Positions 1 through 64,000 of a stretch of DNA of 64,000 nucleotides are shown piece by piece. Below the pieces are notes generated by a model. That model saw only the letters and a list, made by a program, of their open reading frames with translations. It was not told the DNA's origin and did no database searches. Positions within the stretch are counted from its first letter, which is position 1; the number at the start of each line of letters is the position of its first letter. The position numbers were made by a program, and so were the translations under genes. Origin of the DNA: Pseudolabrys sp. (lineage in GTDB: Bacteria > Pseudomonadota > Alphaproteobacteria > Rhizobiales > Xanthobacteraceae); contig JADGGK010000009.1 of NCBI GenBank assembly GCA_019689975.1, forward strand, positions 1 to 64,000. Direction: 5' to 3'.

Positions 1-2
1 AC

Positions 3-977
3 CGCGGCGAGACCGACTACAGCGTGGAAGTCGAGAAGACCTTCCAGAAATTCGCGCAAGGGGAAGCGGCGGATTATCGGGTGCAGTTCAAGAATACCTA
101 TGACATGAATCATATCGAGGCGAAGATCCTGGAATTCGTTGCGAGGCTTAATCCGGAGATATTTGCCGCCCTGGACGCCTATTGCGCACGAAACGCAGGA
201 TTTCCGGACCCGATCATCACCGCTTTCGACCGCGAGGTTCAATTCTACCTTTCCTATCTCGACTACATCGCCCCTTTGACCCGGGTCGGCCTACCGTTTT
301 GTTATCCGCAAATGTCGCGCGACAAGACCGATATCCATTGTCGCGACGGATTCGACCTGGCCTTGGCGCAAAAACTCGTCGCCGACAATTCGGCGGTGAT
401 AGGCAACGACTTTCATCTCGCGGGTGCCGAGCGGATCTTGGTGGTGTCGGGCCCCAATCAAGGCGGCAAAACGACCTTCGCGCGCATGTTCGGACAGATG
501 CATTACCTGGCGAAGATCGGATGTCCGGTTCCCGGACGCGCGGCGCGGCTGTTTCTCTGTGACCGGATCTTCACGCATTTCGAGCGGATCGAGAAGATCG
601 ACAATCTTCGCGGCAAACTGGAGGACGATCTCGTTCGACTACGCGGCATCGTGGAAACGGCCACGCCGCGGTCGATCGTCATCCTCAATGAGGTTTTTAC
701 CAGCACGACGTTGCAGGACCAGATTTTCTTGAGCAGCAAGATCATGGAAAAGATCGTCGCGCTCGATCTCCTATGCGTCTGGGTCACTTTTGTTGACGAG
801 CTTGCGTCTTTCGCGCCGCAGACCGTGTCCATGGTCAGCACCGTTGATCCGCACGATCCGACTCGACGCACCTTCAAGATCATACGGCGGCGGGCCGACG
901 GACTCGCCCACGCGATGGCAATCGCCCAAAAATATGGCCTCACCCATGACGCGATCAAACGGCGAATCCGGTCATGA
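3..977 (+). CDS. MutS-like ATPase (MutS domain V family), 5' end cut by window edge
   Basis: This is the C-terminal ATPase half of a MutS-related protein. The frame is open to the left edge, so the GTG at 24 need not be the start. Visible are a P-loop SGPNQGGKTTF (MutS has GPNMGGKST), the DRIFTHFERIEKID segment matching MutS DRIFT, and a Walker-B-like ILNEVFTSTT where canonical MutS has MDE-GRGTS. The usual Asp is Asn here and the Glu is kept. The following T-H-Y/F motif is TFV, so the conserved His is missing. This points to a MutS paralogue rather than the housekeeping mismatch-repair protein, and its substrate is unknown. The stop TGA (975-977) overlaps an ATG at 974, which leads only into a 66-codon frame of doubtful reality. 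Confidence 0.8.
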   Translation, partial: RGETDYSVEVEKTFQKFAQGEAADYRVQFKNTYDMNHIEAKILEFVARLNPEIFAALDAYCARNAGFPDPIITAFDREVQFYLSYLDYIAPLTRVGLPFCYPQMSRDKTDIHCRDGFDLALAQKLVADNSAVIGNDFHLAGAERILVVSGPNQGGKTTFARMFGQMHYLAKIGCPVPGRAARLFLCDRIFTHFERIEKIDNLRGKLEDDLVRLRGIVETATPRSIVILNEVFTSTTLQDQIFLSSKIMEKIVALDLLCVWVTFVDELASFAPQTVSMVSTVDPHDPTRRTFKIIRRRADGLAHAMAIAQKYGLTHDAIKRRIRS

Positions 978-1390
978 CGGCCTCGTCAGGCGCGACAGAG
1001 GATTTCGCCGCTGCCCAGCGCGGACTGCGCGCCGGTCGCAGCGACGCTTGCGACACCGGTGAGCACGAGCGACTCGCCGCGCGGCCTCGGGCGAGGAAGC
1101 GATGCCGGGTCGTCGGACCGCCGCCGCGGCAGCGCCCGACGATCCGCTTCGGCGCTGCCTGCCCTGCGGATTGACGGTCCCGCTTCCGCGGCGCGGAACA
1201 TGACCCGAGTTAAGCGGGCGTCCCATCAAAATCACGGGGAGCAGGCCCGGAAAGCGGTTTGTCGATCGTGGTTGTCCGATGCCGCGTAAGCTTGCCATCA
1301 TCCGCAGCGTCGAATAAGTATCCGGATGGTTACTTGTCCCGCCGGCTCCGCCGCAGCCGCGCGGATCTCCAATCAGGTTCATGCTCGCGA
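978..1390. other. Intergenic region with TetR-type operator copy 1
   Basis: This 413-bp stretch has no convincing gene. A coupled ATG at 974 opens a 66-codon frame rich in Arg and Gly that resembles no family I know; it could be the start of a decayed gene. The right part holds a TTGCCA -35-like hexamer (1292-1297) and the palindromic operator at 1316-1335, so it is probably the promoter region of the SDR-GNAT pair. Confidence 0.5.
1316..1335. promoter_or_regulatory. TetR-family operator, copy 1
   Basis: AAGTATCC-GGAT-GGTTACTT is an inverted repeat with 8-bp arms and one mismatch. It matches the palindromes at 4419-4438 and 5168-5187. It lies 55 bp before the SDR start codon and 18 bp after a TTGCCA hexamer. 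The regulator is inferred to be the TetR protein encoded at 4458-5123. Confidence 0.7.
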
Positions 1391-2428
1391 ATGACGTCTT
1401 TGATCAGACCGCTGCCGCCCCGCTTTGCCGACGAGGACGAGCTCGACGATTTCATGACCACGCCGTCGCCGGTTCTGGCCGGCGACCTGGAAACGGTCTC
1501 CGGCGACATATTGGTTCTCGGCGTCGGCGGGAAAATGGGGCCGACCTTGGCGCGTCTCGCCAAACGGGCCGCGCCGCGGAAACGCGTCATCGGCGTCGCC
1601 CGCTTCAGCGAGCCGGGGCTGCGGGAGAAACTGCAATCCTGGAATATAGAATGCATCGGCGCCGACCTGCTCGACCGCGATGCCGTTGCCAGGCTCCCGC
1701 AAGCGGAGAACGTGATCTTCATGGCCGGACGCAAATTCGGAACCGGCGGCCGGGAGGACCTGACATGGGCCATGAACACCTACGTGCCGGCCGTGGTGGC
1801 GGAGACATTCAGGAGCTCGCGCATCGTGGTGTTCTCGACCGGAAACGTCTACGCCCATGTCAACGTCTTGCATGGCGGCGCGACTGAGACCGCGCCGCTC
1901 GACCCGCCCGGGGCCTATGCCAACTCGTGTGTCGGTCGCGAACGCATATTCGAATTCTTTTCGCGAAAGCACGGCACGGCCGGCCGCATCATTCGCCTCA
2001 ATTACGCGATCGACATGCGCTATGGCGTGCTTCACGACGTGGCGCAGAAGGTATTTTCCGAGGCGCCGATCGACCTCGCCGCGGGACATGTCAACGTCAT
2101 CTGGCAGGGCGACGCGAACAGCATGGTGCTGCGCGCGCTTGCTCATTGTACCCGACCGATGTCTCCCCTCAATGTCAGCGGACCGGAGACGATCAGCATC
2201 CGAAGCCTCGCGCAGATGTTCGGAAGGCGCTTCGGCAAGGAACCGCGCTTCATCGGGACGGAAGCCGCGACCGGTTGGCTCGTGAACTGCGCGGAGGCGT
2301 TTCGGTTGTTCGGATATCCGAGCGTCCCCTTGGCCGTCATGGTGGACTGGGTCGCCGACTGGATCGAACGCGGAATGCGCAGCCTTGGCAAGGCGACCCA
2401 TTACGACAGCCGCGATGGATCCTTTTGA
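1391..2428 (+). CDS. NAD-dependent epimerase/dehydratase family protein (extended SDR)
   Basis: A 345-aa extended short-chain dehydrogenase/reductase. The Rossmann glycine motif LGVGGKMG is at residues 43-50, and the active-site Ser is in VFSTGN (S149). The catalytic Tyr is in GAYANSC (Y176), but the Lys expected four residues later is Cys (C180), so the classical Y-x-x-x-K pair is broken. The protein probably binds NAD(P) and acts on a sugar-like or hydroxy-acid substrate, unless it has become a binding protein. The ATG at 1391 was chosen because it follows operator 1 and the upstream residues look non-coding; ATG 1454 is an alternative. The stop overlaps the GNAT start by 14 bp, so the two are probably co-transcribed as part of the TetR-controlled module. 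Confidence 0.8.
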
Positions 2429-3320
2429 GAAGTCCACGCATGAAATTCCGGCCGCGGGTCTTCCGGAAGGACTGTCGGCCCGCGCCCTGCGGCGCAACGA
2501 TCTCGACCAGGCAATCTTGCTCTCACAAGAGGCTGGCTGGAACCAGCTCCCTGCCGATTGGGAGATCTTTATGGAGCTCGGCCTGGCCATCGCCGTGCTC
2601 GACGGAGACCGCATCGTCGCCACGGCGGCCATGCTGCCTTACGGTGGTCGCTTTGCCTGGATCAGCATGGTGCTGGTGACGGCGGCCTATCGCCGTCGCG
2701 GCCTTGCCAGCTGGCTGCTCCGGTATTGCGTCGCACGGCTGGTGCATGACGGCCTCGTTCCGGTACTCGATGCCACGCCGGCCGGCCGCGAGGTCTACCT
2801 CCGGTTGGGATTTCGCGACGCCTGGGCCATGCACCGGCTCGTGCTTGAACGGCGGCATGACCGCCCCTCGTTCGATTGCCCGCACGATGTCGCGGTTCGC
2901 CCGCTCACGCATTCCGACTGGCCGGCGATCGTCGCCTATGACGGCGCCGTCTTCGGCGCCGAGCGGGAGCGTCTGCTGCGCGGTCTGGCTCGCCGCCTCC
3001 CGCACGCAGCATTGGTGGCCGAACGCGCCGGTCGCATGAGCGGGTTTCTCCTCGGCCGCGACGGCCGCCGGATGACCCAGATCGGACCGCTCTGCGCCGA
3101 CGACGTCGCCGTCGCGCGCGCGTTGCTCGCACACGCCTTGGCCGATCTGGCCCCGCCGCTTGCCGTCGACCTGCCCGATCGTCATCACGCGCTCGGCGCG
3201 TGGCTCTCGGAACTCGGTTTCAGGGCGGAGCGGCCGCTGACGCGCATGGTCCATCAACGCCCAGCCGCGTTCGACGACACCGCCCGCCTATTCGCGGTCG
3301 CCGGCCCGGAACTCGGCTGA
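2415..3320 (+). CDS. GNAT family N-acetyltransferase with two GNAT-like domains
   Basis: A 301-aa protein. The first half is a GNAT fold with the acetyl-CoA pyrophosphate loop [10 protein letters not shown] (about residues 93-102) after a beta strand WISMVLV. The second half (about 155-295) resembles the YitH-type C-terminal GNAT domain ([23 protein letters not shown]). It likely transfers an acetyl group to a small-molecule amine or related group; the substrate is unknown. The start overlaps the end of the SDR gene, which indicates translational coupling. It converges with the ABC binding-protein gene, only 9 bp from that gene's stop. In this module it may modify or detoxify the imported compound, which is inference. 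Confidence 0.8.
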
Positions 3321-3329
3321 GCGCGCGGT

Positions 3330-4340
3330 TCAGCCCTTGAACTCAACGGCCTTCATCTTGATCGATTTGTCGAGAAATTCGTTGGTGAAATGTTGTTTGA
3401 TATCAAACGGTTTCTGAATTCCCACATAATTCTTCACAAGCTCGTAGTCATTTTCCATGCGCTTCGGATCGAACCAGCCGAGGGCCACGGTCTGCGAGGT
3501 GTGGTCGCTCATCAACTGCTCGACTTCGTGCCAATTGATCATCTGATCGTCGAATTTGAGCCCGGAATTGGCGTCGACGAGCGCCTGAATGCAGGGCTTG
3601 GGATCGGCAACGCAGGCCGCAAAGGCCTTCTGCGTCACCTTGACGAAAGCCGCAATCGCCTCCTTGTGGGACTTCAAATATGCGCCGTTGACGACGATGG
3701 AATTGCCGTAGGGATTGAGGCCGGCGTCCTTCCAGGCGAGATAGCCCATATTGTCGCCGAGCTCGCGTTTGTAGCCATGGTGAAGGTTGAAGAATTCGGT
3801 CACCACGTCGACCGCACCGGATTTGAGCGATGCCAGCTTGGCGTTGGGGCTGACATTGACCCAGGTCACGGAATTGGGATCCATGCCATTGGCCTTGGCG
3901 AGCGCCGGCCAGAGAGCGCGCGCGGCGTCCCCGGGAGGATTGCCGATTTTCTTGCCCGCCATATCCTTGACCGAGCGAATTCCCGAGCTCTTGAGCCAAT
4001 AGAATCCGCCGGGATAATTGGCATAAACATTCATCACGGCGACTTCGTCGGCGCCCTTGCCGATCGCCACGAGAACCGTCGTCAGGTCCGCGAGCCCGAC
4101 CTGGTTGATGCCGGCCCCGGTACGTTGGGCCGCATTGGACGAACCCGAACCCTGGATCAGATTAACGTCGAGACCAGCCTGGGCATACCAGCCCTGTGCG
4201 CGCGCGAAGTAATACGGCGCGTGATCGCCGCCAGCGACCCAGTTGAGAATGAAATCGAGCTTCTCCGTTGCCAGCGCCATGCCCGCATGGCCTAGGACAA
4301 CCATCACTGCCATCGCTATAATCTTCATCGCGCGGATCAT
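3330..4340 (-). CDS. ABC transporter substrate-binding protein, NMT1/THI5-TauA type
   Basis: A 336-aa periplasmic binding protein. Met at 4340 is followed by a signal peptide ending near GMALA/TEKLDF, with ATG 4328 as alternative start. The mature part begins LDFILNWVAGGDHAPYYFARAQGWY, typical of NitT/TauT/THI5-like binding proteins, and continues with conserved segments such as MAGKKIGNPPGDAAR. It should deliver a small organic ligand (sulfonate, pyrimidine or aromatic-like; not predictable) to the permease and ATPase at 6362-7890. It is transcribed divergently from the TetR gene. Operator copy 2 lies in the shared 117-bp promoter region, inside the spacer of a possible minus-strand promoter with TTGGCA at 4443-4438. 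Confidence 0.9.
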   Translation of the reverse strand: MIRAMKIIAMAVMVVLGHAGMALATEKLDFILNWVAGGDHAPYYFARAQGWYAQAGLDVNLIQGSGSSNAAQRTGAGINQVGLADLTTVLVAIGKGADEVAVMNVYANYPGGFYWLKSSGIRSVKDMAGKKIGNPPGDAARALWPALAKANGMDPNSVTWVNVSPNAKLASLKSGAVDVVTEFFNLHHGYKRELGDNMGYLAWKDAGLNPYGNSIVVNGAYLKSHKEAIAAFVKVTQKAFAACVADPKPCIQALVDANSGLKFDDQMINWHEVEQLMSDHTSQTVALGWFDPKRMENDYELVKNYVGIQKPFDIKQHFTNEFLDKSIKMKAVEFKG

Positions 4341-4418
4341 GGGCCTGCTCCAGCGATCGCCTGCCGATCGATACCTCACACGGGGAAACGCCGGGACGTT
4401 CCCGCCGTGATTGAAATC

Positions 4419-4438
4419 TTGTAACCAGATGGTCACTT
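4419..4438. promoter_or_regulatory. TetR-family operator, copy 2, in the divergent tetR/binding-protein promoter
   Basis: TTGTAACC-AGAT-GGTCACTT has the same palindrome architecture as the copies at 1316 and 5168. It lies between the start of the binding protein (4340, minus) and the start of tetR (4458, plus), so one bound dimer could regulate both, including tetR itself. A TTGAAA hexamer at 4411-4416 abuts it on the plus strand. Confidence 0.7.
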
Positions 4439-4457
4439 GCCAACGATAGGGAGCGGC

Positions 4458-5123
4458 ATGAGAGGTGTCAACGCACGTTTTGGCGCACGAAATGCACCGG
4501 TCCTTCGCAAAAAGCGACAACCGGTCCTAACCCGCCGCCGCATCCTGCTCGCAGCCACGGCAGAGTTTGCCGCCAACGGTCTCGCCGGGGCCCGGGTCGA
4601 CGCGATCGCCTCCCGAGCCGGAGTCAGCAAGCGGATGCTCTACCATTACTTCGGGAACAAGGAAGCGCTCTGGCTGGCGGTCCTCGAGCAGGCTTACAGC
4701 GATATTCGCGGCGAGGAGCGGCAACTCGATGTTCAGCGGCTTACGCCGCGCGAGGGGATGCGGCGACTGATCGAATTCAGCATCCGCTACTGCGCCGAAC
4801 ATCCCGAATTCGTCGCTCTTCTCATCGGAGAGAACCTCCATCGCGCGAAATACCTGCGCCGATCGACCCGCGTGCGCGAACTGCATACGTCGCTTCTCGG
4901 TCTCATCGACGATCTGCTCAAGCGCGGGCGGCGCGCGGGCGTGTTCCGAGATGGGGTCGATCCCGCCGAGCTCTACATCTCCATCGCCGCGCTCGGTTTC
5001 TTCTACTTCTCCAATATTCACACGCTTTCGACGATCTTCGGCCGACGGCTGAATTCGCTTGAGGCACGCAAGCGGCATCTCAAGCATTCGACCGAGGTAA
5101 TTCTCGGCTACCTGAGACCGTGA
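4458..5123 (+). CDS. TetR/AcrR family transcriptional regulator
   Basis: A 221-aa TetR regulator. The N-terminal HTH domain (about residues 22-68) is canonical: RRRILLAATAEFAANGLAGARVDAIASRAGVSKRMLYHYFGNKEAL. The C-terminal helical ligand and dimer domain (LTPREGMRRLIEFSIRYCAEHPEFVALLIGEN...) gives no clear ligand. The ATG at 4458 follows a purine-rich ATAGGGAG; a TTG at 4437 would lie inside the operator and is unlikely. It sits at the centre of the ABC/SDR/DapA/FAD cluster, and three matching palindromes surround its targets. It probably represses this cluster and itself, with the imported compound or a metabolite as inducer (inference). Confidence 0.9.
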   Translation: MRGVNARFGARNAPVLRKKRQPVLTRRRILLAATAEFAANGLAGARVDAIASRAGVSKRMLYHYFGNKEALWLAVLEQAYSDIRGEERQLDVQRLTPREGMRRLIEFSIRYCAEHPEFVALLIGENLHRAKYLRRSTRVRELHTSLLGLIDDLLKRGRRAGVFRDGVDPAELYISIAALGFFYFSNIHTLSTIFGRRLNSLEARKRHLKHSTEVILGYLRP

Positions 5124-5140
5124 AAGCGCGCCGCCCGGGG

Positions 5141-5146
5141 TTGACA
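5141..5146 (+). promoter_or_regulatory. Candidate -35 element (TTGACA) of the dapA-like operon
   Basis: A perfect TTGACA is followed, 17 bp downstream, by a weak AGAAAT -10 candidate (5164-5169). Operator copy 3 begins at 5168 and would cover the -10 and the start site, which fits repression by occlusion. Confidence 0.45.
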
Positions 5147-5167
5147 GTTTCGGCCGGCCAAGGAGAA

Positions 5168-5187
5168 ATGTAACCATGTAGTTACTT
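5168..5187. promoter_or_regulatory. TetR-family operator, copy 3, before the dapA-like operon
   Basis: ATGTAACC-ATGT-AGTTACTT contains the symmetric core GTAAC-N6-GTTAC. It lies 12 bp before the dapA-like ATG (5200) and directly after a TTGACA/AGAAAT promoter candidate. It shares the TGTAACC and ACTTG edges with copy 2. Confidence 0.75.
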
Positions 5188-5199
5188 GCGAGATTTGCC

Positions 5200-6261
5200 A
5201 TGGCGCTCACACCGGCCGATTGGCCGCCGGAACTGCGGGAGACGCTGCGTCGCGGCACCGTCATTCCGGCGCATCTCTTGGCGCTGAACGAACGGCGACA
5301 ACTCGATGTCGCGCGGCAACGCGCGCTTTCGCGCTATTACCTTGACGCAGGTGCCGGCGGACTTGCGGTAGGCGTCCATTCCACGCAGTTCGCGATCCGC
5401 GAGGCGGGGCTGTACGAACCTGTGCTCAGACTGGCGGCGCGGACGGTTCAGGAATGGGTAAAATCACCTCGATTGCTGATCGCCGGGTTGGTCGGCGACA
5501 CGGCCGCGGCACTACGCGAAGCGGAGCTCGCCGTCGATCTCGGTTATCACGCCGGTCTCCTGAGCCTCGCGGCCATGCGCGGGGCGAGCGAGGATGATCT
5601 CATCGCCCATTGCCGGGCGGTGGCGAAAGTGATCCCGCTGGTGGGATTCTATCTGCAGCCGGCCGTCGGCGGCATCGACCTGCCGACGAGTTTCTGGCGC
5701 CGGTTTGCCGAAATCGAGACGGTCGTCGCGATCAAGATTGCACCCTTCAGCCGCTACCGCACTCTCGACGTCGTGCGGGGCGTGGTCGCCGCGCGCGCCG
5801 AAAACCGTATAACGCTCTACACCGGGAACGACGATTCGATCGTTTTCGATCTCGTCGCGCCCTTTGTGCTGCGGAGGGGCGACTCCGAGGTCACGCTCCG
5901 CATCAAGGGCGGCCTTCTCGGTCATTGGAGCGTCTGGACGAGCACGGCCGTCTCGCTGCTGAGCCGCATTCAAACGGCCGTCGCCGCGGGACGAATCGAT
6001 CAGGATCTTCTGGCCCTGGCCGGCAAGATCACCGATTGCAACAGCGCGTTTTTTGACGCGGCGCACAACTTCCGCGGTTGCATCGCCGGTTGCCACGAGG
6101 TGCTGCGTCGCCAGGGATTAATGGCGGGAACCTGGTGTCTGGACCCGCACGAAACATTGAGCCCCGGCCAGGCGGAAGAAATCGATCGTGTCATCCGCGA
6201 CTATCCTGAGCTCGCCGACGACGCGTTCGTCAATGCCAACCTGGAGCGTTGGCTGTCATGA
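5200..6261 (+). CDS. Dihydrodipicolinate synthase (DapA/NAL) family aldolase or lyase
   Basis: A 353-aa class I Schiff-base aldolase of the DapA/N-acetylneuraminate lyase superfamily. The barrel shows GAGGLAVGVHSTQF near residue 52, the Tyr-bearing strand VGFYLQPAVGG (about 148), and the Schiff-base Lys in VVAIKIAPFSRYR (about 178). It is longer than DapA (about 290 aa), with an extra C-terminal helical stretch. It is therefore probably not the lysine-pathway enzyme but a catabolic relative that cleaves or dehydrates a 2-oxo acid or sugar acid. It is first in a run with the ABC permease, the ATPase and the FAD oxidoreductase, and operator 3 stands directly before its start. Confidence 0.8.
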   Translation: MALTPADWPPELRETLRRGTVIPAHLLALNERRQLDVARQRALSRYYLDAGAGGLAVGVHSTQFAIREAGLYEPVLRLAARTVQEWVKSPRLLIAGLVGDTAAALREAELAVDLGYHAGLLSLAAMRGASEDDLIAHCRAVAKVIPLVGFYLQPAVGGIDLPTSFWRRFAEIETVVAIKIAPFSRYRTLDVVRGVVAARAENRITLYTGNDDSIVFDLVAPFVLRRGDSEVTLRIKGGLLGHWSVWTSTAVSLLSRIQTAVAAGRIDQDLLALAGKITDCNSAFFDAAHNFRGCIAGCHEVLRRQGLMAGTWCLDPHETLSPGQAEEIDRVIRDYPELADDAFVNANLERWLS

Positions 6262-6361
6262 GCCCGCGCCGAAGTCGTGCGTTGCGCGAACGGGCGCCGT
6301 TGTCGTTTATTCTTGGATCGCCGCATTCGTTCGGGTTCGGTAGGAAAGCATAGGAGACGTC

Positions 6362-7123
6362 ATGGCCGCCGAAAAGCTCCGTCACTATGCCTTGGGCGTG
6401 CTCGTCCATGTGGTGGTGATCGCGATCTGGTGGGCTTTCGTGGAGCTCGGTCACATCGAGCCCTACATCATGCCGTCGCCCCTGGCGACGCTGAAAACGC
6501 TGGGCGGCGAGAATTACCGCTGGATCGCCAATGCCACGGTGACGGCGGGAGAGATTTTCGGCGGCTATCTGCTCGCAGTGATCGTTGGCGTTACGCTGGC
6601 GACCGCCTTTTCCTGGTCGCGTCCCGTCGAATCGGCGGTCATGCCGCTGCTCGTGACCTTGAACATGATTCCCAAGGTTGCGCTCGGGCCGCTTTTCATC
6701 GTCTGGTTTTCCTATGGAATCTTCCCCAATGCCGTCATTGCGTTTTCCATCAGCTTCTTTCCCATCTTGCTCACAACCGCGCGCGGATTGCGCGAGGTCG
6801 AGCCGGATCTGCTTGACCTCGTGCGCTCGCTGCGCGGCTCGCGCTGGCAACTGTTCACGAAAATACAACTGCCCGGCGCCCTCCCCTATCTCTTCTCGGG
6901 AATGAAGGTCGGCGCAATCCTCGCGGTCGCCGGCGCCATCGTCGGGGAATTTCTCGGTTCCTCGCGCGGCCTCGGCTATCTGATGCTCCAGGTCCAAGTC
7001 ACGCTCGATACCGCCGCGATGTTCATGGCCGTCGTTCTGATCACCCTTATCGGCGTGTTTCTTTACGGCCTGGTTCTGCTGCTCGAGCGCCTGATCGTCG
7101 TGCGCGATGCCCGGGTACAATGA
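6362..7123 (+). CDS. ABC transporter permease, SsuC/TauC/NitT type
   Basis: A 253-aa inner-membrane protein with about six hydrophobic segments and the BPD_transp_1 EAA-loop region (RSLRGSRWQLFTKIQLPGALPYLFSGMKVG, about residues 156-185) that contacts the ATPase. The N-terminus HYALGVLVHVVVIAIWWAF is the first transmembrane helix. It is probably the partner of the NMT1/TauA-type binding protein at 3330-4340. It follows the dapA-like gene by 100 bp, and its TGA overlaps the ATG of the ATPase gene (ATGA), a sign of translational coupling. Confidence 0.92.
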   Translation: MAAEKLRHYALGVLVHVVVIAIWWAFVELGHIEPYIMPSPLATLKTLGGENYRWIANATVTAGEIFGGYLLAVIVGVTLATAFSWSRPVESAVMPLLVTLNMIPKVALGPLFIVWFSYGIFPNAVIAFSISFFPILLTTARGLREVEPDLLDLVRSLRGSRWQLFTKIQLPGALPYLFSGMKVGAILAVAGAIVGEFLGSSRGLGYLMLQVQVTLDTAAMFMAVVLITLIGVFLYGLVLLLERLIVVRDARVQ

Positions 7124-7890
7124 CGATGAACGAGCCGTTCATTCACTTGACCAAGGTACGCAAGGTTTATCGCAAGAAAGATGCGGAATTTGTTGCGCTG
7201 TCCGACGTGACCTTCGACGTGGCGGCCGGCGAATTCGTCTCTTTGGTCGGCCCGTCCGGTTGCGGAAAGACGACATTGCTGAAGATTCTTGCCGGATTGC
7301 TGCCGCATGACGGCGGCGAGGTTCGCCTCGGGTCGGCGGCACATTCGTTCGATCCGTCACGCGACATCGGCATGGTGTTTCAACAGCCTCTGCTGCTCAA
7401 GTGGCGGCGCGTCATGGAAAATGTCCTGCTGCCGGCGGAGATCCTCGGGTTGCCATTGCGAGAAAGCCGTGAACGCGCGCGCGAGCTTCTCAGCATGGTC
7501 GGACTCGCCGAGGTCTCCGACAAGTATCCCTACGAGCTTTCCGGCGGCATGCAGCAGCGTGCGGCGATTGCGCGTGCCTTGATTCATGACCCCAAGCTCA
7601 TCTTGATGGACGAACCATTCGGCGCCCTCGATGCATTGACACGCGAGAAGATGAATCTTGAGCTGCGCAATATCTGGCAGACGAGCGGCAAGACCATCGT
7701 TTTCGTCACTCACGGCATTTCCGAAGCGGTGTTCCTCGGCACGCGCGTGGTGGTGCTGACGTCGGGGCCGGCGCGCATGGCCGACGACATTCCGATCGCG
7801 TTGCCGGACAAGCGGACGCTTGAAATTAAGACCTCCAGGGAGTTCGGCGACTACAATCGGCGCGTCTATCGCCTCCTCGGAATGGAATAG
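7120..7890 (+). CDS. ABC transporter ATP-binding protein, SsuB/TauB/NitT type
   Basis: A 256-aa ATPase with Walker A GPSGCGKTTLL (residues about 46-56), a Q-loop MVFQQPLLLKWRR, the signature ELSGGMQQRAAIARAL, Walker B LILMDEPFGALDALTR, and the switch His in VFVTHGISEAVFLG. It energises uptake of the unknown ligand together with the permease it overlaps by 4 bp. ATG 7126 is a possible second start. The C-terminal tail (ALPDKRTLEIKTSREFGDYNRRVYRLLGME) is typical of nitrate/sulfonate-type importer ATPases. Confidence 0.93.
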   Translation: MTMNEPFIHLTKVRKVYRKKDAEFVALSDVTFDVAAGEFVSLVGPSGCGKTTLLKILAGLLPHDGGEVRLGSAAHSFDPSRDIGMVFQQPLLLKWRRVMENVLLPAEILGLPLRESRERARELLSMVGLAEVSDKYPYELSGGMQQRAAIARALIHDPKLILMDEPFGALDALTREKMNLELRNIWQTSGKTIVFVTHGISEAVFLGTRVVVLTSGPARMADDIPIALPDKRTLEIKTSREFGDYNRRVYRLLGME

Positions 7891-7905
7891 CGCCGGCAGG
7901 TGGAA

Positions 7906-9513
7906 ATGGACAGGATCTACGACGCCATCATCCTCGGCGCAGGCCACAACGGCCTCATCCTGCAGGCCTATCTCGGCAAAGCGGGCCTCAAAACCATCGC
8001 CATAGAGCGCAAAAGCGTCGCCGGGGGCGGCCTGTGCACGATCGAAGACCCGCGTCATCCCGGTTTTCTGCACAATACGCACGCGTTCTTCCAACGTGCG
8101 ATCACGACCATGCCGTGGTATGCGGATCTCGCGCTCGAGCGCCATGGCGTGCGCTACATCGAGCCCGAACTCAACGTCGCATTGCTGACGCGCGACGGGG
8201 AAGCGCTCGAATGGTGGACGGATGTCGAGCGCACCATCGCATCGTTCGCGGAATTCAGCCGCCGCGATGCGGCGACGCTGCGCCGCTGGCATGACGAATT
8301 CGTGCCGATCGTGCGATCGATCCTCGGTCCGGAAGGACGTTCGCCGCCTTTGTCCCCGGCAGAAAGGCGACGTCTTCTTTCGCGCAGCCATGCCGGGCAA
8401 CGCTTGCTCGAGACGAGCGAGTTGTCACCGCTTGAATTCGTCGAACGGGAATTCGAACATCCGCTGATCAAGGCCGGGCTGCTGTTCTTCAACGGCCTGC
8501 GCGAAGTCGATTTGCGCGTGCGCGGATTCGGACATCATATCGCCGCCTTGCTCGCAAGCCCCGCCAAGGCGCAGATGTCGCGCGGCGGCTCCGCCGCTCT
8601 GGCACGCGCGTTGGAAGCCGCCGTCCGCGAAAGCGGGGGCGTGATCAGGCTGATGACCGAGCCGGCTCGCATCGTGGTGGAGAACGGTCGCGCCGTCGGA
8701 ATCGAAACCAAGGACGGGGAATCGATCGGCGCGCGGCATCTGGTGGCCTCCTCGCTCAATCCCCATCAGACCTTTCTCGAACTCCTCGACGCCGAATTCG
8801 TGCCGCACGCCCTGCGGCAAATGGTCGAAGCCTTTCAATACAACCTGTTGGCTCCCTTGTTCGCGCTTCATCTGGTGCTGCGCGAACCGCCGCGGTATCG
8901 GGCGGCAGAGACACGACCGGAGCTTGCCAAGGCCTTCATGGTCATCCTGGGCCTCGATCACGTAGAGCAGTTTCATGACATCGTGCGGCACCATGAGGCC
9001 GGTACCATCCCGCCGACCGTGATGTGGGGCGCCTGTCCCACCTTGTTCGACGCCACCCAGGCCCCGCCCGGCGGTCATACCGCCTTCATGTGGGAGAAGC
9101 TGCCCTATCGGCTCCACGGCGACGCAACCCGCTGGGATTCGATGCGCGAACAGCACGGTCGCGCGATGCTCGCGTTGTGGCAGAGTCACGCGCCCAATCT
9201 CGAGGCGGCGGTCGTCGACGTCTTCACGCGCTCGCCGCTCGATACGGAACGCTCGCTGCCGAACATGCGCCAGGGCGATCTGCTCGTGGGTGCCTTCTCC
9301 AACGGCCAGATAGGCTACAATCGGCCTTTTCCCGGTTACGGAAATTATCGCACCCACATTCCGGGCCTTTATTTGTGCGGATCGAGCACTCACCCCGGGG
9401 GCAACATCACCGGCCTTCCGGCCTACAATGCAGCGCAGGTGATTCTCGGCGATCTCGGGATCAAGGCGGAATGGATGCCCCCGCCGATCGCGCAGCAATG
9501 GGCCGATCTCTGA
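7906..9513 (+). CDS. FAD-dependent oxidoreductase, phytoene desaturase/PYROXD2-like
   Basis: A 535-aa flavoprotein. The N-terminal dinucleotide motif IILGAGHNGLILQAYLGKAG with IERK about 20 residues on fits an FAD-binding Rossmann fold. The C-terminus LYLCGSSTHPGGNITGLPAYNAAQVIL is the CrtI/PYROXD2-type FAD-closing motif. It likely oxidises C-C or C-N bonds of a small organic molecule; the gene context gives no carotenoid role. GTG 7900 is an alternative start two codons upstream. It starts 15 bp after the ATPase stop and ends the plus-strand run, so it is probably the oxidation step for the compound taken up by the ABC system (inference). Confidence 0.85.
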   Translation: MDRIYDAIILGAGHNGLILQAYLGKAGLKTIAIERKSVAGGGLCTIEDPRHPGFLHNTHAFFQRAITTMPWYADLALERHGVRYIEPELNVALLTRDGEALEWWTDVERTIASFAEFSRRDAATLRRWHDEFVPIVRSILGPEGRSPPLSPAERRRLLSRSHAGQRLLETSELSPLEFVEREFEHPLIKAGLLFFNGLREVDLRVRGFGHHIAALLASPAKAQMSRGGSAALARALEAAVRESGGVIRLMTEPARIVVENGRAVGIETKDGESIGARHLVASSLNPHQTFLELLDAEFVPHALRQMVEAFQYNLLAPLFALHLVLREPPRYRAAETRPELAKAFMVILGLDHVEQFHDIVRHHEAGTIPPTVMWGACPTLFDATQAPPGGHTAFMWEKLPYRLHGDATRWDSMREQHGRAMLALWQSHAPNLEAAVVDVFTRSPLDTERSLPNMRQGDLLVGAFSNGQIGYNRPFPGYGNYRTHIPGLYLCGSSTHPGGNITGLPAYNAAQVILGDLGIKAEWMPPPIAQQWADL

Positions 9514-10065
9514 AGGAGCAACCGATCAGGCTTTGCGAGCCTCCCGGAGCGACCATCTTCAGAGCGCGGCCTTCCGCCGCCGGTCGGATTCACACTTGTT
9601 TCGATCGGGCACTGTCGCCTTCGGCAGCGTCGCGGCATCCATCACGTCGGTCGGGTTGATGATCTTCGCCTGCAACGGAATAAGCGCCACAGCGCTGCGC
9701 ACCTCGTCGTCGCCGGGCGATCCGGGCGACGAGAACGGTATCGCCCGTTCGACCTCGTCAAACGGCCACGTCGCGCCAGGCCGGTAACGCCCGACGGACT
9801 TGACCGGCGTGGCACGCGCAAGCCTGCCGCGACCGCCGATCCGGATCCAACAAAAAGCGCGCGACCACCGGCAGGCATCCGCGCCGGAAACATTCCCTCC
9901 TTGCGCTCACGATCCTTGCGCTCATGATCGCGCGCGGCCCAACATTGCGCGAACTCGCGCTCCTTTACGGTGACGAAAGCGTCGACAATGTGGGCCCTGC
10001 CGAATGACCCGTCGCTTGGATCGCGCCCGCCACTCAACCGAAACCCGCACAGAGATCCGTGCGAT
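9514..10065. other. 552-bp stretch without an intact gene
   Basis: Between the FAD oxidoreductase and tRNA-Gln there is no intact open reading frame of recognised type. The minus strand carries the remnant coding stretch annotated separately (9559-9906). I see no promoter or hairpin that I would defend in the rest. Confidence 0.5.
9559..9906 (-). pseudogene. Possible frameshifted small secreted-protein gene
   Basis: On the minus strand a frame open from 9906 to the TGA at 9559-9561 encodes text that reads like real protein, for example GATWPFDEVERAIPFSS and ALIPLQAKIINPTDVMDAA, with G/C-rich third positions. It has no start codon before an internal ATG. In the next frame an ATG near 9894 begins MFPARMPAGGRALFVGSGS, which resembles a signal-peptide start. 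One frameshift in the 9810-9840 region would join the two. I therefore read it as a small exported protein gene broken by a frameshift. Family unknown. A chance open frame in G+C-rich DNA remains possible. Confidence 0.35.
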
Positions 10066-10140
10066 TGGCTGGGGCGGGAGGATTCGAACCTCCGCATCGC
10101 GGAATCAAAATCCGCTGCCTTACCGCTTGGCTACGCCCCA
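10066..10140 (-). tRNA. tRNA-Gln (anticodon TTG)
   Basis: Reading the minus strand from 10140, acceptor TGGGGCG pairs with CGCCCCA, with discriminator G and an encoded CCA (10068-10066). The anticodon loop TTTTGAT carries TTG (reads CAA), and the T arm is GGAGG-TTCGAAT-CCTCC. All stems close, and the 75-nt length including CCA is normal. Confidence 0.96.
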
Positions 10141-10634
10141 GAAGTGGCGCCGGGAAAATGACGCTCGCCGTCGCGCCCGTTGGACCATAGCGACGGCGGC
10201 CTCGTTGATCAATGCTCCCGTCGTGCTCAAGGGCTTAGGTCCATGTCCGCATCGTCGGCAACCTCGCGCGCCGTGTCGCGAACGAACAGACGTGCGCGCA
10301 TCACGAGCATGCGACCATCACCCATACAGGTTTACTCATATGGGTTTGACGATCACGGTCGCCCGCGCGGGCGGCGACGCGGGCGAAGAGACGTTCCGGC
10401 CGGCGCTATCGCCCGGGCTCGAGCGCGGGAGATGCTCGGCTGCCGCCGGATGCGGGATGGCAGGGAGATCGCGACGGCATCGCCGCGGCGAAACGCGCTC
10501 GTGAGCGGCCTCGTGCCGCGCCATGCGGGAGCCCTGCGCGTTCCCTGCTCCTGCCGATCGCCGCGACCGCCGCACCGGTGCCGATCGACGACGGCGGCTT
10601 TGCCGATCCCGGGTTCCGTTCTAGATTACCCGTC
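10141..10634. other. 494-bp stretch without a recognised gene
   Basis: Only shadow-like frames rich in Arg, Ser and Pro occur here. A short plus-strand frame from 10339 (begins MGLTITVARAGGDAG) has no family I recognise. The right end should hold the promoter of the acyl-CoA dehydrogenase gene, but no clear hexamers stand out. Confidence 0.4.
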
Positions 10635-12365
10635 ATGACCTACCGGGCACCGATTGCCGACATCATCCATTCACTCAAGCACGCGGCCGGCCTGAAGGCC
10701 GCCCTTGACGAGGGTCTATACGGCGATCTCGACGAGTCCACGGTGGACAGCGTGCTGACCGAAGCCGGGCGCTTCGCCTCCGAGGTGATCGCACCGCTCA
10801 ACCGCGTGGGCGATAAATTCGGAACGTCTTTCAAGGACGGAACGGTGACGATGCCGCCGGGATGGAAGCAAGCCTACACCTCGTGGGCCGCCGCCGGCTG
10901 GAACGGGCTCGCCGCGCCGGTCGCCTTTGGCGGACAGGCCCTGCCTCATGCCGTCAATGCCGCGTGCATCGAGATGTGGAACTCCGCATCCATGGCTTTC
11001 GGCATCGGGCCGGTGCTGACAATGGCCGCCGTCGATGCGCTTAACGCCCATGGCTCGGAGGAGCTCAAGCAACGCTACCTCAACAAGCTCGTGAGCGGCG
11101 AATGGATGGGCACCATGCAGCTCACCGAGCCGCAGGCGGGTTCCGACGTTGGCGCGCTGCGCACGCGGGCAACGCGCGTCGGTGACGGCACCTATCGCAT
11201 CACCGGGTCGAAGATCTTCGTGACTTACGGCGAACATGACCTCACCGAAAACATCGTCCATTTCGTTCTTGCGCGGTTGCCCGACGCGCCTCCCGGCCTG
11301 AAGGGAATTTCGCTGTTCCTGGTTCCGAAGATCCTGCCGGACGGGCGGCGCAATGATTTGCGCGCACATGCCGTCGAACACAAGCTCGGCATTCATGCCT
11401 CCCCGACCTGCACGATGGTCTATGGCGACAAGGATGGCGCCATCGGCTTTCTCGTCGGCGAGGAACACAAAGGCATGGCGTGCATGTTTACGATGATGAA
11501 TCGCGCCCGGCTTGCCGTGGGCCTGCAGGGCGTGGGGATCGCCGAGCGCGCGACGCAACAGGCGGTCAGCTACGCGCGCGAGCGCAAGCAGGGCGCGGCC
11601 GGCGCGATCATCAACTATCCTGACGTCAAGCGCATGCTCTTGACCATGCGGGCACTGACCGGCGCCGCGCGCGCGATCTGTTATGCCACCGGTGTCGCCA
11701 TCGACCGTTCATTGCGTGGCCGATCCGAAGCGGAACGCAAGGCGGCGCATGCGCGCGCCTCGCTGCTGACGCCGATCGCCAAGGCTTATTCCACCGATAT
11801 CGGCATCGAGGTCGCCTCGCTCGGCCTGCAGGTGCATGGCGGCGCGGGCTATATCGAGGAAACCGGCGCCGCCCAGCATTTCCGTGACGCGCGCATCGCG
11901 GCGATCTACGAGGGGACCAACGGCATCCAGGCGCTCGATCTGGTCATGCGGAAGCTGCCGCTCGACGGCGGCGAGGCCGTCGCTCGCCTCATCGAGGAAT
12001 TGCGCGGCGTCGTGGCCGAGGTCATGGCGAGCAATGCGCCGGGCCTTAATGGCTGCGCGAGACGTCTAGAGGAGGCGGTCGGCAGCCTCGCCCGCGCCAC
12101 GCAATGGCTGCTGGCGCAGCAATCGCCGGATGCAATCCTCGCCGGCAGCACCCCTTATCTGCGACTGTTCGGCCATGCCGCGGGCGGCTGCATGCTGGCG
12201 CGGCAGGCCCTCGCCGCGCGGCGAAACGGTATTGACGGCAGCGCACGGATCGCGCTGGCGCGTTTCTTCGCGGAAAACATCGCCGTCCTGGCACCGAGTC
12301 TGGAACGAACGGTCATTGAAGGGGCGGATAGCCTGATGAGCGCAATGACCGTGCTGGCGGAGTAG
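10635..12365 (+). CDS. Acyl-CoA dehydrogenase, DmdC (3-methylmercaptopropionyl-CoA dehydrogenase)-like
   Basis: A 576-aa acyl-CoA dehydrogenase of the long DmdC/FadE-like class, with an N-terminal extension (MTYRAPIADIIHSLKHAAGL...) and an extra C-terminal helical domain. FAD and substrate motifs are present: MQLTEPQAGSDVGALRTRA (about residues 157-175), MFTMMNRARLAVGLQGVG, and the catalytic Glu in AIYEGTNGIQALDL (E426). It introduces a 2,3-double bond into an acyl-CoA and passes electrons to ETF. DmdC homologues act on methylmercaptopropionyl-CoA but also on ordinary short or medium acyl-CoAs. No dmdA/B/D genes are in this window, so the substrate is open. It is followed after 3 bp by an SDR gene. 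Confidence 0.9.
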   Translation: MTYRAPIADIIHSLKHAAGLKAALDEGLYGDLDESTVDSVLTEAGRFASEVIAPLNRVGDKFGTSFKDGTVTMPPGWKQAYTSWAAAGWNGLAAPVAFGGQALPHAVNAACIEMWNSASMAFGIGPVLTMAAVDALNAHGSEELKQRYLNKLVSGEWMGTMQLTEPQAGSDVGALRTRATRVGDGTYRITGSKIFVTYGEHDLTENIVHFVLARLPDAPPGLKGISLFLVPKILPDGRRNDLRAHAVEHKLGIHASPTCTMVYGDKDGAIGFLVGEEHKGMACMFTMMNRARLAVGLQGVGIAERATQQAVSYARERKQGAAGAIINYPDVKRMLLTMRALTGAARAICYATGVAIDRSLRGRSEAERKAAHARASLLTPIAKAYSTDIGIEVASLGLQVHGGAGYIEETGAAQHFRDARIAAIYEGTNGIQALDLVMRKLPLDGGEAVARLIEELRGVVAEVMASNAPGLNGCARRLEEAVGSLARATQWLLAQQSPDAILAGSTPYLRLFGHAAGGCMLARQALAARRNGIDGSARIALARFFAENIAVLAPSLERTVIEGADSLMSAMTVLAE

Positions 12366-12368
12366 ACG

Positions 12369-13229
12369 GTGTCGCTCGCCGGCAAAACCTTGTTCATCAC
12401 CGGAGGCTCGCGCGGCATCGGGTTGGCCATCGCGCTCAAGGCGGCAGCCGACGGTGCCAATATCGCCATCGCCGCCAAAACCGTGGCGCCGCATCCCAAG
12501 CTCGAAGGCACGATCCACACGGCGGCCGCCGAGATCGAGAAGGCCGGCGGTCGCGCCCTTCCGCTTGCGGTCGACGTGCGCGACGAGGCGGCGGTGAAAG
12601 ACGCCATCGCCGAAACGGCGGCGCGCTTCGGCAGGCTCGACATCGTGGTCAACAATGCGAGCGCGATCTCGCTCGCGCCGGTCCAACAGACCGACATGCG
12701 CCGCTTCGACCTCATGCATCAGATCAATGCCCGCGGTACCTTCATGGTGTCGAAATACGCCATTCCTCACCTCATGCAGGCACCCCAGCCGCATATTCTC
12801 ATGCTCGCGCCGCCGCTCGACCTGCAGGTGAAATGGTTCGCACCGCACACCGCTTATTCCATGGCCAAGTTCGGCATGAGCATGGTCGTCCTGGGTCTTG
12901 CCGGCGAACTTCGCGGCCGGGTGGCTGTCAACGCGTTGTGGCCGCGCACTATCATTGCGACCGCGGCCGTCAAGAACCTGCTTGGCGGCGAGGCCATGAT
13001 GCGTCGATCACGCAAACCGGAGATCCTGGCCGAAGCGGCCTGGCGCATCTTTCACAAACCGACGAACTTCACCGGCCAGTTCCTCATCGATGACACGTTC
13101 CTCGCCGGTGAAGGCGTGACCGATTTCGACCGGTTTCGCGTCGATCCGACGCAGCCCTTGCAGATGGATTTCTTTGTGCCCGACGACATGCCGCCGCCGG
13201 CAGGCGTAAGCCTCGCCGCCAAGGTCTAG
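12369..13229 (+). CDS. SDR family NAD(P)-dependent oxidoreductase (HSDL2-like)
   Basis: A 286-aa classical SDR. It has GGSRGIGLAIALKAAADGANIAIAAKT (cofactor Gly motif near residue 12), NNASAISL, the catalytic Tyr-Lys in AYSMAKFGM and a C-terminal FLIDDTFLAGEGVTDFDRF segment typical of the HSDL2-like subgroup (hydroxysteroid dehydrogenase-like 2, without the SCP2 domain). The start is GTG, 3 bp after the acyl-CoA dehydrogenase stop, so the two form an operon and probably act on related acyl or hydroxyacyl substrates. Confidence 0.88.
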   Translation: MSLAGKTLFITGGSRGIGLAIALKAAADGANIAIAAKTVAPHPKLEGTIHTAAAEIEKAGGRALPLAVDVRDEAAVKDAIAETAARFGRLDIVVNNASAISLAPVQQTDMRRFDLMHQINARGTFMVSKYAIPHLMQAPQPHILMLAPPLDLQVKWFAPHTAYSMAKFGMSMVVLGLAGELRGRVAVNALWPRTIIATAAVKNLLGGEAMMRRSRKPEILAEAAWRIFHKPTNFTGQFLIDDTFLAGEGVTDFDRFRVDPTQPLQMDFFVPDDMPPPAGVSLAAKV

Positions 13230-13258
13230 CGCGGGCTCCGGTCGGATCGTCTCGGCGC

Positions 13259-13300
13259 TGTCACGGCAAGAAGCGCCGAAGCGGCGACCCGGCGCGGCCC
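13259..13300. repeat. Degenerate REP-like interspersed repeat
   Basis: TGTCACGGCAAGAAGCGCCG followed by AAGCGGCGACCC resembles the intergenic family seen better at 15325-15369 and 31261-31301 (CGTCATTG-GAG-AAGCG-CGACGAGG-CAATC). It lies between convergently spaced gene blocks and is degenerate. Confidence 0.3.
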
Positions 13301-13481
13301 CCTCATTGCGGGGCGGCGCAAGGGCCGCGGCAATCCGGTCGCGAGGGCGAACGGGCTCGAATGCGCCGTCATCCCTTCTCGCCGCGTCCCCGCACGCCGC
13401 CGGCTCGGGGGGAACCGATTTCCTGCTTGCCCAGCGCTTGCCCGGTGGACAGGCTCATTCGCGCCGACATACAACATGCCA

Positions 13482-14411
13482 ATGTCAACGCTGGTCCTCA
13501 GCCATCCTGCCTGCCTCGATCATCACACCGGCGCCGGTCATCCCGAGCGGCCCGAGCGGTTGCGTGCCATCGAGCAGGTGCTGGAAGACGAGAAGTTTCA
13601 GAGCCTGGCGCGCGAGCCGGCACCCTTGGCGCCGCTCGAGGTGGTCGCGCTCTGTCATCCAATGCGATACATCGAAGCCATTCGGAACGCGGCGCCCGAG
13701 AGCGGCCTGATCCACCTTGACGCCGATACCGCCATGTCGCGCGGCAGCCTGGAGGCCGCCTTGCGCGCGGTCGGCGGCGGCATCCGCGCCGTGGACGAGG
13801 TGATGGAGGGAAAGGCCGCCAATGCCTTCGTCGCCGTGCGTCCCCCGGGTCACCACGCCGAAACCGCACGACCGATGGGATTTTGCCTGTTCAATAATGC
13901 GGCGATCGCTGCGCGCTACGCGCAGAAAAAACACGGTGTCGAAAGAGCGGCGGTCGTTGATTTCGACGTACATCACGGCAATGGGACACAGGACATTTTC
14001 TGGTCCGACAGCACCGCGATGTATTGTTCGACTCATCAGATGCCGCTCTTTCCGGGGACGGGTGCCCGCGACGAGCGCGGGGAATTCGATACCATCGTCA
14101 ATGCGCCGCTGTCCCCCGGCGATGGCGGCGACGCGTTCCGGGAAGCCTTCGAGACCGCGATCCTGCCGCGGTTGCGAGAATTCAAGCCCGACATTCTCAT
14201 CCTGTCCGCAGGCTTTGACGCCCATGCGCGCGACCCGCTGGCCAACCTCAGACTGGTCGAGGAGGATTTCGCCTGGGTCACCCGCAAGCTGATGGAGGTG
14301 GCCGACGCCTGCGCGGGCGGCCGCATCGTGTCGCTGCTCGAGGGCGGCTACGACCTTCAGGGCCTGTCGCGCTCGGTTGCCGCGCACGTGACGTCTCTGA
14401 TGCGAGGTTAG
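13482..14411 (+). CDS. Histone deacetylase family (HDAC/AcuC-like) Zn deacetylase
   Basis: A 309-aa class II-like bacterial deacetylase (ATG 13476 is an equally close start). Motifs are HPERPERL, VRPPGHHAE (active-site His pair), GFCLFNNAAIAA, VVDFDVHHGNGTQDIF (Zn ligands Asp and His), SAGFDAHARDP (Zn ligand Asp) and SLLEGGYDLQGL. It hydrolyses acetyl groups from a small molecule or protein lysine; bacterial members often act on acetylpolyamines or acyl-lysines. It lies 250 bp beyond the SDR in the same direction and is convergent with the next SDR. Confidence 0.92.
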   Translation: MSTLVLSHPACLDHHTGAGHPERPERLRAIEQVLEDEKFQSLAREPAPLAPLEVVALCHPMRYIEAIRNAAPESGLIHLDADTAMSRGSLEAALRAVGGGIRAVDEVMEGKAANAFVAVRPPGHHAETARPMGFCLFNNAAIAARYAQKKHGVERAAVVDFDVHHGNGTQDIFWSDSTAMYCSTHQMPLFPGTGARDERGEFDTIVNAPLSPGDGGDAFREAFETAILPRLREFKPDILILSAGFDAHARDPLANLRLVEEDFAWVTRKLMEVADACAGGRIVSLLEGGYDLQGLSRSVAAHVTSLMRG

Positions 14412-14449
14412 CCGCCGTGGCGCGGAGGGTTCGCCAGGGGCGAGTGCCG

Positions 14450-15178
14450 CTATCTTGCCGTCAAGCCGCCGTCGATCGGCAGGTCGGCCCCGGTCACGAA
14501 AGCCGCCGCGTCCGAAAGAAGATAGACGCAGAGTGCGGCGACCTCGGAGGGCTTGCCGAGACGCCGGAGCGGGATGTCGGCGATCATCCGTTCCAGCGCG
14601 GTATCGGGATTGCGAGCGGCGCGCACGGTGGACTCGACCATCGGTCCCTCGAGAAAAGCCGGACATACGGCATTGCAGCGGATCGGCGGCTTGCAGCGCG
14701 CGCCGGCGAGCGCCACGGACTTCGAGAGCAGCGACACGCCGCCTTTCGACGCGTTGTAGGCGGCGAGATTGTGTCCGCCGATTAATGCCGATACCGAGGA
14801 AAGGTTGACGATGGCCCCGCCGCGCCGGCGCAACAGGGGAAAGGCGTATTTGCACCCCAGGAAGGTTCCGTCGAGATTGACGCTCAGCACTCGCCGCCAT
14901 TCCGTGAACGAAAGCTGTTCCACGTCGCCGAGGGCGACGACCCCGGCCGCGTTCACCAGTCCGTCAAGCCGGCCGTAGGCGCGCTCGACCTCGGCCATCA
15001 CTTTGCGCCACGCGACCTCGTCCGTGACGTCGAGGTTGAAGTCAATGGTCTTGCCGTCGTCCGTGCGATCGGTAGCCACGGCAATGCCGCCTGCCTCGCG
15101 GACGGCCGCCGCCACCGCGCTGCCGACCGCGCCGGCAGCTCCCGTCACCATGACGATCTTGTCGTGCAGATCCCCCAT
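14450..15178 (-). CDS. SDR family oxidoreductase (3-oxoacyl-ACP reductase-like)
   Basis: A 242-aa classical SDR: VMVTGAAGAVGSAVAAAVREAG (cofactor motif near residue 10), DVTD, NAAGVVAL, the Ser in VNLSSVSALIGG, the Tyr-Lys in AAYNASKGGVSLLSK, and the C-terminal FVTGADLPIDGGLTA. It is an NAD(P)H-dependent oxidoreductase of unknown substrate. The ATG at 15178 was chosen because upstream sequence in frame is REP-like repeat. It is a monocistronic minus-strand unit convergent with the HDAC-like gene. Confidence 0.88.
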   Translation of the reverse strand: MGDLHDKIVMVTGAAGAVGSAVAAAVREAGGIAVATDRTDDGKTIDFNLDVTDEVAWRKVMAEVERAYGRLDGLVNAAGVVALGDVEQLSFTEWRRVLSVNLDGTFLGCKYAFPLLRRRGGAIVNLSSVSALIGGHNLAAYNASKGGVSLLSKSVALAGARCKPPIRCNAVCPAFLEGPMVESTVRAARNPDTALERMIADIPLRRLGKPSEVAALCVYLLSDAAAFVTGADLPIDGGLTAR

Positions 15179-15213
15179 CGTCTGGCATGTTAGAGCAGGT
15201 TCCGATCGAATTG

Positions 15214-15370
15214 AATCGGCGCTGTCATTGCGGGGTACCCCGCACGGGGCGACCCGACGGTCGACCGCCATGACGAGGCGTCCCACAAGGGGCGGCTTGT
15301 TCCGTCATTTCGAGACGGCATTTTCCCGTCCTTGCGAGGCTCCGCAGCGAGGCGACGAGGCAATCGGGGG
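15214..15370. repeat. REP-like intergenic repeat cluster
   Basis: This 345-bp gap between the SDR and xseB carries several REP-like modules: a perfect 14-nt palindrome GCGGGGTACCCCGC (15230-15243), CCGTCATTTCGAGACGG (15302-15318), and a CGTCCTTGCGAGG...CGACGAGGCAATC element (15325-15369). The last resembles the rhizobial CGTCATTGCGAG...GAAGCAATCC repeats. Related copies lie near 13259 and 31261. No gene is seen here; the xseB promoter is expected at the right end. Confidence 0.5.
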
Positions 15371-15523
15371 CCAAGGATCAGGTCCGAATGGCTTCGCTTC
15401 GCCCGCGATGGGGGCCCTATCGCCGAAATTCGCTCCGGCGGCTGGCAATCGGTTCCGCCGCCACTATCTTCGTGGGGCCGGAAACGCTTAGGATAGGCGA
15501 TCGAATCAAGATCGAGAGCCGCG

Positions 15524-15772
15524 ATGGCCGAGAATTTCGCCGATGTGAGAAAGATGCCCTTCGAAAAGGCGATCGAGGAACTCGAGTCGATCGTCAAACG
15601 GCTCGAAGAGGGCAAGGTGCCGCTTGAGGAATCCGTCGCGATCTACGAACGCGGCGAGGCGTTGAAAGCGCGTTGCGAGGAGCTGCTGCGGCAGGCCGAG
15701 GCGCGCGTGGAGAAAATCACGCTCGACGGCGCCGGCAAGCCCGTCGGAAGCGAGCCGCTCGACCTTGATTAG
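15524..15772 (+). CDS. xseB: Exodeoxyribonuclease VII small subunit
   Basis: An 82-aa protein with the full XseB signature: [54 protein letters not shown]. Exonuclease VII degrades single-stranded DNA to oligonucleotides, and the small subunit coats the helical stalk of XseA. The large subunit is not in this window. Position directly before dxs matches the xseB-dxs-tlyA order of many alphaproteobacteria. Confidence 0.97.
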
Positions 15773-15862
15773 GCCTCTAAGGCGCCAAAATTCAGACTTG
15801 AAAATGGCGGCCTTAACCGGGTGAAATAGTCGGCCCGGCCAGCCCGACTAGGGCGCCGGTTC

Positions 15863-17809
15863 GTGTCCTGTGCGTGGAGCCTGTTCTTGCCCGAAACCTC
15901 CAAGACCCCTTTGCTCGATCGCGTACGTGTGCCGGCCGACCTCAAAAACCTGTCGGTCGAGCAGCTCAAGCAACTCGCACATGAGTTGCGCGCGGAAACG
16001 ATCGACGCGGTCGCCAAGACAGGTGGCCATCTCGGCGCCGGCCTCGGCGTCGTCGAGCTCACGGTAGCCCTCCACTACGTGTTCGATACTCCCCGGGACA
16101 GGCTGATCTGGGACGTCGGCCATCAGGCCTATCCGCACAAGATCATCACCGGCCGCCGTGATCGCATCCGTACCCTGCGCCAAGGCGGCGGCCTGTCAGG
16201 CTTCACGAAGCGCGCGGAGAGCGAATACGATCCGTTTGGAGCCGCGCATTCGTCGACCTCGATCTCCGCAGGCCTCGGCATGGCGGTCGCGCGCGATCTT
16301 TCCGGCCAAGACCACAATGTCGTGTGCGTGATCGGCGACGGCGCCATGTCGGCCGGTATGGCCTACGAGGCGATGAACAACGCCGGCGCACACAACGAAC
16401 GGCTGATCGTTATACTGAACGACAATGACATGTCGATCGCGCCGCCGGTCGGCGCCATGTCGGCCTATCTCGCGCGGCTGATTTCCGGGCGGACCTACCT
16501 GACCTTGCGCGACATCGGCAAGCAGTTGGCGCACCGCCTGCCCAAGTTCATCGGCGCGAAAGCCGAGCGCGCCGAGGAATTCGCGCGCGGGTTCTGGACC
16601 GGCGGAACCTTGTTCGAAGAACTCGGCTTTTATTATGTCGGTCCGATCGACGGTCACAACCTTGACCACCTGCTGCCGGTGCTCCGCAACGTACGCGATG
16701 CCGAGGTCGGTCCGATACTCGTCCACGTGGTCACGCAAAAAGGGAAAGGCTATCCGCCGGCGGAGACGTCCGCGGACAAATACCACGGCGTCGTCAAGTT
16801 CGACGTGGCAACCGGCGCGCAGTTCAAATCAAAATCGACCGCGCCTCAGTATACGACCGTTTTCGCGCAAAGCCTGATCAAGGAGGCGCGCAAGGATCCG
16901 CGCATCGTCGCGATCACCGCGGCCATGCCCTCCGGAACGGGACTCGATCTTTTCGCCAAGGAGTTCCCCAATCGGTGCTTCGACGTGGGTATCGCCGAAC
17001 AGCATGCGGTCACCTTCGCGGGCGGCCTTGCCGCCGAAGGCTTCAAGCCTTTTGCCGCGATTTATTCGACGTTCCTGCAGCGTGCCTATGATCAGGTGGT
17101 GCACGACATCGCCATCCAACGTCTGCCCGTGCGCTTTGCGATCGATCGCGCCGGTCTGGTCGGGGCCGACGGCCCGACCCACGCCGGCTCCTTCGACGTC
17201 ACCTATCTCGGATGCTTGCCCGGTTTCGTGCTTATGGCCGCCGCCGACGAGGCCGAGCTGGTGCACATGGTGGCGACGCAGGTCGCGATCGATGACCGTC
17301 CGAGTGCGCTGCGTTATCCCCGCGGCGAGGGTTGCGGCGTACCGTTGCCCGCCGAAGGCGTCCCGCTCGAGATCGGCAAGGGACGGGTGCTGCGCGAAGG
17401 CAACAGCGTGGCGCTCTTGTCCTATGGCGCACGCCTCGGCGAGTGCCTGAAGGCGGCCGACGAACTGAAGACGCTAGGGCTTTCGACCACCGTTGCCGAC
17501 GCACGTTTTGCCAAGCCGCTCGATACCGAACTGCTGCTGCGGCTGGCGCGCGAGCACGAGGTGCTGATCACCATCGAAGAGGGCGCCATTGGCGGCTTCG
17601 GCGCGCATGTCCTGCAGACGCTCGCGGAGCACGGCATTCTTGATCGCGGCCTGAAGGTACGCGCCATGGTGCTTCCGGACGTCTTCATCGACCAGGACAC
17701 GCCGGCCGCCATGTACGCCAAGGCCGGGCTCGACGCCCGCGGTATCGTCGCCAAGGTGTTCGAGGCGCTGGGCAAGGATGCGGCCGAGGCGACGATAATG
17801 CGGGCTTGA
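15863..17809 (+). CDS. dxs: 1-deoxy-D-xylulose-5-phosphate synthase
   Basis: DXS condenses pyruvate and glyceraldehyde-3-phosphate, the first step of the MEP isoprenoid pathway, using thiamine diphosphate. The 648-aa frame has [17 protein letters not shown], the ThDP/Mg motif [20 protein letters not shown], the transketolase-like pyrimidine domain with [16 protein letters not shown], and a C-terminal transketolase domain. The start is uncertain: GTG 15863, or TTG 15887, which would give the more typical N-terminus [19 protein letters not shown]. It lies 90 bp after xseB and 13 bp before tlyA. Confidence 0.97.
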
Positions 17810-17822
17810 CGACCCTGACCAC

Positions 17823-18575
17823 GTGCCGAAGCACGAACGCATTGACCGCTTGCTTGTCGCGCGCGGGCTGTTCGACAGCCGCACCAAGGCGCAGGCCGCG
17901 ATCGCGGCGGGATTGGTGGCCGCCGACGGCGTGGTCGTGCGTAAGGCGTCCGCGGAAGTCGCAATCGACTCTCTGCTCAGCGCCGCGCTCGCGCACCCCT
18001 ACGTGTCGCGGGGCGGCGTGAAGCTCGCCGCGGCTCTCGACAGTTTCGGTTTCGCGCCGAAAGGGCGCGTCTGCCTCGACGTCGGCGCCTCTACCGGAGG
18101 CTTCACGCAGGTGCTGCTGGAACGCGGCGCGCGGCGCGTTTACGCCGTCGACGTGGGATGGGGGCAGCTGCACAAATCGCTGCGCGAGAGGGATGACGTC
18201 ATCGTTTGGGAGAAGACCGATATCCGGTCGCTCCCCGCCGAACGACCGGATATCTATCCTGATCTGGTCACGATCGACGTGAGCTTCATTTCGCTCAAAC
18301 AGGTATTGCCGGCCGCTCTGTCGTTGACAAGAGCGCCGGCGCAGCTCGTCGCGCTGATCAAGCCGCAGTTCGAAGCGGGGCGCACCGCGCTCAGAAAGGG
18401 AATCGTGCGCGATCCCGCGATTCACGCGGCAGTGTGCCGCGACATCGCCGATTTCGTCGCCTCGCTCGGTTGGCACGTTGCGGGCACCATCCCGTCTCCG
18501 ATCCCGGGCGGCGACGGAAACGCGGAATTTCTGCTTGGCGCCGAACGCGTCGCGGGCGACCGCCCGCCGGCGTGA
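17823..18575 (+). CDS. tlyA: TlyA family rRNA (cytidine-2'-O)-methyltransferase
   Basis: A 250-aa TlyA/hemolysin-A-type protein. The N-terminal S4 RNA-binding domain (ERIDRLLVARGLFDSRTKAQAAIAAGLV, residues 5-32) is followed by an FtsJ-like SAM methyltransferase with motif I CLDVGASTGGFTQVLLERGA (about 83-102) and DLVTIDVSFISLKQVLP. TlyA proteins 2'-O-methylate cytidines of 16S and/or 23S rRNA. The start is GTG. It is co-directional with dxs at 13-bp spacing. Confidence 0.93.
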   Translation: MPKHERIDRLLVARGLFDSRTKAQAAIAAGLVAADGVVVRKASAEVAIDSLLSAALAHPYVSRGGVKLAAALDSFGFAPKGRVCLDVGASTGGFTQVLLERGARRVYAVDVGWGQLHKSLRERDDVIVWEKTDIRSLPAERPDIYPDLVTIDVSFISLKQVLPAALSLTRAPAQLVALIKPQFEAGRTALRKGIVRDPAIHAAVCRDIADFVASLGWHVAGTIPSPIPGGDGNAEFLLGAERVAGDRPPA

Positions 18576-18632
18576 CGGCGGCTGCCGCGCGGCCGGACGC
18601 AGTCCCGGCGCGGCGAGGACGAACCAACTCCG

Positions 18633-19490
18633 TCAACGAAAATCGTAGTCGCCCCAGCGGTCGCGCCACATCTTTTCGCCGATGGTGCAAGAGATGCGCG
18701 GCGCCGCCGCCGAAACGGGAATTTTGCGCGCCTCGTCGGACCGCCGTGCGACCTCCAACACCAGCTTCGTGCGTATGGCATCGATGAATTGCGCGCGATC
18801 GCGGATCGGTATCACGAAGGCTCCCGGTCCGCCGATCACGCAATCCTCATAGTACATGTCGAGGTTCTCGATATCCATCATTCCCGTCGGCCGCTTGAGC
18901 ATGATCGGCAGACCGTTGATGGTGACGCCCGATGCCACGACGTCGTCGCGCATCGGCGCGACCGGTGGTCCGCTATTGTTCGGGCCGTCTCCGGATATGT
19001 CGATCACGCGACGCGAGCCGCGATAGGCGCCCTTGCCGAACAAACCCTTTGCGAAACGCAGGCCGCCGCTGATCGACGTCCGTGTGGCGCGCCGGTAGGG
19101 AGCCCGGCCGAGTTCGGCCGCCACCGCGTCGGCGGCTTCCGGGCCATCGATCAGGCGCCACGGCATGACGATCTTCTGATCGAACTCGCCGGCCCACTCG
19201 ATATAGGTGATTGCGATCCTGCCGTAGGGGCCCTGGCGCAATGCGGAGAGAAATTCCTTCGACGTCAGCGCGAGACGGTAGCCTTCGCGTTGCAGCGCCT
19301 GTTCGTCGGGATCCATCGAATAGGAGACATCGACCGCCAGGACCAATTCGATATCAACGGGGATTGCCTCGATCTGCGTTTGCGCATGCGAGGCGGTGAC
19401 CGATGCGGCCAAGGCGGTGAAGGTCAGGGTGGCTGCGAATGCCAACCTGCCCAGGATATCCGGGAAATTGAAACGATCGCTGCGCCCCAT
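18633..19490 (-). CDS. DUF1194 (von Willebrand A-like) exported protein
   Basis: A 285-aa protein with an N-terminal hydrophobic signal segment (LAFAATLTFTALAASVTASHAQ) and a vWA-like fold. The MIDAS motif is ELVLAVDVSYSMD (D-x-S-x-S, about residues 50-56), with a second DISGDGPNNSG strand. DUF1194 proteins are common in Hyphomicrobiales and have no established function. Metal-dependent protein binding in the periplasm is a fair inference. It is a single minus-strand gene, convergent with tlyA and 40 bp downstream of ribB on the same strand. Confidence 0.9.
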   Translation of the reverse strand: MGRSDRFNFPDILGRLAFAATLTFTALAASVTASHAQTQIEAIPVDIELVLAVDVSYSMDPDEQALQREGYRLALTSKEFLSALRQGPYGRIAITYIEWAGEFDQKIVMPWRLIDGPEAADAVAAELGRAPYRRATRTSISGGLRFAKGLFGKGAYRGSRRVIDISGDGPNNSGPPVAPMRDDVVASGVTINGLPIMLKRPTGMMDIENLDMYYEDCVIGGPGAFVIPIRDRAQFIDAIRTKLVLEVARRSDEARKIPVSAAAPRISCTIGEKMWRDRWGDYDFR

Positions 19491-19530
19491 GCTGCGAATA
19501 TTGGCGCGACGCGGCGGCTAAATAAAGGCA

Positions 19531-20622
19531 TCAACCGTCGATCGGTTCGGTATCGACGATCTCGATGCCGAAACCGCTCAGACCGACATAGGTCCGTTGG
19601 CTGGACGTGAGCAGGCGGATCGACGAAATGCCGAGATCCTTGAGGATCTGCGCGCCGAGCCCGATTTCGCGCCACTGACGCGAGCGCGCCGCTTCCGTGC
19701 TGGTCGCCCCGTCGTGGGGAATTTCCAAGACCGGCACGCCGGCGGTGCCGTCGCGCAGATAGACGATGACGCCGCGGCCGGCCTGTCTGAAACGCGCCAA
19801 GGCCGCGCGGATCGGTTTGGCTCCCCCGAATACGTCGCCGACGACGTCCGCGCGATGCAGGCGCGCCGGGACGTCGCGGCCATCCCCGAGATCGCCGAAC
19901 ACGAAGGCCATATGGTGGACGCGGTCGAAAGGGGTCACGAATGCATAGCCCTTGAGCGGACCGATCTCCGATGCCAGCGAGAATTCGCCGACGCGCTCGA
20001 CCAGCTTGTCGCGGACCTGTCGATAGGCGATGAGGTCGGCGATCGAGATGTGGACGAAACCGTGTCTCTTGGCGAAGGACGCCACGTCCGGCCCCCGCAT
20101 GACCGATCCATCATCGTTCATCAGTTCGGCAAGCACGCCGACCGGGGGCAGACCGGCAAGGCGGCAGAGATCGACGCAGGCCTCCGTATGGCCCGAACGC
20201 ATCAATACGCCTCCCTGGCGCGCGACCAGGGGAAACACGTGCCCGGGACGGACGAAATCGGCGGCACCGCTGTTGTCATTGGCCAATGCGCGCACGGTAT
20301 TACAGCGTTCTTCGGCCGAGATACCGGTGGTCAGACCGTGGCGAACGTCGACCGAAACGGTGAACGCCGTTCCGAGTGGCGCATCGTTTTCCGCCACCAT
20401 CGGATCGAGATGCAGCCTGCGCGCCACTTCGCCGCCGAGCGGCGCGCATACGATGCCGGACGTGTGACGGATGATGAAGGCCATCTTTTCCGGCGTGCAG
20501 AGCGATGCGGCCACGAACAAATCGCCCTCATTCTCGCGGTCGTCGTCATCGGTCACGACCACGATTTCGCCCTGAGCGAAGGCCTTGACGGCGGCGTCGA
20601 CGCGGCTGCGGCTGTCGGACAC
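19531..20622 (-). CDS. ribB: 3,4-dihydroxy-2-butanone-4-phosphate synthase with degenerate RibA-like domain
   Basis: A 363-aa bifunctional-length riboflavin enzyme. The N-terminal RibB domain is intact: VVTDDDDRENEGDLFVAA (acidic loop, about residues 22-39), FIIRHTSGIVCAPL, RPGHVFPLVARQGGVLMRSGHTEACVDL. It converts ribulose-5-phosphate to the four-carbon precursor of riboflavin. The C-terminal half aligns with GTP cyclohydrolase II but lacks the three zinc cysteines: at the expected ECLTGDVFGSxRCDC-like place it reads HRADVVGDVFGGAKPIR. It should therefore be inactive as RibA, a pattern known for alphaproteobacterial RibBA-like proteins. It is 3 bp downstream of aroC. Confidence 0.93.
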   Translation of the reverse strand: MSDSRSRVDAAVKAFAQGEIVVVTDDDDRENEGDLFVAASLCTPEKMAFIIRHTSGIVCAPLGGEVARRLHLDPMVAENDAPLGTAFTVSVDVRHGLTTGISAEERCNTVRALANDNSGAADFVRPGHVFPLVARQGGVLMRSGHTEACVDLCRLAGLPPVGVLAELMNDDGSVMRGPDVASFAKRHGFVHISIADLIAYRQVRDKLVERVGEFSLASEIGPLKGYAFVTPFDRVHHMAFVFGDLGDGRDVPARLHRADVVGDVFGGAKPIRAALARFRQAGRGVIVYLRDGTAGVPVLEIPHDGATSTEAARSRQWREIGLGAQILKDLGISSIRLLTSSQRTYVGLSGFGIEIVDTEPIDG

Positions 20623-20625
20623 GGA

Positions 20626-21765
20626 TTATCCCACGCGCGGCTCGGATCCCCTGGGCGGGAACGGCCAGGCCGTGCCCTCGCCCACCTGTCCGCGATGCAT
20701 CAGATAATGGTCCGCAAGCACGCACGCCACCATGGCCTCGCCGATGGGAACTGCGCGAATCCCGACACAGGGATCGTGCCGGCCCGTGGTGACGATCTCC
20801 GTATCGCGGCCGAATTTGTCGACGGTCCTCCTCGGGATGCGGATCGAGGAGGTGGGCTTGACCGCAAAACGCGCGACGATCGGCTGGCCGGTCGATATGC
20901 CGCCGAGAATCCCGCCGGCGTGGTTCGACAGGAAGACGGGTTTCCCGTCATTGCCCATTCGCATCTCGTCGGCATTGTCCTCGCCGGACATCGATGCGGT
21001 GGCAAAACCGTCGCCGATCTCGACGCCCTTGACCGCGTTGATTCCCATCAGCGCGGCGGCGAGATCTCCATCAAGCTTGGCATAGATCGGCGCACCGAGC
21101 CCGGCCGGCACGCCTTCCGCCACGATCTCGATAACCGCGCCGCAGGACGATCCCGCCTTGCGCACGCCGTCGAGATAGTCGGCAAAGAACTCGGCTTGCT
21201 TCGCATCCGGACAGAAGAACGGATTCTTTGTCACCTCGTTCCAATCCCACCGCGCCCGATCGATCTTGTGCGGACCCATCTGCACCAAGGCACCTCGGAC
21301 CAGCAGGCCCGGCACGATCTTGCGCGCGATGGCGCCGGCGGCGACGCGGGCTGCCGTCTCGCGCGCGGATGCGCGACCGCCGCCGCGGTAATCATGGATG
21401 CCGTATTTCACGTCGTAGGTGTAGCCGGCGTGGCCGGGGCGGTACTTGTCCTTGATCGCGGAATAATCCTTGGGGCGCTGATCGACGTTCTCGATGATGA
21501 GCATGATCGGCGCGCCGGTGGTCACCTGTCGGCCGGTGGTTTCGTCGGTGAAAACCCCCGACATGATCTTCACGCGGTCCGGCTCCTGACGCTGGGTGGT
21601 GAAACGGGACTGTCCGGGCCTGCGGCGATCGAGCTCGCGCTGGATATCCTCCACGGTCAGCGCGATGCGCGGCGGGCAACCGTCGACGACGCAGCCGATC
21701 GCCGGCCCGTGGCTTTCGCCGAAGCTGGTGAACCGGAAAAGCCGGCCGAAGGTGTTGAACGACAT
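20626..21765 (-). CDS. aroC: Chorismate synthase
   Basis: A 379-aa enzyme making chorismate from 5-enolpyruvylshikimate-3-phosphate with reduced FMN, the last step of the shikimate pathway. Signatures: [21 protein letters not shown] (residues 12-32), [57 protein letters not shown], and HPDPCVG-like ending [18 protein letters not shown]. Full length. It is followed by ribB (3 bp) and preceded by fabI at 340 bp. Confidence 0.98.
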
Positions 21766-22107
21766 GTCAATGGCGTAGCGCGCGCCTTTGCCGGGGTCAA
21801 ATAAGCGGAGCGCCGGCCGAACGGGTCAAGCCGGGCCCGGTCCAGTGGATGCGCCTGCCGCCGGCGACACGGGCCGATGCGGCGGCTGCCACGCCCGCGG
21901 CGTTCGAGACGCACCCGACCGAAGGCAGCGGGAAGCACGGCGAGGGCGGTCGCAAAACCTGTCCCGCCGCTGGCGTCGACTCGCCCCGTCCGGTTTTTGG
22001 CCCCTTGCCAAGCGAAGATCCGGATACGCGCCTCGGGGACCCGACCGTCAAGGCAACGGAACGGTTCCCGCCCGGGGGTGTTCCTTGCGCCGCGCTGCGC
22101 GTGCGTC
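21766..22107. other. 342-bp aroC-fabI intergenic region
   Basis: Nothing convincing on either strand, only G+C-rich shadow frames. It should contain the aroC promoter and the fabI transcription end, but I see no clear terminator hairpin or promoter hexamers. Confidence 0.4.
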
Positions 22108-22923
22108 TCAATCGTCGACGGAAATGTCGGGAGCGTCGGGCCGCTTGATGCCGACGATATGATAGCCGGCATCGACATGGTGGATCTCGCCCGTCACCCC
22201 GCTCGACAGGTCGGAGAGAAAATACACGCCCGTTCTGCCCACGTCCTCCAGCGTGACGTTGCGCCGCAACGGCGTGTTATATTCATTCCACTTGAGAATA
22301 TAGCGGAAGTCGCCGATGCCGGAAGCCGCGAGCGTCTTGATCGGGCCCGACGAGATGGCGTTGACGCGGATGTTCTTGATCCCGAGATCGGCGGCCAAAT
22401 ACCGTACCGAGGCCTCCAGCGCCGCTTTGGCAAGGCCCATCACGTTGTAGTGGGGCATCCATTTTTCGGCACCGTAATAGGTCAGCGTCAGCAGCGAGCC
22501 CCCGTTGAGCATGAGCTTTTCGGCGCGCTGGGCGACGGCCGTGAACGAGTAGCAACTCACCACCATCGTCTTGATGAAATTGTCGACGGTGGTGTCGATG
22601 TAGCGGCCGTCGAGCTGGTCCTTGTCGGAGAACGCGATGGCATGCAGCACGAAATCAAGCGAACCCCAGGCCTTGTGCACGGCGGCAAACACCGCGTCGA
22701 GCGTGGCCGGTTCGGTGACGTCGCAATGGCCGACCACCAGTCCGTCGACCTCTTCCGCCAGCGGTTCGACCCGTTTCTTGATCGCCTCGCCTTGGTAGGT
22801 GAAGGCGAGGTCGGCGCCGTGGTCGCGGCACGCGCGCGCTATGCCCCAGGCGATCGAGCGGTTATTGGCGACGCCCATGATCAACCCGCGTTTGCCGCGC
22901 ATCAAGTTGGAAACTTCCGGCAT
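22108..22923 (-). CDS. fabI: Enoyl-[acyl-carrier-protein] reductase (NADH)
   Basis: A 271-aa FabI that reduces enoyl-ACP in type II fatty acid synthesis. It has the SDR-like MGVANNRSIAWGIARAC motif (residues 16-32), AIAFSDKDQLDG, the catalytic Y-x6-K in YYGAEKWMPHYNVMGLAKAAL (Y159, K166, with accessory Y149), and ISSGPIKTLAASGI. ATG 22923 gives the usual N-terminus; ATG 22947 would add eight residues. This is the triclosan-target family. It is transcribed away from the sigma-factor gene that starts at 23106. Confidence 0.97.
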   Translation of the reverse strand: MPEVSNLMRGKRGLIMGVANNRSIAWGIARACRDHGADLAFTYQGEAIKKRVEPLAEEVDGLVVGHCDVTEPATLDAVFAAVHKAWGSLDFVLHAIAFSDKDQLDGRYIDTTVDNFIKTMVVSCYSFTAVAQRAEKLMLNGGSLLTLTYYGAEKWMPHYNVMGLAKAALEASVRYLAADLGIKNIRVNAISSGPIKTLAASGIGDFRYILKWNEYNTPLRRNVTLEDVGRTGVYFLSDLSSGVTGEIHHVDAGYHIVGIKRPDAPDISVDD

Positions 22924-23033
22924 CACTGACCCATCTCGGCCGGGCACATGCCGGCCGCCTCCCTATGGCACAGGGTGTTGAGGCCAGCAAGCAAAGCCGC
23001 GGCGAACGGACCCGCCCGACCCATTCGATTCGG

Positions 23034-23058
23034 GGAATATGTTTGGAATCGGGGGGTT
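23034..23058 (+). promoter_or_regulatory. Candidate ECF-type promoter before the sigma-factor gene
   Basis: GGAAT (23034-23038), 16 bp, then GGTT (23055-23058). This is close to the GGAAC-N16/17-CGTT consensus of EcfG-type and other ECF promoters and stands 48 bp before the proposed TTG start. It would fit autoregulation of the sigma/anti-sigma pair. Both hexamer-like parts deviate by one base. Confidence 0.35.
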
Positions 23059-23105
23059 CTCATGGCAACTGGCTGGCGACGAAACGCGCGACCGAGGAGA
23101 GCCGT

Positions 23106-23597
23106 TTGCCCACGTTCCGGCAGAAAGTCGAGGCGACAATTCCCGCGCTTCGCCGCTATGCCAGGGCGCTCACGCGGGACGCCGATGTGGCCGACGACCT
23201 GGTACAGGACACGCTGGTCCGAGCCCTGCGTTCGGAGCACCTGTTCCAGGGCGACGAGGTTCGGAGCTGGCTCTATACGATCCTCACCAACCTCAACCGC
23301 AACCGGCTGCGCGCCCTGGCCCGTCGTCCGTCGCTGTCCCCGATCGACGACAGTGACGCGCCGGCTTTCGCCGGACCCGAATCGGGCGGACGCGATATCG
23401 AACGGGCACTGGCCACGTTGGTCGAGGACCAACGCAATGCCCTGCTGCTGGTCGTACTCGAGGGCCTCACCTATCGCGAGGTCGCGGAGGTGCAAGGAGT
23501 CCCGATCGGAACCGTGATGTCGCGTCTGGCGCGTGCCCGCGCGCAGATCAGGTCGTTTTTAGACGGCGGGCGCCCCGCGCTACGCCGCGTGAAATGA
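23106..23597 (+). CDS. ECF-type RNA polymerase sigma factor
   Basis: A 163-aa sigma-70 family ECF factor. Region 2 is ALTRDADVADDLVQDTLVRAL...RSWLYTILTNLNRNRLR (residues about 20-70). Region 4 is LATLVEDQRNALLLVVLEGLTYREVAEVQGVPIGTVMSRLARARAQI (about 105-150). The start was set at TTG 23106 because a good GAGGAGAG Shine-Dalgarno (about 23093-23100) lies 5 bp upstream and homologous sequence begins there; longer in-frame starts lack this. It is followed after 15 bp by the anti-sigma gene, the usual operon for an extracytoplasmic stress response. The regulon is unknown. Confidence 0.9.
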   Translation: MPTFRQKVEATIPALRRYARALTRDADVADDLVQDTLVRALRSEHLFQGDEVRSWLYTILTNLNRNRLRALARRPSLSPIDDSDAPAFAGPESGGRDIERALATLVEDQRNALLLVVLEGLTYREVAEVQGVPIGTVMSRLARARAQIRSFLDGGRPALRRVK

Positions 23598-23612
23598 AGG
23601 ACAGGTGCACCG

Positions 23613-24404
23613 ATGACCGACCACCGATCCGGCGTGACAGAGGAAGAATTGCACGCTTATGTCGACGGAGAACTTCCGGCTGATCGCCGCGAAGCGGTCG
23701 CCGCCTGGCTTGCCGATCATCCCGAGCAGGCGGCGATCGTGTCCGCCTGGCGTGCCCAGGCGGAAGCCATTCGCGCCCGTTTCGGCAGCGTTGCCGATGA
23801 ACCGGTGCCCGCGCGCCTGGCGATCGACAGGGTCATGCGCAACGGCGGCGTGAGCCGGCGCATGGTGGCGGCGATCGCCGGCGCGGCAGCGATCGTCGCC
23901 TTCATCATCGGCGGCGGCGCGGGTTGGATGGCGCGCGGCGCCTCGGTGATGCCGAGAAACGCCGGCGCATTCACCGCCGACGCGCTGGAAGCCCACAAGC
24001 TCTACGTGGTCGAGGTGCGCCATCCGGTTGAAGTACCGGGCGACGAACGCGCCCACATGACCCAATGGCTGACGAAGCGGCTCGGTTACCAGCAGCGCAT
24101 CCCCGATCTCGGCGTCATCGGCCTGAAGCTGGTCGGCGCCCGGCTCCTGCCGGGGCCGGACGGGGCCGCGGCGTTCTACATGTATGAAGATGCCAACGGC
24201 GATCGTTACACGCTTTACAGCTCGCGCGTTCGAATCGGCGATACCGCGCTGCGTTTCCACGGCGGGAAAAATTCGGCCGCATTCTATTGGGTCGACAATG
24301 GCGTCGGCTATGCGGTGAGCGGACCGGACGACCGCGACAAACTCGAGCGGATAACCCGGCAGATCTACGAGCAGATCGAGCCGAACGGCCCGCGCAAGTC
24401 GTGA
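23613..24404 (+). CDS. Membrane anti-sigma factor
   Basis: A 263-aa protein. The cytosolic N-terminus has the anti-sigma layout VTEEELHAYVDGELPADRREAVAAWLADHPEQAA (residues 8-41). A single transmembrane helix MVAAIAGAAAIVAFIIGGGAGWMA lies near 86-109, followed by a roughly 155-residue periplasmic domain. The H-x3-C-x2-C zinc motif of ZAS-type anti-sigma factors is absent, so it is not a redox-type anti-sigma. It should sequester the sigma factor encoded 15 bp upstream and release it on an envelope signal (inference). The periplasmic part (YVVEVRHPVEVPGDERAHMTQWLTKRLG) is shared by many rhizobial anti-sigma proteins. Confidence 0.85.
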   Translation: MTDHRSGVTEEELHAYVDGELPADRREAVAAWLADHPEQAAIVSAWRAQAEAIRARFGSVADEPVPARLAIDRVMRNGGVSRRMVAAIAGAAAIVAFIIGGGAGWMARGASVMPRNAGAFTADALEAHKLYVVEVRHPVEVPGDERAHMTQWLTKRLGYQQRIPDLGVIGLKLVGARLLPGPDGAAAFYMYEDANGDRYTLYSSRVRIGDTALRFHGGKNSAAFYWVDNGVGYAVSGPDDRDKLERITRQIYEQIEPNGPRKS

Positions 24405-24415
24405 CGCGTCCCGCC

Positions 24416-25396
24416 TCAGCCCAGGTGGCCGCGCGGGTCGTAGGGCTTCTTGTCGCGCCAGATTTTCATCAGCGCTTTGAGATCGTCGTCGGAGCCCGGC
24501 GGTAGTACGATCCGTACCGTCGCCAGCAGGTCCCCTACGCCGCCTTTGGTCTTGAGACCCTTGCCCCTGAGGCGAAAGGTGCGACCTGAACTGGTGCCCG
24601 GCGGGATCGCCAGTTCGACCGCGCCGTCAAGGGTGGGCACGCGTACCTTGCCGCCGAGCACGGCCTCATAGAGAGTTACCGGTAGATCGAGCCGCAGGTC
24701 GCTGCCGTCGGGCTTGAACAAGGGATGCGGCGCGACGTTGACCGTGATCAGCGCATCGCCCGCTTTGCCTCTCGCGCTCGGCCAACCCTGCCCCTTGAGC
24801 CTGATGGTCTGACCGCTGGCGATGCCGGCGGGAATCTTGACGTCCACCTCCTTGCCGGTGGGCAGGTGCACGCGTGCGGTGGTGCCGCGCGCGGCCTCGG
24901 GCAGCGTGATGGTTATGGCCGCCTGCAGATCCTGTCCGGTTGCGGTCTCGGCGAAGTCCTCGGCTTCGAACGTGCCGCCGAAGCCGCGCGCGCCGCGCGC
25001 CGCGCCGCCGAACATGCCGCGCAACAGATCTTCGAAGGGTCCCGTGCCGAATCCGGACCCGCGGCTTGAGCGCTGGAAGCCGTCGGGGCCGAAGCTGAAG
25101 CTCTCGAAATGCATCCCGCCCGGTGAAAATCCCCCGGGGCGAGCGCTGAAACCTTCGAATCCTTGGAAACGGGGCTTGCCCTCGGCGTCGATCTCGCCGC
25201 GATCAAATGCCTGGCGTTTCCTGGCATCGCCGAGGATCTCATAGGCGGCGTTGAGTTCCGCGAAGCGCGAGGCTGCCTTGGGATCGTGCTTGTTGGCGTC
25301 CGGATGCAGCCGCTTGGCAAGCTTGCGATAGGCCCGCTTGATCTCCTCTTCGGTCGCGGTCTTCGATACCCCCAGAATGTCGTAGGGGTTGCGCAT
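24416..25396 (-). CDS. J-domain co-chaperone with DnaJ C-terminal domains (CbpA-like)
   Basis: A 326-aa type II DnaJ-like protein. The J-domain is MRNPYDILGVSKTATEEEIKRAYRKLAKRLHPDANKHDP (HPD present, residues 1-65). It is followed by a Gly/Phe-rich linker (residues about 75-145) and the C-terminal beta-sandwich substrate-binding domains. There is no Cys-rich zinc domain, which separates it from DnaJ proper. It stimulates DnaK ATPase and binds unfolded protein. The ATG at 25396 is chosen because the canonical J-domain starts there. It is convergent with the anti-sigma gene. Confidence 0.93.
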   Translation of the reverse strand: MRNPYDILGVSKTATEEEIKRAYRKLAKRLHPDANKHDPKAASRFAELNAAYEILGDARKRQAFDRGEIDAEGKPRFQGFEGFSARPGGFSPGGMHFESFSFGPDGFQRSSRGSGFGTGPFEDLLRGMFGGAARGARGFGGTFEAEDFAETATGQDLQAAITITLPEAARGTTARVHLPTGKEVDVKIPAGIASGQTIRLKGQGWPSARGKAGDALITVNVAPHPLFKPDGSDLRLDLPVTLYEAVLGGKVRVPTLDGAVELAIPPGTSSGRTFRLRGKGLKTKGGVGDLLATVRIVLPPGSDDDLKALMKIWRDKKPYDPRGHLG

Positions 25397-25498
25397 CGGT
25401 CTCCGCTCCGTGAAAATCCCCAGCCGCCGAAGACATCGGCGCCTCACGCGGTCAATGTGGGGTTCGACCGCAGCGGATGCAACGCGGGCAGGTCGACC

Positions 25499-26017
25499 TC
25501 AGGAGTTCTTCCAGGGCCTGAGACTGCGTACCTGCCAGGTCCCATTGTCCGGTTTGCAGGCTTCGCCCTGTAGCCAGGCCTGCGAATTGCCTTGCACGTA
25601 GCTGGCAAGAAAATCGCGGCAGGTCTTGCCGTCCTGAATGTAGGCCGAGGCGATGGGCGTGACCGTGCCACGCGCGCCGGTCGCGGGATTTTCCCAGGGA
25701 ACACTCGCATCCTTCGCGCCGCGGCTGAGGACTTCGCTCGCCGCGGCACGTGCATAGGCGAGATCGGCATCGGGGGGGAGCGCCTCGGCGCTCCGGGAGC
25801 CCGGCGGGGGCGTGATCGAGCCGGTGGCGTCGCTCTTGTCGCCGCCAAATAAGGAGTCGAGCTGGTAGGAGACGCTGCAGCCGCCAAGGAGGACGGCGAG
25901 CGCCAGCGCCGTCCCCGCCCCGAAGAGGCGCCATAGGCGCGGGCGCAAAGCTCCATTATAACAGCGCGAACGGAGCTGACGGGTCGCGACCCCGATCACA
26001 CGAGCACCCCGAGTCAT
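25499..26017 (-). CDS. RT0821/Lpp0805-family surface lipoprotein
   Basis: A 172-aa lipoprotein with a hydrophobic segment and lipobox ALAVLLGGC (Cys47 from the ATG at 26017). The mature part has the COG4520-like pattern: [46 protein letters not shown]. It is an outer-membrane or surface antigen of unknown role. The ATG start (26017) overlaps the start codon of pdxH on the other strand, and the n-region before the signal helix is long. GTG 25999 is therefore a reasonable alternative and would leave a 16-bp gap. Confidence 0.85.
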
Positions 26018-26657
26018 GTCCGATACGGTACCGATTGAACACCCGAGCTGGTTAACGACTGGTGATTTCACTGCGGCCGATGACCCTCTGCGGTTGTTTT
26101 CGGCTTGGCTCAAGGACGCCTCGGCCTCGGAGCCGCGCGATCCCACCGCCATGACGCTCGCAACCGTCGATCCCGAGGGTGCACCCAATGCCCGCATGGT
26201 GCTGCTTAAGGGCGTCGACGAGCGGGGATTCGTTTTCTACACGAATATGGACAGTAAAAAAGGGCGTGAATTGGACGCACACCCGGTGGCCGCGCTTGTG
26301 TTCCACTGGAAGTCGCTCAACCGCCAAGTCCGCGTCCGAGGGCCGGTGGAGCGGGTCAGCGACGCCGAAGCCGACGCCTATTTCGCCACCCGCCCCAAGC
26401 AGGCGCAGATCGGTGCCTGGGCCAGCAAACAATCGCAACCTTTGGAGAGCCGGCTCGCGTTCGAAAAAGCGGTCGCCCTTTACGCGGCCAAATTCGCGGT
26501 CGGCGCCGTGCCGCGGCCGCCAAATTGGTCGGGCTATCGCGTCCTGCCGCTCGCGATGGAATTCTGGCACGATCGGCCGTTCCGCCTGCACGATCGTATA
26601 GAATTCCGCCGCGCCGCGGTCGATGCGCCGTGGGTGAAAACACGGCTTTATCCGTGA
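26016..26657 (+). CDS. pdxH: Pyridoxamine 5'-phosphate oxidase
   Basis: A 213-aa FMN enzyme making pyridoxal-5'-phosphate from PNP or PMP. Motifs: [45 protein letters not shown] (residues 43-88), [40 protein letters not shown], and the C-terminal [17 protein letters not shown]...W.KTRLYP signature. Full length. It is divergent from the lipoprotein gene, with overlapping first codons. Confidence 0.97.
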
Positions 26658-26807
26658 GTAAGGCCATGCACCTTCGTCTTTTCTGCCGTCCTCCGCGCAT
26701 CCCGGCGCCCGCGGGCCTGCCCCTGTCGCCTCCGGCCGAGAGCGCCCGTTTCGCCGCTTCGTCTCATGGGCGGCCTTGAGCAAACGGACCGACGCGAGAT
26801 CGCTCCC

Positions 26808-27551
26808 ATGTCGCCCAACCAACCCCGCCGCACGCTGCTGCTCACCGGCGCAAGCCGCGGCATCGGGCACGCAACGGTGAAGCGTTTTTCCGCAGCCGGC
26901 TGGCGCGTGATCACCTGCTCGCGCCACCCCTTTCCGGAGAATTGCCCGTGGGAAGCCGGACCCGAGGACCACATCCAGGTCGATCTCGCCGACGAAGAGA
27001 ACACGCGCTCGGCGATCGCCGAAATCAAGCGGCGGCTCGACACGCGCGAGCTCCATGCCCTGGTCAACAACGCCGCGATCTCGCCCAAGGCCGAGGGCGG
27101 CGGGAGACTGTCGACGCTCGACACCACCAACGAGGACTGGCACCGCGTCTTTCAGGTGAACTTCTTCGCCCCGATCATGCTGGCACGCGGACTGATCGAC
27201 GAACTCAAGGCCGCCAGAGGATCGGTGGTGAACGTCACCTCGATTGCCGGCTCGCGGGTCCACCCCTTCGCCGGCGCGGCCTACGCGACCTCGAAGGCGG
27301 CGCTCGCGGCGCTCACGCGTGAAATGGCGAGCGATTTCGGACGTCTCGGTATCCGCGTCAACGCCATCGCACCCGGCGAGATCGATACCGCGATTCTCTC
27401 GCCGGGCACCGAGAAGATCGTCGAGCAGATCCCGATGCGCCGTCTCGGCACACCGGACGAGGTCGCCAAGATCATCTACGTGCTGTGCACCGACACGTCG
27501 TCCTATGTCAACGGTGCCGAGATTCACATCAATGGCGGGCAGCACGTTTGA
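26808..27551 (+). CDS. SDR family oxidoreductase
   Basis: A 247-aa classical SDR: LLLTGASRGIGHATVKRFSAAGWRVITCSR (cofactor motif, about residues 10-18), VDLADEENTRSAI, LVNNAAISP, the Ser in VVNVTSIAGSR, the Tyr-Lys in AAYATSKAALAAL, and the C-terminal SSYVNGAEIHINGGQHV. It is NAD(P)-dependent; the substrate is unknown. ATG 26808 or 26766. It lies 150 bp beyond pdxH in the same direction and converges with the crotonase gene. Confidence 0.9.
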   Translation: MSPNQPRRTLLLTGASRGIGHATVKRFSAAGWRVITCSRHPFPENCPWEAGPEDHIQVDLADEENTRSAIAEIKRRLDTRELHALVNNAAISPKAEGGGRLSTLDTTNEDWHRVFQVNFFAPIMLARGLIDELKAARGSVVNVTSIAGSRVHPFAGAAYATSKAALAALTREMASDFGRLGIRVNAIAPGEIDTAILSPGTEKIVEQIPMRRLGTPDEVAKIIYVLCTDTSSYVNGAEIHINGGQHV

Positions 27552-27631
27552 GCATTCCCTGGCCCGGTCTCCGGCGAGTCCGACTCGCCAGACGGCCGAC
27601 ATTCTTGGTGCCCAATACCGGCATGCGGCCG

Positions 27632-28447
27632 TCAGCCGATGTGCTCGAAGTCGCCGTGCCGGCCGAGGCCGGCCTTGAACCGGTTGGCCCCGGCGATGCC
27701 GTCTTTAACGAGCGCCTCGCGGCCGTTGTACCACTCCTGGATGAGCGCCTCGCGCACGCTGAGCCCGTGACTCTTGATTGCCGAGCGGCGATCGGCGCGC
27801 ACGCAGACCTGCGGGAACCGCGCAATGTCCCGCGCAAGCTGTTCGGCCTTCTCGCGTGCGCCTCCTTTGGCGGTCACGTATTCGCACAAGCCAATGGCAA
27901 GACACTCTTCCGCCGGCACCTTGCGTCCGGTCAGGATGATCTCGAGCGCGCGGCCAAGACCGACGATGCGCGGCAATCGCACGGTGCCGCCGTCGATCAG
28001 CGGCACGCCCCAGCGCCGGCAATACACCCCGAAATAGGACTCCTGCGCCATCACGCGGAAGTCGCACCACAGGCCGAGTTCCATGCCGCCGGCGACCGCC
28101 GGTCCTTCGATCGCCGCAATCACGGGCTTGTCGAGTTCGAGCCGCGACGGGCCGAGCGGACCGCGCGGAATCTCGCCGCCGTTGCCGCGGGGTGCGGCGG
28201 GCGGAATATCGAGCTCGCCGAGCGGGTAGTCGGGATCGAGCGAGCTCACATATTTGAGGTCCCATCCGGCGCAAAACGCCCCGCCGGCGCCCCAGAGCAC
28301 CGCAACCGCGGCCGTCTCGTCGGCGTCAAATTCAAGGAATGCCGCCGTGAGCGCGTCGGCGCTTGCCGGATCCATGGCGTTACGCGCTTCGGGCCGATCG
28401 TGGATCACCGTCCAGACCGCGCCGTCCTTTTCGATTCTTACTGTCAT
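27632..28447 (-). CDS. Enoyl-CoA hydratase/isomerase (crotonase) family protein
   Basis: A 271-aa crotonase-fold protein. The first oxyanion-hole segment is GGAFCAGWDLKYVSSL (residues about 55-70). The second is IEGPAVAGGMELGLWCDFRVMAQES (about 112-136). The active-site Glu equivalent is followed by YFGVYCRRWGVPLIDGGTVRLPRIVG. It acts on CoA thioesters, by hydration or isomerisation of enoyl-CoA; specificity is not readable from the sequence. The ATG at 28447 was chosen because MTVRIEKDGAVWTVIHDRPEARNAM matches the family N-terminus. Confidence 0.9.
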   Translation of the reverse strand: MTVRIEKDGAVWTVIHDRPEARNAMDPASADALTAAFLEFDADETAAVAVLWGAGGAFCAGWDLKYVSSLDPDYPLGELDIPPAAPRGNGGEIPRGPLGPSRLELDKPVIAAIEGPAVAGGMELGLWCDFRVMAQESYFGVYCRRWGVPLIDGGTVRLPRIVGLGRALEIILTGRKVPAEECLAIGLCEYVTAKGGAREKAEQLARDIARFPQVCVRADRRSAIKSHGLSVREALIQEWYNGREALVKDGIAGANRFKAGLGRHGDFEHIG

Positions 28448-28589
28448 GACCGGAACCCTTGTCGAATCGTGTTCGCCCCATCGGCATCGTCCCTGCCGCG
28501 AAGGGGAGACCGTGCCGGCCGGAGAGTCATCACGAGCAATGAGGGAGCAAGAGCCCATCGGAGCCGGCAGCGCAAGCGCATCATTCGTC

Positions 28590-29564
28590 TTAAAGCCACT
28601 TGCGCCACTTGAAATAGACGTAAGGCAGAACCGCCGCGAGTATCATCAGCACGACCGCAAGCGGATAGCCGTAAGGCCATTCGAGCTCCGGCATGTGCTT
28701 GAAGTTCATGCCGTAGATCGAGGCAACCAATGTCGGCGGCATCAGCACCACCGCGGCCACCGAGAAGATCTTGATGATATTGTTCTGTTGGACGTTGACC
28801 ACGCCGAGCATGGCGTCGAGCAGAAAGGTCACCTTGTTGGTGATATAGCTGGCGTGGTCGGTGAGGGAGACCACGTCGCGCTGCATCGATTGCAGTTGCG
28901 CGCGCGCATCCTTCGGCCATTTCATCGCTTCCGCTTCATTGGCGAGAAACGACAGCAGACGCCCGATTGAGACCAGACTTTCACGCACTTTCGACGTCAA
29001 ATCTCCCTTGCGACCCAGCGCCTTGAGCACCTCGTTATAGGAAGGAGGCCCCTGCTCCGCTTCGTCCGGCTCGAAAATCGTGTGGGAAATTTCGTCGACC
29101 TCCGACCCGATGCGCTCGAGAATGTCGGCAGAGCGGTCGATGATGGCATCGAGCAGATCGCGCAGCACGCCGTCGCCGCTCATGCGCGGAACAGCGCCGC
29201 GCACGAGCTTGTGGCCAACGACGACGAAGGGACGCGGCTCGTCGTAGCGGACCGTGGCAAGCCGATGCCCGATCAGGATGAATGTGACCGGTGTAGCTTT
29301 CGGCGCAGCGGTGTCGGAGTTGCACATCAGCGTCGCGGTCATGTACCGCGCGCCGTTTTCGACGTAGAGCCGGCTGGAGATCTCGATTTCCTGCATCTCT
29401 TCGCGCGTCGGGACCGCGATGCCGAGCAGTCTCTCGACGAGCCTGTCTTCCTCGGCGGTGGGAGACATCATGTCGATCCACACCGCCGCATCCGGCGGCG
29501 CGCACCCCGATTCGACCGCGACGCGCTCGAGACTCGCGCCCCGCGGCACATAGACCGAAAGCAT
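28590..29564 (-). CDS. corA: CorA-family divalent cation (Mg2+) transporter
   Basis: A 324-aa inner-membrane channel. A cytosolic alpha/beta N-domain is followed by a long stalk helix and two C-terminal transmembrane helices. The signature YGMNFKHMPEL lies at the end of TM1 (about residues 290-300), with TM2 PLAVVLMILAAVLPYVYFKWRKWL at the C-terminus. CorA pentamers import Mg2+, with Co2+/Ni2+ as lesser substrates. It is a monocistronic minus-strand gene. Confidence 0.95.
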   Translation of the reverse strand: MLSVYVPRGASLERVAVESGCAPPDAAVWIDMMSPTAEEDRLVERLLGIAVPTREEMQEIEISSRLYVENGARYMTATLMCNSDTAAPKATPVTFILIGHRLATVRYDEPRPFVVVGHKLVRGAVPRMSGDGVLRDLLDAIIDRSADILERIGSEVDEISHTIFEPDEAEQGPPSYNEVLKALGRKGDLTSKVRESLVSIGRLLSFLANEAEAMKWPKDARAQLQSMQRDVVSLTDHASYITNKVTFLLDAMLGVVNVQQNNIIKIFSVAAVVLMPPTLVASIYGMNFKHMPELEWPYGYPLAVVLMILAAVLPYVYFKWRKWL

Positions 29565-29828
29565 GCAATCACCCTCCGCCGGGTTTTATCTCTCACGACC
29601 CGAGCGGTGCGGCAAGCGCAAGGATGGGCGGGATGACGGTGGGTCCCGACGCAGACCCGCGGCCGCTCCCCCTGACGGGGTTCGCGTGCAAGGAAGCGAA
29701 CGGGGGAAGCTCCTGGCAACTCCGCCCGGCGAAGGGGCAACGGCGCCGGCGGCACCGTCACGGCACCTCAATGCTTTCCCACGCCGATGCGCGACGCGTC
29801 GAAAAGGTGGACGACCGCGGGCGGTTGC

Positions 29829-30026
29829 TCAGAGGTAGTCGTCGTAACGGAAGCGGTCATGGCTTGCCGCAGCCGGCCGCTGCGGCGGTGCCGGGCGACA
29901 GCGTGCCGCCGCCGCCACTGCCGGGATGCCGATCTCGCCGTAGCGGCGATCGAGGTTCGGCGCCTGACTCTCCGCCGAAGGGTTTTCGGTCTTCTCGTTC
30001 CGCTCCAAAGCTTTCGGCGCGGTCAT
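29829..30026 (-). CDS. Small conserved-looking protein (65 aa), unknown function
   Basis: On the minus strand MTAPKALERNEKTENPSAES begins a 65-aa frame containing RRYGEIGIPAVAAAARC and ending FRYDDYL. The RYGEIGIPAVAAA block reads like the short uncharacterised proteins I associate with Bradyrhizobium relatives (from memory, not checked). It has no signal peptide or membrane helix. Upstream ATG 30113 would lengthen it with low-complexity residues. It stands alone in a 870-bp gap between corA and the L,D-transpeptidase gene. Confidence 0.55.
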   Translation of the reverse strand: MTAPKALERNEKTENPSAESQAPNLDRRYGEIGIPAVAAAARCRPAPPQRPAAASHDRFRYDDYL

Positions 30027-30430
30027 CGTTTCACTCCGATCGTTCCTTGAATTTTTCCTTGGGGCTCTCAAGCCCGGCTGTCCACCGGCCGAGGGCGGCT
30101 TTATCACCGCCAACTGAGGCAGAATTGCGCAGGTTTTCGTGTGCTATCGTGACAATTGCCGCTCCTCTCGCGCTGCATCATGATACCGCCCGGCAGGGTA
30201 AAGTTTTTGTTAACGCCAGGCCGAACCTCTCCCTTCTTGTCGCGTCGGAAGCGGGACCGGGGCGGCTGCCGGCAAGTGCGGCATTCTTGCCACAGGTGCA
30301 CAGGAAGCTGTGTTGCCAACGGCGGAAACCATGGCGAAGCGGCCATGACTTGGATTAATTGATGGCGCGGACGGCCGCGGCGCGGCCTTCCCGGACGAAC
30401 AAAAGAATGAGCTCCGCAACGAGGGCGGTA
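30027..30430. other. 404-bp gap before the L,D-transpeptidase gene
   Basis: No gene is supported here. It includes a relatively A+T-rich patch (about 30195-30215, AAAGTTTTTGTTAACG) that may be part of a promoter. ATG codons at 30362 and 30407 are in frame with the transpeptidase gene, so its true start may lie inside this stretch. Confidence 0.4.
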
Positions 30431-31087
30431 ATGGCGGCCAGGGAATTATGGATCATTCTGCTCGGTATCGGGGTGGTGCTCGGCGGTTGCATGCAGTCGA
30501 CGCTTGAGCCCTCGTCCGAGGCCAATTTCACGGCGCGCGACAGAAAGCTCCTGGCCGCGGCACCCTACGAAAAAGTCACGATTCCCGAGCCTTATCGACG
30601 GCACATCGTCGACTATCCGCGCAAGGAGGAGCCCGGCACGATCGTGGTCGATACCGACAACCGCTATCTCTACTACGTGCTTCCCGGCGGCAAGGCGATC
30701 CGCTATGGGGTCGCCGTGGGCGAGGAAGCATTGGCCTGGTCGGGCGTCGCCAGGGTCGGACGCATGACGGAATGGCCGTCGTGGACTCCGACCGCGGAGA
30801 TCAAGAAACGTCTCGACGTGCCCGATTATGTCGGACCGGGGCCGCAGAATCCGATGGGCGCCCGGGCCTTGTACCTGTTCGAGGGCAACAAGGATACGCT
30901 TTACCGTATCCACGGCACCAACCAACCCGAATATATCGGGCAGGCGATTTCCTCGGGCTGCATCCGCATGACCAACGAGGACGTCATCGACCTATACAAG
31001 CGTGCGAAGATCGGCACCGTGGTGGTGGTGCTGGCGCCGCATCAGGGCACGTCGCGCGTCGCAGCGAATAGTGGGCTGTTCAACTGA
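30431..31087 (+). CDS. L,D-transpeptidase (YkuD/ErfK) lipoprotein
   Basis: A 218-aa exported enzyme. From ATG 30431 the N-terminus MAARELWIILLGIGVVLGGC is a lipoprotein signal with Cys20; ATG 30407 or 30362 would lengthen the n-region. The YkuD domain shows IVVDTDNRYLYYVLPGGKAIRYGVAVG, the WPSWTPTAEIKKR segment, and the catalytic HGTNQPEYIGQAISSGCIRMTNEDVIDLY (His and Cys). Such enzymes form 3-3 crosslinks in peptidoglycan or attach outer-membrane proteins to it. A strong hairpin follows the stop codon by 26 bp. Confidence 0.93.
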   Translation: MAARELWIILLGIGVVLGGCMQSTLEPSSEANFTARDRKLLAAAPYEKVTIPEPYRRHIVDYPRKEEPGTIVVDTDNRYLYYVLPGGKAIRYGVAVGEEALAWSGVARVGRMTEWPSWTPTAEIKKRLDVPDYVGPGPQNPMGARALYLFEGNKDTLYRIHGTNQPEYIGQAISSGCIRMTNEDVIDLYKRAKIGTVVVVLAPHQGTSRVAANSGLFN

Positions 31088-31113
31088 CGTCGTTGAACAG
31101 AATATGCTGAGAC

Positions 31114-31142
31114 GAAACGGCGCCCACCACGGGCGCCGTTTC
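31114..31142 (+). terminator. Hairpin after the L,D-transpeptidase gene
   Basis: Perfect 12-bp stem GAAACGGCGCCC / GGGCGCCGTTTC with loop ACCAC, 27 bp beyond the stop. There is no long T tract, only TTTC at the stem end, so it may terminate with help from Rho, or act as an mRNA 3' stabiliser. Confidence 0.6.
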
Positions 31143-31260
31143 GGTCTGTGCCGGCCTTGCGACTCCAGTCCGCCTCGCTGCGCGCCGGTCGATCACCGCC
31201 TCGCGATCCCGCCCGCGCGGCCCTTTGCATGCGCTCGCGGATTGCGGCGACTTACGCTCG

Positions 31261-31301
31261 GTCCACCTCGTCGCCCCTTCCGGCGCTTCTCACAATGACG
31301 G
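31261..31301 (-). repeat. REP-like interspersed element
   Basis: Read on the minus strand it begins CCGTCATTGTGAGAAGCGCC and ends GGGGCGACGAGGTGGAC. It is a member of the same family as the element at 15325-15369. The rest of the 355-bp gap 31088-31442 holds only the hairpin at 31114 and no gene I can support. Confidence 0.45.
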
Positions 31302-31442
31302 GGCGGGTCAAGTCGCCTCTTGCGCGGTTCCGCGCCATGACGGCGTCCCATATTGCCGCGACCGGCGGGCGTTTCGGAGTGCCGCCGCCGGCATTCCCGC
31401 GCCCGCATCGGTGCGGCGCGAAACCGCGCCTGTGAACCAGGC

Positions 31443-32363
31443 TCAGCCAAGCTCCACGCGCAGAATTTCCGGCGGTACGCCGAGGCGCAGCGGCACGCCG
31501 CTGCAGCCGAGTCCTCCCGACACGATCAGGTGCCGCCCCCGTTCGACGATATGGCCGTAGGCATAGCGCGCGCCGTAGGCCGATGGCGTCCACACCGGGG
31601 GGATGAGCGGCAGGCGGATCTGGCCGCCATGCGTATGGCCGGCAAGCGTCAGCGACACGCGGGCGGGTACCCTGGGGAAAATGTCCGGCTCGTGCGCGAT
31701 GAGGATCACGGGCTCCTCGGTCGCGACCTGCGCGAGCGTGCCGGGCAGATCGTCGACGCCCGCAAACCGGTGCGGTCCGATCCGGTGTGCCAACTGATCG
31801 CCGAGCCCGGCGAGCCAAAAGCGCCGCCCCGGCGGCCCAAGCCGCAGCGCTTCGTTTTCCATCGCGCGGATGCGAACATCGGCAAGCGCCTTGCGCACGC
31901 CGCCAATGTCGAACCACCAATCGTGATTGCCGTAGACGGCGTAAACGCCGAGCGGGGCAGAGAGACGCGCAAGCTCACCCGCCCAGACCGGGGGCGCGAG
32001 GTGCTCGGTCACGAAGGGATGGGTGGCGAAATAATCGCCCATCAGCACGACGAGGTCGCAGGCCAGCGCGTTGCTGAGGTCGACCACCTGGCGGATGCGG
32101 CCGCGCCCCATGTTCGGGCCGCCGGCATGCAGATCGGCAATCACGCAGATCGACAACCGATGTCCCGCCGGCCAGCCCGGCGGCACCAGGCGGTAACGGG
32201 TCACGACGAGCTGCTCGGCGGCCTCGCTTGCGGCATAGGCGGTGGTGGCCGGCAAGGTCAGCGCGCCCGCCCCCGCGAGACCGAGGCCGGACCTGATGAG
32301 ATCGCGCCGCGTGAATCGGGGGCGCGCAGCGGGCCGGTCCGGAAATGGCTTGAGCGAAGTCAT
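31443..32363 (-). CDS. Metallophosphoesterase with Tat signal (YaeI-like)
   Basis: A 306-aa exported calcineurin-like phosphoesterase. The N-terminus has a twin-arginine motif RRDLIRSGLGLAGAGALTLPATTAYAA. Metal-binding motifs are VIADLHAGG (D-x-H), VLMGDYFA (GD), VYGNHDWW (GNH-D), and LAGHTHGGQIRLP (GHTHGGQ). Relatives include YaeI/YkuE-type enzymes linked to lipid or UDP-sugar pyrophosphate cleavage in the envelope; the substrate here is unknown. ATG 32363. It is 50 bp downstream of the extensin-like gene on the same strand. Confidence 0.9.
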   Translation of the reverse strand: MTSLKPFPDRPAARPRFTRRDLIRSGLGLAGAGALTLPATTAYAASEAAEQLVVTRYRLVPPGWPAGHRLSICVIADLHAGGPNMGRGRIRQVVDLSNALACDLVVLMGDYFATHPFVTEHLAPPVWAGELARLSAPLGVYAVYGNHDWWFDIGGVRKALADVRIRAMENEALRLGPPGRRFWLAGLGDQLAHRIGPHRFAGVDDLPGTLAQVATEEPVILIAHEPDIFPRVPARVSLTLAGHTHGGQIRLPLIPPVWTPSAYGARYAYGHIVERGRHLIVSGGLGCSGVPLRLGVPPEILRVELG

Positions 32364-32413
32364 GACGCCGCGTTGGCTAATCCGCAACTGTGGCCCAAGG
32401 AAGATCGCCAAGC

Positions 32414-33271
32414 CTAAAGTTTAGGCGAATGATTAATGCGTTCCGGTGGCGGAGCGGGACGCGGCAACGGTAACGGCGCCGGAAAGGCGCGCGACCGCAT
32501 CGTCGAGGCGGTTTCCTCTCCGGAGCGCCCGGCGCTCGCCGCCGGCGGGGGTCGGCGGAGGTCCCATTCGCAGATGCGGTAGCCGCCGCGGCGCGCGAGC
32601 ATGTCGAGATGAATGTGACCATCGTGGCGGTGATCGGCGCTCGGACCCAGCACGGTGCCGAAGCGACGGCAGGCCGACTCCCTAAGGGCAACGCGCATCG
32701 GCAAAGCGAGCGCGACATCGGTCAGCTCCAGGCGCCTTCCGTCGGCCAAACGGAGAGCGCGCAGGTCGATCGCATTCCCGCGCGCATGTTCGGAGAGCGT
32801 GGCGCCGCGAACCCCGTTTCGCGTGCGACACTCGTACGAATCGTCGTTTTCGATCGCGTGCAGGGGGCTGCCGAGGCGAGCGGCTTGCGGCGCGACGTCA
32901 TCGCGCAGCCAGGAGGAGAACGATTCCGCCATTGGACACCGCAGGAGCGCCGGCGGCATGACGGCAACCTGCGTGCCGTCCGCCAGCAGCACCGCCCTGA
33001 GTTCGACCGCGTCCTCGATGCCGCAAACGCCCGGCCCCGTCAGGCGCGGCATGAACGCGACGACCGCCATCGTGAGGAGCCGCGCGTCGCACTCGGTCGG
33101 ACGGTCGGTGACCGTCGTCAAACCGGAATTCGGGCGCCCGCGATCGCCAAGGCCCTGGGACGGCTGTGACGCGGCAACGAGGGGTCGCGGGCGCGGCGAA
33201 GGTGCCGTCTCGGCCCAGCCCCCCGTGCAGGCGAGGCCCAACCAGGCCAGCAAGATGCCGAACAGCCGCAT
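32414..33271 (-). CDS. Extensin-like C-terminal domain protein (exported)
   Basis: A 285-aa protein with signal peptide MRLFGILLAWLGLACTGGWA and the bacterial extensin-like domain: PGVCGIEDAVEL, ALLRCPMAESFSSWL, YECRTRNGVRGATLSEHARGNAIDLRAL, and SADHRHDGHIHLDM. The His/Asp arrangement resembles peptidases that act on peptidoglycan (D-Ala-D-Ala carboxypeptidase-like), but no activity is established for the family. The C-terminal tail is Pro/Arg-rich. Possibly co-transcribed with the phosphoesterase gene downstream. Confidence 0.88.
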   Translation of the reverse strand: MRLFGILLAWLGLACTGGWAETAPSPRPRPLVAASQPSQGLGDRGRPNSGLTTVTDRPTECDARLLTMAVVAFMPRLTGPGVCGIEDAVELRAVLLADGTQVAVMPPALLRCPMAESFSSWLRDDVAPQAARLGSPLHAIENDDSYECRTRNGVRGATLSEHARGNAIDLRALRLADGRRLELTDVALALPMRVALRESACRRFGTVLGPSADHRHDGHIHLDMLARRGGYRICEWDLRRPPPAASAGRSGEETASTMRSRAFPAPLPLPRPAPPPERINHSPKL

Positions 33272-33430
33272 GGACTGAAATATAATCCCCGGATTGCGGC
33301 ATTTTGGCAGGCGTCACATCGATTGTTCGCAGCCGTTTGCGAGCGCATCGAGCGCCCGTTAAATTCGTCTCCGGTCGGGCGAAGCCGCCGGCCCAAATAC
33401 AAACCGACCAGGAGGAAGGAGGGAAACGCC

Positions 33431-35071
33431 ATGCTCGGCCTGATGCAGGACTGGCCGCTTCTGTGCCATCGCATCATCGATCATGCAGCAAAATTTCACG
33501 GTTCGCGCCGAGTGGTGAGTCGATCGGTCGAAGGACCGATCGTCGAAACCAACTATGCCGCAATTCGCGCGCGGGCGCTCAAGGTCGCTCAACGGTTGGA
33601 GAAGGACGGCATCAGGCTCGGCGACCGCGTGGCCACCATGGCCTGGAACACCGCGCGACATCTCGAGGCCTGGTATGGCATCCTCGGCATCGGCGCGGTC
33701 TATCACACCGTCAACCCGCGGCTTTTCGCCGAACAGATCGTGTGGATCGTCAATCATGCGGAAGACCGCATGATGATGGTTGATCTCACCTTCGTGCGGC
33801 TGCTCGAGTCTATCGCCGACAAGCTTCCCTCGATTGAACGTTACGTCGTGCTCACCGATAGCGCACATATGCCGCAGACCCGCCTGAGAAACGCGGTCGC
33901 CTATGAAGAGTGGATCGGCGAGGTCGACGGCGATTTTGCCTGGAAGCAGTTCGACGAGAATACTGCCGCCGGCATGTGTTACACGTCCGGTACGACTGGC
34001 AATCCGAAAGGCGTGCTCTATTCCCACCGCTCCAACGTGCTGCATGCCTTCATGGCCGCGCTTCCGGATTGCAAGGGTCTTTCCTCTCGCGACGTCGTGA
34101 TGCCCGTCGTGCCGTTGTTCCACGCCAATGGTTGGTCGCTCGCATTCTCGACACCGCTCGTCGGCGCAAGCATGGTGATGCCCGGGGCGAAGATGGATGG
34201 CGCCTCGATCTATGAGATGCTCAATACCTACAAGGTCACCTTCACCGCGGCGGTGCCGACGGTGTGGTTGATGCTGCTGCAGGATCTGGAGAAGACAGGG
34301 CAGAAGCTCCCTTACCTGAAGCGGGTGGTCATCGGCGGCTCCGCCTGCCCCCGCGCCATGACCAAAACCTTCCAGGACGTCTACGGCGTGGAGGTCATTC
34401 ATGCCTGGGGCATGACCGAGATGAGCCCGCTCGGCTCGCTTTGCACCATGAAGCCTGAATACGCGCAACTCTCGGGCGAGGCAAAGCTCGACATCCAGCA
34501 GAAACAAGGTCACCCGCCCTTCGGCGTCGACATGAAGATCACCGACGACCACGGGAAGGAGCTGCCCTGGGACGGGAAGACCTTTGGCCGCCTGAAGGTG
34601 CGCGGGCCGGCCGTGGCCAGGAGCTATTACAAGGTCGCCGACGATCCGGTGTTCGAGGAAGACGGATGGTTCGACACCGGCGACGTCGCCACAATCGACC
34701 CCTACGGCTACATGCAGATCACCGACCGCTCGAAGGACGTCATCAAGTCCGGCGGCGAATGGATTTCGTCGATCGACCTCGAGAACCTGGCGGTCGGCCA
34801 TCCCAAGGTCGCCGAAGCGGCGGTCATCGGCGTGTCGCATCCCAAGTGGGCCGAACGGCCTTTGCTGGTGGTCGTGCTCAAGAAAGGCGAGAGCGCGACC
34901 AAGGAGGAACTTATCGACTTCATGCGGGGCAAGGTCGCCAAATGGTGGCTGCCCGACGACGTCGTTTTTGTGGACGAAATCCCGCATACCGCGACCGGAA
35001 AGATTCAGAAACTTGCGCTGCGGCAGCGGTTTCGGGATTACAGATGGCCGACGGCCGAAGCAGCGGAATGA
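33431..35071 (+). CDS. Acyl-CoA synthetase (AMP-forming), medium/long-chain fatty-acid ligase type
   Basis: A 546-aa ANL-superfamily ligase that activates a carboxylic acid to acyl-CoA through an acyl-AMP. Motifs: P-loop [20 protein letters not shown] (about residues 177-196), [40 protein letters not shown] (ATP/hinge), and catalytic Lys at [12 protein letters not shown]. The sequence is closest in style to AlkK/FadD-like ligases. A strong AGGAGGAAGGAGGG ribosome-binding site precedes ATG 33431. The gene is followed by a Bug-type binding protein gene after 7 bp, which suggests the ligase activates an acid captured by that protein. Confidence 0.93.
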
Positions 35072-35078
35072 GAACGCC

Positions 35079-36062
35079 ATGACGATCCTGCGCCGACATC
35101 TCCTCCTTGGTGCTGCCCTTGCGCCGGCACTCGCCTGTTTCCCCTCCGCCGCCTGGGCCGCCTATCCCGAACGACCGATTCACCTGATCGTGCCTTTCGC
35201 CCCCGGCGGGAATGCGGACGTGGTCGGGCGAGTGGTGGCCGAGCAGATCGCGAAGGCTCTCGGCCAGCCGGTGGTGGTGGACAACCGCGGTGGCGCCGGC
35301 GGTTCGATCGGCGCCGAGCAGGTGGCGCGCGCGGCGCCGGACGGCTATACGCTGCTCGTCGGCTCGAACGGACCCCTCACCGTCAATCCGTTCGTTCAGG
35401 CCAGACTCGGCTATGATCCGCTCAAGGATTTCGCGCCGATCGCGCTTACGAGCTATGTGCCGCACGCAATCGTGGTCAATCCGGGCGTGCCGGCAAGGAC
35501 GATTGCCGAGCTCATCGCCCTGTCGAAGACCCAGGCGATCAATATCGCGACCAGCGGCATCGGCAGCGCCACGCACATGACGTTGGAGCGCTTCAAGGCC
35601 GCCACGGGCGCGAATCTGACCCACGTGCCGTACAAGAGCGGCGGTCAGCTTCTGCCCGACCTGTTGAGCGGTGCCGTCCAGGCGGCCATGACCGAGTTCT
35701 CCATCGCCTTGCCGCTGCACAAGAGCGGTAAGATACGCATCATCGCCGTCGCCGCGGCGCAGCGTTCGACCCTTGCACCGGAAGTCCCGACCTTCATGGA
35801 AAGCGGGGTGAAGGATTTCACCGCCGCAAGCTTCATCGGCATCGTCGCACCCGCGCACACGCCGCCGGAAGTGGTGGCGCAACTGCAGAAAGCGATCGCG
35901 CAGGGACTTACGCGCGGACCCGCACCGGACAAATTGCGTGCGATGGGTTCGGAAATCGCAACGGCCGAGGAGATGACGCCCGAGGGCTTCGCCAAATTCA
36001 TCCGCGCCGACTACGAACGCATGCGCGCCGCCGCCCGGCTCGCGGGCATCGTGCCCAAATGA
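35079..36062 (+). CDS. Bug family (TctC-like) tripartite tricarboxylate transporter substrate-binding protein
   Basis: A 327-aa periplasmic binding protein with signal peptide ending near SAAWAAYPERP. Family motifs: PIHLIVPFAPGGNADVVGRVVAEQIAKALGQPVVVDNRGGAGGSIGAEQVA, PDGYTLLVG, LTHVPYKSGGQLLPDLLSGAVQ. Bug proteins bind carboxylates such as aromatic acids, nicotinate or dicarboxylates. No TctA/TctB membrane genes are nearby, so it is an orphan receptor or uses partners elsewhere. Its start lies 7 bp beyond the ligase stop, so the two are co-transcribed. Confidence 0.93.
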   Translation: MTILRRHLLLGAALAPALACFPSAAWAAYPERPIHLIVPFAPGGNADVVGRVVAEQIAKALGQPVVVDNRGGAGGSIGAEQVARAAPDGYTLLVGSNGPLTVNPFVQARLGYDPLKDFAPIALTSYVPHAIVVNPGVPARTIAELIALSKTQAINIATSGIGSATHMTLERFKAATGANLTHVPYKSGGQLLPDLLSGAVQAAMTEFSIALPLHKSGKIRIIAVAAAQRSTLAPEVPTFMESGVKDFTAASFIGIVAPAHTPPEVVAQLQKAIAQGLTRGPAPDKLRAMGSEIATAEEMTPEGFAKFIRADYERMRAAARLAGIVPK

Positions 36063-36152
36063 TCGGTTCGGCGGCAGCCGACGCCGCGCCAGGCGCGCCA
36101 TAACGACACCGGGCGCGTCGCGGCGCACCGCATTCGGGGTTCGCCGTCGCGG

Positions 36153-37115
36153 TTACTCCGCCGCCTGCAGCGGCGTCTGCAGCTTGTCCTGCGCCGCCAC
36201 GAGGCGCTGCATGACCTTCAAGTCGCGTTCGCGCAGCGACAGACACGCATCGGCCCAGATCTGAACGATGCGGTCAAGCTCGGTGAGCGTGATGTCGTTC
36301 ACCACGCGGCCGGCCGCGTAGACGGCACGAGCGCCGACGTGCCGCCGCTTGTTCCGCTGCATGTAGTCGCGCGCGGCGTCGATGCCTTGGCCGTCGTCCA
36401 CCACCATGTGAATGAGACCCGCGTCTTTCATCTCCTGGGCGGTGTAAATGCGGCCGGAAAGCATCATCTCTTCGGCGAAGGCCGCGCTGGTGCGGCGCGA
36501 CACGAGACTGTAGGCGCCCATCCCGGGAAACAGACCGAACATGGTCTCGGGAAAGCCGAACTTGGCACTCCGTTCGGCGATGATGACGTTGAACGACAGG
36601 AGCGACTCGAACCCTCCGCCCAGCGCATCGCCCTGGGCGAGCCCGATCGTGATGAGCGGCAGACCGAGGGTCTGCATGTTTCGATAAAGTATGCGCACGC
36701 AAGATTCGCCATAGGCGACCAGTGCCGCCCTGTCACGGGCTCGGATACGGCCGAGAAAATGATCGAGATCGCCGCCGAGGCTGAACACGCCGGGCGTACG
36801 CGACCCGAGCAGCAAATAACGAATGTCGTCGGGACGATCGGCGAACATGGCCGCGATGCCGCGCTGCCATGCGTGAAAATCCTCGAGGAAGTCGGGATTG
36901 TAGCTTGGCCGGCCGCGCGGCCGCATGAATGTCCAGAGCGCTCCGGCCTGTTCGTCCCAGGACACTTCGAGCTGCTCGAGCTTGAACAGCTTCCGAACCG
37001 CGGCCCCTTTCATAAGGTCGATCACCGGGGCTGCAGGCTCCGCCGAAACCGCGGACAAAGGTTCCTCAGCTCCCGAGACCGCCGGCGCAACGTGCGACCA
37101 CGCAAGGTTTGTCAT
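36153..37115 (-). CDS. rpfF: RpfF-like crotonase: probable DSF (diffusible signal factor) synthase
   Basis: A 320-aa crotonase-fold protein matching RpfF over its length: LWTFMRPRGRPSYNPDFLEDF, GVFSLGGDLDHFLGRIRARDR, LAQGDALGGGFESLLSFNVIIAERSAKFGFPETMFGLFPGMGAYSL, ILSGR-like MMLSGRIYTAQEM, and VDDGQG. The two catalytic glutamates of RpfF (E141 and E161 in Xanthomonas, 20 residues apart) correspond to E170 and E190 here. RpfF enzymes cleave and dehydrate 3-hydroxyacyl-ACP to release cis-2-unsaturated fatty-acid signals. A 45-residue N-terminal extension (Ala/Pro-rich) is extra. The gene is divergent from a PAS-GGDEF-EAL gene. A duplicated 13-bp unit with the ribosome-binding site stands right before the ATG. 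Confidence 0.88.
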   Translation of the reverse strand: MTNLAWSHVAPAVSGAEEPLSAVSAEPAAPVIDLMKGAAVRKLFKLEQLEVSWDEQAGALWTFMRPRGRPSYNPDFLEDFHAWQRGIAAMFADRPDDIRYLLLGSRTPGVFSLGGDLDHFLGRIRARDRAALVAYGESCVRILYRNMQTLGLPLITIGLAQGDALGGGFESLLSFNVIIAERSAKFGFPETMFGLFPGMGAYSLVSRRTSAAFAEEMMLSGRIYTAQEMKDAGLIHMVVDDGQGIDAARDYMQRNKRRHVGARAVYAAGRVVNDITLTELDRIVQIWADACLSLRERDLKVMQRLVAAQDKLQTPLQAAE

Positions 37116-37116
37116 T

Positions 37117-37142
37117 TTCTGTCACCGGATTCTGTCACCGGA
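37117..37142 (-). repeat. Tandem duplication of the rpfF ribosome-binding-site segment
   Basis: The 13-bp unit TTCTGTCACCGGA (plus strand) occurs twice without gap (37117-37129, 37130-37142). On the minus strand each copy carries GGTGA. The proximal copy sits 6 bp before the rpfF ATG and probably serves as Shine-Dalgarno, so the site is duplicated. Confidence 0.8.
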
Positions 37143-37524
37143 TTAACTCTTTCTTTACCCTAACAGAAAGTTGCAATTTCGACAACAATGCACTTGCGCG
37201 TTAACCAATCTTCGGGATCCACGGGTCAATGTCCGCGGCCGCGATCCGTCGAAAAAAGCGCGAAAATACTCGCCGCCTTCAAATTAACTACGAACGAAAG
37301 TCGCGCTTCCGCAGCCCGGCGGCAAATCGTTTGCGCCCGCCGCGGCGTCGCCTGTTAGGAGCATGCTCCCATCCGGCGACCCGCGCGGGATCATCGGATT
37401 TTAAGAAAATCGCCCCGGGCGATTTTAGCCGTCGTTCATCAAGACCGGCGATAGGCGGCGCGATTTGCCCCCTGTTGAACAATGGCCGCTAGGATCGTCG
37501 GCTGAACAAGGCCGCGCAGAACCA
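37143..37524. promoter_or_regulatory. Divergent rpfF / PAS-GGDEF-EAL regulatory region
   Basis: A 382-bp shared upstream region. At 37143-37158 there is TTAA-N7-TTTAC, one base from the CtrA consensus TTAA-N7-TTAAC. At 37406-37426 a near-perfect palindrome has arms AAAATCGC and GCGATTTT (8 bp) around CCCGG. No gene is seen inside. The palindrome is either a regulator site or an mRNA leader hairpin of the PAS-GGDEF-EAL gene. Confidence 0.5.
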
Positions 37525-39873
37525 ATGATCTTTAGGAAGCTGATGGAGATCCGCCGAGCGGATGCGGAGCTGCCGCCCGAAATCCGCGCCGCGCTGGTCG
37601 AATCGCTCTTTGCGCCGATCGCCTCGCTTACCGTGGGGGCCATCGCCTGCTCCATCACCGGGGCGGCCGTGGCTCTGCGCGTCGGCGATGATTGGATTTT
37701 GGCGAATTCCGTCGCCATTTTCGTGATTGGAATGCTGCGCGTCGCCTCCGCAGTTTTCTACCGCCGTTACAAGCAGGCCGCGGATCAGCCGAAAGTCATC
37801 AGGCGATGGGAGCTCATCTACGAAACCGGCGCCTGGGGATTTTCCGCTTTGCTCGGATTGTTGTGCTGGCTCACGCTCATCGACACAAGTGACGGCGCGC
37901 TGCAGCTTGCCGTGACCACGACCGCGGCCGGCTATGCCGCGGGCATCTCCGGTCGCAATGCCGGGCGCCCCGTGATCGCGCTCGGCCAGCTCACGCTTAC
38001 CGCTTTGCCGCTGGCGGTCGCGCTGTTCACCTATCCCGACTGGGTGCACAGATCCCTGGGTTTCGTGGTCATCCTGTTCATCTACGGGATGATCGACATC
38101 ACGCTTTCGATTCGCGACGTCATCATCCAGGCGCTGATCATGACGCGCAAGGAAGCCGCCCTCGCCGCCCGCTTCGAGGAACAGGTCCGGCGCTTCGACA
38201 TTGCCCTCAACAACATGTCGCACGGACTGTGCATGCTCGACCAACGCGACCGTCTGCAGGTCTGGAACGAGCGATTCCTCGAACTGCTGCACTTGCAGAA
38301 TGCTCCGGTGCGCGTAGGCATGACCATTCCCGAGCTCGTGCGACATAGCCTGCGTGCCGGCAATCTGAAGGGTCGACGCATCAAGGAGGTATTCGCCGAG
38401 ATCACGCGTGCTCTACAGCAGAACAACTTCGATCAGATTCAGGTCTCGCCCGACGGCGAGCGCACGCTGGCTCTGTCACGCCAGATGATGGTCGACGGCG
38501 GCTCGGTGGTGATCCTCGAGGACGTGACGGAACGGAAGCGCGCGCAAGAACGCATCGCTCACCTTGCGCGCTATGACGAGCTCACCGGATTGGCAAACCG
38601 CCGCCAGTTCCATGAACGCATCAATGCGATCTTGGCGACGCTCAATGAACGCGACAGCTGTCTTACCATTCATCTTATCGATCTCGACCGATTCAAATCC
38701 GTCAACGACACGCTCGGCCATCCGATCGGCGACAAGTTGCTGCGTGAAGTCGCGCGTCGGCTGAGCGCCGTGATCCGTCCCACCGACATGATCACGCGTC
38801 TCGGTGGCGACGAGTTCGTCGTGCTGCAGACTGGAACCGAGCGCCGACAGGACGCCCAATGGTTGGCGCAAAGGCTTGTCAAGGCCCTGGCCGAGCCGTT
38901 CGACATCGACGGTCATCGCATCGACCTCGGCGCCTCGATCGGCATTGCCATGGCCCCGGGCGACGGCGTGGATGCCGACGAGCTGCTCAAAAAAGCGGAT
39001 ATGGCGCTCTATGCGGCCAAGAGCGAAGGCGGGGGCGGTCACTGTTTCTTCGCCTCGGAGATGGAGGAGGCCGTGCAGGCGCGACGCGCGCTCGAGCTCG
39101 ACCTGCGCGAGGCCATCGGGACGGACCAGTTCGAGCTGTTTTTCCAACCGCTCGTCGATCTGCGCAGCGGCCGGATCACGACCTGCGAGGCGCTCGTGCG
39201 CTGGGTTCATCCCATCCGCGGCAACGTGCCTCCGGCCGTGTTCATTCCCATCGCGGAAGAGACCGGGCTCATCATCAGGCTCGGCGAGTGGGTACTCGAG
39301 CGGGCCTGCCGAGAGGCGGCAAGCTGGCCGCACGGCGTCAAGGTGGCGGTCAATCTCTCGCCGGTGCAATTCCGCGACCGCGGACTCGCACTCACCGTCA
39401 TCTCGGCCTTGGCCAAGTCGGGCCTCAAGGCGCAGCGGCTTGAGATCGAGATCACCGAGCGTGTGCTCCTCGAGGAGAGCGACTGCACGTTCGCCGTCAT
39501 GGAGCAGCTTAAAAATCTCGGCATCGGCATCTCGCTGGACGACTTCGGCACGGGTTATTCGTCGCTCAATTACCTGCGACAGTTTCCGTTCCACAAGATT
39601 AAGATTGATCAATCTTTCATCCGCGATCTCGGCGAGAAAGGTGAGGCACGCTCGATCATCTCCGCCGTCGCCAGTCTCGGCGCGAGCCTGGACAAAATTG
39701 TCGTCGCCGAGGGCATCGAGACGGAAGAGCAGTCGGCTCTCGCGCGTGCACAAGGATGCCACGAGGGGCAGGGACATTTCTTCGGCGAGCCGGTGACGGC
39801 CGACGCGATGCGCCGGCGGCTTGAATCCTGCCCCGCGATGCGCGTGACCGACCAGGCTCCGATGGTGGCCTGA
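37525..39873 (+). CDS. Membrane-anchored PAS-GGDEF-EAL cyclic di-GMP enzyme
   Basis: A 782-aa protein. About six N-terminal transmembrane helices (residues about 20-205) are followed by a PAS domain (FDIALNNMSHGLCMLDQRDRLQVWNERFLELL). Next is a GGDEF domain with intact RLGGDEFVVL and an inhibitory I-site RPTD five residues before it, so it can be a diguanylate cyclase with product inhibition. Last is an EAL domain with CEALVRWVHP, ITERVLLEE, DDFGTGYSSLNYL and EGIETEEQ, so a phosphodiesterase is also possible. ATG 37525 was chosen; TTG 37465 would add 20 residues. It is divergent from the RpfF-like gene and is a candidate to couple DSF sensing to cyclic di-GMP (inference). It lacks an RpfR-type N-terminal domain that I can recognise. 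Confidence 0.93.
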   Translation: MIFRKLMEIRRADAELPPEIRAALVESLFAPIASLTVGAIACSITGAAVALRVGDDWILANSVAIFVIGMLRVASAVFYRRYKQAADQPKVIRRWELIYETGAWGFSALLGLLCWLTLIDTSDGALQLAVTTTAAGYAAGISGRNAGRPVIALGQLTLTALPLAVALFTYPDWVHRSLGFVVILFIYGMIDITLSIRDVIIQALIMTRKEAALAARFEEQVRRFDIALNNMSHGLCMLDQRDRLQVWNERFLELLHLQNAPVRVGMTIPELVRHSLRAGNLKGRRIKEVFAEITRALQQNNFDQIQVSPDGERTLALSRQMMVDGGSVVILEDVTERKRAQERIAHLARYDELTGLANRRQFHERINAILATLNERDSCLTIHLIDLDRFKSVNDTLGHPIGDKLLREVARRLSAVIRPTDMITRLGGDEFVVLQTGTERRQDAQWLAQRLVKALAEPFDIDGHRIDLGASIGIAMAPGDGVDADELLKKADMALYAAKSEGGGGHCFFASEMEEAVQARRALELDLREAIGTDQFELFFQPLVDLRSGRITTCEALVRWVHPIRGNVPPAVFIPIAEETGLIIRLGEWVLERACREAASWPHGVKVAVNLSPVQFRDRGLALTVISALAKSGLKAQRLEIEITERVLLEESDCTFAVMEQLKNLGIGISLDDFGTGYSSLNYLRQFPFHKIKIDQSFIRDLGEKGEARSIISAVASLGASLDKIVVAEGIETEEQSALARAQGCHEGQGHFFGEPVTADAMRRRLESCPAMRVTDQAPMVA

Positions 39874-39943
39874 ACAATAGTTGCGGCACCCGCCGCCGAA
39901 CTTGATTGCCAAGACCACCGGGGCCGGCAATAGATGGCCCGGC

Positions 39944-40783
39944 ATGGTGCCGCGACCCCCCTTCCACGAACCCTTGTCGCGACTGGCGACCTGGTCAGGC
40001 CGGCTGGCGCTGTTCGCGTTGGCGGTCGCAGGTCTATCGGTCGTCGTCGTTCGGTCCGATCTGCTGGAGGTTGGCCCGGCGCTCGCGGCATTCGCGGCCG
40101 CGCTGGCGCTGGCCGGACTTGCCGTGCTTCTGGCGTTCGCCGCATTCGTACGCATTTGGCAGCATGGGCATGCCGGTTTCGGTCGTGCCCTGGGCGGGTT
40201 CGTCCTCGGTTGCGCGCTGCTTGTCTATCCCGCCTATCTCGGTTACCGCGCGATCAGCCTGCCCGCATTGACCGACATCACGAGCGACCCCGCCGATCCG
40301 CCGCCCTTCGTCGCGCTCGCGGGCCAGCGGCCGCCGAACCGCCGCGCCTATCCCGGACCTGCTGCCGCGGCGCGTCAAAAGACCGCCTATCCCGACCTTG
40401 TGCCGTTGGAAGAGGACATCGCCCCCCAAGAGGCCTATCGCATCGTGCTCGGCCTCGTCATCCGCCGCAAATGGCAGGTCGTCGACGCGCATCCCCCGGG
40501 GGGAGCACGTCGGGACGGTACCGTGGAAGCGATCGCGCGCTCGCCGATCATGGGATTGCGTGACGACGTCGTGATCCGCATCCGCCCCGCCGCGGGCGGC
40601 ACGACGATCGACATGCGCTCCGCGTCCCGCTTCGGGCCGCACGACTTTGGCGCCAATGCCGCGCGCATCCGCAGTCTGTTCGACGATATCGACGACGCCG
40701 TCGGCAATCTTCCGCCCGAGTCCGCGGCGCCGGAAAAGAAGCCGCCGGCAAAACGCCCGACGCCTCGCACGCCGCCACGCTAA
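39944..40783 (+). CDS. DUF1499 domain membrane protein
   Basis: A 279-aa protein with three N-terminal hydrophobic helices (LALFALAVAGLSVVVV, AALALAGLAVLLAFAAFV, ALGGFVLGCALLVYPAYLG) and a C-terminal DUF1499 domain (TDITSDPADPPPF, TVEAIARSPIMGLRDDVVIRIRPAAGGTTIDMRSASRFGPHDFGANAARIRSLFDDI). Function unknown. The extreme C-terminus is Pro/Lys/Arg-rich. ATG 39944 chosen; TTG 39881 is possible. It lies 70 bp after the PAS-GGDEF-EAL gene in the same direction. Confidence 0.88.
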   Translation: MVPRPPFHEPLSRLATWSGRLALFALAVAGLSVVVVRSDLLEVGPALAAFAAALALAGLAVLLAFAAFVRIWQHGHAGFGRALGGFVLGCALLVYPAYLGYRAISLPALTDITSDPADPPPFVALAGQRPPNRRAYPGPAAAARQKTAYPDLVPLEEDIAPQEAYRIVLGLVIRRKWQVVDAHPPGGARRDGTVEAIARSPIMGLRDDVVIRIRPAAGGTTIDMRSASRFGPHDFGANAARIRSLFDDIDDAVGNLPPESAAPEKKPPAKRPTPRTPPR

Positions 40784-40965
40784 CGCGAATCACACCGATT
40801 TCGTGCCATTGGCCCTCTTCGCGAGCGCGCCACAGAGACATCATCGGCAAACCTGCTCGCGCGCCCGATGGGGCGACGACTGATCGGTTTTCCGTCCGGA
40901 GTCGCGCGCGCCGGCGACCCGGGCAGGCACGACGAGAGGAGATCAACGCAGCGCGCCGCGGCGGC

Positions 40966-41880
40966 CTATGTTTTCAGGCGATACACCTTGTCGATTGCGG
41001 GTTCGCCATCCGTTGCCACACGACCGCGGGCCACCAGATCTTCGAGATGCGCAAGTACCGACAATCGCGCGGCACCGGAGAGACGCGGGTCGAGCCCGAC
41101 ATAGATCGAGTCCACCAGCGATGCAATGCTGCTCGCGCCCTTGGCGAGCTGATGGAGAATCGCGGCCTCGCGCGCCTTGCGGTGAAGAATATAGGCATTG
41201 ACGAAACGCGGGGCGTTGGCGACGACCGGTCCGTGACCGGGGAAATAAATCTGCTCGCCGCGGCGCGCGAGCTTGTCCAGCGAGGCCATGTAATCGTTCA
41301 TGGCGCCGTCGGGCGGCGCCACGATCGATGTCGACCAGGCCATCACGTGGTCGCCGACGAACAAGACGTTCGCCTCGCGCCATGCGAAAGCCATGTGATT
41401 GGCGGTATGGCCGGGCGTCGCCACGGCCTCGATGGTCCAGCCGTGGCCGGAGATCGTTTCGCCGTCCTTGAGTGCAATGTCGGGTCTGAAATCGCGGTCG
41501 GCGCTCGCGTCCAGAGGGTTGTGTTCGCCGATATGCAAAGGCCGAGCCGCGCGATGCGGGCCTTCGGCATAGATCGCGGCGCCGGTCGCCGATTTGACCG
41601 CGGATGCGGCCGGTGAGTGGTCGCGGTGCGTGTGGGTGACAAAAATATGCGTCACGGTTTCCCCTCGCACCGCATCGAGCAGCGCCTGGATATGCCCGGG
41701 ATCGTTCGGCCCGGGATCGACGATCGCGACCTTGCCGCGGCCGAGGATGTAGCTCACCGTGCCCTTGAAAGTGAAGGGACCCGGATTGTTCGCCATCACG
41801 CGGCGCACGCCCGGCATCGGCGCATCGAGCCTGCCGGGAACCAGATCTAGCGTCTTGTCGAAGGGAATGTCGTCGTTCAT
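40966..41880 (-). CDS. MBL-fold metallo-hydrolase (LACTB2-like)
   Basis: A 304-aa metallo-beta-lactamase-fold hydrolase. The Zn motif is VTHTHRDHSPAAS (H-x-H-x-D-H, about residues 81-86). Other ligands are in ATPGHTANHM (His), VGDHVMAWST (Asp) and YFPGHGPVV (His). The C-terminal winged-helix-like segment (HRKAREAAILHQLAKGASSIASLVDSIYVGLDP) is typical of the LACTB2/beta-CASP-free subgroup, some of which are nucleases or thioester hydrolases. Substrate not known. It is a single minus-strand gene. Confidence 0.9.
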   Translation of the reverse strand: MNDDIPFDKTLDLVPGRLDAPMPGVRRVMANNPGPFTFKGTVSYILGRGKVAIVDPGPNDPGHIQALLDAVRGETVTHIFVTHTHRDHSPAASAVKSATGAAIYAEGPHRAARPLHIGEHNPLDASADRDFRPDIALKDGETISGHGWTIEAVATPGHTANHMAFAWREANVLFVGDHVMAWSTSIVAPPDGAMNDYMASLDKLARRGEQIYFPGHGPVVANAPRFVNAYILHRKAREAAILHQLAKGASSIASLVDSIYVGLDPRLSGAARLSVLAHLEDLVARGRVATDGEPAIDKVYRLKT

Positions 41881-42155
41881 GGCAAGGGAGCGGGTCGACC
41901 TCGCGCCCGTGTCCGTACCGTGGGCGCCGATTCCGGGAAACTGACCGCGCGCCGGAGGAGCGCCCGGCAGATGCGGCGCGGCACTCTAGACGGATCGCAC
42001 GTCGATGTCACACGCTTCCATCGCCGGCCCGGCGGCGAGAGGTCGCGCCGCCTTTTCGAGCAACCGACCGGACGCCCGGCGCGGTCGTCGTTGCGTCGAT
42101 CAAGCCCCGCAATCGAGGCTGGGGAACGACAGCATGCGCATTCCTAGCGGCCTGA

Positions 42156-42479
42156 TCAACGTACCACCAGAACGCCGTTCGTCTCCTGGTGGAAATCGTC
42201 GAAAAAACGGTAGCGCCCGGGCGCAAGCGGCCGCAAGCGAACGATGCCTTCGCCGTTACCCGTCACCACTTTCTCGACGCGCAGGCTGACGCTCTCGAAT
42301 TCCATCGGTGTCGGATCAAGGTTCCTGATACGCAGCACGATCGGCACGTTGGACGGCGCGCTGATCTCGGCGGGGTGGAAGCGGTGATCCTTGACGCTGA
42401 GCGCGATATTCACTGCCTGCTGCGCATGCACCGCACCGATCATCGAAAGCAGCGCGACCGCCGACACAATAGCTCTCAT
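42156..42479 (-). CDS. Exported cupredoxin-domain protein
   Basis: A 107-aa protein with signal peptide MRAIVSAVALLSMIGAVHAQ and a cupredoxin-like beta sandwich (FHPAEISAPSNVPIVLRIRNLDPTPMEFES, LAPGRYRFFDDFHQETNGVLVV). The usual type-1 copper Cys is absent, and the His/Met set is partial (H and M present), so it may bind copper differently or not at all. It starts 13 bp after the stop of the beta-barrel gene on the same strand, so the two form an operon, probably for metal handling in the periplasm (inference). Confidence 0.85.
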   Translation of the reverse strand: MRAIVSAVALLSMIGAVHAQQAVNIALSVKDHRFHPAEISAPSNVPIVLRIRNLDPTPMEFESVSLRVEKVVTGNGEGIVRLRPLAPGRYRFFDDFHQETNGVLVVR

Positions 42480-42492
42480 GGCACGAACTCCT

Positions 42493-43395
42493 TCAGAACT
42501 CGGCGGCAACCTTCAACTTGAAACGATGGTGCGAGAATTCCGAGAGATTGAGCCTCGCCGCGGGCACCTCGACGTCGCTGCCGCGCAGTTGCACGTTCCA
42601 AGCGGCCTTCACGAACATCTTCGGATTGAGTTGAATGAAAAGCGTCGGGCCGGCATAGACCGCATCGCCGGTGAAACTGTTGAACCAGGCGCCGTCATAG
42701 TGGCGCAGGTACCACAGCTCGCCTCCCGCCAGCACCGAGGGCAGGACCCGATAGGCAAGCGCAGCGGAGAGGCCGGCTTTCGATTCCATTTCCCATCCGG
42801 CCCCGACGTGATCCGGATCGCGGGTGCCCTCCGGCTCGTAAAGCAGATTGGCGGCGAAATAAAGCCGCTGCGGCACCAGCTCGAGATCGGCATTGAGTTT
42901 GAGCTCAAGTTCGACGTTAGTGACGCGCTCGCCGCCGGTCTCGTCGACGCGCCGCCACTCGGGCTCGGCCGACAGGGTCACCGACCAGGGAGAGGAAGGA
43001 CCGCGTTCGACGAGCAGGTAGCGCAGCTCCCCGAATAATCCCCCGAATTCGAACCGGCTGCGGTCGTCGAGACCGGGCACGTCGCGGATGCTGTGGGCGG
43101 AGGCGAAAGGACCGAACTCGAATTGCACGTATTGGTTGGGCGTGAACTCGAACTCGAGTTTGGTTTCGCTTCCCCAATAACGTCCGCCGCCTTTGCCCAG
43201 ACGTGCTTCCGTATCAAGCGACACTTCCTTTTCCCCTTCGAGACCGATGCCCGAACCTTCGGTAAAGCCGAAAACATATTTCGTCTCGATATCGCGCAAC
43301 GTGGAAGCGTCGTCCTGCGCATGGACCGCCGAAGGCGCGACGAATAGCAGCGCGGCGACTTGCAGACTCGCCGCAGCGAGGTAACGGAAGGACAT
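42493..43395 (-). CDS. Outer-membrane beta-barrel-like exported protein
   Basis: A 300-aa protein with a signal peptide (YLAAASLQVAALLFVAPSAVHAQ) and a long series of alternating amphipathic strands (YWGSETKLEFEFTPNQYVQFEFGPF, VTNVELELKLNADLELVPQRLYF, YAGPTLFIQLNPKMFVKAAWNVQL). It ends in ...HHRFKLKVAAEF, with the terminal Phe typical of outer-membrane barrels. No specific family is assigned. Its operon partner is the cupredoxin-domain protein 13 bp downstream, which suggests a metal-related envelope role. It could alternatively be a transporter of the copper-resistance type. Confidence 0.7.
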   Translation of the reverse strand: MSFRYLAAASLQVAALLFVAPSAVHAQDDASTLRDIETKYVFGFTEGSGIGLEGEKEVSLDTEARLGKGGGRYWGSETKLEFEFTPNQYVQFEFGPFASAHSIRDVPGLDDRSRFEFGGLFGELRYLLVERGPSSPWSVTLSAEPEWRRVDETGGERVTNVELELKLNADLELVPQRLYFAANLLYEPEGTRDPDHVGAGWEMESKAGLSAALAYRVLPSVLAGGELWYLRHYDGAWFNSFTGDAVYAGPTLFIQLNPKMFVKAAWNVQLRGSDVEVPAARLNLSEFSHHRFKLKVAAEF

Positions 43396-43516
43396 GGGTC
43401 ATGGCTCCGAATGCGAGGATTGCCTTCGCCCACGCGAACACGCGTGTCCATAAAAAATTTCATTCGCAGCAAAGATTGGAGCGATTCAAATTCTGAGTTT
43501 TTCTAATTTCAAATCG

Positions 43517-43546
43517 GTGCACGGCGATGCGCGTCTTGCCGTGCAC
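43517..43546 (-). terminator. Hairpin after the IlvD/Edd dehydratase gene
   Basis: Perfect 9-bp stem GTGCACGGC / GCCGTGCAC with a 12-nt loop, 3 bp beyond the dehydratase stop on the minus strand. It is followed by an A/T-rich CGATTTGAAATTAGAAAAAC without a strict T tract. Probable end of the TRAP-dehydratase operon. Confidence 0.5.
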
Positions 43547-43549
43547 TGA

Positions 43550-45271
43550 TCAATGGATTTCCGGCTCCGGCACCACGCCGTGCGGCCCCAGAAAGTCGAA
43601 GTCGCAGCCTTCGTCCGCCTGCCCGATATGCGCGGAATAAAGCGCGCCGTAACCCCTCGGATAGCGCGCAGCGGGCGGAGTCCATCGCGCGCGGCGCCGC
43701 GCGAGTTCTTCCTCCGAGACGTGCAGGTGAATGCGACGCGCGGGCACGTCCACCTCAATCTCATCGCCGGTCTGCACCAGCGCAAGCGGTCCCCCGACGA
43801 AACTTTCCGGCGCGACGTGCAAGATGCAGGCGCCATAACTGGTGCCGCTCATGCGCGCGTCGGAGATGCGGATCATGTCGCGCACCCCCCGCGCCAGCAG
43901 ACGTCTGGGAATCGGCAGCATGCCCCACTCGGGCATGCCGGGACCTCCCTTGGGGCCGGAGTTCTTGAGCACCAGGACATGGTCGGGCGTGACGTCAAGA
44001 TCCTCTCGCTCGATCTCGCGCAGCATGTGGTTGTAGTCTTCGAAAGCGATCGCCTGGCCGCGGTGCTTCAGCAAGCGCGGATCGGCAGCCGAGGGCTTGA
44101 TGACGCAGCCGTTGGGCGCCAGGTTGCCCTTGAGCACGGCCGTCGCGCCGCCGGGATAGACGGGATCGTTCAGCGAACGGATGACGTCGGGGAGATAGAC
44201 CCGTGCGCCTGCGATATTGGCCCCGATGCTCTGGCCGGTGACGGTGAGACAGTCGAGATCGAGCACCTCGCGCAGGTTCTGCATCAACGCCCGCAATCCG
44301 CCGGCATAGAAGAAGTCTTCCATGAGATATTTACCCGACGGCCGCACATTGGCGATGACCGGCACCTCGCGCGATAGCTGATCGAAGCGGTCCATGGTCA
44401 AGGCAATACCGGCACGCCGCGCCATGGCGATGACGTGGATGATCGCGTTGGTCGATCCGCCCATGGCCATGTGCACCCGGATGGCGTTGTCGAAGGCGGC
44501 GCAAGTCATGATCTTGCCGGGCACGAGATCTTCCCACACCATCTCCACGATGCGCCGGCCGGCAAGGCTGCACATGCGAGGATGGTTGGAATCGACCGCC
44601 GGGATCGACGACGCGCCCGGCAGCGCAAGCCCGAGCGCTTCCGCAATCGCCATCATGGTCGCGGCCGTTCCCATGACCATGCAGGTGCCGAAGGAGCGGG
44701 CGATTCCGCCCTCGATCTCACTCCACTCCGCGTCGCCGAGATTGCCGGCGCGCTTCTCGGTCCAGTATTTCCACACGTCGGAGCCGGATCCGAGATATTC
44801 GCCGCGCCAGTTGCCGCGCAGCATGGGGCCTGCGGGAACGTAGATAAAGGGAATTCCCATGCTGATCGCGCCCATGATCAGGCCGGGCGTGGTCTTGTCG
44901 CAACCGCCCATCAACACCGCGCCGTCGATCGGATGACTGCGCAAGAGTTCCTCGGTCTCCATCGCCAGCAGGTTGCGATAGAGCATCGTCGTCGGCTTGA
45001 CGAAGATCTCGCCGAGCGACATTGCCGGCAGTTCGACCGGAAAGCCGCCCGCTTGCAGGACGCCGCGCTTGACGTCCTCGGCGCGGGCACGCAGATGGCC
45101 GTGACAGGGGTTGAGATCGCTCCAGGTATTGATGATGCCGATGACCGGCTTGCCCTGCCAATCCTTGGCATCGAAGCCGGCCTGGCGCAGCCGCGAACGG
45201 TGACCGAACGCGCGCAGGTCTTCGACGCCCAGCCAGCGATGGCTACGCAGCTTTTCGGTCTTACCGGTCAT
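43550..45271 (-). CDS. IlvD/Edd family dehydratase, sugar-acid (L-arabinonate-type) dehydratase
   Basis: A 573-aa Fe-S dehydratase. Cluster cysteines are C56 (NPCHGHL), C124 (MGGCDKTTPG) and C197 (SFGTCMVMGTA). The same spacing is found in L-arabinonate dehydratase (C59, C127, C200, as I recall it), so a [2Fe-2S] sugar-acid dehydratase is more likely than the IlvD of branched-chain amino acid synthesis. The C-terminal RISDARMSGTSYGACILHVAPES carries the catalytic Ser. It removes water from an aldonic acid to give a 2-keto-3-deoxy acid. Its ATG (45271) overlaps the TRAP permease stop (ATGA), so uptake and dehydration are coupled. A longer open frame upstream is only the out-of-frame shadow of the TRAP gene. 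Confidence 0.92.
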   Translation of the reverse strand: MTGKTEKLRSHRWLGVEDLRAFGHRSRLRQAGFDAKDWQGKPVIGIINTWSDLNPCHGHLRARAEDVKRGVLQAGGFPVELPAMSLGEIFVKPTTMLYRNLLAMETEELLRSHPIDGAVLMGGCDKTTPGLIMGAISMGIPFIYVPAGPMLRGNWRGEYLGSGSDVWKYWTEKRAGNLGDAEWSEIEGGIARSFGTCMVMGTAATMMAIAEALGLALPGASSIPAVDSNHPRMCSLAGRRIVEMVWEDLVPGKIMTCAAFDNAIRVHMAMGGSTNAIIHVIAMARRAGIALTMDRFDQLSREVPVIANVRPSGKYLMEDFFYAGGLRALMQNLREVLDLDCLTVTGQSIGANIAGARVYLPDVIRSLNDPVYPGGATAVLKGNLAPNGCVIKPSAADPRLLKHRGQAIAFEDYNHMLREIEREDLDVTPDHVLVLKNSGPKGGPGMPEWGMLPIPRRLLARGVRDMIRISDARMSGTSYGACILHVAPESFVGGPLALVQTGDEIEVDVPARRIHLHVSEEELARRRARWTPPAARYPRGYGALYSAHIGQADEGCDFDFLGPHGVVPEPEIH

Positions 45272-47139
45272 TTCGTTGCAACTTTGACCTTCGGCACCGC
45301 CCGCCTGGCGAATACCTGCGCGGCAATCACGAAAGCGGCGATTACCGCGCCGATCACGTCGGTGATCACGTGCGGATCGATCAGCAATAAACCACCGATT
45401 ACCAGCAACACGCTCTGCCAGTGTCGCGAATGCGTCCAAAAATAGCCGTGCAGGCCGGCCGCGAAGATGACGACGCCGCAGCTTGCGGTGAGGCTCGCCC
45501 ATGCGATTTTCGGCCAGTCCCCGATCATCAGCAGTTCCGGCGCATAGACGAACATGAAGGGAACGATGAAGCTCGTGGCCGCGATCCGTACCGCCGCCCA
45601 GCCGGTGACCCACAGATCGGACTTGGCGAGACCGGCCGCCGCATAGACGGCGAGTGCGACCGGCGGGGTGATGGCCGAAAGAATCGCGAAGTAGAAAGCA
45701 AACATGTGCGCGGCCGGCAGCGGGACGCCGAATTTCACGATGGCCGGTACCAGCAACGCCGTCATGATGATGTAGGCGGGCGTCGTTGGCATGCCCATGC
45801 CGAGCACGATGCCCGCAATCATCGTGAACACCAGTGCAAGCAGAAGATAATTTTGCGACAGATGAACGACATATTGGGTGAACACGATGCCGAGCCCGGA
45901 AAGCGTCACCACCGCGATGACGACGCCGGCCGCGGCGCAGGCCATTGCCACCGGCAGCGCGTTGCGTGCGCCGTCGACGCACGCCGCGATAATGTTTTCC
46001 ACCGTGACATAGTGACGGGTCGACCTTCGCAAGGCAGCCACCGGAAAACAGGCGAGCACGCCGGCCAAGGCCGAGAGCGGCGCGCTGTAGCCCGAATACA
46101 TGACGACCAGGATGGCGATGACGGGAATGAACAGGTGCCCGCGCTCGCGCATTACTTCGCTCAGCCGCGGCAGGTCCGCACGCGGCACGCCGACCAGACC
46201 GCGCCGTTTGGCTTCGAAATGCACCGCCGAGAAACAGGCAAGGTAATAGAGGATCGAAGGAATGAGCGCCCAGATTACCACCTGGCCGTAGGAAACCCCG
46301 AGAAATTCCGCCATCACGAAGGCGGCAGCACCCATGATCGGCGGCATCAACTGTCCGCCGGTCGACGCGACCGCCTCCACCCCGGCGGCGAAATGGGGCG
46401 GGAATCCCGAACGCTTCATCAGCGGAATGGTGATCGGGCCATCGACCATCACGTTGGCCACTGCGCTGCCCGAGATCGTGCCGAACAGTGCCGAAGAGAC
46501 GCAGGAAACCTTGCCCGGGCCTCCCGCGGTGTGACCGGTCAGGCTCATCGCGAAATCCATGAATAGCTGACCGGTGCCCGTGCGCTCCATGAAAGATCCG
46601 AACAACACGAAGATCAGCACATAGGCCGCGGAGACGGACAGAGGAATGCCGAATATGCCCTCGACCGTCATGTAGAGCTGATCGATCATGTTCTGCGCCG
46701 ACAGATGCGCGACGAACATGCCATAGACGAGGAAGGCCAACGCGGTGAGCGGCAACGCCCAACCGATGACGCGGCGGGTGCCCTCCAGCACCATCGCCGT
46801 CATGATCACCCCCATGGTCATGTCCGACCAGCTCAATTCGTCGACATAAAAGATGCGGTTGACGACATAGTCGTAATTGACAAACAGATAGATGATGGGC
46901 GCCACCGCGAGTACGAGCAGAAGATAGTCGAGCGGTTTCGGCAAACCTTCGGCTTTACCCGATCCGCGATAAAGCAGGAACACAAGGGTCATCGCGAATG
47001 CGAGGTGCGTGCCGCGATACCAGATCGCCTCCGGAGAACCGAACGCGATCGCCCACATGTGATAGAGGGCCATCGCGACCGATATCGCGGTGATCGCCAG
47101 ACGAAATAACCCGGCGTAGGAAAGATCGATCCTGCTCAC
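45268..47139 (-). CDS. TRAP transporter fused permease (4TM/12TM, TAXI type)
   Basis: A 623-aa inner-membrane protein combining the small (DctQ) and large (DctM) permease parts. It has roughly sixteen hydrophobic helices, with family segments GSAVANVMVDGPITIPLMKRSGFPPHFAAGVEAVASTGGQLMPPIMGAAAFVMAEF (about residues 226-281) and GMGMPTTPAYIIMTALLVPAI. Such fused permeases work with TAXI binding proteins, as encoded 68 bp upstream at 47208-48158, importing organic acids with sodium or proton. Its stop overlaps the dehydratase start by 4 bp. Confidence 0.94.
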   Translation of the reverse strand: MSRIDLSYAGLFRLAITAISVAMALYHMWAIAFGSPEAIWYRGTHLAFAMTLVFLLYRGSGKAEGLPKPLDYLLLVLAVAPIIYLFVNYDYVVNRIFYVDELSWSDMTMGVIMTAMVLEGTRRVIGWALPLTALAFLVYGMFVAHLSAQNMIDQLYMTVEGIFGIPLSVSAAYVLIFVLFGSFMERTGTGQLFMDFAMSLTGHTAGGPGKVSCVSSALFGTISGSAVANVMVDGPITIPLMKRSGFPPHFAAGVEAVASTGGQLMPPIMGAAAFVMAEFLGVSYGQVVIWALIPSILYYLACFSAVHFEAKRRGLVGVPRADLPRLSEVMRERGHLFIPVIAILVVMYSGYSAPLSALAGVLACFPVAALRRSTRHYVTVENIIAACVDGARNALPVAMACAAAGVVIAVVTLSGLGIVFTQYVVHLSQNYLLLALVFTMIAGIVLGMGMPTTPAYIIMTALLVPAIVKFGVPLPAAHMFAFYFAILSAITPPVALAVYAAAGLAKSDLWVTGWAAVRIAATSFIVPFMFVYAPELLMIGDWPKIAWASLTASCGVVIFAAGLHGYFWTHSRHWQSVLLVIGGLLLIDPHVITDVIGAVIAAFVIAAQVFARRAVPKVKVATK

Positions 47140-47207
47140 GGCGTGCCCCTGCGACTCTGATCGAACGGCGCAACGCGGCGCTGCAACCCGTCCCTCGCGT
47201 CGTCCCG

Positions 47208-48158
47208 TCAGTTTGTCTGAACGTCGAGTCCCGCCTCCTTATAGAATTTTGCCGCGCCGGGATGAAACGGCACGCCGATATCGGCTCCCATGCCTTTCAC
47301 ATCCAGCTTGCCGATATCCTTGACGATGTTGGCGAGAGTCTGGGTATTGGCGGCAATCTGCTTGGTCATTTGATAGACCTCGTCGCCCGGCAATTTGCAC
47401 GACACCACGATGTGGGTGAAGAATCCGATCACCTGCACATCCTGGTCCTGCTTGGGGTAGCTGTTCTTCGGAATCGTGATCAGTTTATAGCCGGGATTGA
47501 GTTTCCGCATCTTGTCGATGCTGTCGGACTGGTCGATCAGCTTGATGTCGCGCGCGGCGGCCAGATCCATGATCGCACCCGCCGGCACGGCGGTATTGAG
47601 TCCGAACGCGACGGCATGACCGTCCTTCATCTGGTTGACCGAGTCGCTGTAGCCGACGAAGCTCACCTTCACGTCGGCATAGCTGATGCCGTTCACCTCG
47701 AGCAGCTGGCGCGTGATGAGTTCCCCGGTATTGCCTTTCTGCTGCGTCGTGATGCTCTTGCCCTTCAGGTCGGCGATCTTGTTCACGCCTGAATCGGCGG
47801 TGACGACCAATTGATAGTATTGCGGGTAGAGGGTCGCGACATTGCAGACGTTATGATGCGGCTTGTTGAACGGCGGCTTGCCGGCGATGGCATCGACCGC
47901 CGAGATCGAGTTGGAGAATCCGATATCGGCCTTGCCTTCCTCGATGGCCCGCACATTGGCGATGCCGGCACCCGGCGACTGCTGCACCGCGAGCCCGGGA
48001 ATCGCCTTTTCCCATAAATCCTTGAGCTGGCCGCCGAGCGGAATCCATGAGCCCCCCTGGGGGCCGGTCATGAATTTGAGCTCGGAGGCCTCGGCCGGGG
48101 CCGCAAGGGCCAGAGCAAGGCCAGCCGCGAGGCTGAACGTCCGGATGTGCGCTGTCAT
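47208..48158 (-). CDS. TAXI family TRAP transporter solute-binding protein
   Basis: A 316-aa periplasmic protein with signal peptide (FSLAAGLALALAAPAEA). The mature start ELKFMTGPQGGSWIPLGGQLKDLWEKAIPGLAVQQSPGAGIANVRAIEEGKADIGFSNS is the hallmark of TAXI proteins. The C-terminus holds GVPFHPGAAKFYKEAGLDV. It captures an organic acid, plausibly an aldonate given the dehydratase in the same operon. ATG 48158 was chosen for the clean signal peptide; upstream in-frame residues look non-coding. Confidence 0.93.
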   Translation of the reverse strand: MTAHIRTFSLAAGLALALAAPAEASELKFMTGPQGGSWIPLGGQLKDLWEKAIPGLAVQQSPGAGIANVRAIEEGKADIGFSNSISAVDAIAGKPPFNKPHHNVCNVATLYPQYYQLVVTADSGVNKIADLKGKSITTQQKGNTGELITRQLLEVNGISYADVKVSFVGYSDSVNQMKDGHAVAFGLNTAVPAGAIMDLAAARDIKLIDQSDSIDKMRKLNPGYKLITIPKNSYPKQDQDVQVIGFFTHIVVSCKLPGDEVYQMTKQIAANTQTLANIVKDIGKLDVKGMGADIGVPFHPGAAKFYKEAGLDVQTN

Positions 48159-48462
48159 GGGCTCCTCTCCCTCGCCCGCTTGCATTCGAAGGCGCGGGCT
48201 TGTTATCGGCGGCAAGCCTACGCGCCGGCGGCCGCGGCGCACAAGACCTCCCGATCGATCGACCGGGGCAACCGCGTCGTCGGGACCCGACGACCGGATT
48301 TTGCCGCGGCGTCGCGGCTGAATTCCTATCCGCAAGCCGGCGAGCGGCGCCAAGGCGAACGATCTCTTAACGATGGCTGCCTTAAAGTGCGCGGCTCGAG
48401 CTTGAGGCACGCGGCCGAGGACCGAAACCTATCGGCCCGCATGCTCCCCGGGGTGATTGCCC
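48159..48462. other. 304-bp divergent promoter region of the TAXI operon
   Basis: No gene is seen. It should contain promoters for the TAXI binding protein (minus) and the small membrane protein (plus). I see no repeated palindrome or clear hexamers that I would call. Confidence 0.4.
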
Positions 48463-48858
48463 ATGGCCGTGCATCGCGTGTCGCTTCACCGCCGCTGGCT
48501 CCTGCGCGACATCCCGCGAACCGCGGTGCTGCTGGCCTGGCTCGTTGCCGGCATCGTCGCCCTCATTGTCCTGATAGACTGGCACGCGATCCGGCGCTCC
48601 GCGCTGCAAAACGCCTCGCCGACGGCAGCGACGATCGACCAGCAGCAGCTCAGGAGCGGCTCGATCATCGTCGCGCCCATGGAGGGCGACCAGTGCTGGC
48701 AGCGCACGCTTGACAACCGCACCGGGCAGATGTGGGACAATGGTTACGTCAGCTGCGAAAAAACGCTGACGCCGTCGCGCATTGATCCGAGCGTCAACAT
48801 GAGCGCCGCCCGCCTCAACGCGATCGGCAAGGCGTTCCGGTCAGACCGAGGCAATTGA
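48463..48858 (+). CDS. Small membrane protein of unknown function
   Basis: A 131-aa protein with one transmembrane helix (AVLLAWLVAGIVALIVLIDW, residues about 22-41) and a periplasmic domain. Two cysteines lie in GDQCWQRTLDNRTGQMWDNGYVSCEKTL. The GDQCWQRxxDNxTG pattern is familiar from short uncharacterised rhizobial proteins (memory only). ATG 48463 follows another in-frame ATG 48457. It stands alone before tRNA-Pro. Confidence 0.75.
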   Translation: MAVHRVSLHRRWLLRDIPRTAVLLAWLVAGIVALIVLIDWHAIRRSALQNASPTAATIDQQQLRSGSIIVAPMEGDQCWQRTLDNRTGQMWDNGYVSCEKTLTPSRIDPSVNMSAARLNAIGKAFRSDRGN

Positions 48859-48908
48859 ACATCCCTGCTCGGGCTTTCCCGACCAAAACCGGCGGATCAT
48901 CGCGGGTC

Positions 48909-48985
48909 TGGTCGGAGTGGCAGGATTTGAACCTGCGACCCCCTCGTCCCGAACGAGGTGCGCTACCAGACTGCGCTACACTCCG
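48909..48985 (-). tRNA. tRNA-Pro (anticodon CGG)
   Basis: From 48985 on the minus strand, acceptor CGGAGTG pairs with CACTCCG, discriminator A, CCA encoded (48911-48909). The anticodon stem CCTCG/CGAGG encloses loop TTCGGGA with anticodon CGG (reads CCG). The T arm is CAGG-TTCAAAT-CCTG. Length 77 nt including CCA. Confidence 0.97.
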
Positions 48986-49044
48986 ACCGGCAGCGGTCTT
49001 ATAACCATGGGGCCGAGAAGGCCGCAAGCGCGAGGAAGCCCCCT

Positions 49045-50013
49045 TTGACCGCCGAACCTGGAACCCGCGTCGTTATGGCCTCCGCCGCAGGTATAGCGGC
49101 TGCGGGGCGCTGTCTTGCCGCCGGCGGCCTTGCCGCCTTCCCGACCGAGACGGTCTACGGGCTCGGCGCCGACGCTCGTCACGGCCAGGCGGTCGCCCGG
49201 CTTTATGCAGCCAAGGGGCGCCCGGCCTTCAACCCCTTGATCGCGCATGTCGCCGATCGAGCGGCGGCGCGACGCCTCGGCATGTTCAACCCGGTGGCCG
49301 AGCGGCTGGCGGAAGCGTTCTGGCCCGGCCCGCTCACCTTGGTGCTGCCGCGTCGGAAGGACTGCCCGGTCAGCGAGCTTGCGCTTGCGGGACTCGACAG
49401 CATCGCGGTCCGGGTGCCGGCGCACCCGGTGGCGCGGGCGCTGCTCGAGGAGGTCGGCGCGCCGATCGTGGCACCATCGGCCAACCGTTCGGGCCACGTG
49501 TCGCCGACCACGGCAATGCACGTGCTGCATGACCTGCGCGGCCGCATCGACCTCGTCGTCGACGGCGGCCCATGCACGGTCGGCCTTGAGTCGACGATCA
49601 TCTCCTGCCTCGGCGAGCCGGCGCTGCTGCGTGCGGGCGGCCTGCCGCGCGCCGAGATCGAGCGCGTGCTGGGAAGCGCTTTGTCGGAATCGGCTCCCGG
49701 GCGGGCACCGCGGGCGCCGGGAATGCTTGCGTCGCACTATGCGCCCAAGGCGCGGTTGCGACTCAATGCGGAAGACGCTCGCGACGGCGAGGCGCTGCTC
49801 GCCTTCGGTCCCGCGGTACCGGCAGCGCGCGGACCCATGCTCAATCTTTCCCCGCGCGGCGACCTGGTCGAGGCCGCCGCCAACCTGTTTGCCCACCTGC
49901 GCGCGCTCGATGCCTCGGGCGCCGCAAGTATCGCGGTGATGCCGGTGCCGCACCACGGCTTGGGCGAGGCGATCAACGACCGCCTTGCGCGCGCCGCCGC
50001 GCCGAAAGTATGA
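49045..50013 (+). CDS. L-threonylcarbamoyladenylate synthase (Sua5/YrdC)
   Basis: A 322-aa Sua5-type protein with a YrdC domain plus C-terminal Sua5 domain. It makes threonylcarbamoyl-AMP for the t6A37 modification of tRNAs reading ANN codons. Motifs: GGLAAFPTETVYGLGADA, YAAKGRPAFNPLIAHV, PSANRSGHVSPTTA, GLESTIISC, and GMLASHYAPKARLRL, the linker that closes the active site. TTG 49045 gives an N-terminus of usual length (MTAEPGTRVVMASAAGIAAAG); ATG 49075 is the alternative. It is 8 bp upstream of the flavoenzyme gene and 60 bp from tRNA-Pro. Confidence 0.93.
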   Translation: MTAEPGTRVVMASAAGIAAAGRCLAAGGLAAFPTETVYGLGADARHGQAVARLYAAKGRPAFNPLIAHVADRAAARRLGMFNPVAERLAEAFWPGPLTLVLPRRKDCPVSELALAGLDSIAVRVPAHPVARALLEEVGAPIVAPSANRSGHVSPTTAMHVLHDLRGRIDLVVDGGPCTVGLESTIISCLGEPALLRAGGLPRAEIERVLGSALSESAPGRAPRAPGMLASHYAPKARLRLNAEDARDGEALLAFGPAVPAARGPMLNLSPRGDLVEAAANLFAHLRALDASGAASIAVMPVPHHGLGEAINDRLARAAAPKV

Positions 50014-50020
50014 GTGGCCC

Positions 50021-51457
50021 ATGAACCTGCAGGCCAAGCCGCAACGGACGGCGACGATCGCGCCGCAATTGCTCGAGCGCTTCGTCGCGATCGTCGGCGA
50101 GAAATATGCGCTCACGGATCCGCAGGCACAGGCGCCTTACCTTGTCGAGATGCGCGACCTCTATCGCGGCTACACGCCGGTCGTGCTCCGACCCGGGTCG
50201 GTCGCGGAGGTCTCCGCCATCCTCAGACTCGCCAATGAAACGCGCACCGCCGTCGTCCCGCAGGGCGGCAATACCGGTCTTGTGGGTGGGCAGATCCCGC
50301 TTAACGGCGAAATCGTGCTCTCGCTCAATCGCCTTGATCGAATCCGCGAGGTCGACCCCGTCTCCAATACCATGACGGCCGAGGCCGGCGTGACTCTGCA
50401 GCGGGCACGCGAGGCCGCGGCGCGCGCGGGTCGCCTGTATCCGCAGCTGCTGCCGTCGGAAGGCACGTGCACCATCGGCGGCAACCTTGCCACGAATGCC
50501 GGCGGCACGGCGGCGCTTGCGTACGGCATTGCCCGCGCGCACGCGCTCGGGCTCGAGGTCGTGCTGGCGGACGGGCGCGTGCTCAACAATCTGAACAAAC
50601 TCAAGAAGGATAATACCGGCTACGATCTGAAGGATCTTTTCATCGGTGCGGAAGGCACGCTCGGCATCATCACCGCCGCGGTATTGCGACTGGTGCCGCG
50701 ACCGCGCGCGGTCGAAACCGCCTATGCCGCCGTATCGTCGCCGCAGGCCGCGGTCGATCTTCTGGGCGTCGCCGCCGAGCGCACCGCCGGGGCGGTGACG
50801 TCGTTCGAGCTGATGGCGCGCGCCGGCGTCGAGGCGGTCTTCCGCTACGATGCCAAGAGCCGCGATCCCCTCGGCCGGCCTTACGGCTGGTACGTTCTGA
50901 TCGAGCTCTCGTCGCAGCAAGAAAGCGGGCTGCGCGATGCACTCGAAGGCATCCTGGCCGAGGGTCACGAGAGGGGCCTCGTGCTCGACGCCACGATCGC
51001 GGAGAGCCTCGAGCAGGCCAAGGCGTTCTGGCGCATCCGTGAACTATTCGGCGAGGTGCAGCGGCATATCGGCGCTTCGATCAAGCATGACGTTTCCGTG
51101 CCGGTCGCCGCCATACCCGCCTTCATCGCCGATGCCGACGCCGCGGTCACGCAATTCATCCCGGGCAGCAAGACGCTTCCGTTCGGCCACCTGGGCGACG
51201 GCAACATCCATTACAACGTGATGCAGCCCGCGACGATGGCCAAGGCCGACTTTCTCGCGCAATGGCACGCGGTGAACAAGGTCGTGTTCGAGGTGGTGCG
51301 CAAGCACGGCGGCTCGATCTCGGCGGAGCACGGCATCGGCGTGATGAAGCGCGACATTCTTCCCGACTACAAGGATCCGGTGGCGCTCGACCTCATGCGC
51401 GGTCTCAAGAAACTGCTCGATCCCAACGGTATCCTCAATCCCGGCAAGGTACTGTGA
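50021..51457 (+). CDS. FAD-binding oxidase, D-2-hydroxyglutarate/D-lactate dehydrogenase-like
   Basis: A 478-aa GlcD/DLD-type flavoprotein. FAD (PCMH) motifs: VVPQGGNTGLVGGQIPLNGEIVLSLNRL (about residues 79-106), LPSEGTCTIGGNLATNAGGTAALAYG, IGAEGTLGIITAA. The C-terminal catalytic domain has LPFGHLGDGNIHYNV and SISAEHGIGVMKRD with the metal-binding His residues. It oxidises a D-2-hydroxy acid, most likely D-2-hydroxyglutarate or D-lactate, passing electrons to ETF or quinone. It follows sua5 closely in the same direction and is convergent with the SRAP gene. Confidence 0.93.
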   Translation: MNLQAKPQRTATIAPQLLERFVAIVGEKYALTDPQAQAPYLVEMRDLYRGYTPVVLRPGSVAEVSAILRLANETRTAVVPQGGNTGLVGGQIPLNGEIVLSLNRLDRIREVDPVSNTMTAEAGVTLQRAREAAARAGRLYPQLLPSEGTCTIGGNLATNAGGTAALAYGIARAHALGLEVVLADGRVLNNLNKLKKDNTGYDLKDLFIGAEGTLGIITAAVLRLVPRPRAVETAYAAVSSPQAAVDLLGVAAERTAGAVTSFELMARAGVEAVFRYDAKSRDPLGRPYGWYVLIELSSQQESGLRDALEGILAEGHERGLVLDATIAESLEQAKAFWRIRELFGEVQRHIGASIKHDVSVPVAAIPAFIADADAAVTQFIPGSKTLPFGHLGDGNIHYNVMQPATMAKADFLAQWHAVNKVVFEVVRKHGGSISAEHGIGVMKRDILPDYKDPVALDLMRGLKKLLDPNGILNPGKVL

Positions 51458-51465
51458 GACGCGCT

Positions 51466-52224
51466 TCAGAACAGATCCTGCTGCCCGTCGTCGGGCTCCG
51501 CGACGATTGATCCGGATTTGCCGCGCGTTGCCTTCGCCGAGCTGCGCGGGGCGTCGTGCTCCCCCACCGGCCGCAGCAGGCTTGCATCGTCGTTGGTCAC
51601 GCGATTGACGGCGGTGGAAATCGCATAGGCCTCGAGCAGATCCTCGGGCGCCGGCGCGAGCAGCGACCACGCGCTCGCCGCATCGACCGCCGCGCAATCG
51701 AGCCAAGGCTCGAACGCCTCGGGCGGCAGAATCGCCGGCATGCGCGCATGAACGTGAGTCAAGGTCCGGTTGGACGCGGTGGTGATGATTGCGGCGCCGT
51801 CGAGCTCTTCTCCATTCGGTCCGACCCAGCTATCCCAGAGGCCGGCGAAAGCCATTAGCGCGCCGGACCTGGCGCGCACGTAGTAGGGTTGCCGGCTCCC
51901 CCGCCCGGCCTGCCACTCGTAGAAGCCGTCGGCGGGAATAAGGCAGCGCCGCCGCTTCATCGCGGCGCGGAACGCTGGCTTGGTGAGGACCGTTTCGCCG
52001 CGCGCATTGTATAGAAGCGACAATGCGCGCGGATCCCTCGCCCATGACGGGATCAAGCCCCACCGCATCAAGGCAAACCGCCGCCGGCCTTCGCTGATCC
52101 GGACCACGGCGATCGGCTGGCTCGGCGCGATGTTGTAGCGCGGCGGAAACACCGGTTGCTCGCAATAGCCGAACCGGTTCCTGATCACCGCAGGAGCAGA
52201 GACGAGCGTGTAGCGGCTGCACAT
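51466..52224 (-). CDS. SOS response-associated peptidase (SRAP, HMCES/YedK)
   Basis: A 252-aa SRAP protein. After Met removal Cys2 (MCSRYTL) forms a thiazolidine crosslink with abasic sites in single-stranded DNA and protects them. Other active-site elements: YNIAPSQP, LLYNARGETV (Asn), LIPADGFYEWQ (Glu), and THVHARMPAIL (His). The ATG at 52224 is fixed by the need for Cys2; the longer frame is not used. The C-terminal tail (APRSSAKATRGKSG...) is family-typical in rhizobia. Confidence 0.95.
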   Translation of the reverse strand: MCSRYTLVSAPAVIRNRFGYCEQPVFPPRYNIAPSQPIAVVRISEGRRRFALMRWGLIPSWARDPRALSLLYNARGETVLTKPAFRAAMKRRRCLIPADGFYEWQAGRGSRQPYYVRARSGALMAFAGLWDSWVGPNGEELDGAAIITTASNRTLTHVHARMPAILPPEAFEPWLDCAAVDAASAWSLLAPAPEDLLEAYAISTAVNRVTNDDASLLRPVGEHDAPRSSAKATRGKSGSIVAEPDDGQQDLF

Positions 52225-52498
52225 GGGTCCGACCAGCCGATGGCGGGCGCCTTGCCGCCCCGCGGCAGGACCGGCGCCGCGCCCGTGCGGCGCGAGCATG
52301 CCGCCGCAGCGGCACCGACTTCAAGGGGCTGCCGCCCGTCCGCCGCGCGCAGGCGATGCCTGCGGCCGGGCGCGGCGGCATGCGGGGGCGCCGTCCCTGC
52401 GCAACCGCGGCGACATTACCGCGGTCCGACCGTAAGATCCGGCGCGTTGCGGGCCGCCGGCCATGGCCGGCCCGCGGTCGTGACGATAAAAGACTTGC

Positions 52499-52933
52499 AT
52501 GGATGCACGGACCTACCCAGGCCGGCCGATTCTTGCGGTCAGCGCCGCCATCGTGCACGACGGCCGGGTGCTGGTGGTGCGCAGGGCGCGCCACCCTGCG
52601 TTCAGACTATACACGCTTCCCGGCGGCGCCGTCGAAGTCGGCGAAACCTTGCACCAGGCGATCGTGCGCGAGGCGCGCGAGGAGACCGCGCTCGAGATCG
52701 CTCCAGTCGCGCTCGCCGGCTACCGCGAAGCCATCGGCAAAGACGCCGCCGGCCGGATCGAACGGCACTTCGTCATTCTGAGCTTCGCCGCGCGCTGGCT
52801 CGGCGGCAGCCTCCGGCTCAACGAGGAGCTCGACGATGCGCGTTGGCTCGCGCCGTCCGAACTGGCCGGATTGAGCACGACCGAAGGGCTGGAGGAGATC
52901 GTCCGGGCGGCGATCGCGTGCATGGCCGACTGA
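52499..52933 (+). CDS. Nudix hydrolase
   Basis: A 144-aa Nudix protein with the box GGAVEVGETLHQAIVREAREETALEI (residues 41-66; G-x5-E-x7-REUxEE-x-G/A-U), where Mg2+ is bound by the glutamates. It hydrolyses a nucleoside diphosphate linked to another moiety; the ADP-ribose/NADH-type or 8-oxo-dGTP class is not determined. It stands 65 bp before the TIGR02301 gene in the same direction, and 275 bp from the divergent SRAP gene. Confidence 0.92.
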   Translation: MDARTYPGRPILAVSAAIVHDGRVLVVRRARHPAFRLYTLPGGAVEVGETLHQAIVREAREETALEIAPVALAGYREAIGKDAAGRIERHFVILSFAARWLGGSLRLNEELDDARWLAPSELAGLSTTEGLEEIVRAAIACMAD

Positions 52934-52997
52934 GGCGCTCCTTGCCCGCGCCTTGCTGCGGGCGCATAACGTGGCGAAGAAACGCCGTGGATCATTG

Positions 52998-53375
52998 ATG
53001 AAAAGGCTGTTCGCACTCTTGGTGGTTCTGGGTTGTATCGGTGGCGGACCGGCGCGCGCCCAGAGCGATACGCCGGCGCCGTTCGATCCGGAGCTGCAAC
53101 GCCTCGCCGAGATCATGGGAGCCCTGCATTATCTGCGCGGGATCTGCGGCGCCAACGAAGGCCAGAAATGGCGCGAGCAGATGCAGGCCCTGATCGATGC
53201 CGAAGCGCCGAGCGGCGAGCGGCGGCGCAGGATCGTGGCGAGCTTCAACCGCGGATACCAGGGATTCCAGCAGACCTATCGGACCTGCACCCCCGCTGCC
53301 GACGTCGTCATACGGCGTTATCTCGACGAAGGCGCCAGGATTTCGCGCGACATCACGGCGCGCTACGCGAATTAA
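52998..53375 (+). CDS. TIGR02301 family exported protein
   Basis: A 125-aa periplasmic protein with signal peptide MKRLFALLVVLGCIGGGPARAQ. The body matches TIGR02301: PELQRLAEIMGALHYLRGICGANEGQKWREQMQALIDAEAP, RRIVASFNRGYQGFQQTYRTC. Two Cys residues are probably disulfide-linked. The family is confined to alphaproteobacteria and has no known function. The stop codon overlaps the first base pairs of the CtrA-like box. Confidence 0.9.
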   Translation: MKRLFALLVVLGCIGGGPARAQSDTPAPFDPELQRLAEIMGALHYLRGICGANEGQKWREQMQALIDAEAPSGERRRRIVASFNRGYQGFQQTYRTCTPAADVVIRRYLDEGARISRDITARYAN

Positions 53376-53387
53376 CCTTTTCTTAAC
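53372..53387 (+). promoter_or_regulatory. CtrA-type box TTAA-N7-TTAAC
   Basis: A perfect match to the CtrA full-site consensus (TTAA at 53372, seven bases, TTAAC at 53383). It lies at the end of the TIGR02301 gene and 101 bp before the small gene starting at 53488. CtrA is the cell-cycle master regulator of alphaproteobacteria, so the small gene may be CtrA-controlled (inference). Confidence 0.6.
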
Positions 53388-53487
53388 TTGCGGTCTATCG
53401 GCGCGGCGCTTGCGTGGTAACTTCCGCCGCGGCGACGGGATGTTCCCGTCGGAACCGGGACGCGGGCGTCAAGAGCAACGAAAAAAC

Positions 53488-53754
53488 ATGAGCAATATCG
53501 GGCCCACGCCACATTTGCGGGCGCCGGTCACCGACCACGAGCAGAAGCGCGTGGCGCTCGGTTATCTGCAGGAGGCCTGGGCGGAAGCGCGGCTGGACGG
53601 CGTCGACGGCGATTGCCTGGCGCAGGCGTGTCTGTTCCTCGCGCTCGCGGAGTTCGTCTCCACCTACGGCGAAGAGGCCACGGCCGTCCTGGCGGAAGGT
53701 CTTGCCGCGCGCATCCGCCATGGCGAATTCTCGCTCGACCAGCCGCGACAATGA
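53488..53754 (+). CDS. Small soluble protein of unknown function (88 aa)
   Basis: MSNIGPTPHLRAPVTDHEQK begins an 88-aa helical protein with the Ala-rich core YLQEAWAEARLDGVDGDCLAQACLFLALAEFVSTYGEEATAVLAEGLAARI. No signal peptide or membrane helix. The sequence looks like the short conserved proteins of Bradyrhizobium relatives (memory only). The ATG at 53488 has a weak purine-rich leader (ACGAAAAAAC). A CtrA-type box stands 101 bp upstream. It converges with the two-receiver response regulator. Confidence 0.75.
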   Translation: MSNIGPTPHLRAPVTDHEQKRVALGYLQEAWAEARLDGVDGDCLAQACLFLALAEFVSTYGEEATAVLAEGLAARIRHGEFSLDQPRQ

Positions 53755-53785
53755 CCGGGCGCAAACCGCGAGCGCGACCGGGACT

Positions 53786-54523
53786 TCAGCTGCGCAGGCC
53801 GAAATAGCGTTCCAATACGGCGTCGATATCCGCCGGATAGAAAGGTTTTTTCAGGAAGGCGAGCGCTCCGGCCAACTGTGCGCGCGTGGCGACGATGCTG
53901 TCGCTCACCGACGTCATCATCACGACGGCGACGTTCGGACAATCCCGGCGGATATCCGACAAGGTCTCGATGCCGTTCAACCCCGGCATATTATAGTCGA
54001 GAAAGACCAGGCCGAACTTTTCGCCGCGCAACCGGTCGAGCGCGGCACGACCCTCGCTCGCTTCGTGAAGCTCAAGGGGAAAACGGCTGGCGGACAGGAT
54101 CTTGCGCACGATGCTGCGCATCGTGCTGGAATCGTCGACGATCAAGACCGGCGTCGGAACTTTCAGGCGGATGCAGATGTCGACGAGTTTGCGCGCTTCC
54201 TCGATTCCGGTCGGCCGCGGCAGCATGCCGTCGACACCCTCGAGGCGCGCCGCCCCGCGTGGCGCCGAAATCACCAAGAACGGCTTCGGGCGAACCGCGG
54301 CCGCAGCCGCGGCAAGCTTCGCGCGATCGCCCGCCGGCAGGCGGGAATCCACAATGCAGACGTCGATCCCCCCGCGCGCGAGCTTGTCTGCCGCTGCCGT
54401 CGCATCGGCCACTTCAACGTCCACGGGCGCCGAGGCCAAACCGGCGCCGCGCCGCCACAGCGCCTGCTCGCTCGGCGTCATGAGCACGCACAGCAGGCGA
54501 ATCGAGAGGAGATCGAGGTCCAT
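53786..54523 (-). CDS. Response regulator with two receiver-like domains
   Basis: A 245-aa protein with no DNA-binding output domain. The C-terminal receiver (about residues 125-245) is complete: VLIVDDSSTMRSIVRKIL (acidic pair), the phospho-acceptor Asp in VFLDYNMPGLNGIE, VVMMTSVSDS, and FLKKPF (conserved Lys). The N-terminal half (1-115) looks like a degenerate receiver: VCIVDSRLPAG retains an Asp, but the acidic pair is replaced by LLCVLMTPSE. Output is presumably through protein contact, as in CheY-like or chemotaxis-associated regulators. No cognate kinase is nearby. Confidence 0.9.
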   Translation of the reverse strand: MDLDLLSIRLLCVLMTPSEQALWRRGAGLASAPVDVEVADATAAADKLARGGIDVCIVDSRLPAGDRAKLAAAAAAVRPKPFLVISAPRGAARLEGVDGMLPRPTGIEEARKLVDICIRLKVPTPVLIVDDSSTMRSIVRKILSASRFPLELHEASEGRAALDRLRGEKFGLVFLDYNMPGLNGIETLSDIRRDCPNVAVVMMTSVSDSIVATRAQLAGALAFLKKPFYPADIDAVLERYFGLRS

Positions 54524-54777
54524 CCTTCCGACCCTTCGCGACCGGCGGCGTCCAAGGAAGAAAACGAAGGGGCACCTGCAGCATCGTTGATACCGAACTG
54601 TCGCGACAATGCAATTGCTTCGACGCGGCGGGGCGAGTTTGCAGGGGAAAACCCGGCGCGCGCTCCCGCGCGGCTCACGCCGGCTTTTGCCCCCTGGGCG
54701 GCATGCCGGACGGCACGGGCGCGACGCCGGAGCGCCGCGTCGGGAAGGTTGCCGGCCGATGCTGGGCCGATTGCGCC

Positions 54778-56112
54778 TTAGGCGCCGAGCGTTTCAATGA
54801 AGCGCACGCGCTCGCCTTGCGCCGGCGCGAGCAGCGATCCTTCCCACATGACCCGCCTGCCGCGCACCACCGTGCCGACCGGCCAGCCCGTGACCGTGAG
54901 GCCGTCATAAGGCGTCCAGCCGGCGCGCGTGGCCATCGATCGGTGCGTGATCGTTTCGCGCCGCTTGAGATCGACCACCGTGACATCGGCATCGTATCCC
55001 ACCGCGATGCGGCCCTTGCCGGCGACGCCGAAAATACGCGCGGGTCCGGCGCTGGTGAGATCGACGAAGCGCGCGAGCGTGAGTCGCCCGGCATTCACGT
55101 GGTCGAGCATCAGCGGCACCAAGGTCTGCACGCCGGGCATGCCGGAATGCGACCGCGGATAAGGCTGCGCTTTTTCCTCGCGCGTGTGCGGCGAATGGTC
55201 CGAACCGATGCAGTCGATCACGCCCTGCACGACGGCCGCCCAGAGACCGGCGCGGTGCTCGGCATCGCGAATCGGCGGATTGAGCTGCGCGAAAGTGCCG
55301 AGTTTTTCGTAGCAATCCGGCGCAGCCAGGGTGAGATGCGCGGACGTCACCTCGGCGGTGGCGATGTCCTTGTGGCCGGCAAGAAACGTCGCCTCATCCT
55401 TGGTCGTCACGTGCAGCACGTGCACGCGCTTGCCCGTTTCGCGCGCGAGCTTGATCAGGCGCTGCGTGCATAGCAACGCCGCGGTCGCGTCGCGCCAGAC
55501 CGGATGTGAACGCGGGTCGCCCGCAACGCGCAGATGCTGCCGTTCGCGCAGCCGGTACTCGTCTTCGCTGTGCACGGCCACGCGGCGGCGCACCACCTTG
55601 AGCACGTTGCGTACGCCCTCGTCGTCCTCGATCAACAAGTCGCCGGTGGAAGAACCCATGAAGAGCTTGACGCCCGCCACGCCCGGAAGCGCCTCGAGCT
55701 GCGCAAGCTGGGGCGTATTCTCGCGGGTTGCCCCCACATAGAACGCGAAGTCGCAATGCATGCGGTGGTGCGCGCGCCTGAGCTTGTCGGCGAGCGTCTC
55801 CACGGTGGTGGCGGCGGGATCCGTATTTGGCATCTCGAAGACGGTCGTGACGCCACCGAGCACCGCCGCCCGCGAGCCGGTTTCCAAATCCTCCTTGTGC
55901 GTGAGACCAGGCTCGCGGAAATGCACGTGACTGTCGATGACGCCCGGCAAGACGTGCAGACCCCGGCAGTCGACCACCTCACCGGCCGAAGCGCGCGCCA
56001 GATCCCCTATGGCCGCAAACCGGCCTCCGCGGATGCCGATATCCCGCGGTCGTTCCCCGTCCTGGTTGACAACGGTGCCGCCCCTGAGGATCAAGTCGTA
56101 GGTTTCGGCCAT
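54778..56112 (-). CDS. pyrC: Dihydroorotase / cyclic amidohydrolase (type I)
   Basis: A 444-aa amidohydrolase. Zn ligands are in VIDSHVHFREPG (His pair); the bridging carboxy-Lys is in GVKLFMGSSTG; others are in VAVHSEDE, RVHVLHVTTKDE and CIGSDHSPHTREEK (Asp). The pattern fits active type I dihydroorotase (pyrimidine synthesis, carbamoyl-aspartate to dihydroorotate). The related allantoinase and hydantoinase cannot be fully excluded. ATG 56112; an in-frame ATG at 56148 is less likely. It is transcribed divergently from ygfZ with about 75 bp between the starts. Confidence 0.9.
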   Translation of the reverse strand: MAETYDLILRGGTVVNQDGERPRDIGIRGGRFAAIGDLARASAGEVVDCRGLHVLPGVIDSHVHFREPGLTHKEDLETGSRAAVLGGVTTVFEMPNTDPAATTVETLADKLRRAHHRMHCDFAFYVGATRENTPQLAQLEALPGVAGVKLFMGSSTGDLLIEDDEGVRNVLKVVRRRVAVHSEDEYRLRERQHLRVAGDPRSHPVWRDATAALLCTQRLIKLARETGKRVHVLHVTTKDEATFLAGHKDIATAEVTSAHLTLAAPDCYEKLGTFAQLNPPIRDAEHRAGLWAAVVQGVIDCIGSDHSPHTREEKAQPYPRSHSGMPGVQTLVPLMLDHVNAGRLTLARFVDLTSAGPARIFGVAGKGRIAVGYDADVTVVDLKRRETITHRSMATRAGWTPYDGLTVTGWPVGTVVRGRRVMWEGSLLAPAQGERVRFIETLGA

Positions 56113-56186
56113 GGTCGAGCCGTTCCCAAATCCTTGTGCCGCCGTCAACAGCGCTTACGTTTCGCGGCAGTTTCTGGCAAGACAAT

Positions 56187-57089
56187 ATGGGCAAGAGACT
56201 GGTCATGCAGGCAGCCATTCTTCCCGACCGTGGCGTTGTGAAGGTCGCCGGCGAGGATGCCCGGCGTTTCCTCAACGGCTTGGTGACCATCGACATGGCC
56301 TCGGTGGCGCCGGCGACCGCTCGGTTCGCGGCCCTGCTCACCCCGCAGGGCAAGATCGTCGTGGACTTCATCGTGGCCGAAGCGCCGGCCGATGACGGAG
56401 GCGGATTCTTCCTCGACGTGCCGAAGGCCCTGGCGACCGAACTCGTCGACAAGCTCAACTTCTACAAGCTGCGCGCCAAGGTCCTGGTCGAGGACCTCTC
56501 GCCAGTCCTCGGCGTGATGGCGGCCTGGAATGGCACGGGACGGACGGAATACGGCCTGTGCTATGCCGACCCCCGGCTGCCGGCACTCGGCCTGCGCGTC
56601 ATGCTGCCGCCGCATCTTGCCGCCGCCGCCGCGGCCGACCTCGGCGCGAGCCTGGTCGAGGCGGGTGCCTATGAAACGCATCGGATTGCGCTCAGCGTGC
56701 CCCGCGGCGGCGAAGATTTCATCTATGGCGACACGTTTCCGCACGAGGCCGACATGGACCAGCTCGGCGGAGTCGATTTCGACAAGGGCTGTTACGTGGG
56801 ACAGGAAGTGGTCTCGCGCATCGAACATCGCGGCAGCGCGCGCAACCGCTTGGTGGGGATCGCTTATGACGAATTTGCCCCGGTCTCGGGGCTGCCGATC
56901 ATGGCCGGCGAAAAGCCGGTCGGCACGCTGGGCTCCGTCGCCAAAGGCCGCGGGCTCGCGCTCCTGCGACTCGACCGTCTGGCCGATGCCGGCGACGCGC
57001 CGCTCACCTGCGGCGGGATCGCCATCCGCGTCGTCAAGCCCGACTGGGCGCGTTTCGCCGTGCCGGGAGCGGCGGCGGTTGCCTCATGA
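56187..57089 (+). CDS. ygfZ: YgfZ/GcvT-family folate-binding Fe-S maintenance protein
   Basis: A 300-aa GcvT-fold protein with the YgfZ signature FDKGCYVGQEVVSRIEHRG (residues about 208-226, with its conserved Cys). YgfZ binds tetrahydrofolate and helps assembly or repair of Fe-S enzymes such as MiaB. The start is ATG 56187 or 56205 (MQAAILPDRGVVKV). Its TGA overlaps the ATG of the tag gene (ATGA), forming a tightly packed operon ygfZ-tag-HD. Confidence 0.93.
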   Translation: MGKRLVMQAAILPDRGVVKVAGEDARRFLNGLVTIDMASVAPATARFAALLTPQGKIVVDFIVAEAPADDGGGFFLDVPKALATELVDKLNFYKLRAKVLVEDLSPVLGVMAAWNGTGRTEYGLCYADPRLPALGLRVMLPPHLAAAAAADLGASLVEAGAYETHRIALSVPRGGEDFIYGDTFPHEADMDQLGGVDFDKGCYVGQEVVSRIEHRGSARNRLVGIAYDEFAPVSGLPIMAGEKPVGTLGSVAKGRGLALLRLDRLADAGDAPLTCGGIAIRVVKPDWARFAVPGAAAVAS

Positions 57090-57694
57090 GCGCCGTCGCG
57101 CAGCATGCCGACGGGCGCGAGCGCTGTCCCTGGCCGAAGTGCGACCCGCTCTATGTCGCCTATCACGACGAGGAATGGGGGGTGCCGGAATTTGATGACC
57201 GCGCATTGTTCGAGAAGTTGATGCTCGACGGCTTCCAGGCCGGGCTGTCATGGATCACCATCCTGCGCAAGCGCGACAATTTCCGCGCCGCCTTCGACCA
57301 TTTTGATCCGGAAAAAATCGCCCGCTACACCGCCAAGAAGATCGAGCGGCTCATGAACGATACCGGCATCGTGCGCAACCGCGCCAAGATCGAAGGCACG
57401 GTCGCCTCGGCGCGGGCCTATCTCAAGATTATGGAGAGCGGCCCGGGGTTTTCCGCGCTGCTGTGGAACTATGTCGACGGCAAGCCGAAACAGAACGCGT
57501 TCAGGACCATGCGGCAGGTCCCCGCCGAAAACGAGATCTCGCGCAAGATTTCCAAAGAGCTCGCGGCGCGCGGCTTCAAATTCGTCGGCCCCACGGTCGT
57601 CTATGCCTTCATGCAGGCGGTCGGCATGGTCAACGATCATCTGACGATCTGTTTCCGCCATGCCGAATGCGCCGCGCTCGCCTGCGCGCGATGA
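57086..57694 (+). CDS. tag: DNA-3-methyladenine glycosylase I
   Basis: A 202-aa Tag-family base-excision enzyme removing 3-methyladenine. Motifs: RCPWPKCDPLYVAYHDEEWGVPEFDDRALFEKLMLDGFQAGLSWITILRKRDNFR (the N-terminal signature, residues 12-66), and FKFVGPTVVYAFMQAVGMVNDH near the C-terminus with the zinc-binding His/Cys ends (Cys13, HAEC). Overlaps both neighbours by 4 bp. Confidence 0.96.
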   Translation: MSAVAQHADGRERCPWPKCDPLYVAYHDEEWGVPEFDDRALFEKLMLDGFQAGLSWITILRKRDNFRAAFDHFDPEKIARYTAKKIERLMNDTGIVRNRAKIEGTVASARAYLKIMESGPGFSALLWNYVDGKPKQNAFRTMRQVPAENEISRKISKELAARGFKFVGPTVVYAFMQAVGMVNDHLTICFRHAECAALACAR

Positions 57695-58329
57695 ATCCGA
57701 AATCCGCCGCTCCCCGAACATCGCGCACGGCGCCGCGTGCATGGCAGCGAATGCTGTCGGGCCGCCGGCTAGACCTGCTCGACCCCTCCCCGCTCGACAT
57801 CGAAATCGAGGACATTGCGCACGGCCTCGCTCGCGTCGCCCGCTGGAACGGGCAGACCGAAGGGCCGCATATCTTCTCGGTGGCCCAGCACGCCCTCTTG
57901 GTCGAAGCGCTCGCGCGCCTCGAGGTGCCCCGGCTCGACGCGGCGGGCCGACTAGCGGTCTTGCTTCACGACGCGCCCGAATATGTCATCGGCGACCTCA
58001 TTTCGCCCTTCAAAGCGGTGATCGGCGACAGTTACAAAGCGGTGGAAAAACGCCTGCTTGCCGCCGTGCATCTGCGGTTCGGCCTGCCGGCCAAACCGCC
58101 CGACAGGCTGCAGGCATTGATCAAGACCGCGGATCGGGCCGCCGCCTATCTCGAGGCGACCCGGCTTGCCGGCTTCGACCCGGCCGAAGCGCGCCGGTTC
58201 TTCGGCGCGGAGCCGAAGCTTCCGCGCGCCATCGAACGCGATTATCTCGAGTCCTGGCCGGCCGCAAAAGCCGAGCAACGGTTTCGCGATCGCTTCGATC
58301 GGCTGATGCGCGACCGGGGGATGGGGTGA
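57691..58329 (+). CDS. HD-domain phosphohydrolase (YfbR-like)
   Basis: A 212-aa HD-superfamily protein. Metal ligands: HIFSVAQHALLVEAL (His), VLLHDAPEYVIGDLISPFK (HD pair), and Asp in IKTADRAAAYLEATR. It resembles YfbR-like 5'-deoxynucleotidases. The ATG overlaps the tag stop (ATGA), so it belongs to the ygfZ-tag operon; nucleotide clean-up beside base-excision repair would be sensible, but this is inference. Confidence 0.88.
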   Translation: MNPKSAAPRTSRTAPRAWQRMLSGRRLDLLDPSPLDIEIEDIAHGLARVARWNGQTEGPHIFSVAQHALLVEALARLEVPRLDAAGRLAVLLHDAPEYVIGDLISPFKAVIGDSYKAVEKRLLAAVHLRFGLPAKPPDRLQALIKTADRAAAYLEATRLAGFDPAEARRFFGAEPKLPRAIERDYLESWPAAKAEQRFRDRFDRLMRDRGMG

Positions 58330-58387
58330 ACGTCCCGGCGTCATAACGCGCCATAGATATGACGCAAGCGGCATCTTAACTCGTCCC

Positions 58388-58894
58388 ATGATCCATGTCT
58401 GTCCGCTCGCGCGCCTCTATGAGACGATCGACGCGACCGGCGCGCGCCATGTGGTCACGCTGTTGCGGCTTGCCGACCGCGTGCAAAGGCCAAATCACAT
58501 CGCGCCCGAGAATCACCTCGTGCTCGGCGTCGACGATATTTCCGCGCCGCTCGACGGCTACACGCTTCCCGGCGAGGAACACGTCGAGCGGCTGATCCGG
58601 TTCGTCACCGCCTGGGACCGCAAGGCGCCCATCGTGATCCATTGCTTCGCCGGCATAAGCCGCTCGACCGCCGGCGCCTATGTGGCCGCCTGCGCGCTCA
58701 ACCCGGGACGCGACGAGATGCAGATTGCCTGGGCGCTGCGGCGCGCCTCGCGCACCGCGCAGCCCAACATGCGCATCGTGTCCCTCGCCGACCGCCTGCT
58801 TGAACGCAACGGACGCATGATCCGCGCCATCGAGGCGATCGGCCCAGGCGAGGTGGCCGCCGAAGGCCGTCCGTTCCGCCTCGCGCTCGATTGA
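58388..58894 (+). CDS. Tyrosine/dual-specificity protein phosphatase family
   Basis: A 168-aa Cys-dependent phosphatase with the P-loop VIHCFAGISRSTAGAYVAA (C-x5-R, residues about 81-99) and an upstream Asp-rich loop (LGVDDISAPLDG) that may supply the general acid. The substrate (protein Tyr/Ser/Thr or small phosphate) is not readable. It begins 58 bp after the HD gene in the same direction. Confidence 0.9.
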   Translation: MIHVCPLARLYETIDATGARHVVTLLRLADRVQRPNHIAPENHLVLGVDDISAPLDGYTLPGEEHVERLIRFVTAWDRKAPIVIHCFAGISRSTAGAYVAACALNPGRDEMQIAWALRRASRTAQPNMRIVSLADRLLERNGRMIRAIEAIGPGEVAAEGRPFRLALD

Positions 58895-58955
58895 CTCGCG
58901 TCGGAGTTCACGCTGCGCCCTGGCCGCGCGATCGCCTCAAGCGGCGGCACATCGG

Positions 58956-59429
58956 TTACTGGCTGTCCGCCGTCAACGAAGGACGCAGCGCCAGCGGAGC
59001 GGCCGCGCGCTCCTCGCGGCGCGGGTTGTGATGCACCAGGCGGGCGCGCACATGACCGCGGGTGAAATCGCAATAGGCAAAACCCAGGCCGGCGATCGAA
59101 CCACGGAAGCTGTTGGCGTCGATGCGCTCGAGATTGAAGCAGGGCTGGATCGGCAAACCGCGCAACGATGCGCATACCGAGTCCCCCCTTACCTGGATCG
59201 TGCCGGGGGGTAGCGCGGCGTAGCGCACTTGCCCCTCGCCGCGAATCTGGATCGATCCCACCACCGAGCCGTCGGCATTGACGCGTCCCGAACCGCGGGT
59301 TCCTTCGAAACAGGTGTAATGGAACACTTTGCCGACCACGAAGCGCCGCGCCTCCTCGACGCTCATCTCGCCCGCCACGGCCGGCGCTGCTGCCAACAAG
59401 CCGACCGCCAGCAATACGCCCCGCACCAT
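58956..59429 (-). CDS. Small exported protein, unknown
   Basis: A 157-aa protein with signal peptide MVRGVLLAVGLLAAAPAVAG. The body has four cysteines: FHYTCFEGTRGSGRVNADGSVVGSIQIRG, SVCASLRGLPIQPCFNLERI, GFAYCDFTR. The layout suggests a compact disulfide-bonded beta fold. I do not assign a family. ATG 59429 chosen from the signal peptide. It lies downstream of the AcuI-like gene on the same strand with a 100-bp gap. Confidence 0.8.
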   Translation of the reverse strand: MVRGVLLAVGLLAAAPAVAGEMSVEEARRFVVGKVFHYTCFEGTRGSGRVNADGSVVGSIQIRGEGQVRYAALPPGTIQVRGDSVCASLRGLPIQPCFNLERIDANSFRGSIAGLGFAYCDFTRGHVRARLVHHNPRREERAAAPLALRPSLTADSQ

Positions 59430-59532
59430 CCGATTACTCCCCGAACGCCACCCGACTCGACACACCGCGCGCGCCGCCCGTGCCTTCCGGATTATGTTAT
59501 GCCCGGCCTTCGTCGACAAATCCTGAACGCAT

Positions 59533-60519
59533 TTACCCGATCTTGACCACGATGCGGCCGCGCACCGCTCCCTTGAGGATGGCCGCCGCGGCATCGGGCA
59601 GCCCATCCAGGCCGATTTCCGAGGTCATCATGGCCAATTTCCGGCGATCCGGATGGTTTTCCAGCCTTTTCCAGGCTTCGCGGCGGCGCTCGAGCGGGCA
59701 CATCACGGAATCGATGCCGTAAAGACACACGCCGCGCAAAATAAATGGCGCGACCGTGGCCGGCAGGTCCATCCCCCCGGCTAGGCCGCAGGCCGCGACC
59801 GCGCCGCCGTAGCGGATCATGGACAGGACGTTGGCAAGCGTCGTGGAACCGACGGCGTCCACTCCGCCGGCCCAGCGTTCCTTGGCGAGTGGCCGCGGCG
59901 GAGAGGCAAGCTCCTTGCGGTCGATGATCTCGGCGGCTCCCAGGCTCTTCAGATAATCCGCCTCCTGCGGTCGCCCGGTGACCGCATGCACGGTGAACCC
60001 GAGTTCCGCCAGGATGGCGACGGCGGTCGACCCCACGCCGCCCGCCGCGCCGGTCACCACGACCGGGCCGTGCGCCGGCGTGAGCCCATGACGCTCGAGC
60101 GCCATGACGCAGAGCATGGCGGTGTAACCCGCGGTGCCGATGCTCATGGCCTCGCGCGCGCTCAGTCCGGCCGGCAAACGGACGAGCCATTCGCCTTTGA
60201 CGCGCGCCTTCTCGGCATAGCAACCAAGATGCGTCTCGCCGCAACCCCAGCCGTTGAGCACCACCTTGTCGCCGGGCTTCCAGGCCGGGTTCGTCGAGCT
60301 TTCCACCGTGCCGGCGCCGTCGATGCCGGCAATCATGGGGAAACGACGCACAACCGGGGCCTTGCCGGTGATCGCGAGCCCGTCCTTGTAGTTTACCGTT
60401 GAATATTCGATGCGGAACGTGACGTCCCCGTCCATCAGCTCGGCCTCGTCGAAATCGGCCAATGCCGCCGTGGTGCCGCCATCCGTTTTTCTGATCACGA
60501 ATGCTTTGAACTTGGCCAC
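59533..60519 (-). CDS. acuI: Acrylyl-CoA reductase-type MDR oxidoreductase (AcuI/YhdH)
   Basis: A 328-aa zinc-free medium-chain dehydrogenase. Family motifs: EYSTVNYKDGLAITGKAPVVRRFPMIAGIDGAGTVESS (residues about 39-76), GTAGYTAMLCVMALERHG, VVVTGAAGGVGSTAVAILAELGF (NADPH Rossmann). AcuI reduces acryloyl-CoA to propionyl-CoA with NADPH; YhdH relatives reduce other acryloyl-like compounds. A second acyl-CoA enzyme of DMSP-type literature (the DmdC-like gene at 10635) is 48 kb away and not obviously linked. It is 70 bp downstream of the start region of the MFS gene on the same strand. Confidence 0.9.
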   Translation of the reverse strand: MAKFKAFVIRKTDGGTTAALADFDEAELMDGDVTFRIEYSTVNYKDGLAITGKAPVVRRFPMIAGIDGAGTVESSTNPAWKPGDKVVLNGWGCGETHLGCYAEKARVKGEWLVRLPAGLSAREAMSIGTAGYTAMLCVMALERHGLTPAHGPVVVTGAAGGVGSTAVAILAELGFTVHAVTGRPQEADYLKSLGAAEIIDRKELASPPRPLAKERWAGGVDAVGSTTLANVLSMIRYGGAVAACGLAGGMDLPATVAPFILRGVCLYGIDSVMCPLERRREAWKRLENHPDRRKLAMMTSEIGLDGLPDAAAAILKGAVRGRIVVKIG

Positions 60520-60588
60520 GCGTCCCTCGCCGCCTCAATGCGCCAACCGCACCTTCATGGCGCCTGGCGCGAGGAGGCGCAAGCCCGT

Positions 60589-61836
60589 TCACGCCGGCAA
60601 AGGCACGCGCCGGGCGACCGGCTTCTCGATAATGGGCAGATTGATGACGGCTGAAGCGATGCCAAGCGCGATCGACAGCCACCAGATCACGTCATAGGTA
60701 CCGGTACGATCGAACAGGAAGCCGCCGAGCCATACGCCGAGAAATCCTCCGACCTGGTGGCTGAAGAAGGCGAAACCGAACAGCGTCGCCATCCAACGCG
60801 TGCCGAACATCAGGGCAACCAGCGCCGACGTCGGCGGCACGGTCGACAGCCACAACAGACCCATGAATCCACCGAATATGACGGCCGACGTCGTCGTCAC
60901 CGGCAGCGAAATGAAGGCCAGGATCGCAACCGAACGCAATGCATAGAGCGCCGACAAGAGATAGCGCTTCGGCATCCGTTCCATCAGCCAGCCGGCCGAC
61001 ACCGATCCGATGATATTGAACAGCCCGATGGTGCCAATGGTCCATGCGCCGGCATCGACCGAAAGACCGCGGTCGACGAGGTAGGCCGGCAGGTGAACGG
61101 TAATGAACAGCAGCTGGAAACCGCAGGTGAAGAAGCCGAGGACGAGCAGCACGTAACTGCGATGCGCGAAGGCTTCGGCAAGCGCCTGGACGAGCGATTG
61201 CTTATCCGCCTCGCCCGGGCCACGCGATACGTCCATCGGTGGCGTGCGCACGGCAAGCGCGAGCGGCATGATCAGGAGAACGATGAGGCCGAGCGCGGTG
61301 AGCGCATTTTGCCAGCCGAGCCAGGCGATAAAACCGACCGCGAGCGGGGAGAACAGGAACTGGCCGAATGAACCGGCCGCCGTGCCGAGGCCGAATGACA
61401 GCGCGCGCCAATCGGGCGGCATCAGCTTGCTGAAGGCGGCGATCACCAGCGTGAAAGACGTGGCGCCGATGCCGAGACCGGCGAGCACGCCTGCCGACGC
61501 GTCGAGCATGCCGGGCGTCGTCGAATAAGCCATCAGCACGATGCCGGCGCAGTAAAGCAGCCCGCCGGCGGCCAGAACCGGGAGCGAACCGAAACGATCG
61601 GCAATCGCGCCCGCGAAGGGTGTCACCGCACCCCACGCCAGCACCTGAATGGCAAGGGCGAGACCGAACACGTCGCGGCCCCAGCCATAGGCCTGCGACA
61701 TCGGTGTGAGGAAGAGTCCGAGCGCGGCACGCGGGCCGTAACCGATCGTGCCGATGAGACAGCCGCAGATCAGGATGACCAAGGGCGTGCGCCAGGGGAA
61801 GATCGCCGTCGCCTCGCTCGTCGTTTGTCGGGCCAT
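60589..61836 (-). CDS. Major facilitator superfamily transporter
   Basis: A 415-aa, twelve-helix MFS permease: TM1 PLVILICGCLIGTIGYGPRAALGLFL, loop 2-3 GAIADRFGSLPVL (the MFS motif A region), and TM11-12 GGFLGVWLGGFLFDRTGTYDVIWWLSIALG. The style resembles the OxlT/YbfB-like and monocarboxylate groups of MFS; the substrate is not predictable. It precedes acuI on the same strand by 70 bp, so an organic acid substrate is plausible. Confidence 0.9.
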   Translation of the reverse strand: MARQTTSEATAIFPWRTPLVILICGCLIGTIGYGPRAALGLFLTPMSQAYGWGRDVFGLALAIQVLAWGAVTPFAGAIADRFGSLPVLAAGGLLYCAGIVLMAYSTTPGMLDASAGVLAGLGIGATSFTLVIAAFSKLMPPDWRALSFGLGTAAGSFGQFLFSPLAVGFIAWLGWQNALTALGLIVLLIMPLALAVRTPPMDVSRGPGEADKQSLVQALAEAFAHRSYVLLVLGFFTCGFQLLFITVHLPAYLVDRGLSVDAGAWTIGTIGLFNIIGSVSAGWLMERMPKRYLLSALYALRSVAILAFISLPVTTTSAVIFGGFMGLLWLSTVPPTSALVALMFGTRWMATLFGFAFFSHQVGGFLGVWLGGFLFDRTGTYDVIWWLSIALGIASAVINLPIIEKPVARRVPLPA

Positions 61837-62017
61837 GCGCGCGGCCTCCCAACCCTGCGGATCCCGCGCCTCGCGCGCGGCGGAAGCGCGACCATATAGG
61901 GTCGGCCGGCGATGCCCAAGCGAATATTGTTGATCCGAGCCATTGCGCCCACAAATTGGCGCGTCGACGGGGCGGTCGCCCGAGCGGGCGGCCCGATCAT
62001 AAGAAAACCCGCTCCGT

Positions 62018-63343
62018 CTACATCTTATCGATTGCGCGGGTCTCCGCCGCCGTGGTCTTGGGGTCGCCCCAGCGCGGTTCGTCGGAACCGTCCCCCCATG
62101 CGCGCGGGCGATAGAAGGTATGCACGCCGAGCCTGTAAATGCGGTTCATCTCGTTGACCCAGTCCGGATGCACCCAATAGGCATGGTAGTGGGTGGACTT
62201 GCCGACCTCCGGCATCCACAGCTTGCCGTCGAGCATATCGGCGGCAATGCGCTTGGCCCGCGCCCAGGCGTCGGGCTCGGTCACCACGTCCGGCACGCCA
62301 TCGCAGGCGAAGGTGAACTGGCAGGCGAGATGCCGATCGGCGTTCTGGTAGACCACGCCACATACCGTCTTCGGATAAAAGGGCGAAAACACGCGGTTGA
62401 GAACCACCTGCGCGACGGCGATCTGGCCGCGCACCGGCTCGCCGCGCGCCTCGAAATAGACCGCGTTGGCTAGACACTTTTCCTGCTTCTCGCGCTCCTT
62501 GCCGGTAAGACCGAGACGCTCGGCCGGCGTCTTCGGCCGCGCCTGCGGTCCCGTCACCTCGCCTTTTGCGGCAAGGCTCAGGCCGCCCTCTTCGGTGCCC
62601 GCACGCGCGGCGGGAGAAAGCGCCGCGAGCGTGAATTCCGTCGCGCCGGCGAGGCCGCCCGGCCGGATCACCGGCGCTTCACCGGGCGCATAAGGGACGA
62701 GCGTCTCGCGCGACGCAGCCAAGGGACGGCCGACAAAGAATATCTCGTCATCATTCGTCGGTCCCGGCGCCGTTACGGCCACGTCCCTTCGGGTCCTGCC
62801 CGACGCGCGTGGCGCCGGCTCGGCCGTCACATCGGGCATGGTCGCGAATTCATACTGCGTATAGGGATCGAACCGATCGAGCGGACCTTCCGTCGGCAGC
62901 AGGGCGTCGGTCTGCGATCTCGGAACCGGCTCGATCGGCAACAGAGGCGGCAAGGGCGGCAGCGGCGCGCGCGGTCGATGGAGCAGGGAGTCGCGCTTGT
63001 CCCTGCGATTGACCCTGGGGAATTGCAGCGGCGCGTCGGGATCGACGAATATCTGCCTTCCGATCGGGCCGGAAATGCCGAGAGGATCGAAATTGGCGAG
63101 CGCATAGACCGGCGGATGCGGCAGCGCGGTGCCGAGAGGCCGCGACATGCTGAACGTGGCGGCATGAATGGTCCCGAAAGGCGAGTTCAGGACGAACTGA
63201 TGCGCGCGCCTGGCCACGCCCGGCTGGTGGGCGAGCAGCGCTCCGAGATCCTGAAACGCCGCCTGCCGCGGAACAAGCGTGACCATCATTGCGATGAGGC
63301 CGGTCTGCGCCCATCGTCGCCGCCGATGCCAGAGCCTGTTCAC
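62018..63343 (-). CDS. SleB-like cell-wall hydrolase
   Basis: A 441-aa protein with an N-terminal hydrophobic anchor (WAQTGLIAMMVTLVP), a long Pro/Arg-rich low-complexity middle, and a C-terminal Hydrolase_2 (SleB-like) domain: EKCLANAVYFEARGEPVRGQIAVAQVVLNRVFSPFYPKTVCGVVYQN (the catalytic Glu in YFEARGE) and ACQFTFACDG. Members are lytic transglycosylases on peptidoglycan. Start is GTG 63343 (MNRLWHRRRRWAQTG); GTG-like starts further upstream add ten residues. It is divergent from the PAS protein at 63550. Confidence 0.9.
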   Translation of the reverse strand: MNRLWHRRRRWAQTGLIAMMVTLVPRQAAFQDLGALLAHQPGVARRAHQFVLNSPFGTIHAATFSMSRPLGTALPHPPVYALANFDPLGISGPIGRQIFVDPDAPLQFPRVNRRDKRDSLLHRPRAPLPPLPPLLPIEPVPRSQTDALLPTEGPLDRFDPYTQYEFATMPDVTAEPAPRASGRTRRDVAVTAPGPTNDDEIFFVGRPLAASRETLVPYAPGEAPVIRPGGLAGATEFTLAALSPAARAGTEEGGLSLAAKGEVTGPQARPKTPAERLGLTGKEREKQEKCLANAVYFEARGEPVRGQIAVAQVVLNRVFSPFYPKTVCGVVYQNADRHLACQFTFACDGVPDVVTEPDAWARAKRIAADMLDGKLWMPEVGKSTHYHAYWVHPDWVNEMNRIYRLGVHTFYRPRAWGDGSDEPRWGDPKTTAAETRAIDKM

Positions 63344-63549
63344 GCGCAACCTACCGCAAACGCCTGTCGCCACCGCGGCACAGCGGTGACAATGCGACCG
63401 GTTTTCTTATGGGCCGATTAACCTTGCGAAGCTGTTAAGCCGCGTTTGTGGGGCGCGCGACCGCGTCCTATTGGTAAACGGTTTCACAATGCGACGTGAC
63501 GCCGCCGCGATGGCCTGGCGAGGACGCCGACACCATTAACCATATCGCA

Positions 63550-64000
63550 ATGGGCGCGCCGCAATATCACGAGCCGTTCCACGACCGACAGGCCCATCTC
63601 GCAATGACCTTTTTCGCGACCTTCGCGGGGCAGGCTGTGCTGGTCGGCACTATCGCGGTTCTCACCGCGACGATGTTCCTGCACCGACGTCAGCAAAAGC
63701 AAAGCCGGCGACTCGCCACTGCCCTCGACAACATGACGCAAGGCTTGTGCATGTTCGATGCGCAAGCGCGAATTGTGGTCCGCAACAGACGTTACATCGA
63801 GATGTACAGCCTCTCGCCCGCCATCGTGCGCCCGGGATGCACGCTGCGCGAGCTGATTCAGCACCGCAAGGATACCGGCCTGTTCTCGGGCGACGTCGAG
63901 TCATACTGCCGCTCGATCATCGATGGCGTTCGTTCCGGCAAGAGCCGCAGCTTCTACGTGCAGGCGAGCGACGGACGCGTCGTGCTTGCCAAGAACGAGC
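63550..64000 (+). CDS. Membrane PAS-domain signalling protein, 3' end cut by window edge
   Basis: From ATG 63550 the frame is open to the right edge (150 codons), beginning MGAPQYHEPFHDRQAHLAMT; ATG 63604 is an alternative start. A transmembrane helix (GQAVLVGTIAVLTATMFL) is followed by a PAS domain (TALDNMTQGLCMFDAQARIV..NRRYIEMYSLSPAIVRPGCTLRELI). The PAS matches the type found in the GGDEF-EAL protein at 37525 (NMSHGLCMLDQRDRL). It is therefore probably another cyclic di-GMP enzyme or a histidine kinase, with the output domain outside the window. Confidence 0.8.
   Translation, partial: MGAPQYHEPFHDRQAHLAMTFFATFAGQAVLVGTIAVLTATMFLHRRQQKQSRRLATALDNMTQGLCMFDAQARIVVRNRRYIEMYSLSPAIVRPGCTLRELIQHRKDTGLFSGDVESYCRSIIDGVRSGKSRSFYVQASDGRVVLAKNE

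Follow-up and report, generated by a model that had tools for sequence, protein, structure and literature searches.

The window, by which we mean the whole 64-kb stretch of DNA analysed here, carries a gene cluster in which a TetR-family regulator gene lies among genes for an ABC transporter and for putative catabolic enzymes:

1391–2428, plus strand: SDR, an NAD-dependent epimerase-dehydratase family protein of 345 aa (PF01370; synteny)
2415–3320, plus strand: GNAT acetyltransferase with two GNAT domains (profile match)
3330–4340, minus strand: NMT1/THI5-like ABC substrate-binding protein, SBP (PF09084, 1.6e-44)
4458–5123, plus strand: tetR, a TetR-family regulator of 221 aa with TetR_N and TetR_C_29 domains (domain matches; AlphaFold2)
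5200–6261, plus strand: DapA-like protein of the DHDPS/NAL superfamily, 353 aa (PF00701; conserved residues; fold match)
6362–7123, plus strand: ABC transporter permease (PF00528)
7120–7890, plus strand: ABC transporter ATPase (PF00005)
7900–9513, plus strand: FAD-dependent oxidoreductase, CrtO/CrtI-like, the presumed last gene of the dapA-like operon (profile matches; orthologues)

The binding protein matches the NMT1/THI5-like family at 152.9 bits (PF09084; cut-off 20.5), and its solved relatives are remote sequence matches only, such as 4nmy, THI5 chains and 3ix1. The DapA-like protein is a TIM barrel of the NAL/DHDPS superfamily with the Schiff-base lysine and the tyrosine: Lys179 and Tyr151, invariant in 21 of 21 sequences, would by analogy be its catalytic residues, and its fold matches NanA/DHDPS at 15–23% identity. 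We rejected its assignment as a genuine DapA (dihydrodipicolinate synthase) at the NCBIfam equivalog level, where 0 families matched at E ≤0.001. Even the nearest solved structures related to the binding protein and the DapA-like enzyme are too distant to indicate a substrate. Orthologues of the FAD oxidoreductase (69–77%) share a locus with the module in four related loci (L006, L020, L029 and L279).

A first-pass annotation of this DNA had described three matching palindromes in the cluster, and all three are confirmed at their places. Searching both strands of the window for AAGTAACC-N4-GGTTACTT with at most three mismatches gave exactly these sites, which also bears out the claim that the window holds no further good copy at a gene start:

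1316–1335: predicted operator copy 1, AAGTATCCGGATGGTTACTT, preceding the SDR-GNAT genes (pattern search)
4419–4438: predicted operator copy 2, TTGTAACCAGATGGTCACTT, in the divergent SBP/tetR promoter region (pattern search)
5168–5187: predicted operator copy 3, ATGTAACCATGTAGTTACTT, preceding the dapA-like operon (pattern search)

Copies 1, 2 and 3 carry 1, 3 and 2 mismatches, respectively. Dinucleotide shuffles of the window (n = 100) yielded a mean of 0.02 matches and at most 1, and three matches occurred in none. As had been proposed, each copy sits just upstream of a start codon of the module: copy 1 is separated from the SDR ATG (1391) by 55 nt, copy 2 falls between the ATGs of the binding-protein gene (4340, minus strand) and tetR (4458), and copy 3 is separated from the dapA-like ATG (5200) by 12 nt, with tetR between copies 2 and 3. 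Palindromes as such are common in the first 11 kb of the window, since 84 inverted repeats (arm 8, gap 4, at most two arm mismatches) occur there.

A pattern scan of the host genome (3,574,772 bp, 201 contigs) found no other convincing copy beside the trio in the window. Searched for a 16S gene, the same assembly yielded none. At up to three mismatches, AAGTAACC-N4-GGTTACTT had one extra place, C24:34744 (three in the reversed control), which has a broken core and which we rejected as an operator. The inner core GTAACC-N4-GGTTAC at up to one mismatch returned the three window sites and C47:7874, an asymmetrical place where a histidine-kinase gene is predicted to begin, which we likewise rejected. 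With two mismatches allowed the core is at background, with 24 places versus 88 in the reversed control. The host also encodes the other half of the presumed route (Gfo/Idh-DUF993-isomerase-like) at C123:20341. Because the 20 kb examined there hold no site at up to two core mismatches, we rejected an extension of the host regulon to that cluster. Gene calls in part of the genome and related-locus analyses came from a simple ORF picker.

The conservation check proposed with the first-pass annotation came out in its favour, though for a portion of the loci: in related genomes the sites recur ahead of the corresponding genes. Counting sites with at most one core mismatch within 250 bp upstream of a gene in module loci, we found them before SDR in 6 of 25, SBP in 5 of 12, TetR in 5 of 29 (the five that also have one before SBP), DapA in 8 of 26 and the ATPase in 1 of 11; by the same measure none preceded the permease (0/12), GNAT (0/19) or FAD (0/3) genes. 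With 179 permuted arms the mean was at most 0.03 per gene, single arms reaching 4. A Xanthobacteraceae MAG locus (L020) carries all three sites. In some loci the SDR gene lies deeper in its cluster and a site precedes a gene upstream of it (L016, L018 and L022). The arms of copy 1 are invariant in the window, L005, L006 and L020 while spacer and flanks vary, and those of copy 2 are nearly invariant in these and in L015, again with free flanks and spacer, the exception being GGTCAC in the window versus GGTTAC in the other four. Copy 3 is absent from L005 and L006, the window's two closest relatives. Across 83 related loci, exact GTAACC-N4-GGTTAC had 23 matches in 22 loci (179 permuted arms: mean 0.1, maximum 3), and 74 matches in 47 loci at up to one mismatch (mean 2.5, maximum 21); at two mismatches the motif is unexceptional, ranking 8 of 180 arms.

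Among 22 same-genus tetR loci, which cover the matches whose locus was obtained, exact GTAAC-N6-GTTAC was present in 15 of 15 at or above about 55% identity and in 0 of 7 below 50%. In congeners the same regulator-operator pair sits with a Gfo/Idh-DUF993 operon, so regulator and operator are not bound to this module. Module loci of other lineages, in turn, have a different operator, and it accompanies a different recognition helix.

The regulator itself has an N-terminal helix-turn-helix (PF00440, 55 bits against a cut-off of 24, residues 29–75) and a C-terminal TetR_C_29 domain (PF17938, 3.2e-41). Its AlphaFold2 model has 10 helices at a mean pLDDT of 94, its listed PDB matches are TetR-family or related regulators, and Arg59 lies inside the predicted recognition helix (residues 58–65). 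The TetR_N domain, the all-helical fold with a recognition helix and a conserved palindrome beside its own gene in part of the loci place it in the TetR/AcrR family.

The outer operator letters follow residue 59 of this helix. After removal of five duplicate loci, near-duplicates being kept, exact GTAAC...GTTAC lay beside tetR in 72 of 145 Arg59 loci and TCAAC...GTTGA in none, the remaining 73 having no exact site within 450 bp of tetR; of 20 Gln59 loci, 16 had the TCAAC type and none the GTAAC type. One of the Gln59 misses, L132, has the helix NVQM, a long branch and no site. Collapsing at 90% identity left GT in 47 of 103 Arg59 and TC in 8 of 12 Gln59 loci. Loci fetched after the idea had formed gave TC for 12 of 13 Gln59 regulators, and GT for 22 of 41 Arg59 regulators with TC for none; a further batch gave TC in 2 of 2 Gln59 loci and any site in 0 of 3 Arg59 loci. 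Over whole loci of at least 7 kb, the Arg59 set (n = 74, 1.24 Mb) held 69 GT, 0 TC and 0 CT sites, and the Gln59 set (n = 16, 0.276 Mb) held 19 TC, 0 GT and 0 CT sites. Three genomes hold both an Arg59 and a Gln59 regulator, each with its matching operator (G032, L116 and L279; G632, L233 and L280; G717, L235 and L281), L279 having two TC sites. Ala59 probably reads CT: CTAAC-type sites occur in 5 of 6 Ala59 loci, three of which come from close relatives within Nitratireductor, although 4 of those 5 have the site kilobases away from tetR, and the letters in L033 and L275 can also be read, in a shifted register, as a perfect TAACTAA-N4-TTAGTTA. A link between residue 60 and the sixth operator base was also looked at; its numbers are small.

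These comparisons suggest that the outer two bases of the operator are dictated by recognition-helix residue 59, Arg specifying GT, Gln TC and Ala probably CT. The main alternative, that the correlation reflects shared ancestry, the Gln and Arg clades having inherited different operators and residue 59 having travelled along with other changes, is a possible but distinctly less likely reading. It draws on the trees, the first with 147 of 174 rows (short ones and those redundant at 97% taken out) and the second with 73 rows (54 hand-chosen of 145 Arg59, 16 Gln59 and 3 of 6 Ala59, with six near-copies and L132 left out of the Gln59 rows and L279–L281 added). The Gln types form one clade, with support 97/85 when helix columns 59–61 are removed; the Arg-to-Gln change is therefore a single event, other linked residues could matter, and a causal role for residue 59 is something we infer. 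Indeed, among residues 20–89, positions 24, 29 and 61 likewise split the groups almost fully. Against a passenger role, Gln59 without Val61 still pairs with TC-type sites (a one-mismatch site with Leu61 in L165, an exact one with Ile61 in L279), and Ala59, which arose at two places on the tree, pairs with CT-type sites at both, subject to the register and distance caveats above. We lean slightly towards the view that this is a natural one-residue code, Arg, Gln and Ala59 reading GT, TC and CT, by which paralogous regulators of related catabolic modules can share a cell without cross-talk, the module passing between regulators of different code with its operators rewritten accordingly.

How the sites might act is suggested by the promoter-like elements around them:

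1292–1297, plus strand: -35-like TTGCCA upstream of copy 1 (absent from sigma-70 scan output)
4443–4471, minus strand: promoter-like TTGACA-N17-TATCGT of the binding-protein gene (sigma-70 scan, 10 of 12 matches, a consensus match only)
5141–5146, plus strand: -35-like TTGACA upstream of copy 3 (absent from sigma-70 scan output)

The sigma-70 scan listed 4 sites versus 1.0 in shuffles. TTGACA-N17-TATCGT is the best promoter-like site adjoining any operator, with copy 2 lying 4 nt downstream of it (4471–4443, minus strand), and is absent from the first-pass annotation. That annotation had pointed instead to the hexamers before copies 1 and 3, which are present at 1292 and 5141 but are both missing from the scan list; it had also placed copy 3 across the -10 and start region, where the copy does touch a presumed -10 (5164–5169, a weak match by eye) but leaves the start codon clear. 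A site at or below the -10 is a repressing position, and characterised TetR-family members are mostly repressors. That the regulator binds the palindromes as an activator or mixed regulator is accordingly unlikely: both plus-strand promoters are weak sigma-70 matches unlisted by the scan, which speaks for it, but the placement of the operators relative to the presumed -10 regions speaks against it. We think it more improbable still that a different regulator binds the palindromes and the adjoining tetR is a bystander; the motif accompanies tetR through different neighbourhoods (DapA module and Gfo/Idh-DUF993 module), and its letters shift when the recognition helix of the adjoining tetR has another residue. 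An origin of the palindromes by chance or as structural repeats (terminators, hairpins), for which the 84 repeats in the first 11 kb might speak, is contradicted by the shared sequence, position, conservation and permuted-arm control, and is hardly credible.

Very probably, then, one repressor controls a small uptake-and-breakdown gene cluster through the three palindromes, and we hold with considerable confidence to the whole reading of a complete, local, autoregulated TetR-family repressor regulon with an apparent residue-59 operator code. TetR (4458–5123) would bind as a dimer to each copy of an operator of 16–20 bp, (A/T)2-GTAACC-N4-GGTTAC-(A/T)2, situated on the presumed -10 or immediately below it at the SDR-GNAT, SBP/tetR and dapA-permease-ATPase-FAD promoters, and would repress all three promoter regions, its own gene included. 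A small molecule would release it, the probable candidates being the imported substrate and an intermediate. The compound would enter through the NMT1-type ABC transporter and be broken down by a dehydrogenase/class-I-aldolase route, to which other genomes would add Gfo/Idh/MocA, DUF993, xylose-isomerase-like and mandelate-racemase-like enzymes.

Bacteria have very many TetR-family regulators, and it is difficult to tell from sequence which operators they bind; here regulator, operators and targets are readable from genome comparison. Our results suggest that the new part is the tracking of operator letters with residue 59 of the recognition helix. With a natural set of Arg, Gln and Ala59 regulators whose operators are mutually exclusive, the hypothesis that one residue determines specificity can be tested directly, and such regulators would be useful for orthogonal genetic switches. 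The cluster also offers a handle on a catabolic route recurring in Pseudomonadota (NMT1 importer, SDR, GNAT, DapA-like, Gfo/Idh, DUF993), of which the open-access literature searched held no description.

The nearest named fold is RutR (TIGR03613), whose chains fill Foldseek ranks 1–5 (PDB 6z1b, 4jyk, 3loc, 4xk4 and 4x1e). RutR is a TetR-family regulator of pyrimidine utilisation, and its operator has an ACC-N4-GGT centre, as does the window operator; a search of the open-access literature for the RutR operator found nothing. Unlike RutR, the window regulator has different target genes; it is about 27% identical to the RutR chains and scores 55.7 bits against an equivalog cut-off of 368, and we rejected that identity, as we did ScbR (NF041196), the top-scoring NCBIfam model (58.8 bits against 150). 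The TetR_C_29 domain (PF17938) is shared with other regulators, among which the open-access literature searched described none with this operator. Nor did that literature hold the system itself (a TetR with a GTAACC/GGTTAC operator and a DHDPS/NMT1/GNAT/DUF993 module), in searches partly low-powered for the operator, or, among the matches listed, a specificity code for a TetR subfamily. Relations of the same kind are described for other families: position-specific correlations are reported to link DNA-binding-domain residues with binding-site bases in the MerR and IclR families (PMC5045206, PMC8222616). A parallel is the LacI-family recognition code, which is reported to derive from local regulation and to relate two residues to two bases (Camas et al. 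2010, PMC2978694). Like that code, ours would be a set of residue-base rules revealed by local regulation across genomes; unlike it, ours concerns a TetR subfamily in which one residue appears to set two outer operator bases.

Three palindromes close to AAGTAACC-N4-GGTTACTT lie in three promoter regions of the catabolic module at the start of the window: before the SDR gene (copy 1), in the divergent region between tetR and the gene for an NMT1-type ABC substrate-binding protein (SBP; copy 2), and before the dapA-like gene (copy 3).

1316-1335, palindrome copy 1
1391-2428, + strand, SDR
2415-3320, + strand, GNAT
3330-4340, - strand, NMT1-type binding protein (SBP)
4419-4438, palindrome copy 2
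4458-5123, + strand, tetR
5168-5187, palindrome copy 3
5200-6261, dapA-like gene, downstream of tetR
6362-7123, permease, after dapA-like
7120-7890, ATPase, after permease
7900-9513, CrtO/CrtI-like FAD oxidoreductase, after ATPase

The first-pass annotation had read these palindromes as a TetR regulon, and a search of the 64 kb allowing up to three mismatches returned exactly these three, where it had placed them, versus 0.02 matches expected. The identical search of the whole host genome added one broken site, and the inner core, GTAACC-N4-GGTTAC, gave one further site there at one mismatch. Immediately upstream of the module (24-977, + strand) is a MutS-domain-V ATPase-like protein (PF00488) that scores far under the MutS1 and MutS2 equivalog cut-offs and whose real start may precede the window.

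We searched for the core in 83 loci, comprising 79 with tetR homologues in named genome contigs and four plasmid loci with a DapA-like gene, and excluding the window itself. In counts that are non-independent draws, since the loci are related to one another, the exact core occurred 23 times in 22 loci, compared with a mean of 0.1 and a maximum of 3 for the other 179 permutations of the arm letters, and at one mismatch 74 times in 47 loci versus a permuted-arm mean of 2.5 and maximum of 21. At two mismatches the core was not exceptional in these loci (134 matches, rank 8 of 180 arms).

Conservation before the same genes was assessed in the 29 of the 83 loci with an SDR or DapA orthologue, allowing one core mismatch within 250 bp upstream. 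It held in part of the loci for SDR (6/25), SBP (5/12), TetR (5/29) and DapA (8/26), with one ATPase site (1/11), and was absent for the permease (0/12), GNAT (0/19) and FAD (0/3) genes; permuted arms averaged at most 0.03, individual arms reaching 4. All three copies are present in L020. The two closest loci, L005 and L006 (tetR identity 78% and 68%), have copies 1 and 2 and lack copy 3; the TTGACA of the copy 3 promoter is still discernible in L005. In alignments of four and five loci the arms form conserved islands and the spacers vary freely. In some loci whose SDR lies within a longer cluster, a site precedes a gene further upstream: Gfo/Idh in both L016 and L018, and the gene for a TctC transporter in L022. 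The left arm at 1316-1335 reads GTATCC rather than GTAACC in all four aligned SDR-upstream sites (window, L005, L006, L020), a deviation that may be under selection, perhaps through overlap with a -10 element. A minus-strand MetE-like (Meth_synt_2) gene, at 4618-5700 in L005 and 4679-5686 in L006, diverges from SDR across the common copy 1 promoter region, and may belong to the regulon there.

Most likely, a TetR dimer represses SDR-GNAT, SBP and tetR, and dapA-permease-ATPase-FAD: bound to operators that coincide with the presumed -10 regions or lie below them, it would block transcription until relieved by a ligand. Of the promoters, that of SBP (TTGACA-N17-TATCGT) is the clearest, and copy 2 follows immediately below it. 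A retro-aldol or dehydration step of pyruvate type is plausible for the DapA-like enzyme because it has the NAL/DHDPS fold and its Lys179 and Tyr151 are invariant in 21 of 21 sequences.

The same kind of regulator also accompanies another operon. The nearest tetR homologues in same-genus genomes (55-60%) are not beside a DapA-like gene. That gene is rare in the genus: of 36 same-genus genomes searched at E 1e-60, counting the host, two have it, the host itself and G032. Among 22 same-genus loci, exact GTAAC-N6-GTTAC occurs in all 15 with about 55% tetR identity or more and in none of the seven below 50%. In the annotated loci L152 and L157 the operator lies between tetR and a downstream Gfo/Idh-DUF993 pair or its Gfo/Idh gene; L157 has a second site, flanked on one side by an NMT1 ABC operon and on the other by a mandelate-racemase-like/xylose-isomerase-like pair, and eight other same-genus loci have comparable second sites. 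One Sinorhizobium meliloti pSymB has the order tetR, operator, Gfo/Idh, DHDPS-family/DUF993, mandelate racemase, isomerase, and genes of both sets occur together in L234, L238, L239, L240, L241 and L242. Because Gfo/Idh, isomerase-like and racemase-like neighbours recur, we infer a sugar-derived or cyclitol-like substrate. The host's own Gfo/Idh-DUF993-xylose-isomerase-like operon (L244, C123:20341-21492) adjoins polysaccharide-synthesis genes and has no GTAAC operator, whereas its congeners' version has one. A host TetR paralogue (L138, C111:11946-12563; 44% identical) has a sugar-nucleotide epimerase-like gene close by, and the 8.9 kb searched contain no GTAAC-type site at up to two mismatches. 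Actinobacterial plasmids (L088, L089) likewise carry DapA-like/SDR pairs, with LacI- or IclR-family regulators nearby.

In five module loci (L053, L061, L084, L086, L087) and the module-less L054, the TetR recognition helix has NKQ in place of NKR; none of the six has a GTAAC site, and several have TCAAC-type palindromes adjoining tetR. The idea that residue 59, Arg in the window, tracks the outer operator bases arose from these loci and was then tested on new ones. Across 174 old and new tetR loci, counting exact sites within 450 bp of tetR, Arg59 accompanied GTAAC...GTTAC in 72 of 145 loci and TCAAC...GTTGA in none, and Gln59 accompanied TCAAC in 16 of 20 and GTAAC in none; three of the four Gln59 misses have a one-mismatch TC site, and L132 has none. 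Other outer pairs occurred with Arg59 (TT 4, AT 1) and with none of the Gln59 loci. Collapsing at 90% identity left GT with 47/103 Arg59 and TC with 8/12 Gln59 regulators. Loci fetched after the idea gave TC for 12/13 Gln59, and GT for 22/41 and TC for none of the Arg59 regulators; a later batch of six gave TC for 2/2 Gln59, no site for three Arg59 and none for one Ser59 locus. Whole-locus scans of loci of at least 7 kb found 69 GT sites in 58 of 74 Arg59 loci (0 TC, 0 CT) and 19 TC sites in 13 of 16 Gln59 loci (0 GT, 0 CT). Three genomes (G032, G632, G717) hold both regulators, each locus with its matching operator only. The DapA-like module of G032, a host congener (DapA 62%, FAD 71%, ATPase 70%), has Gln59 and TCAAC operators; the host's has Arg59 and GTAAC.

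Of six Ala59 loci, four have CTAAC...GTTAG (L048, L062, L085 and L275, the last being a wider region around L130) and a fifth, L033, has it with one outer mismatch; L057 lacks the site, its best match having three mismatches. Except in L033, these sites are kilobases away from tetR. The sequence in L033 and L275 can alternatively be read as TAACTAA-N4-TTAGTTA, a perfect palindrome that is shifted in position. Loci with Ser59 (L274), Thr59 (L129, L131) and Gly59 (L184) have none of the GT, TC and CT types.

As a correlation, the residue 59-operator code is well supported. Gln59 regulators, the long-branch L132 excepted, form one clade in the tree of all columns (98/87) and again (97/85) without columns 59-61 in a chosen set of 73 rows, and Arg-to-Gln is therefore read as a single event; Ala59 falls in two places. 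Among residues 20-89, residues 24, 29 and 61 likewise separate the groups almost fully. TC-type sites are retained with another residue 61 in L165 (Q59, L61; one mismatch) and L279 (Q59, I61; exact), and some GT-type regulators have Leu at residue 60. The predicted helix 58-65 contains residue 59. We infer that this residue causes the operator switch.

No description of this regulator, operator or module was found in the literature searched. A local TetR regulon is of an already known kind, and the residue-operator switching resembles in kind, in a different family, the LacI code described by Camas et al. (PMC2978694).
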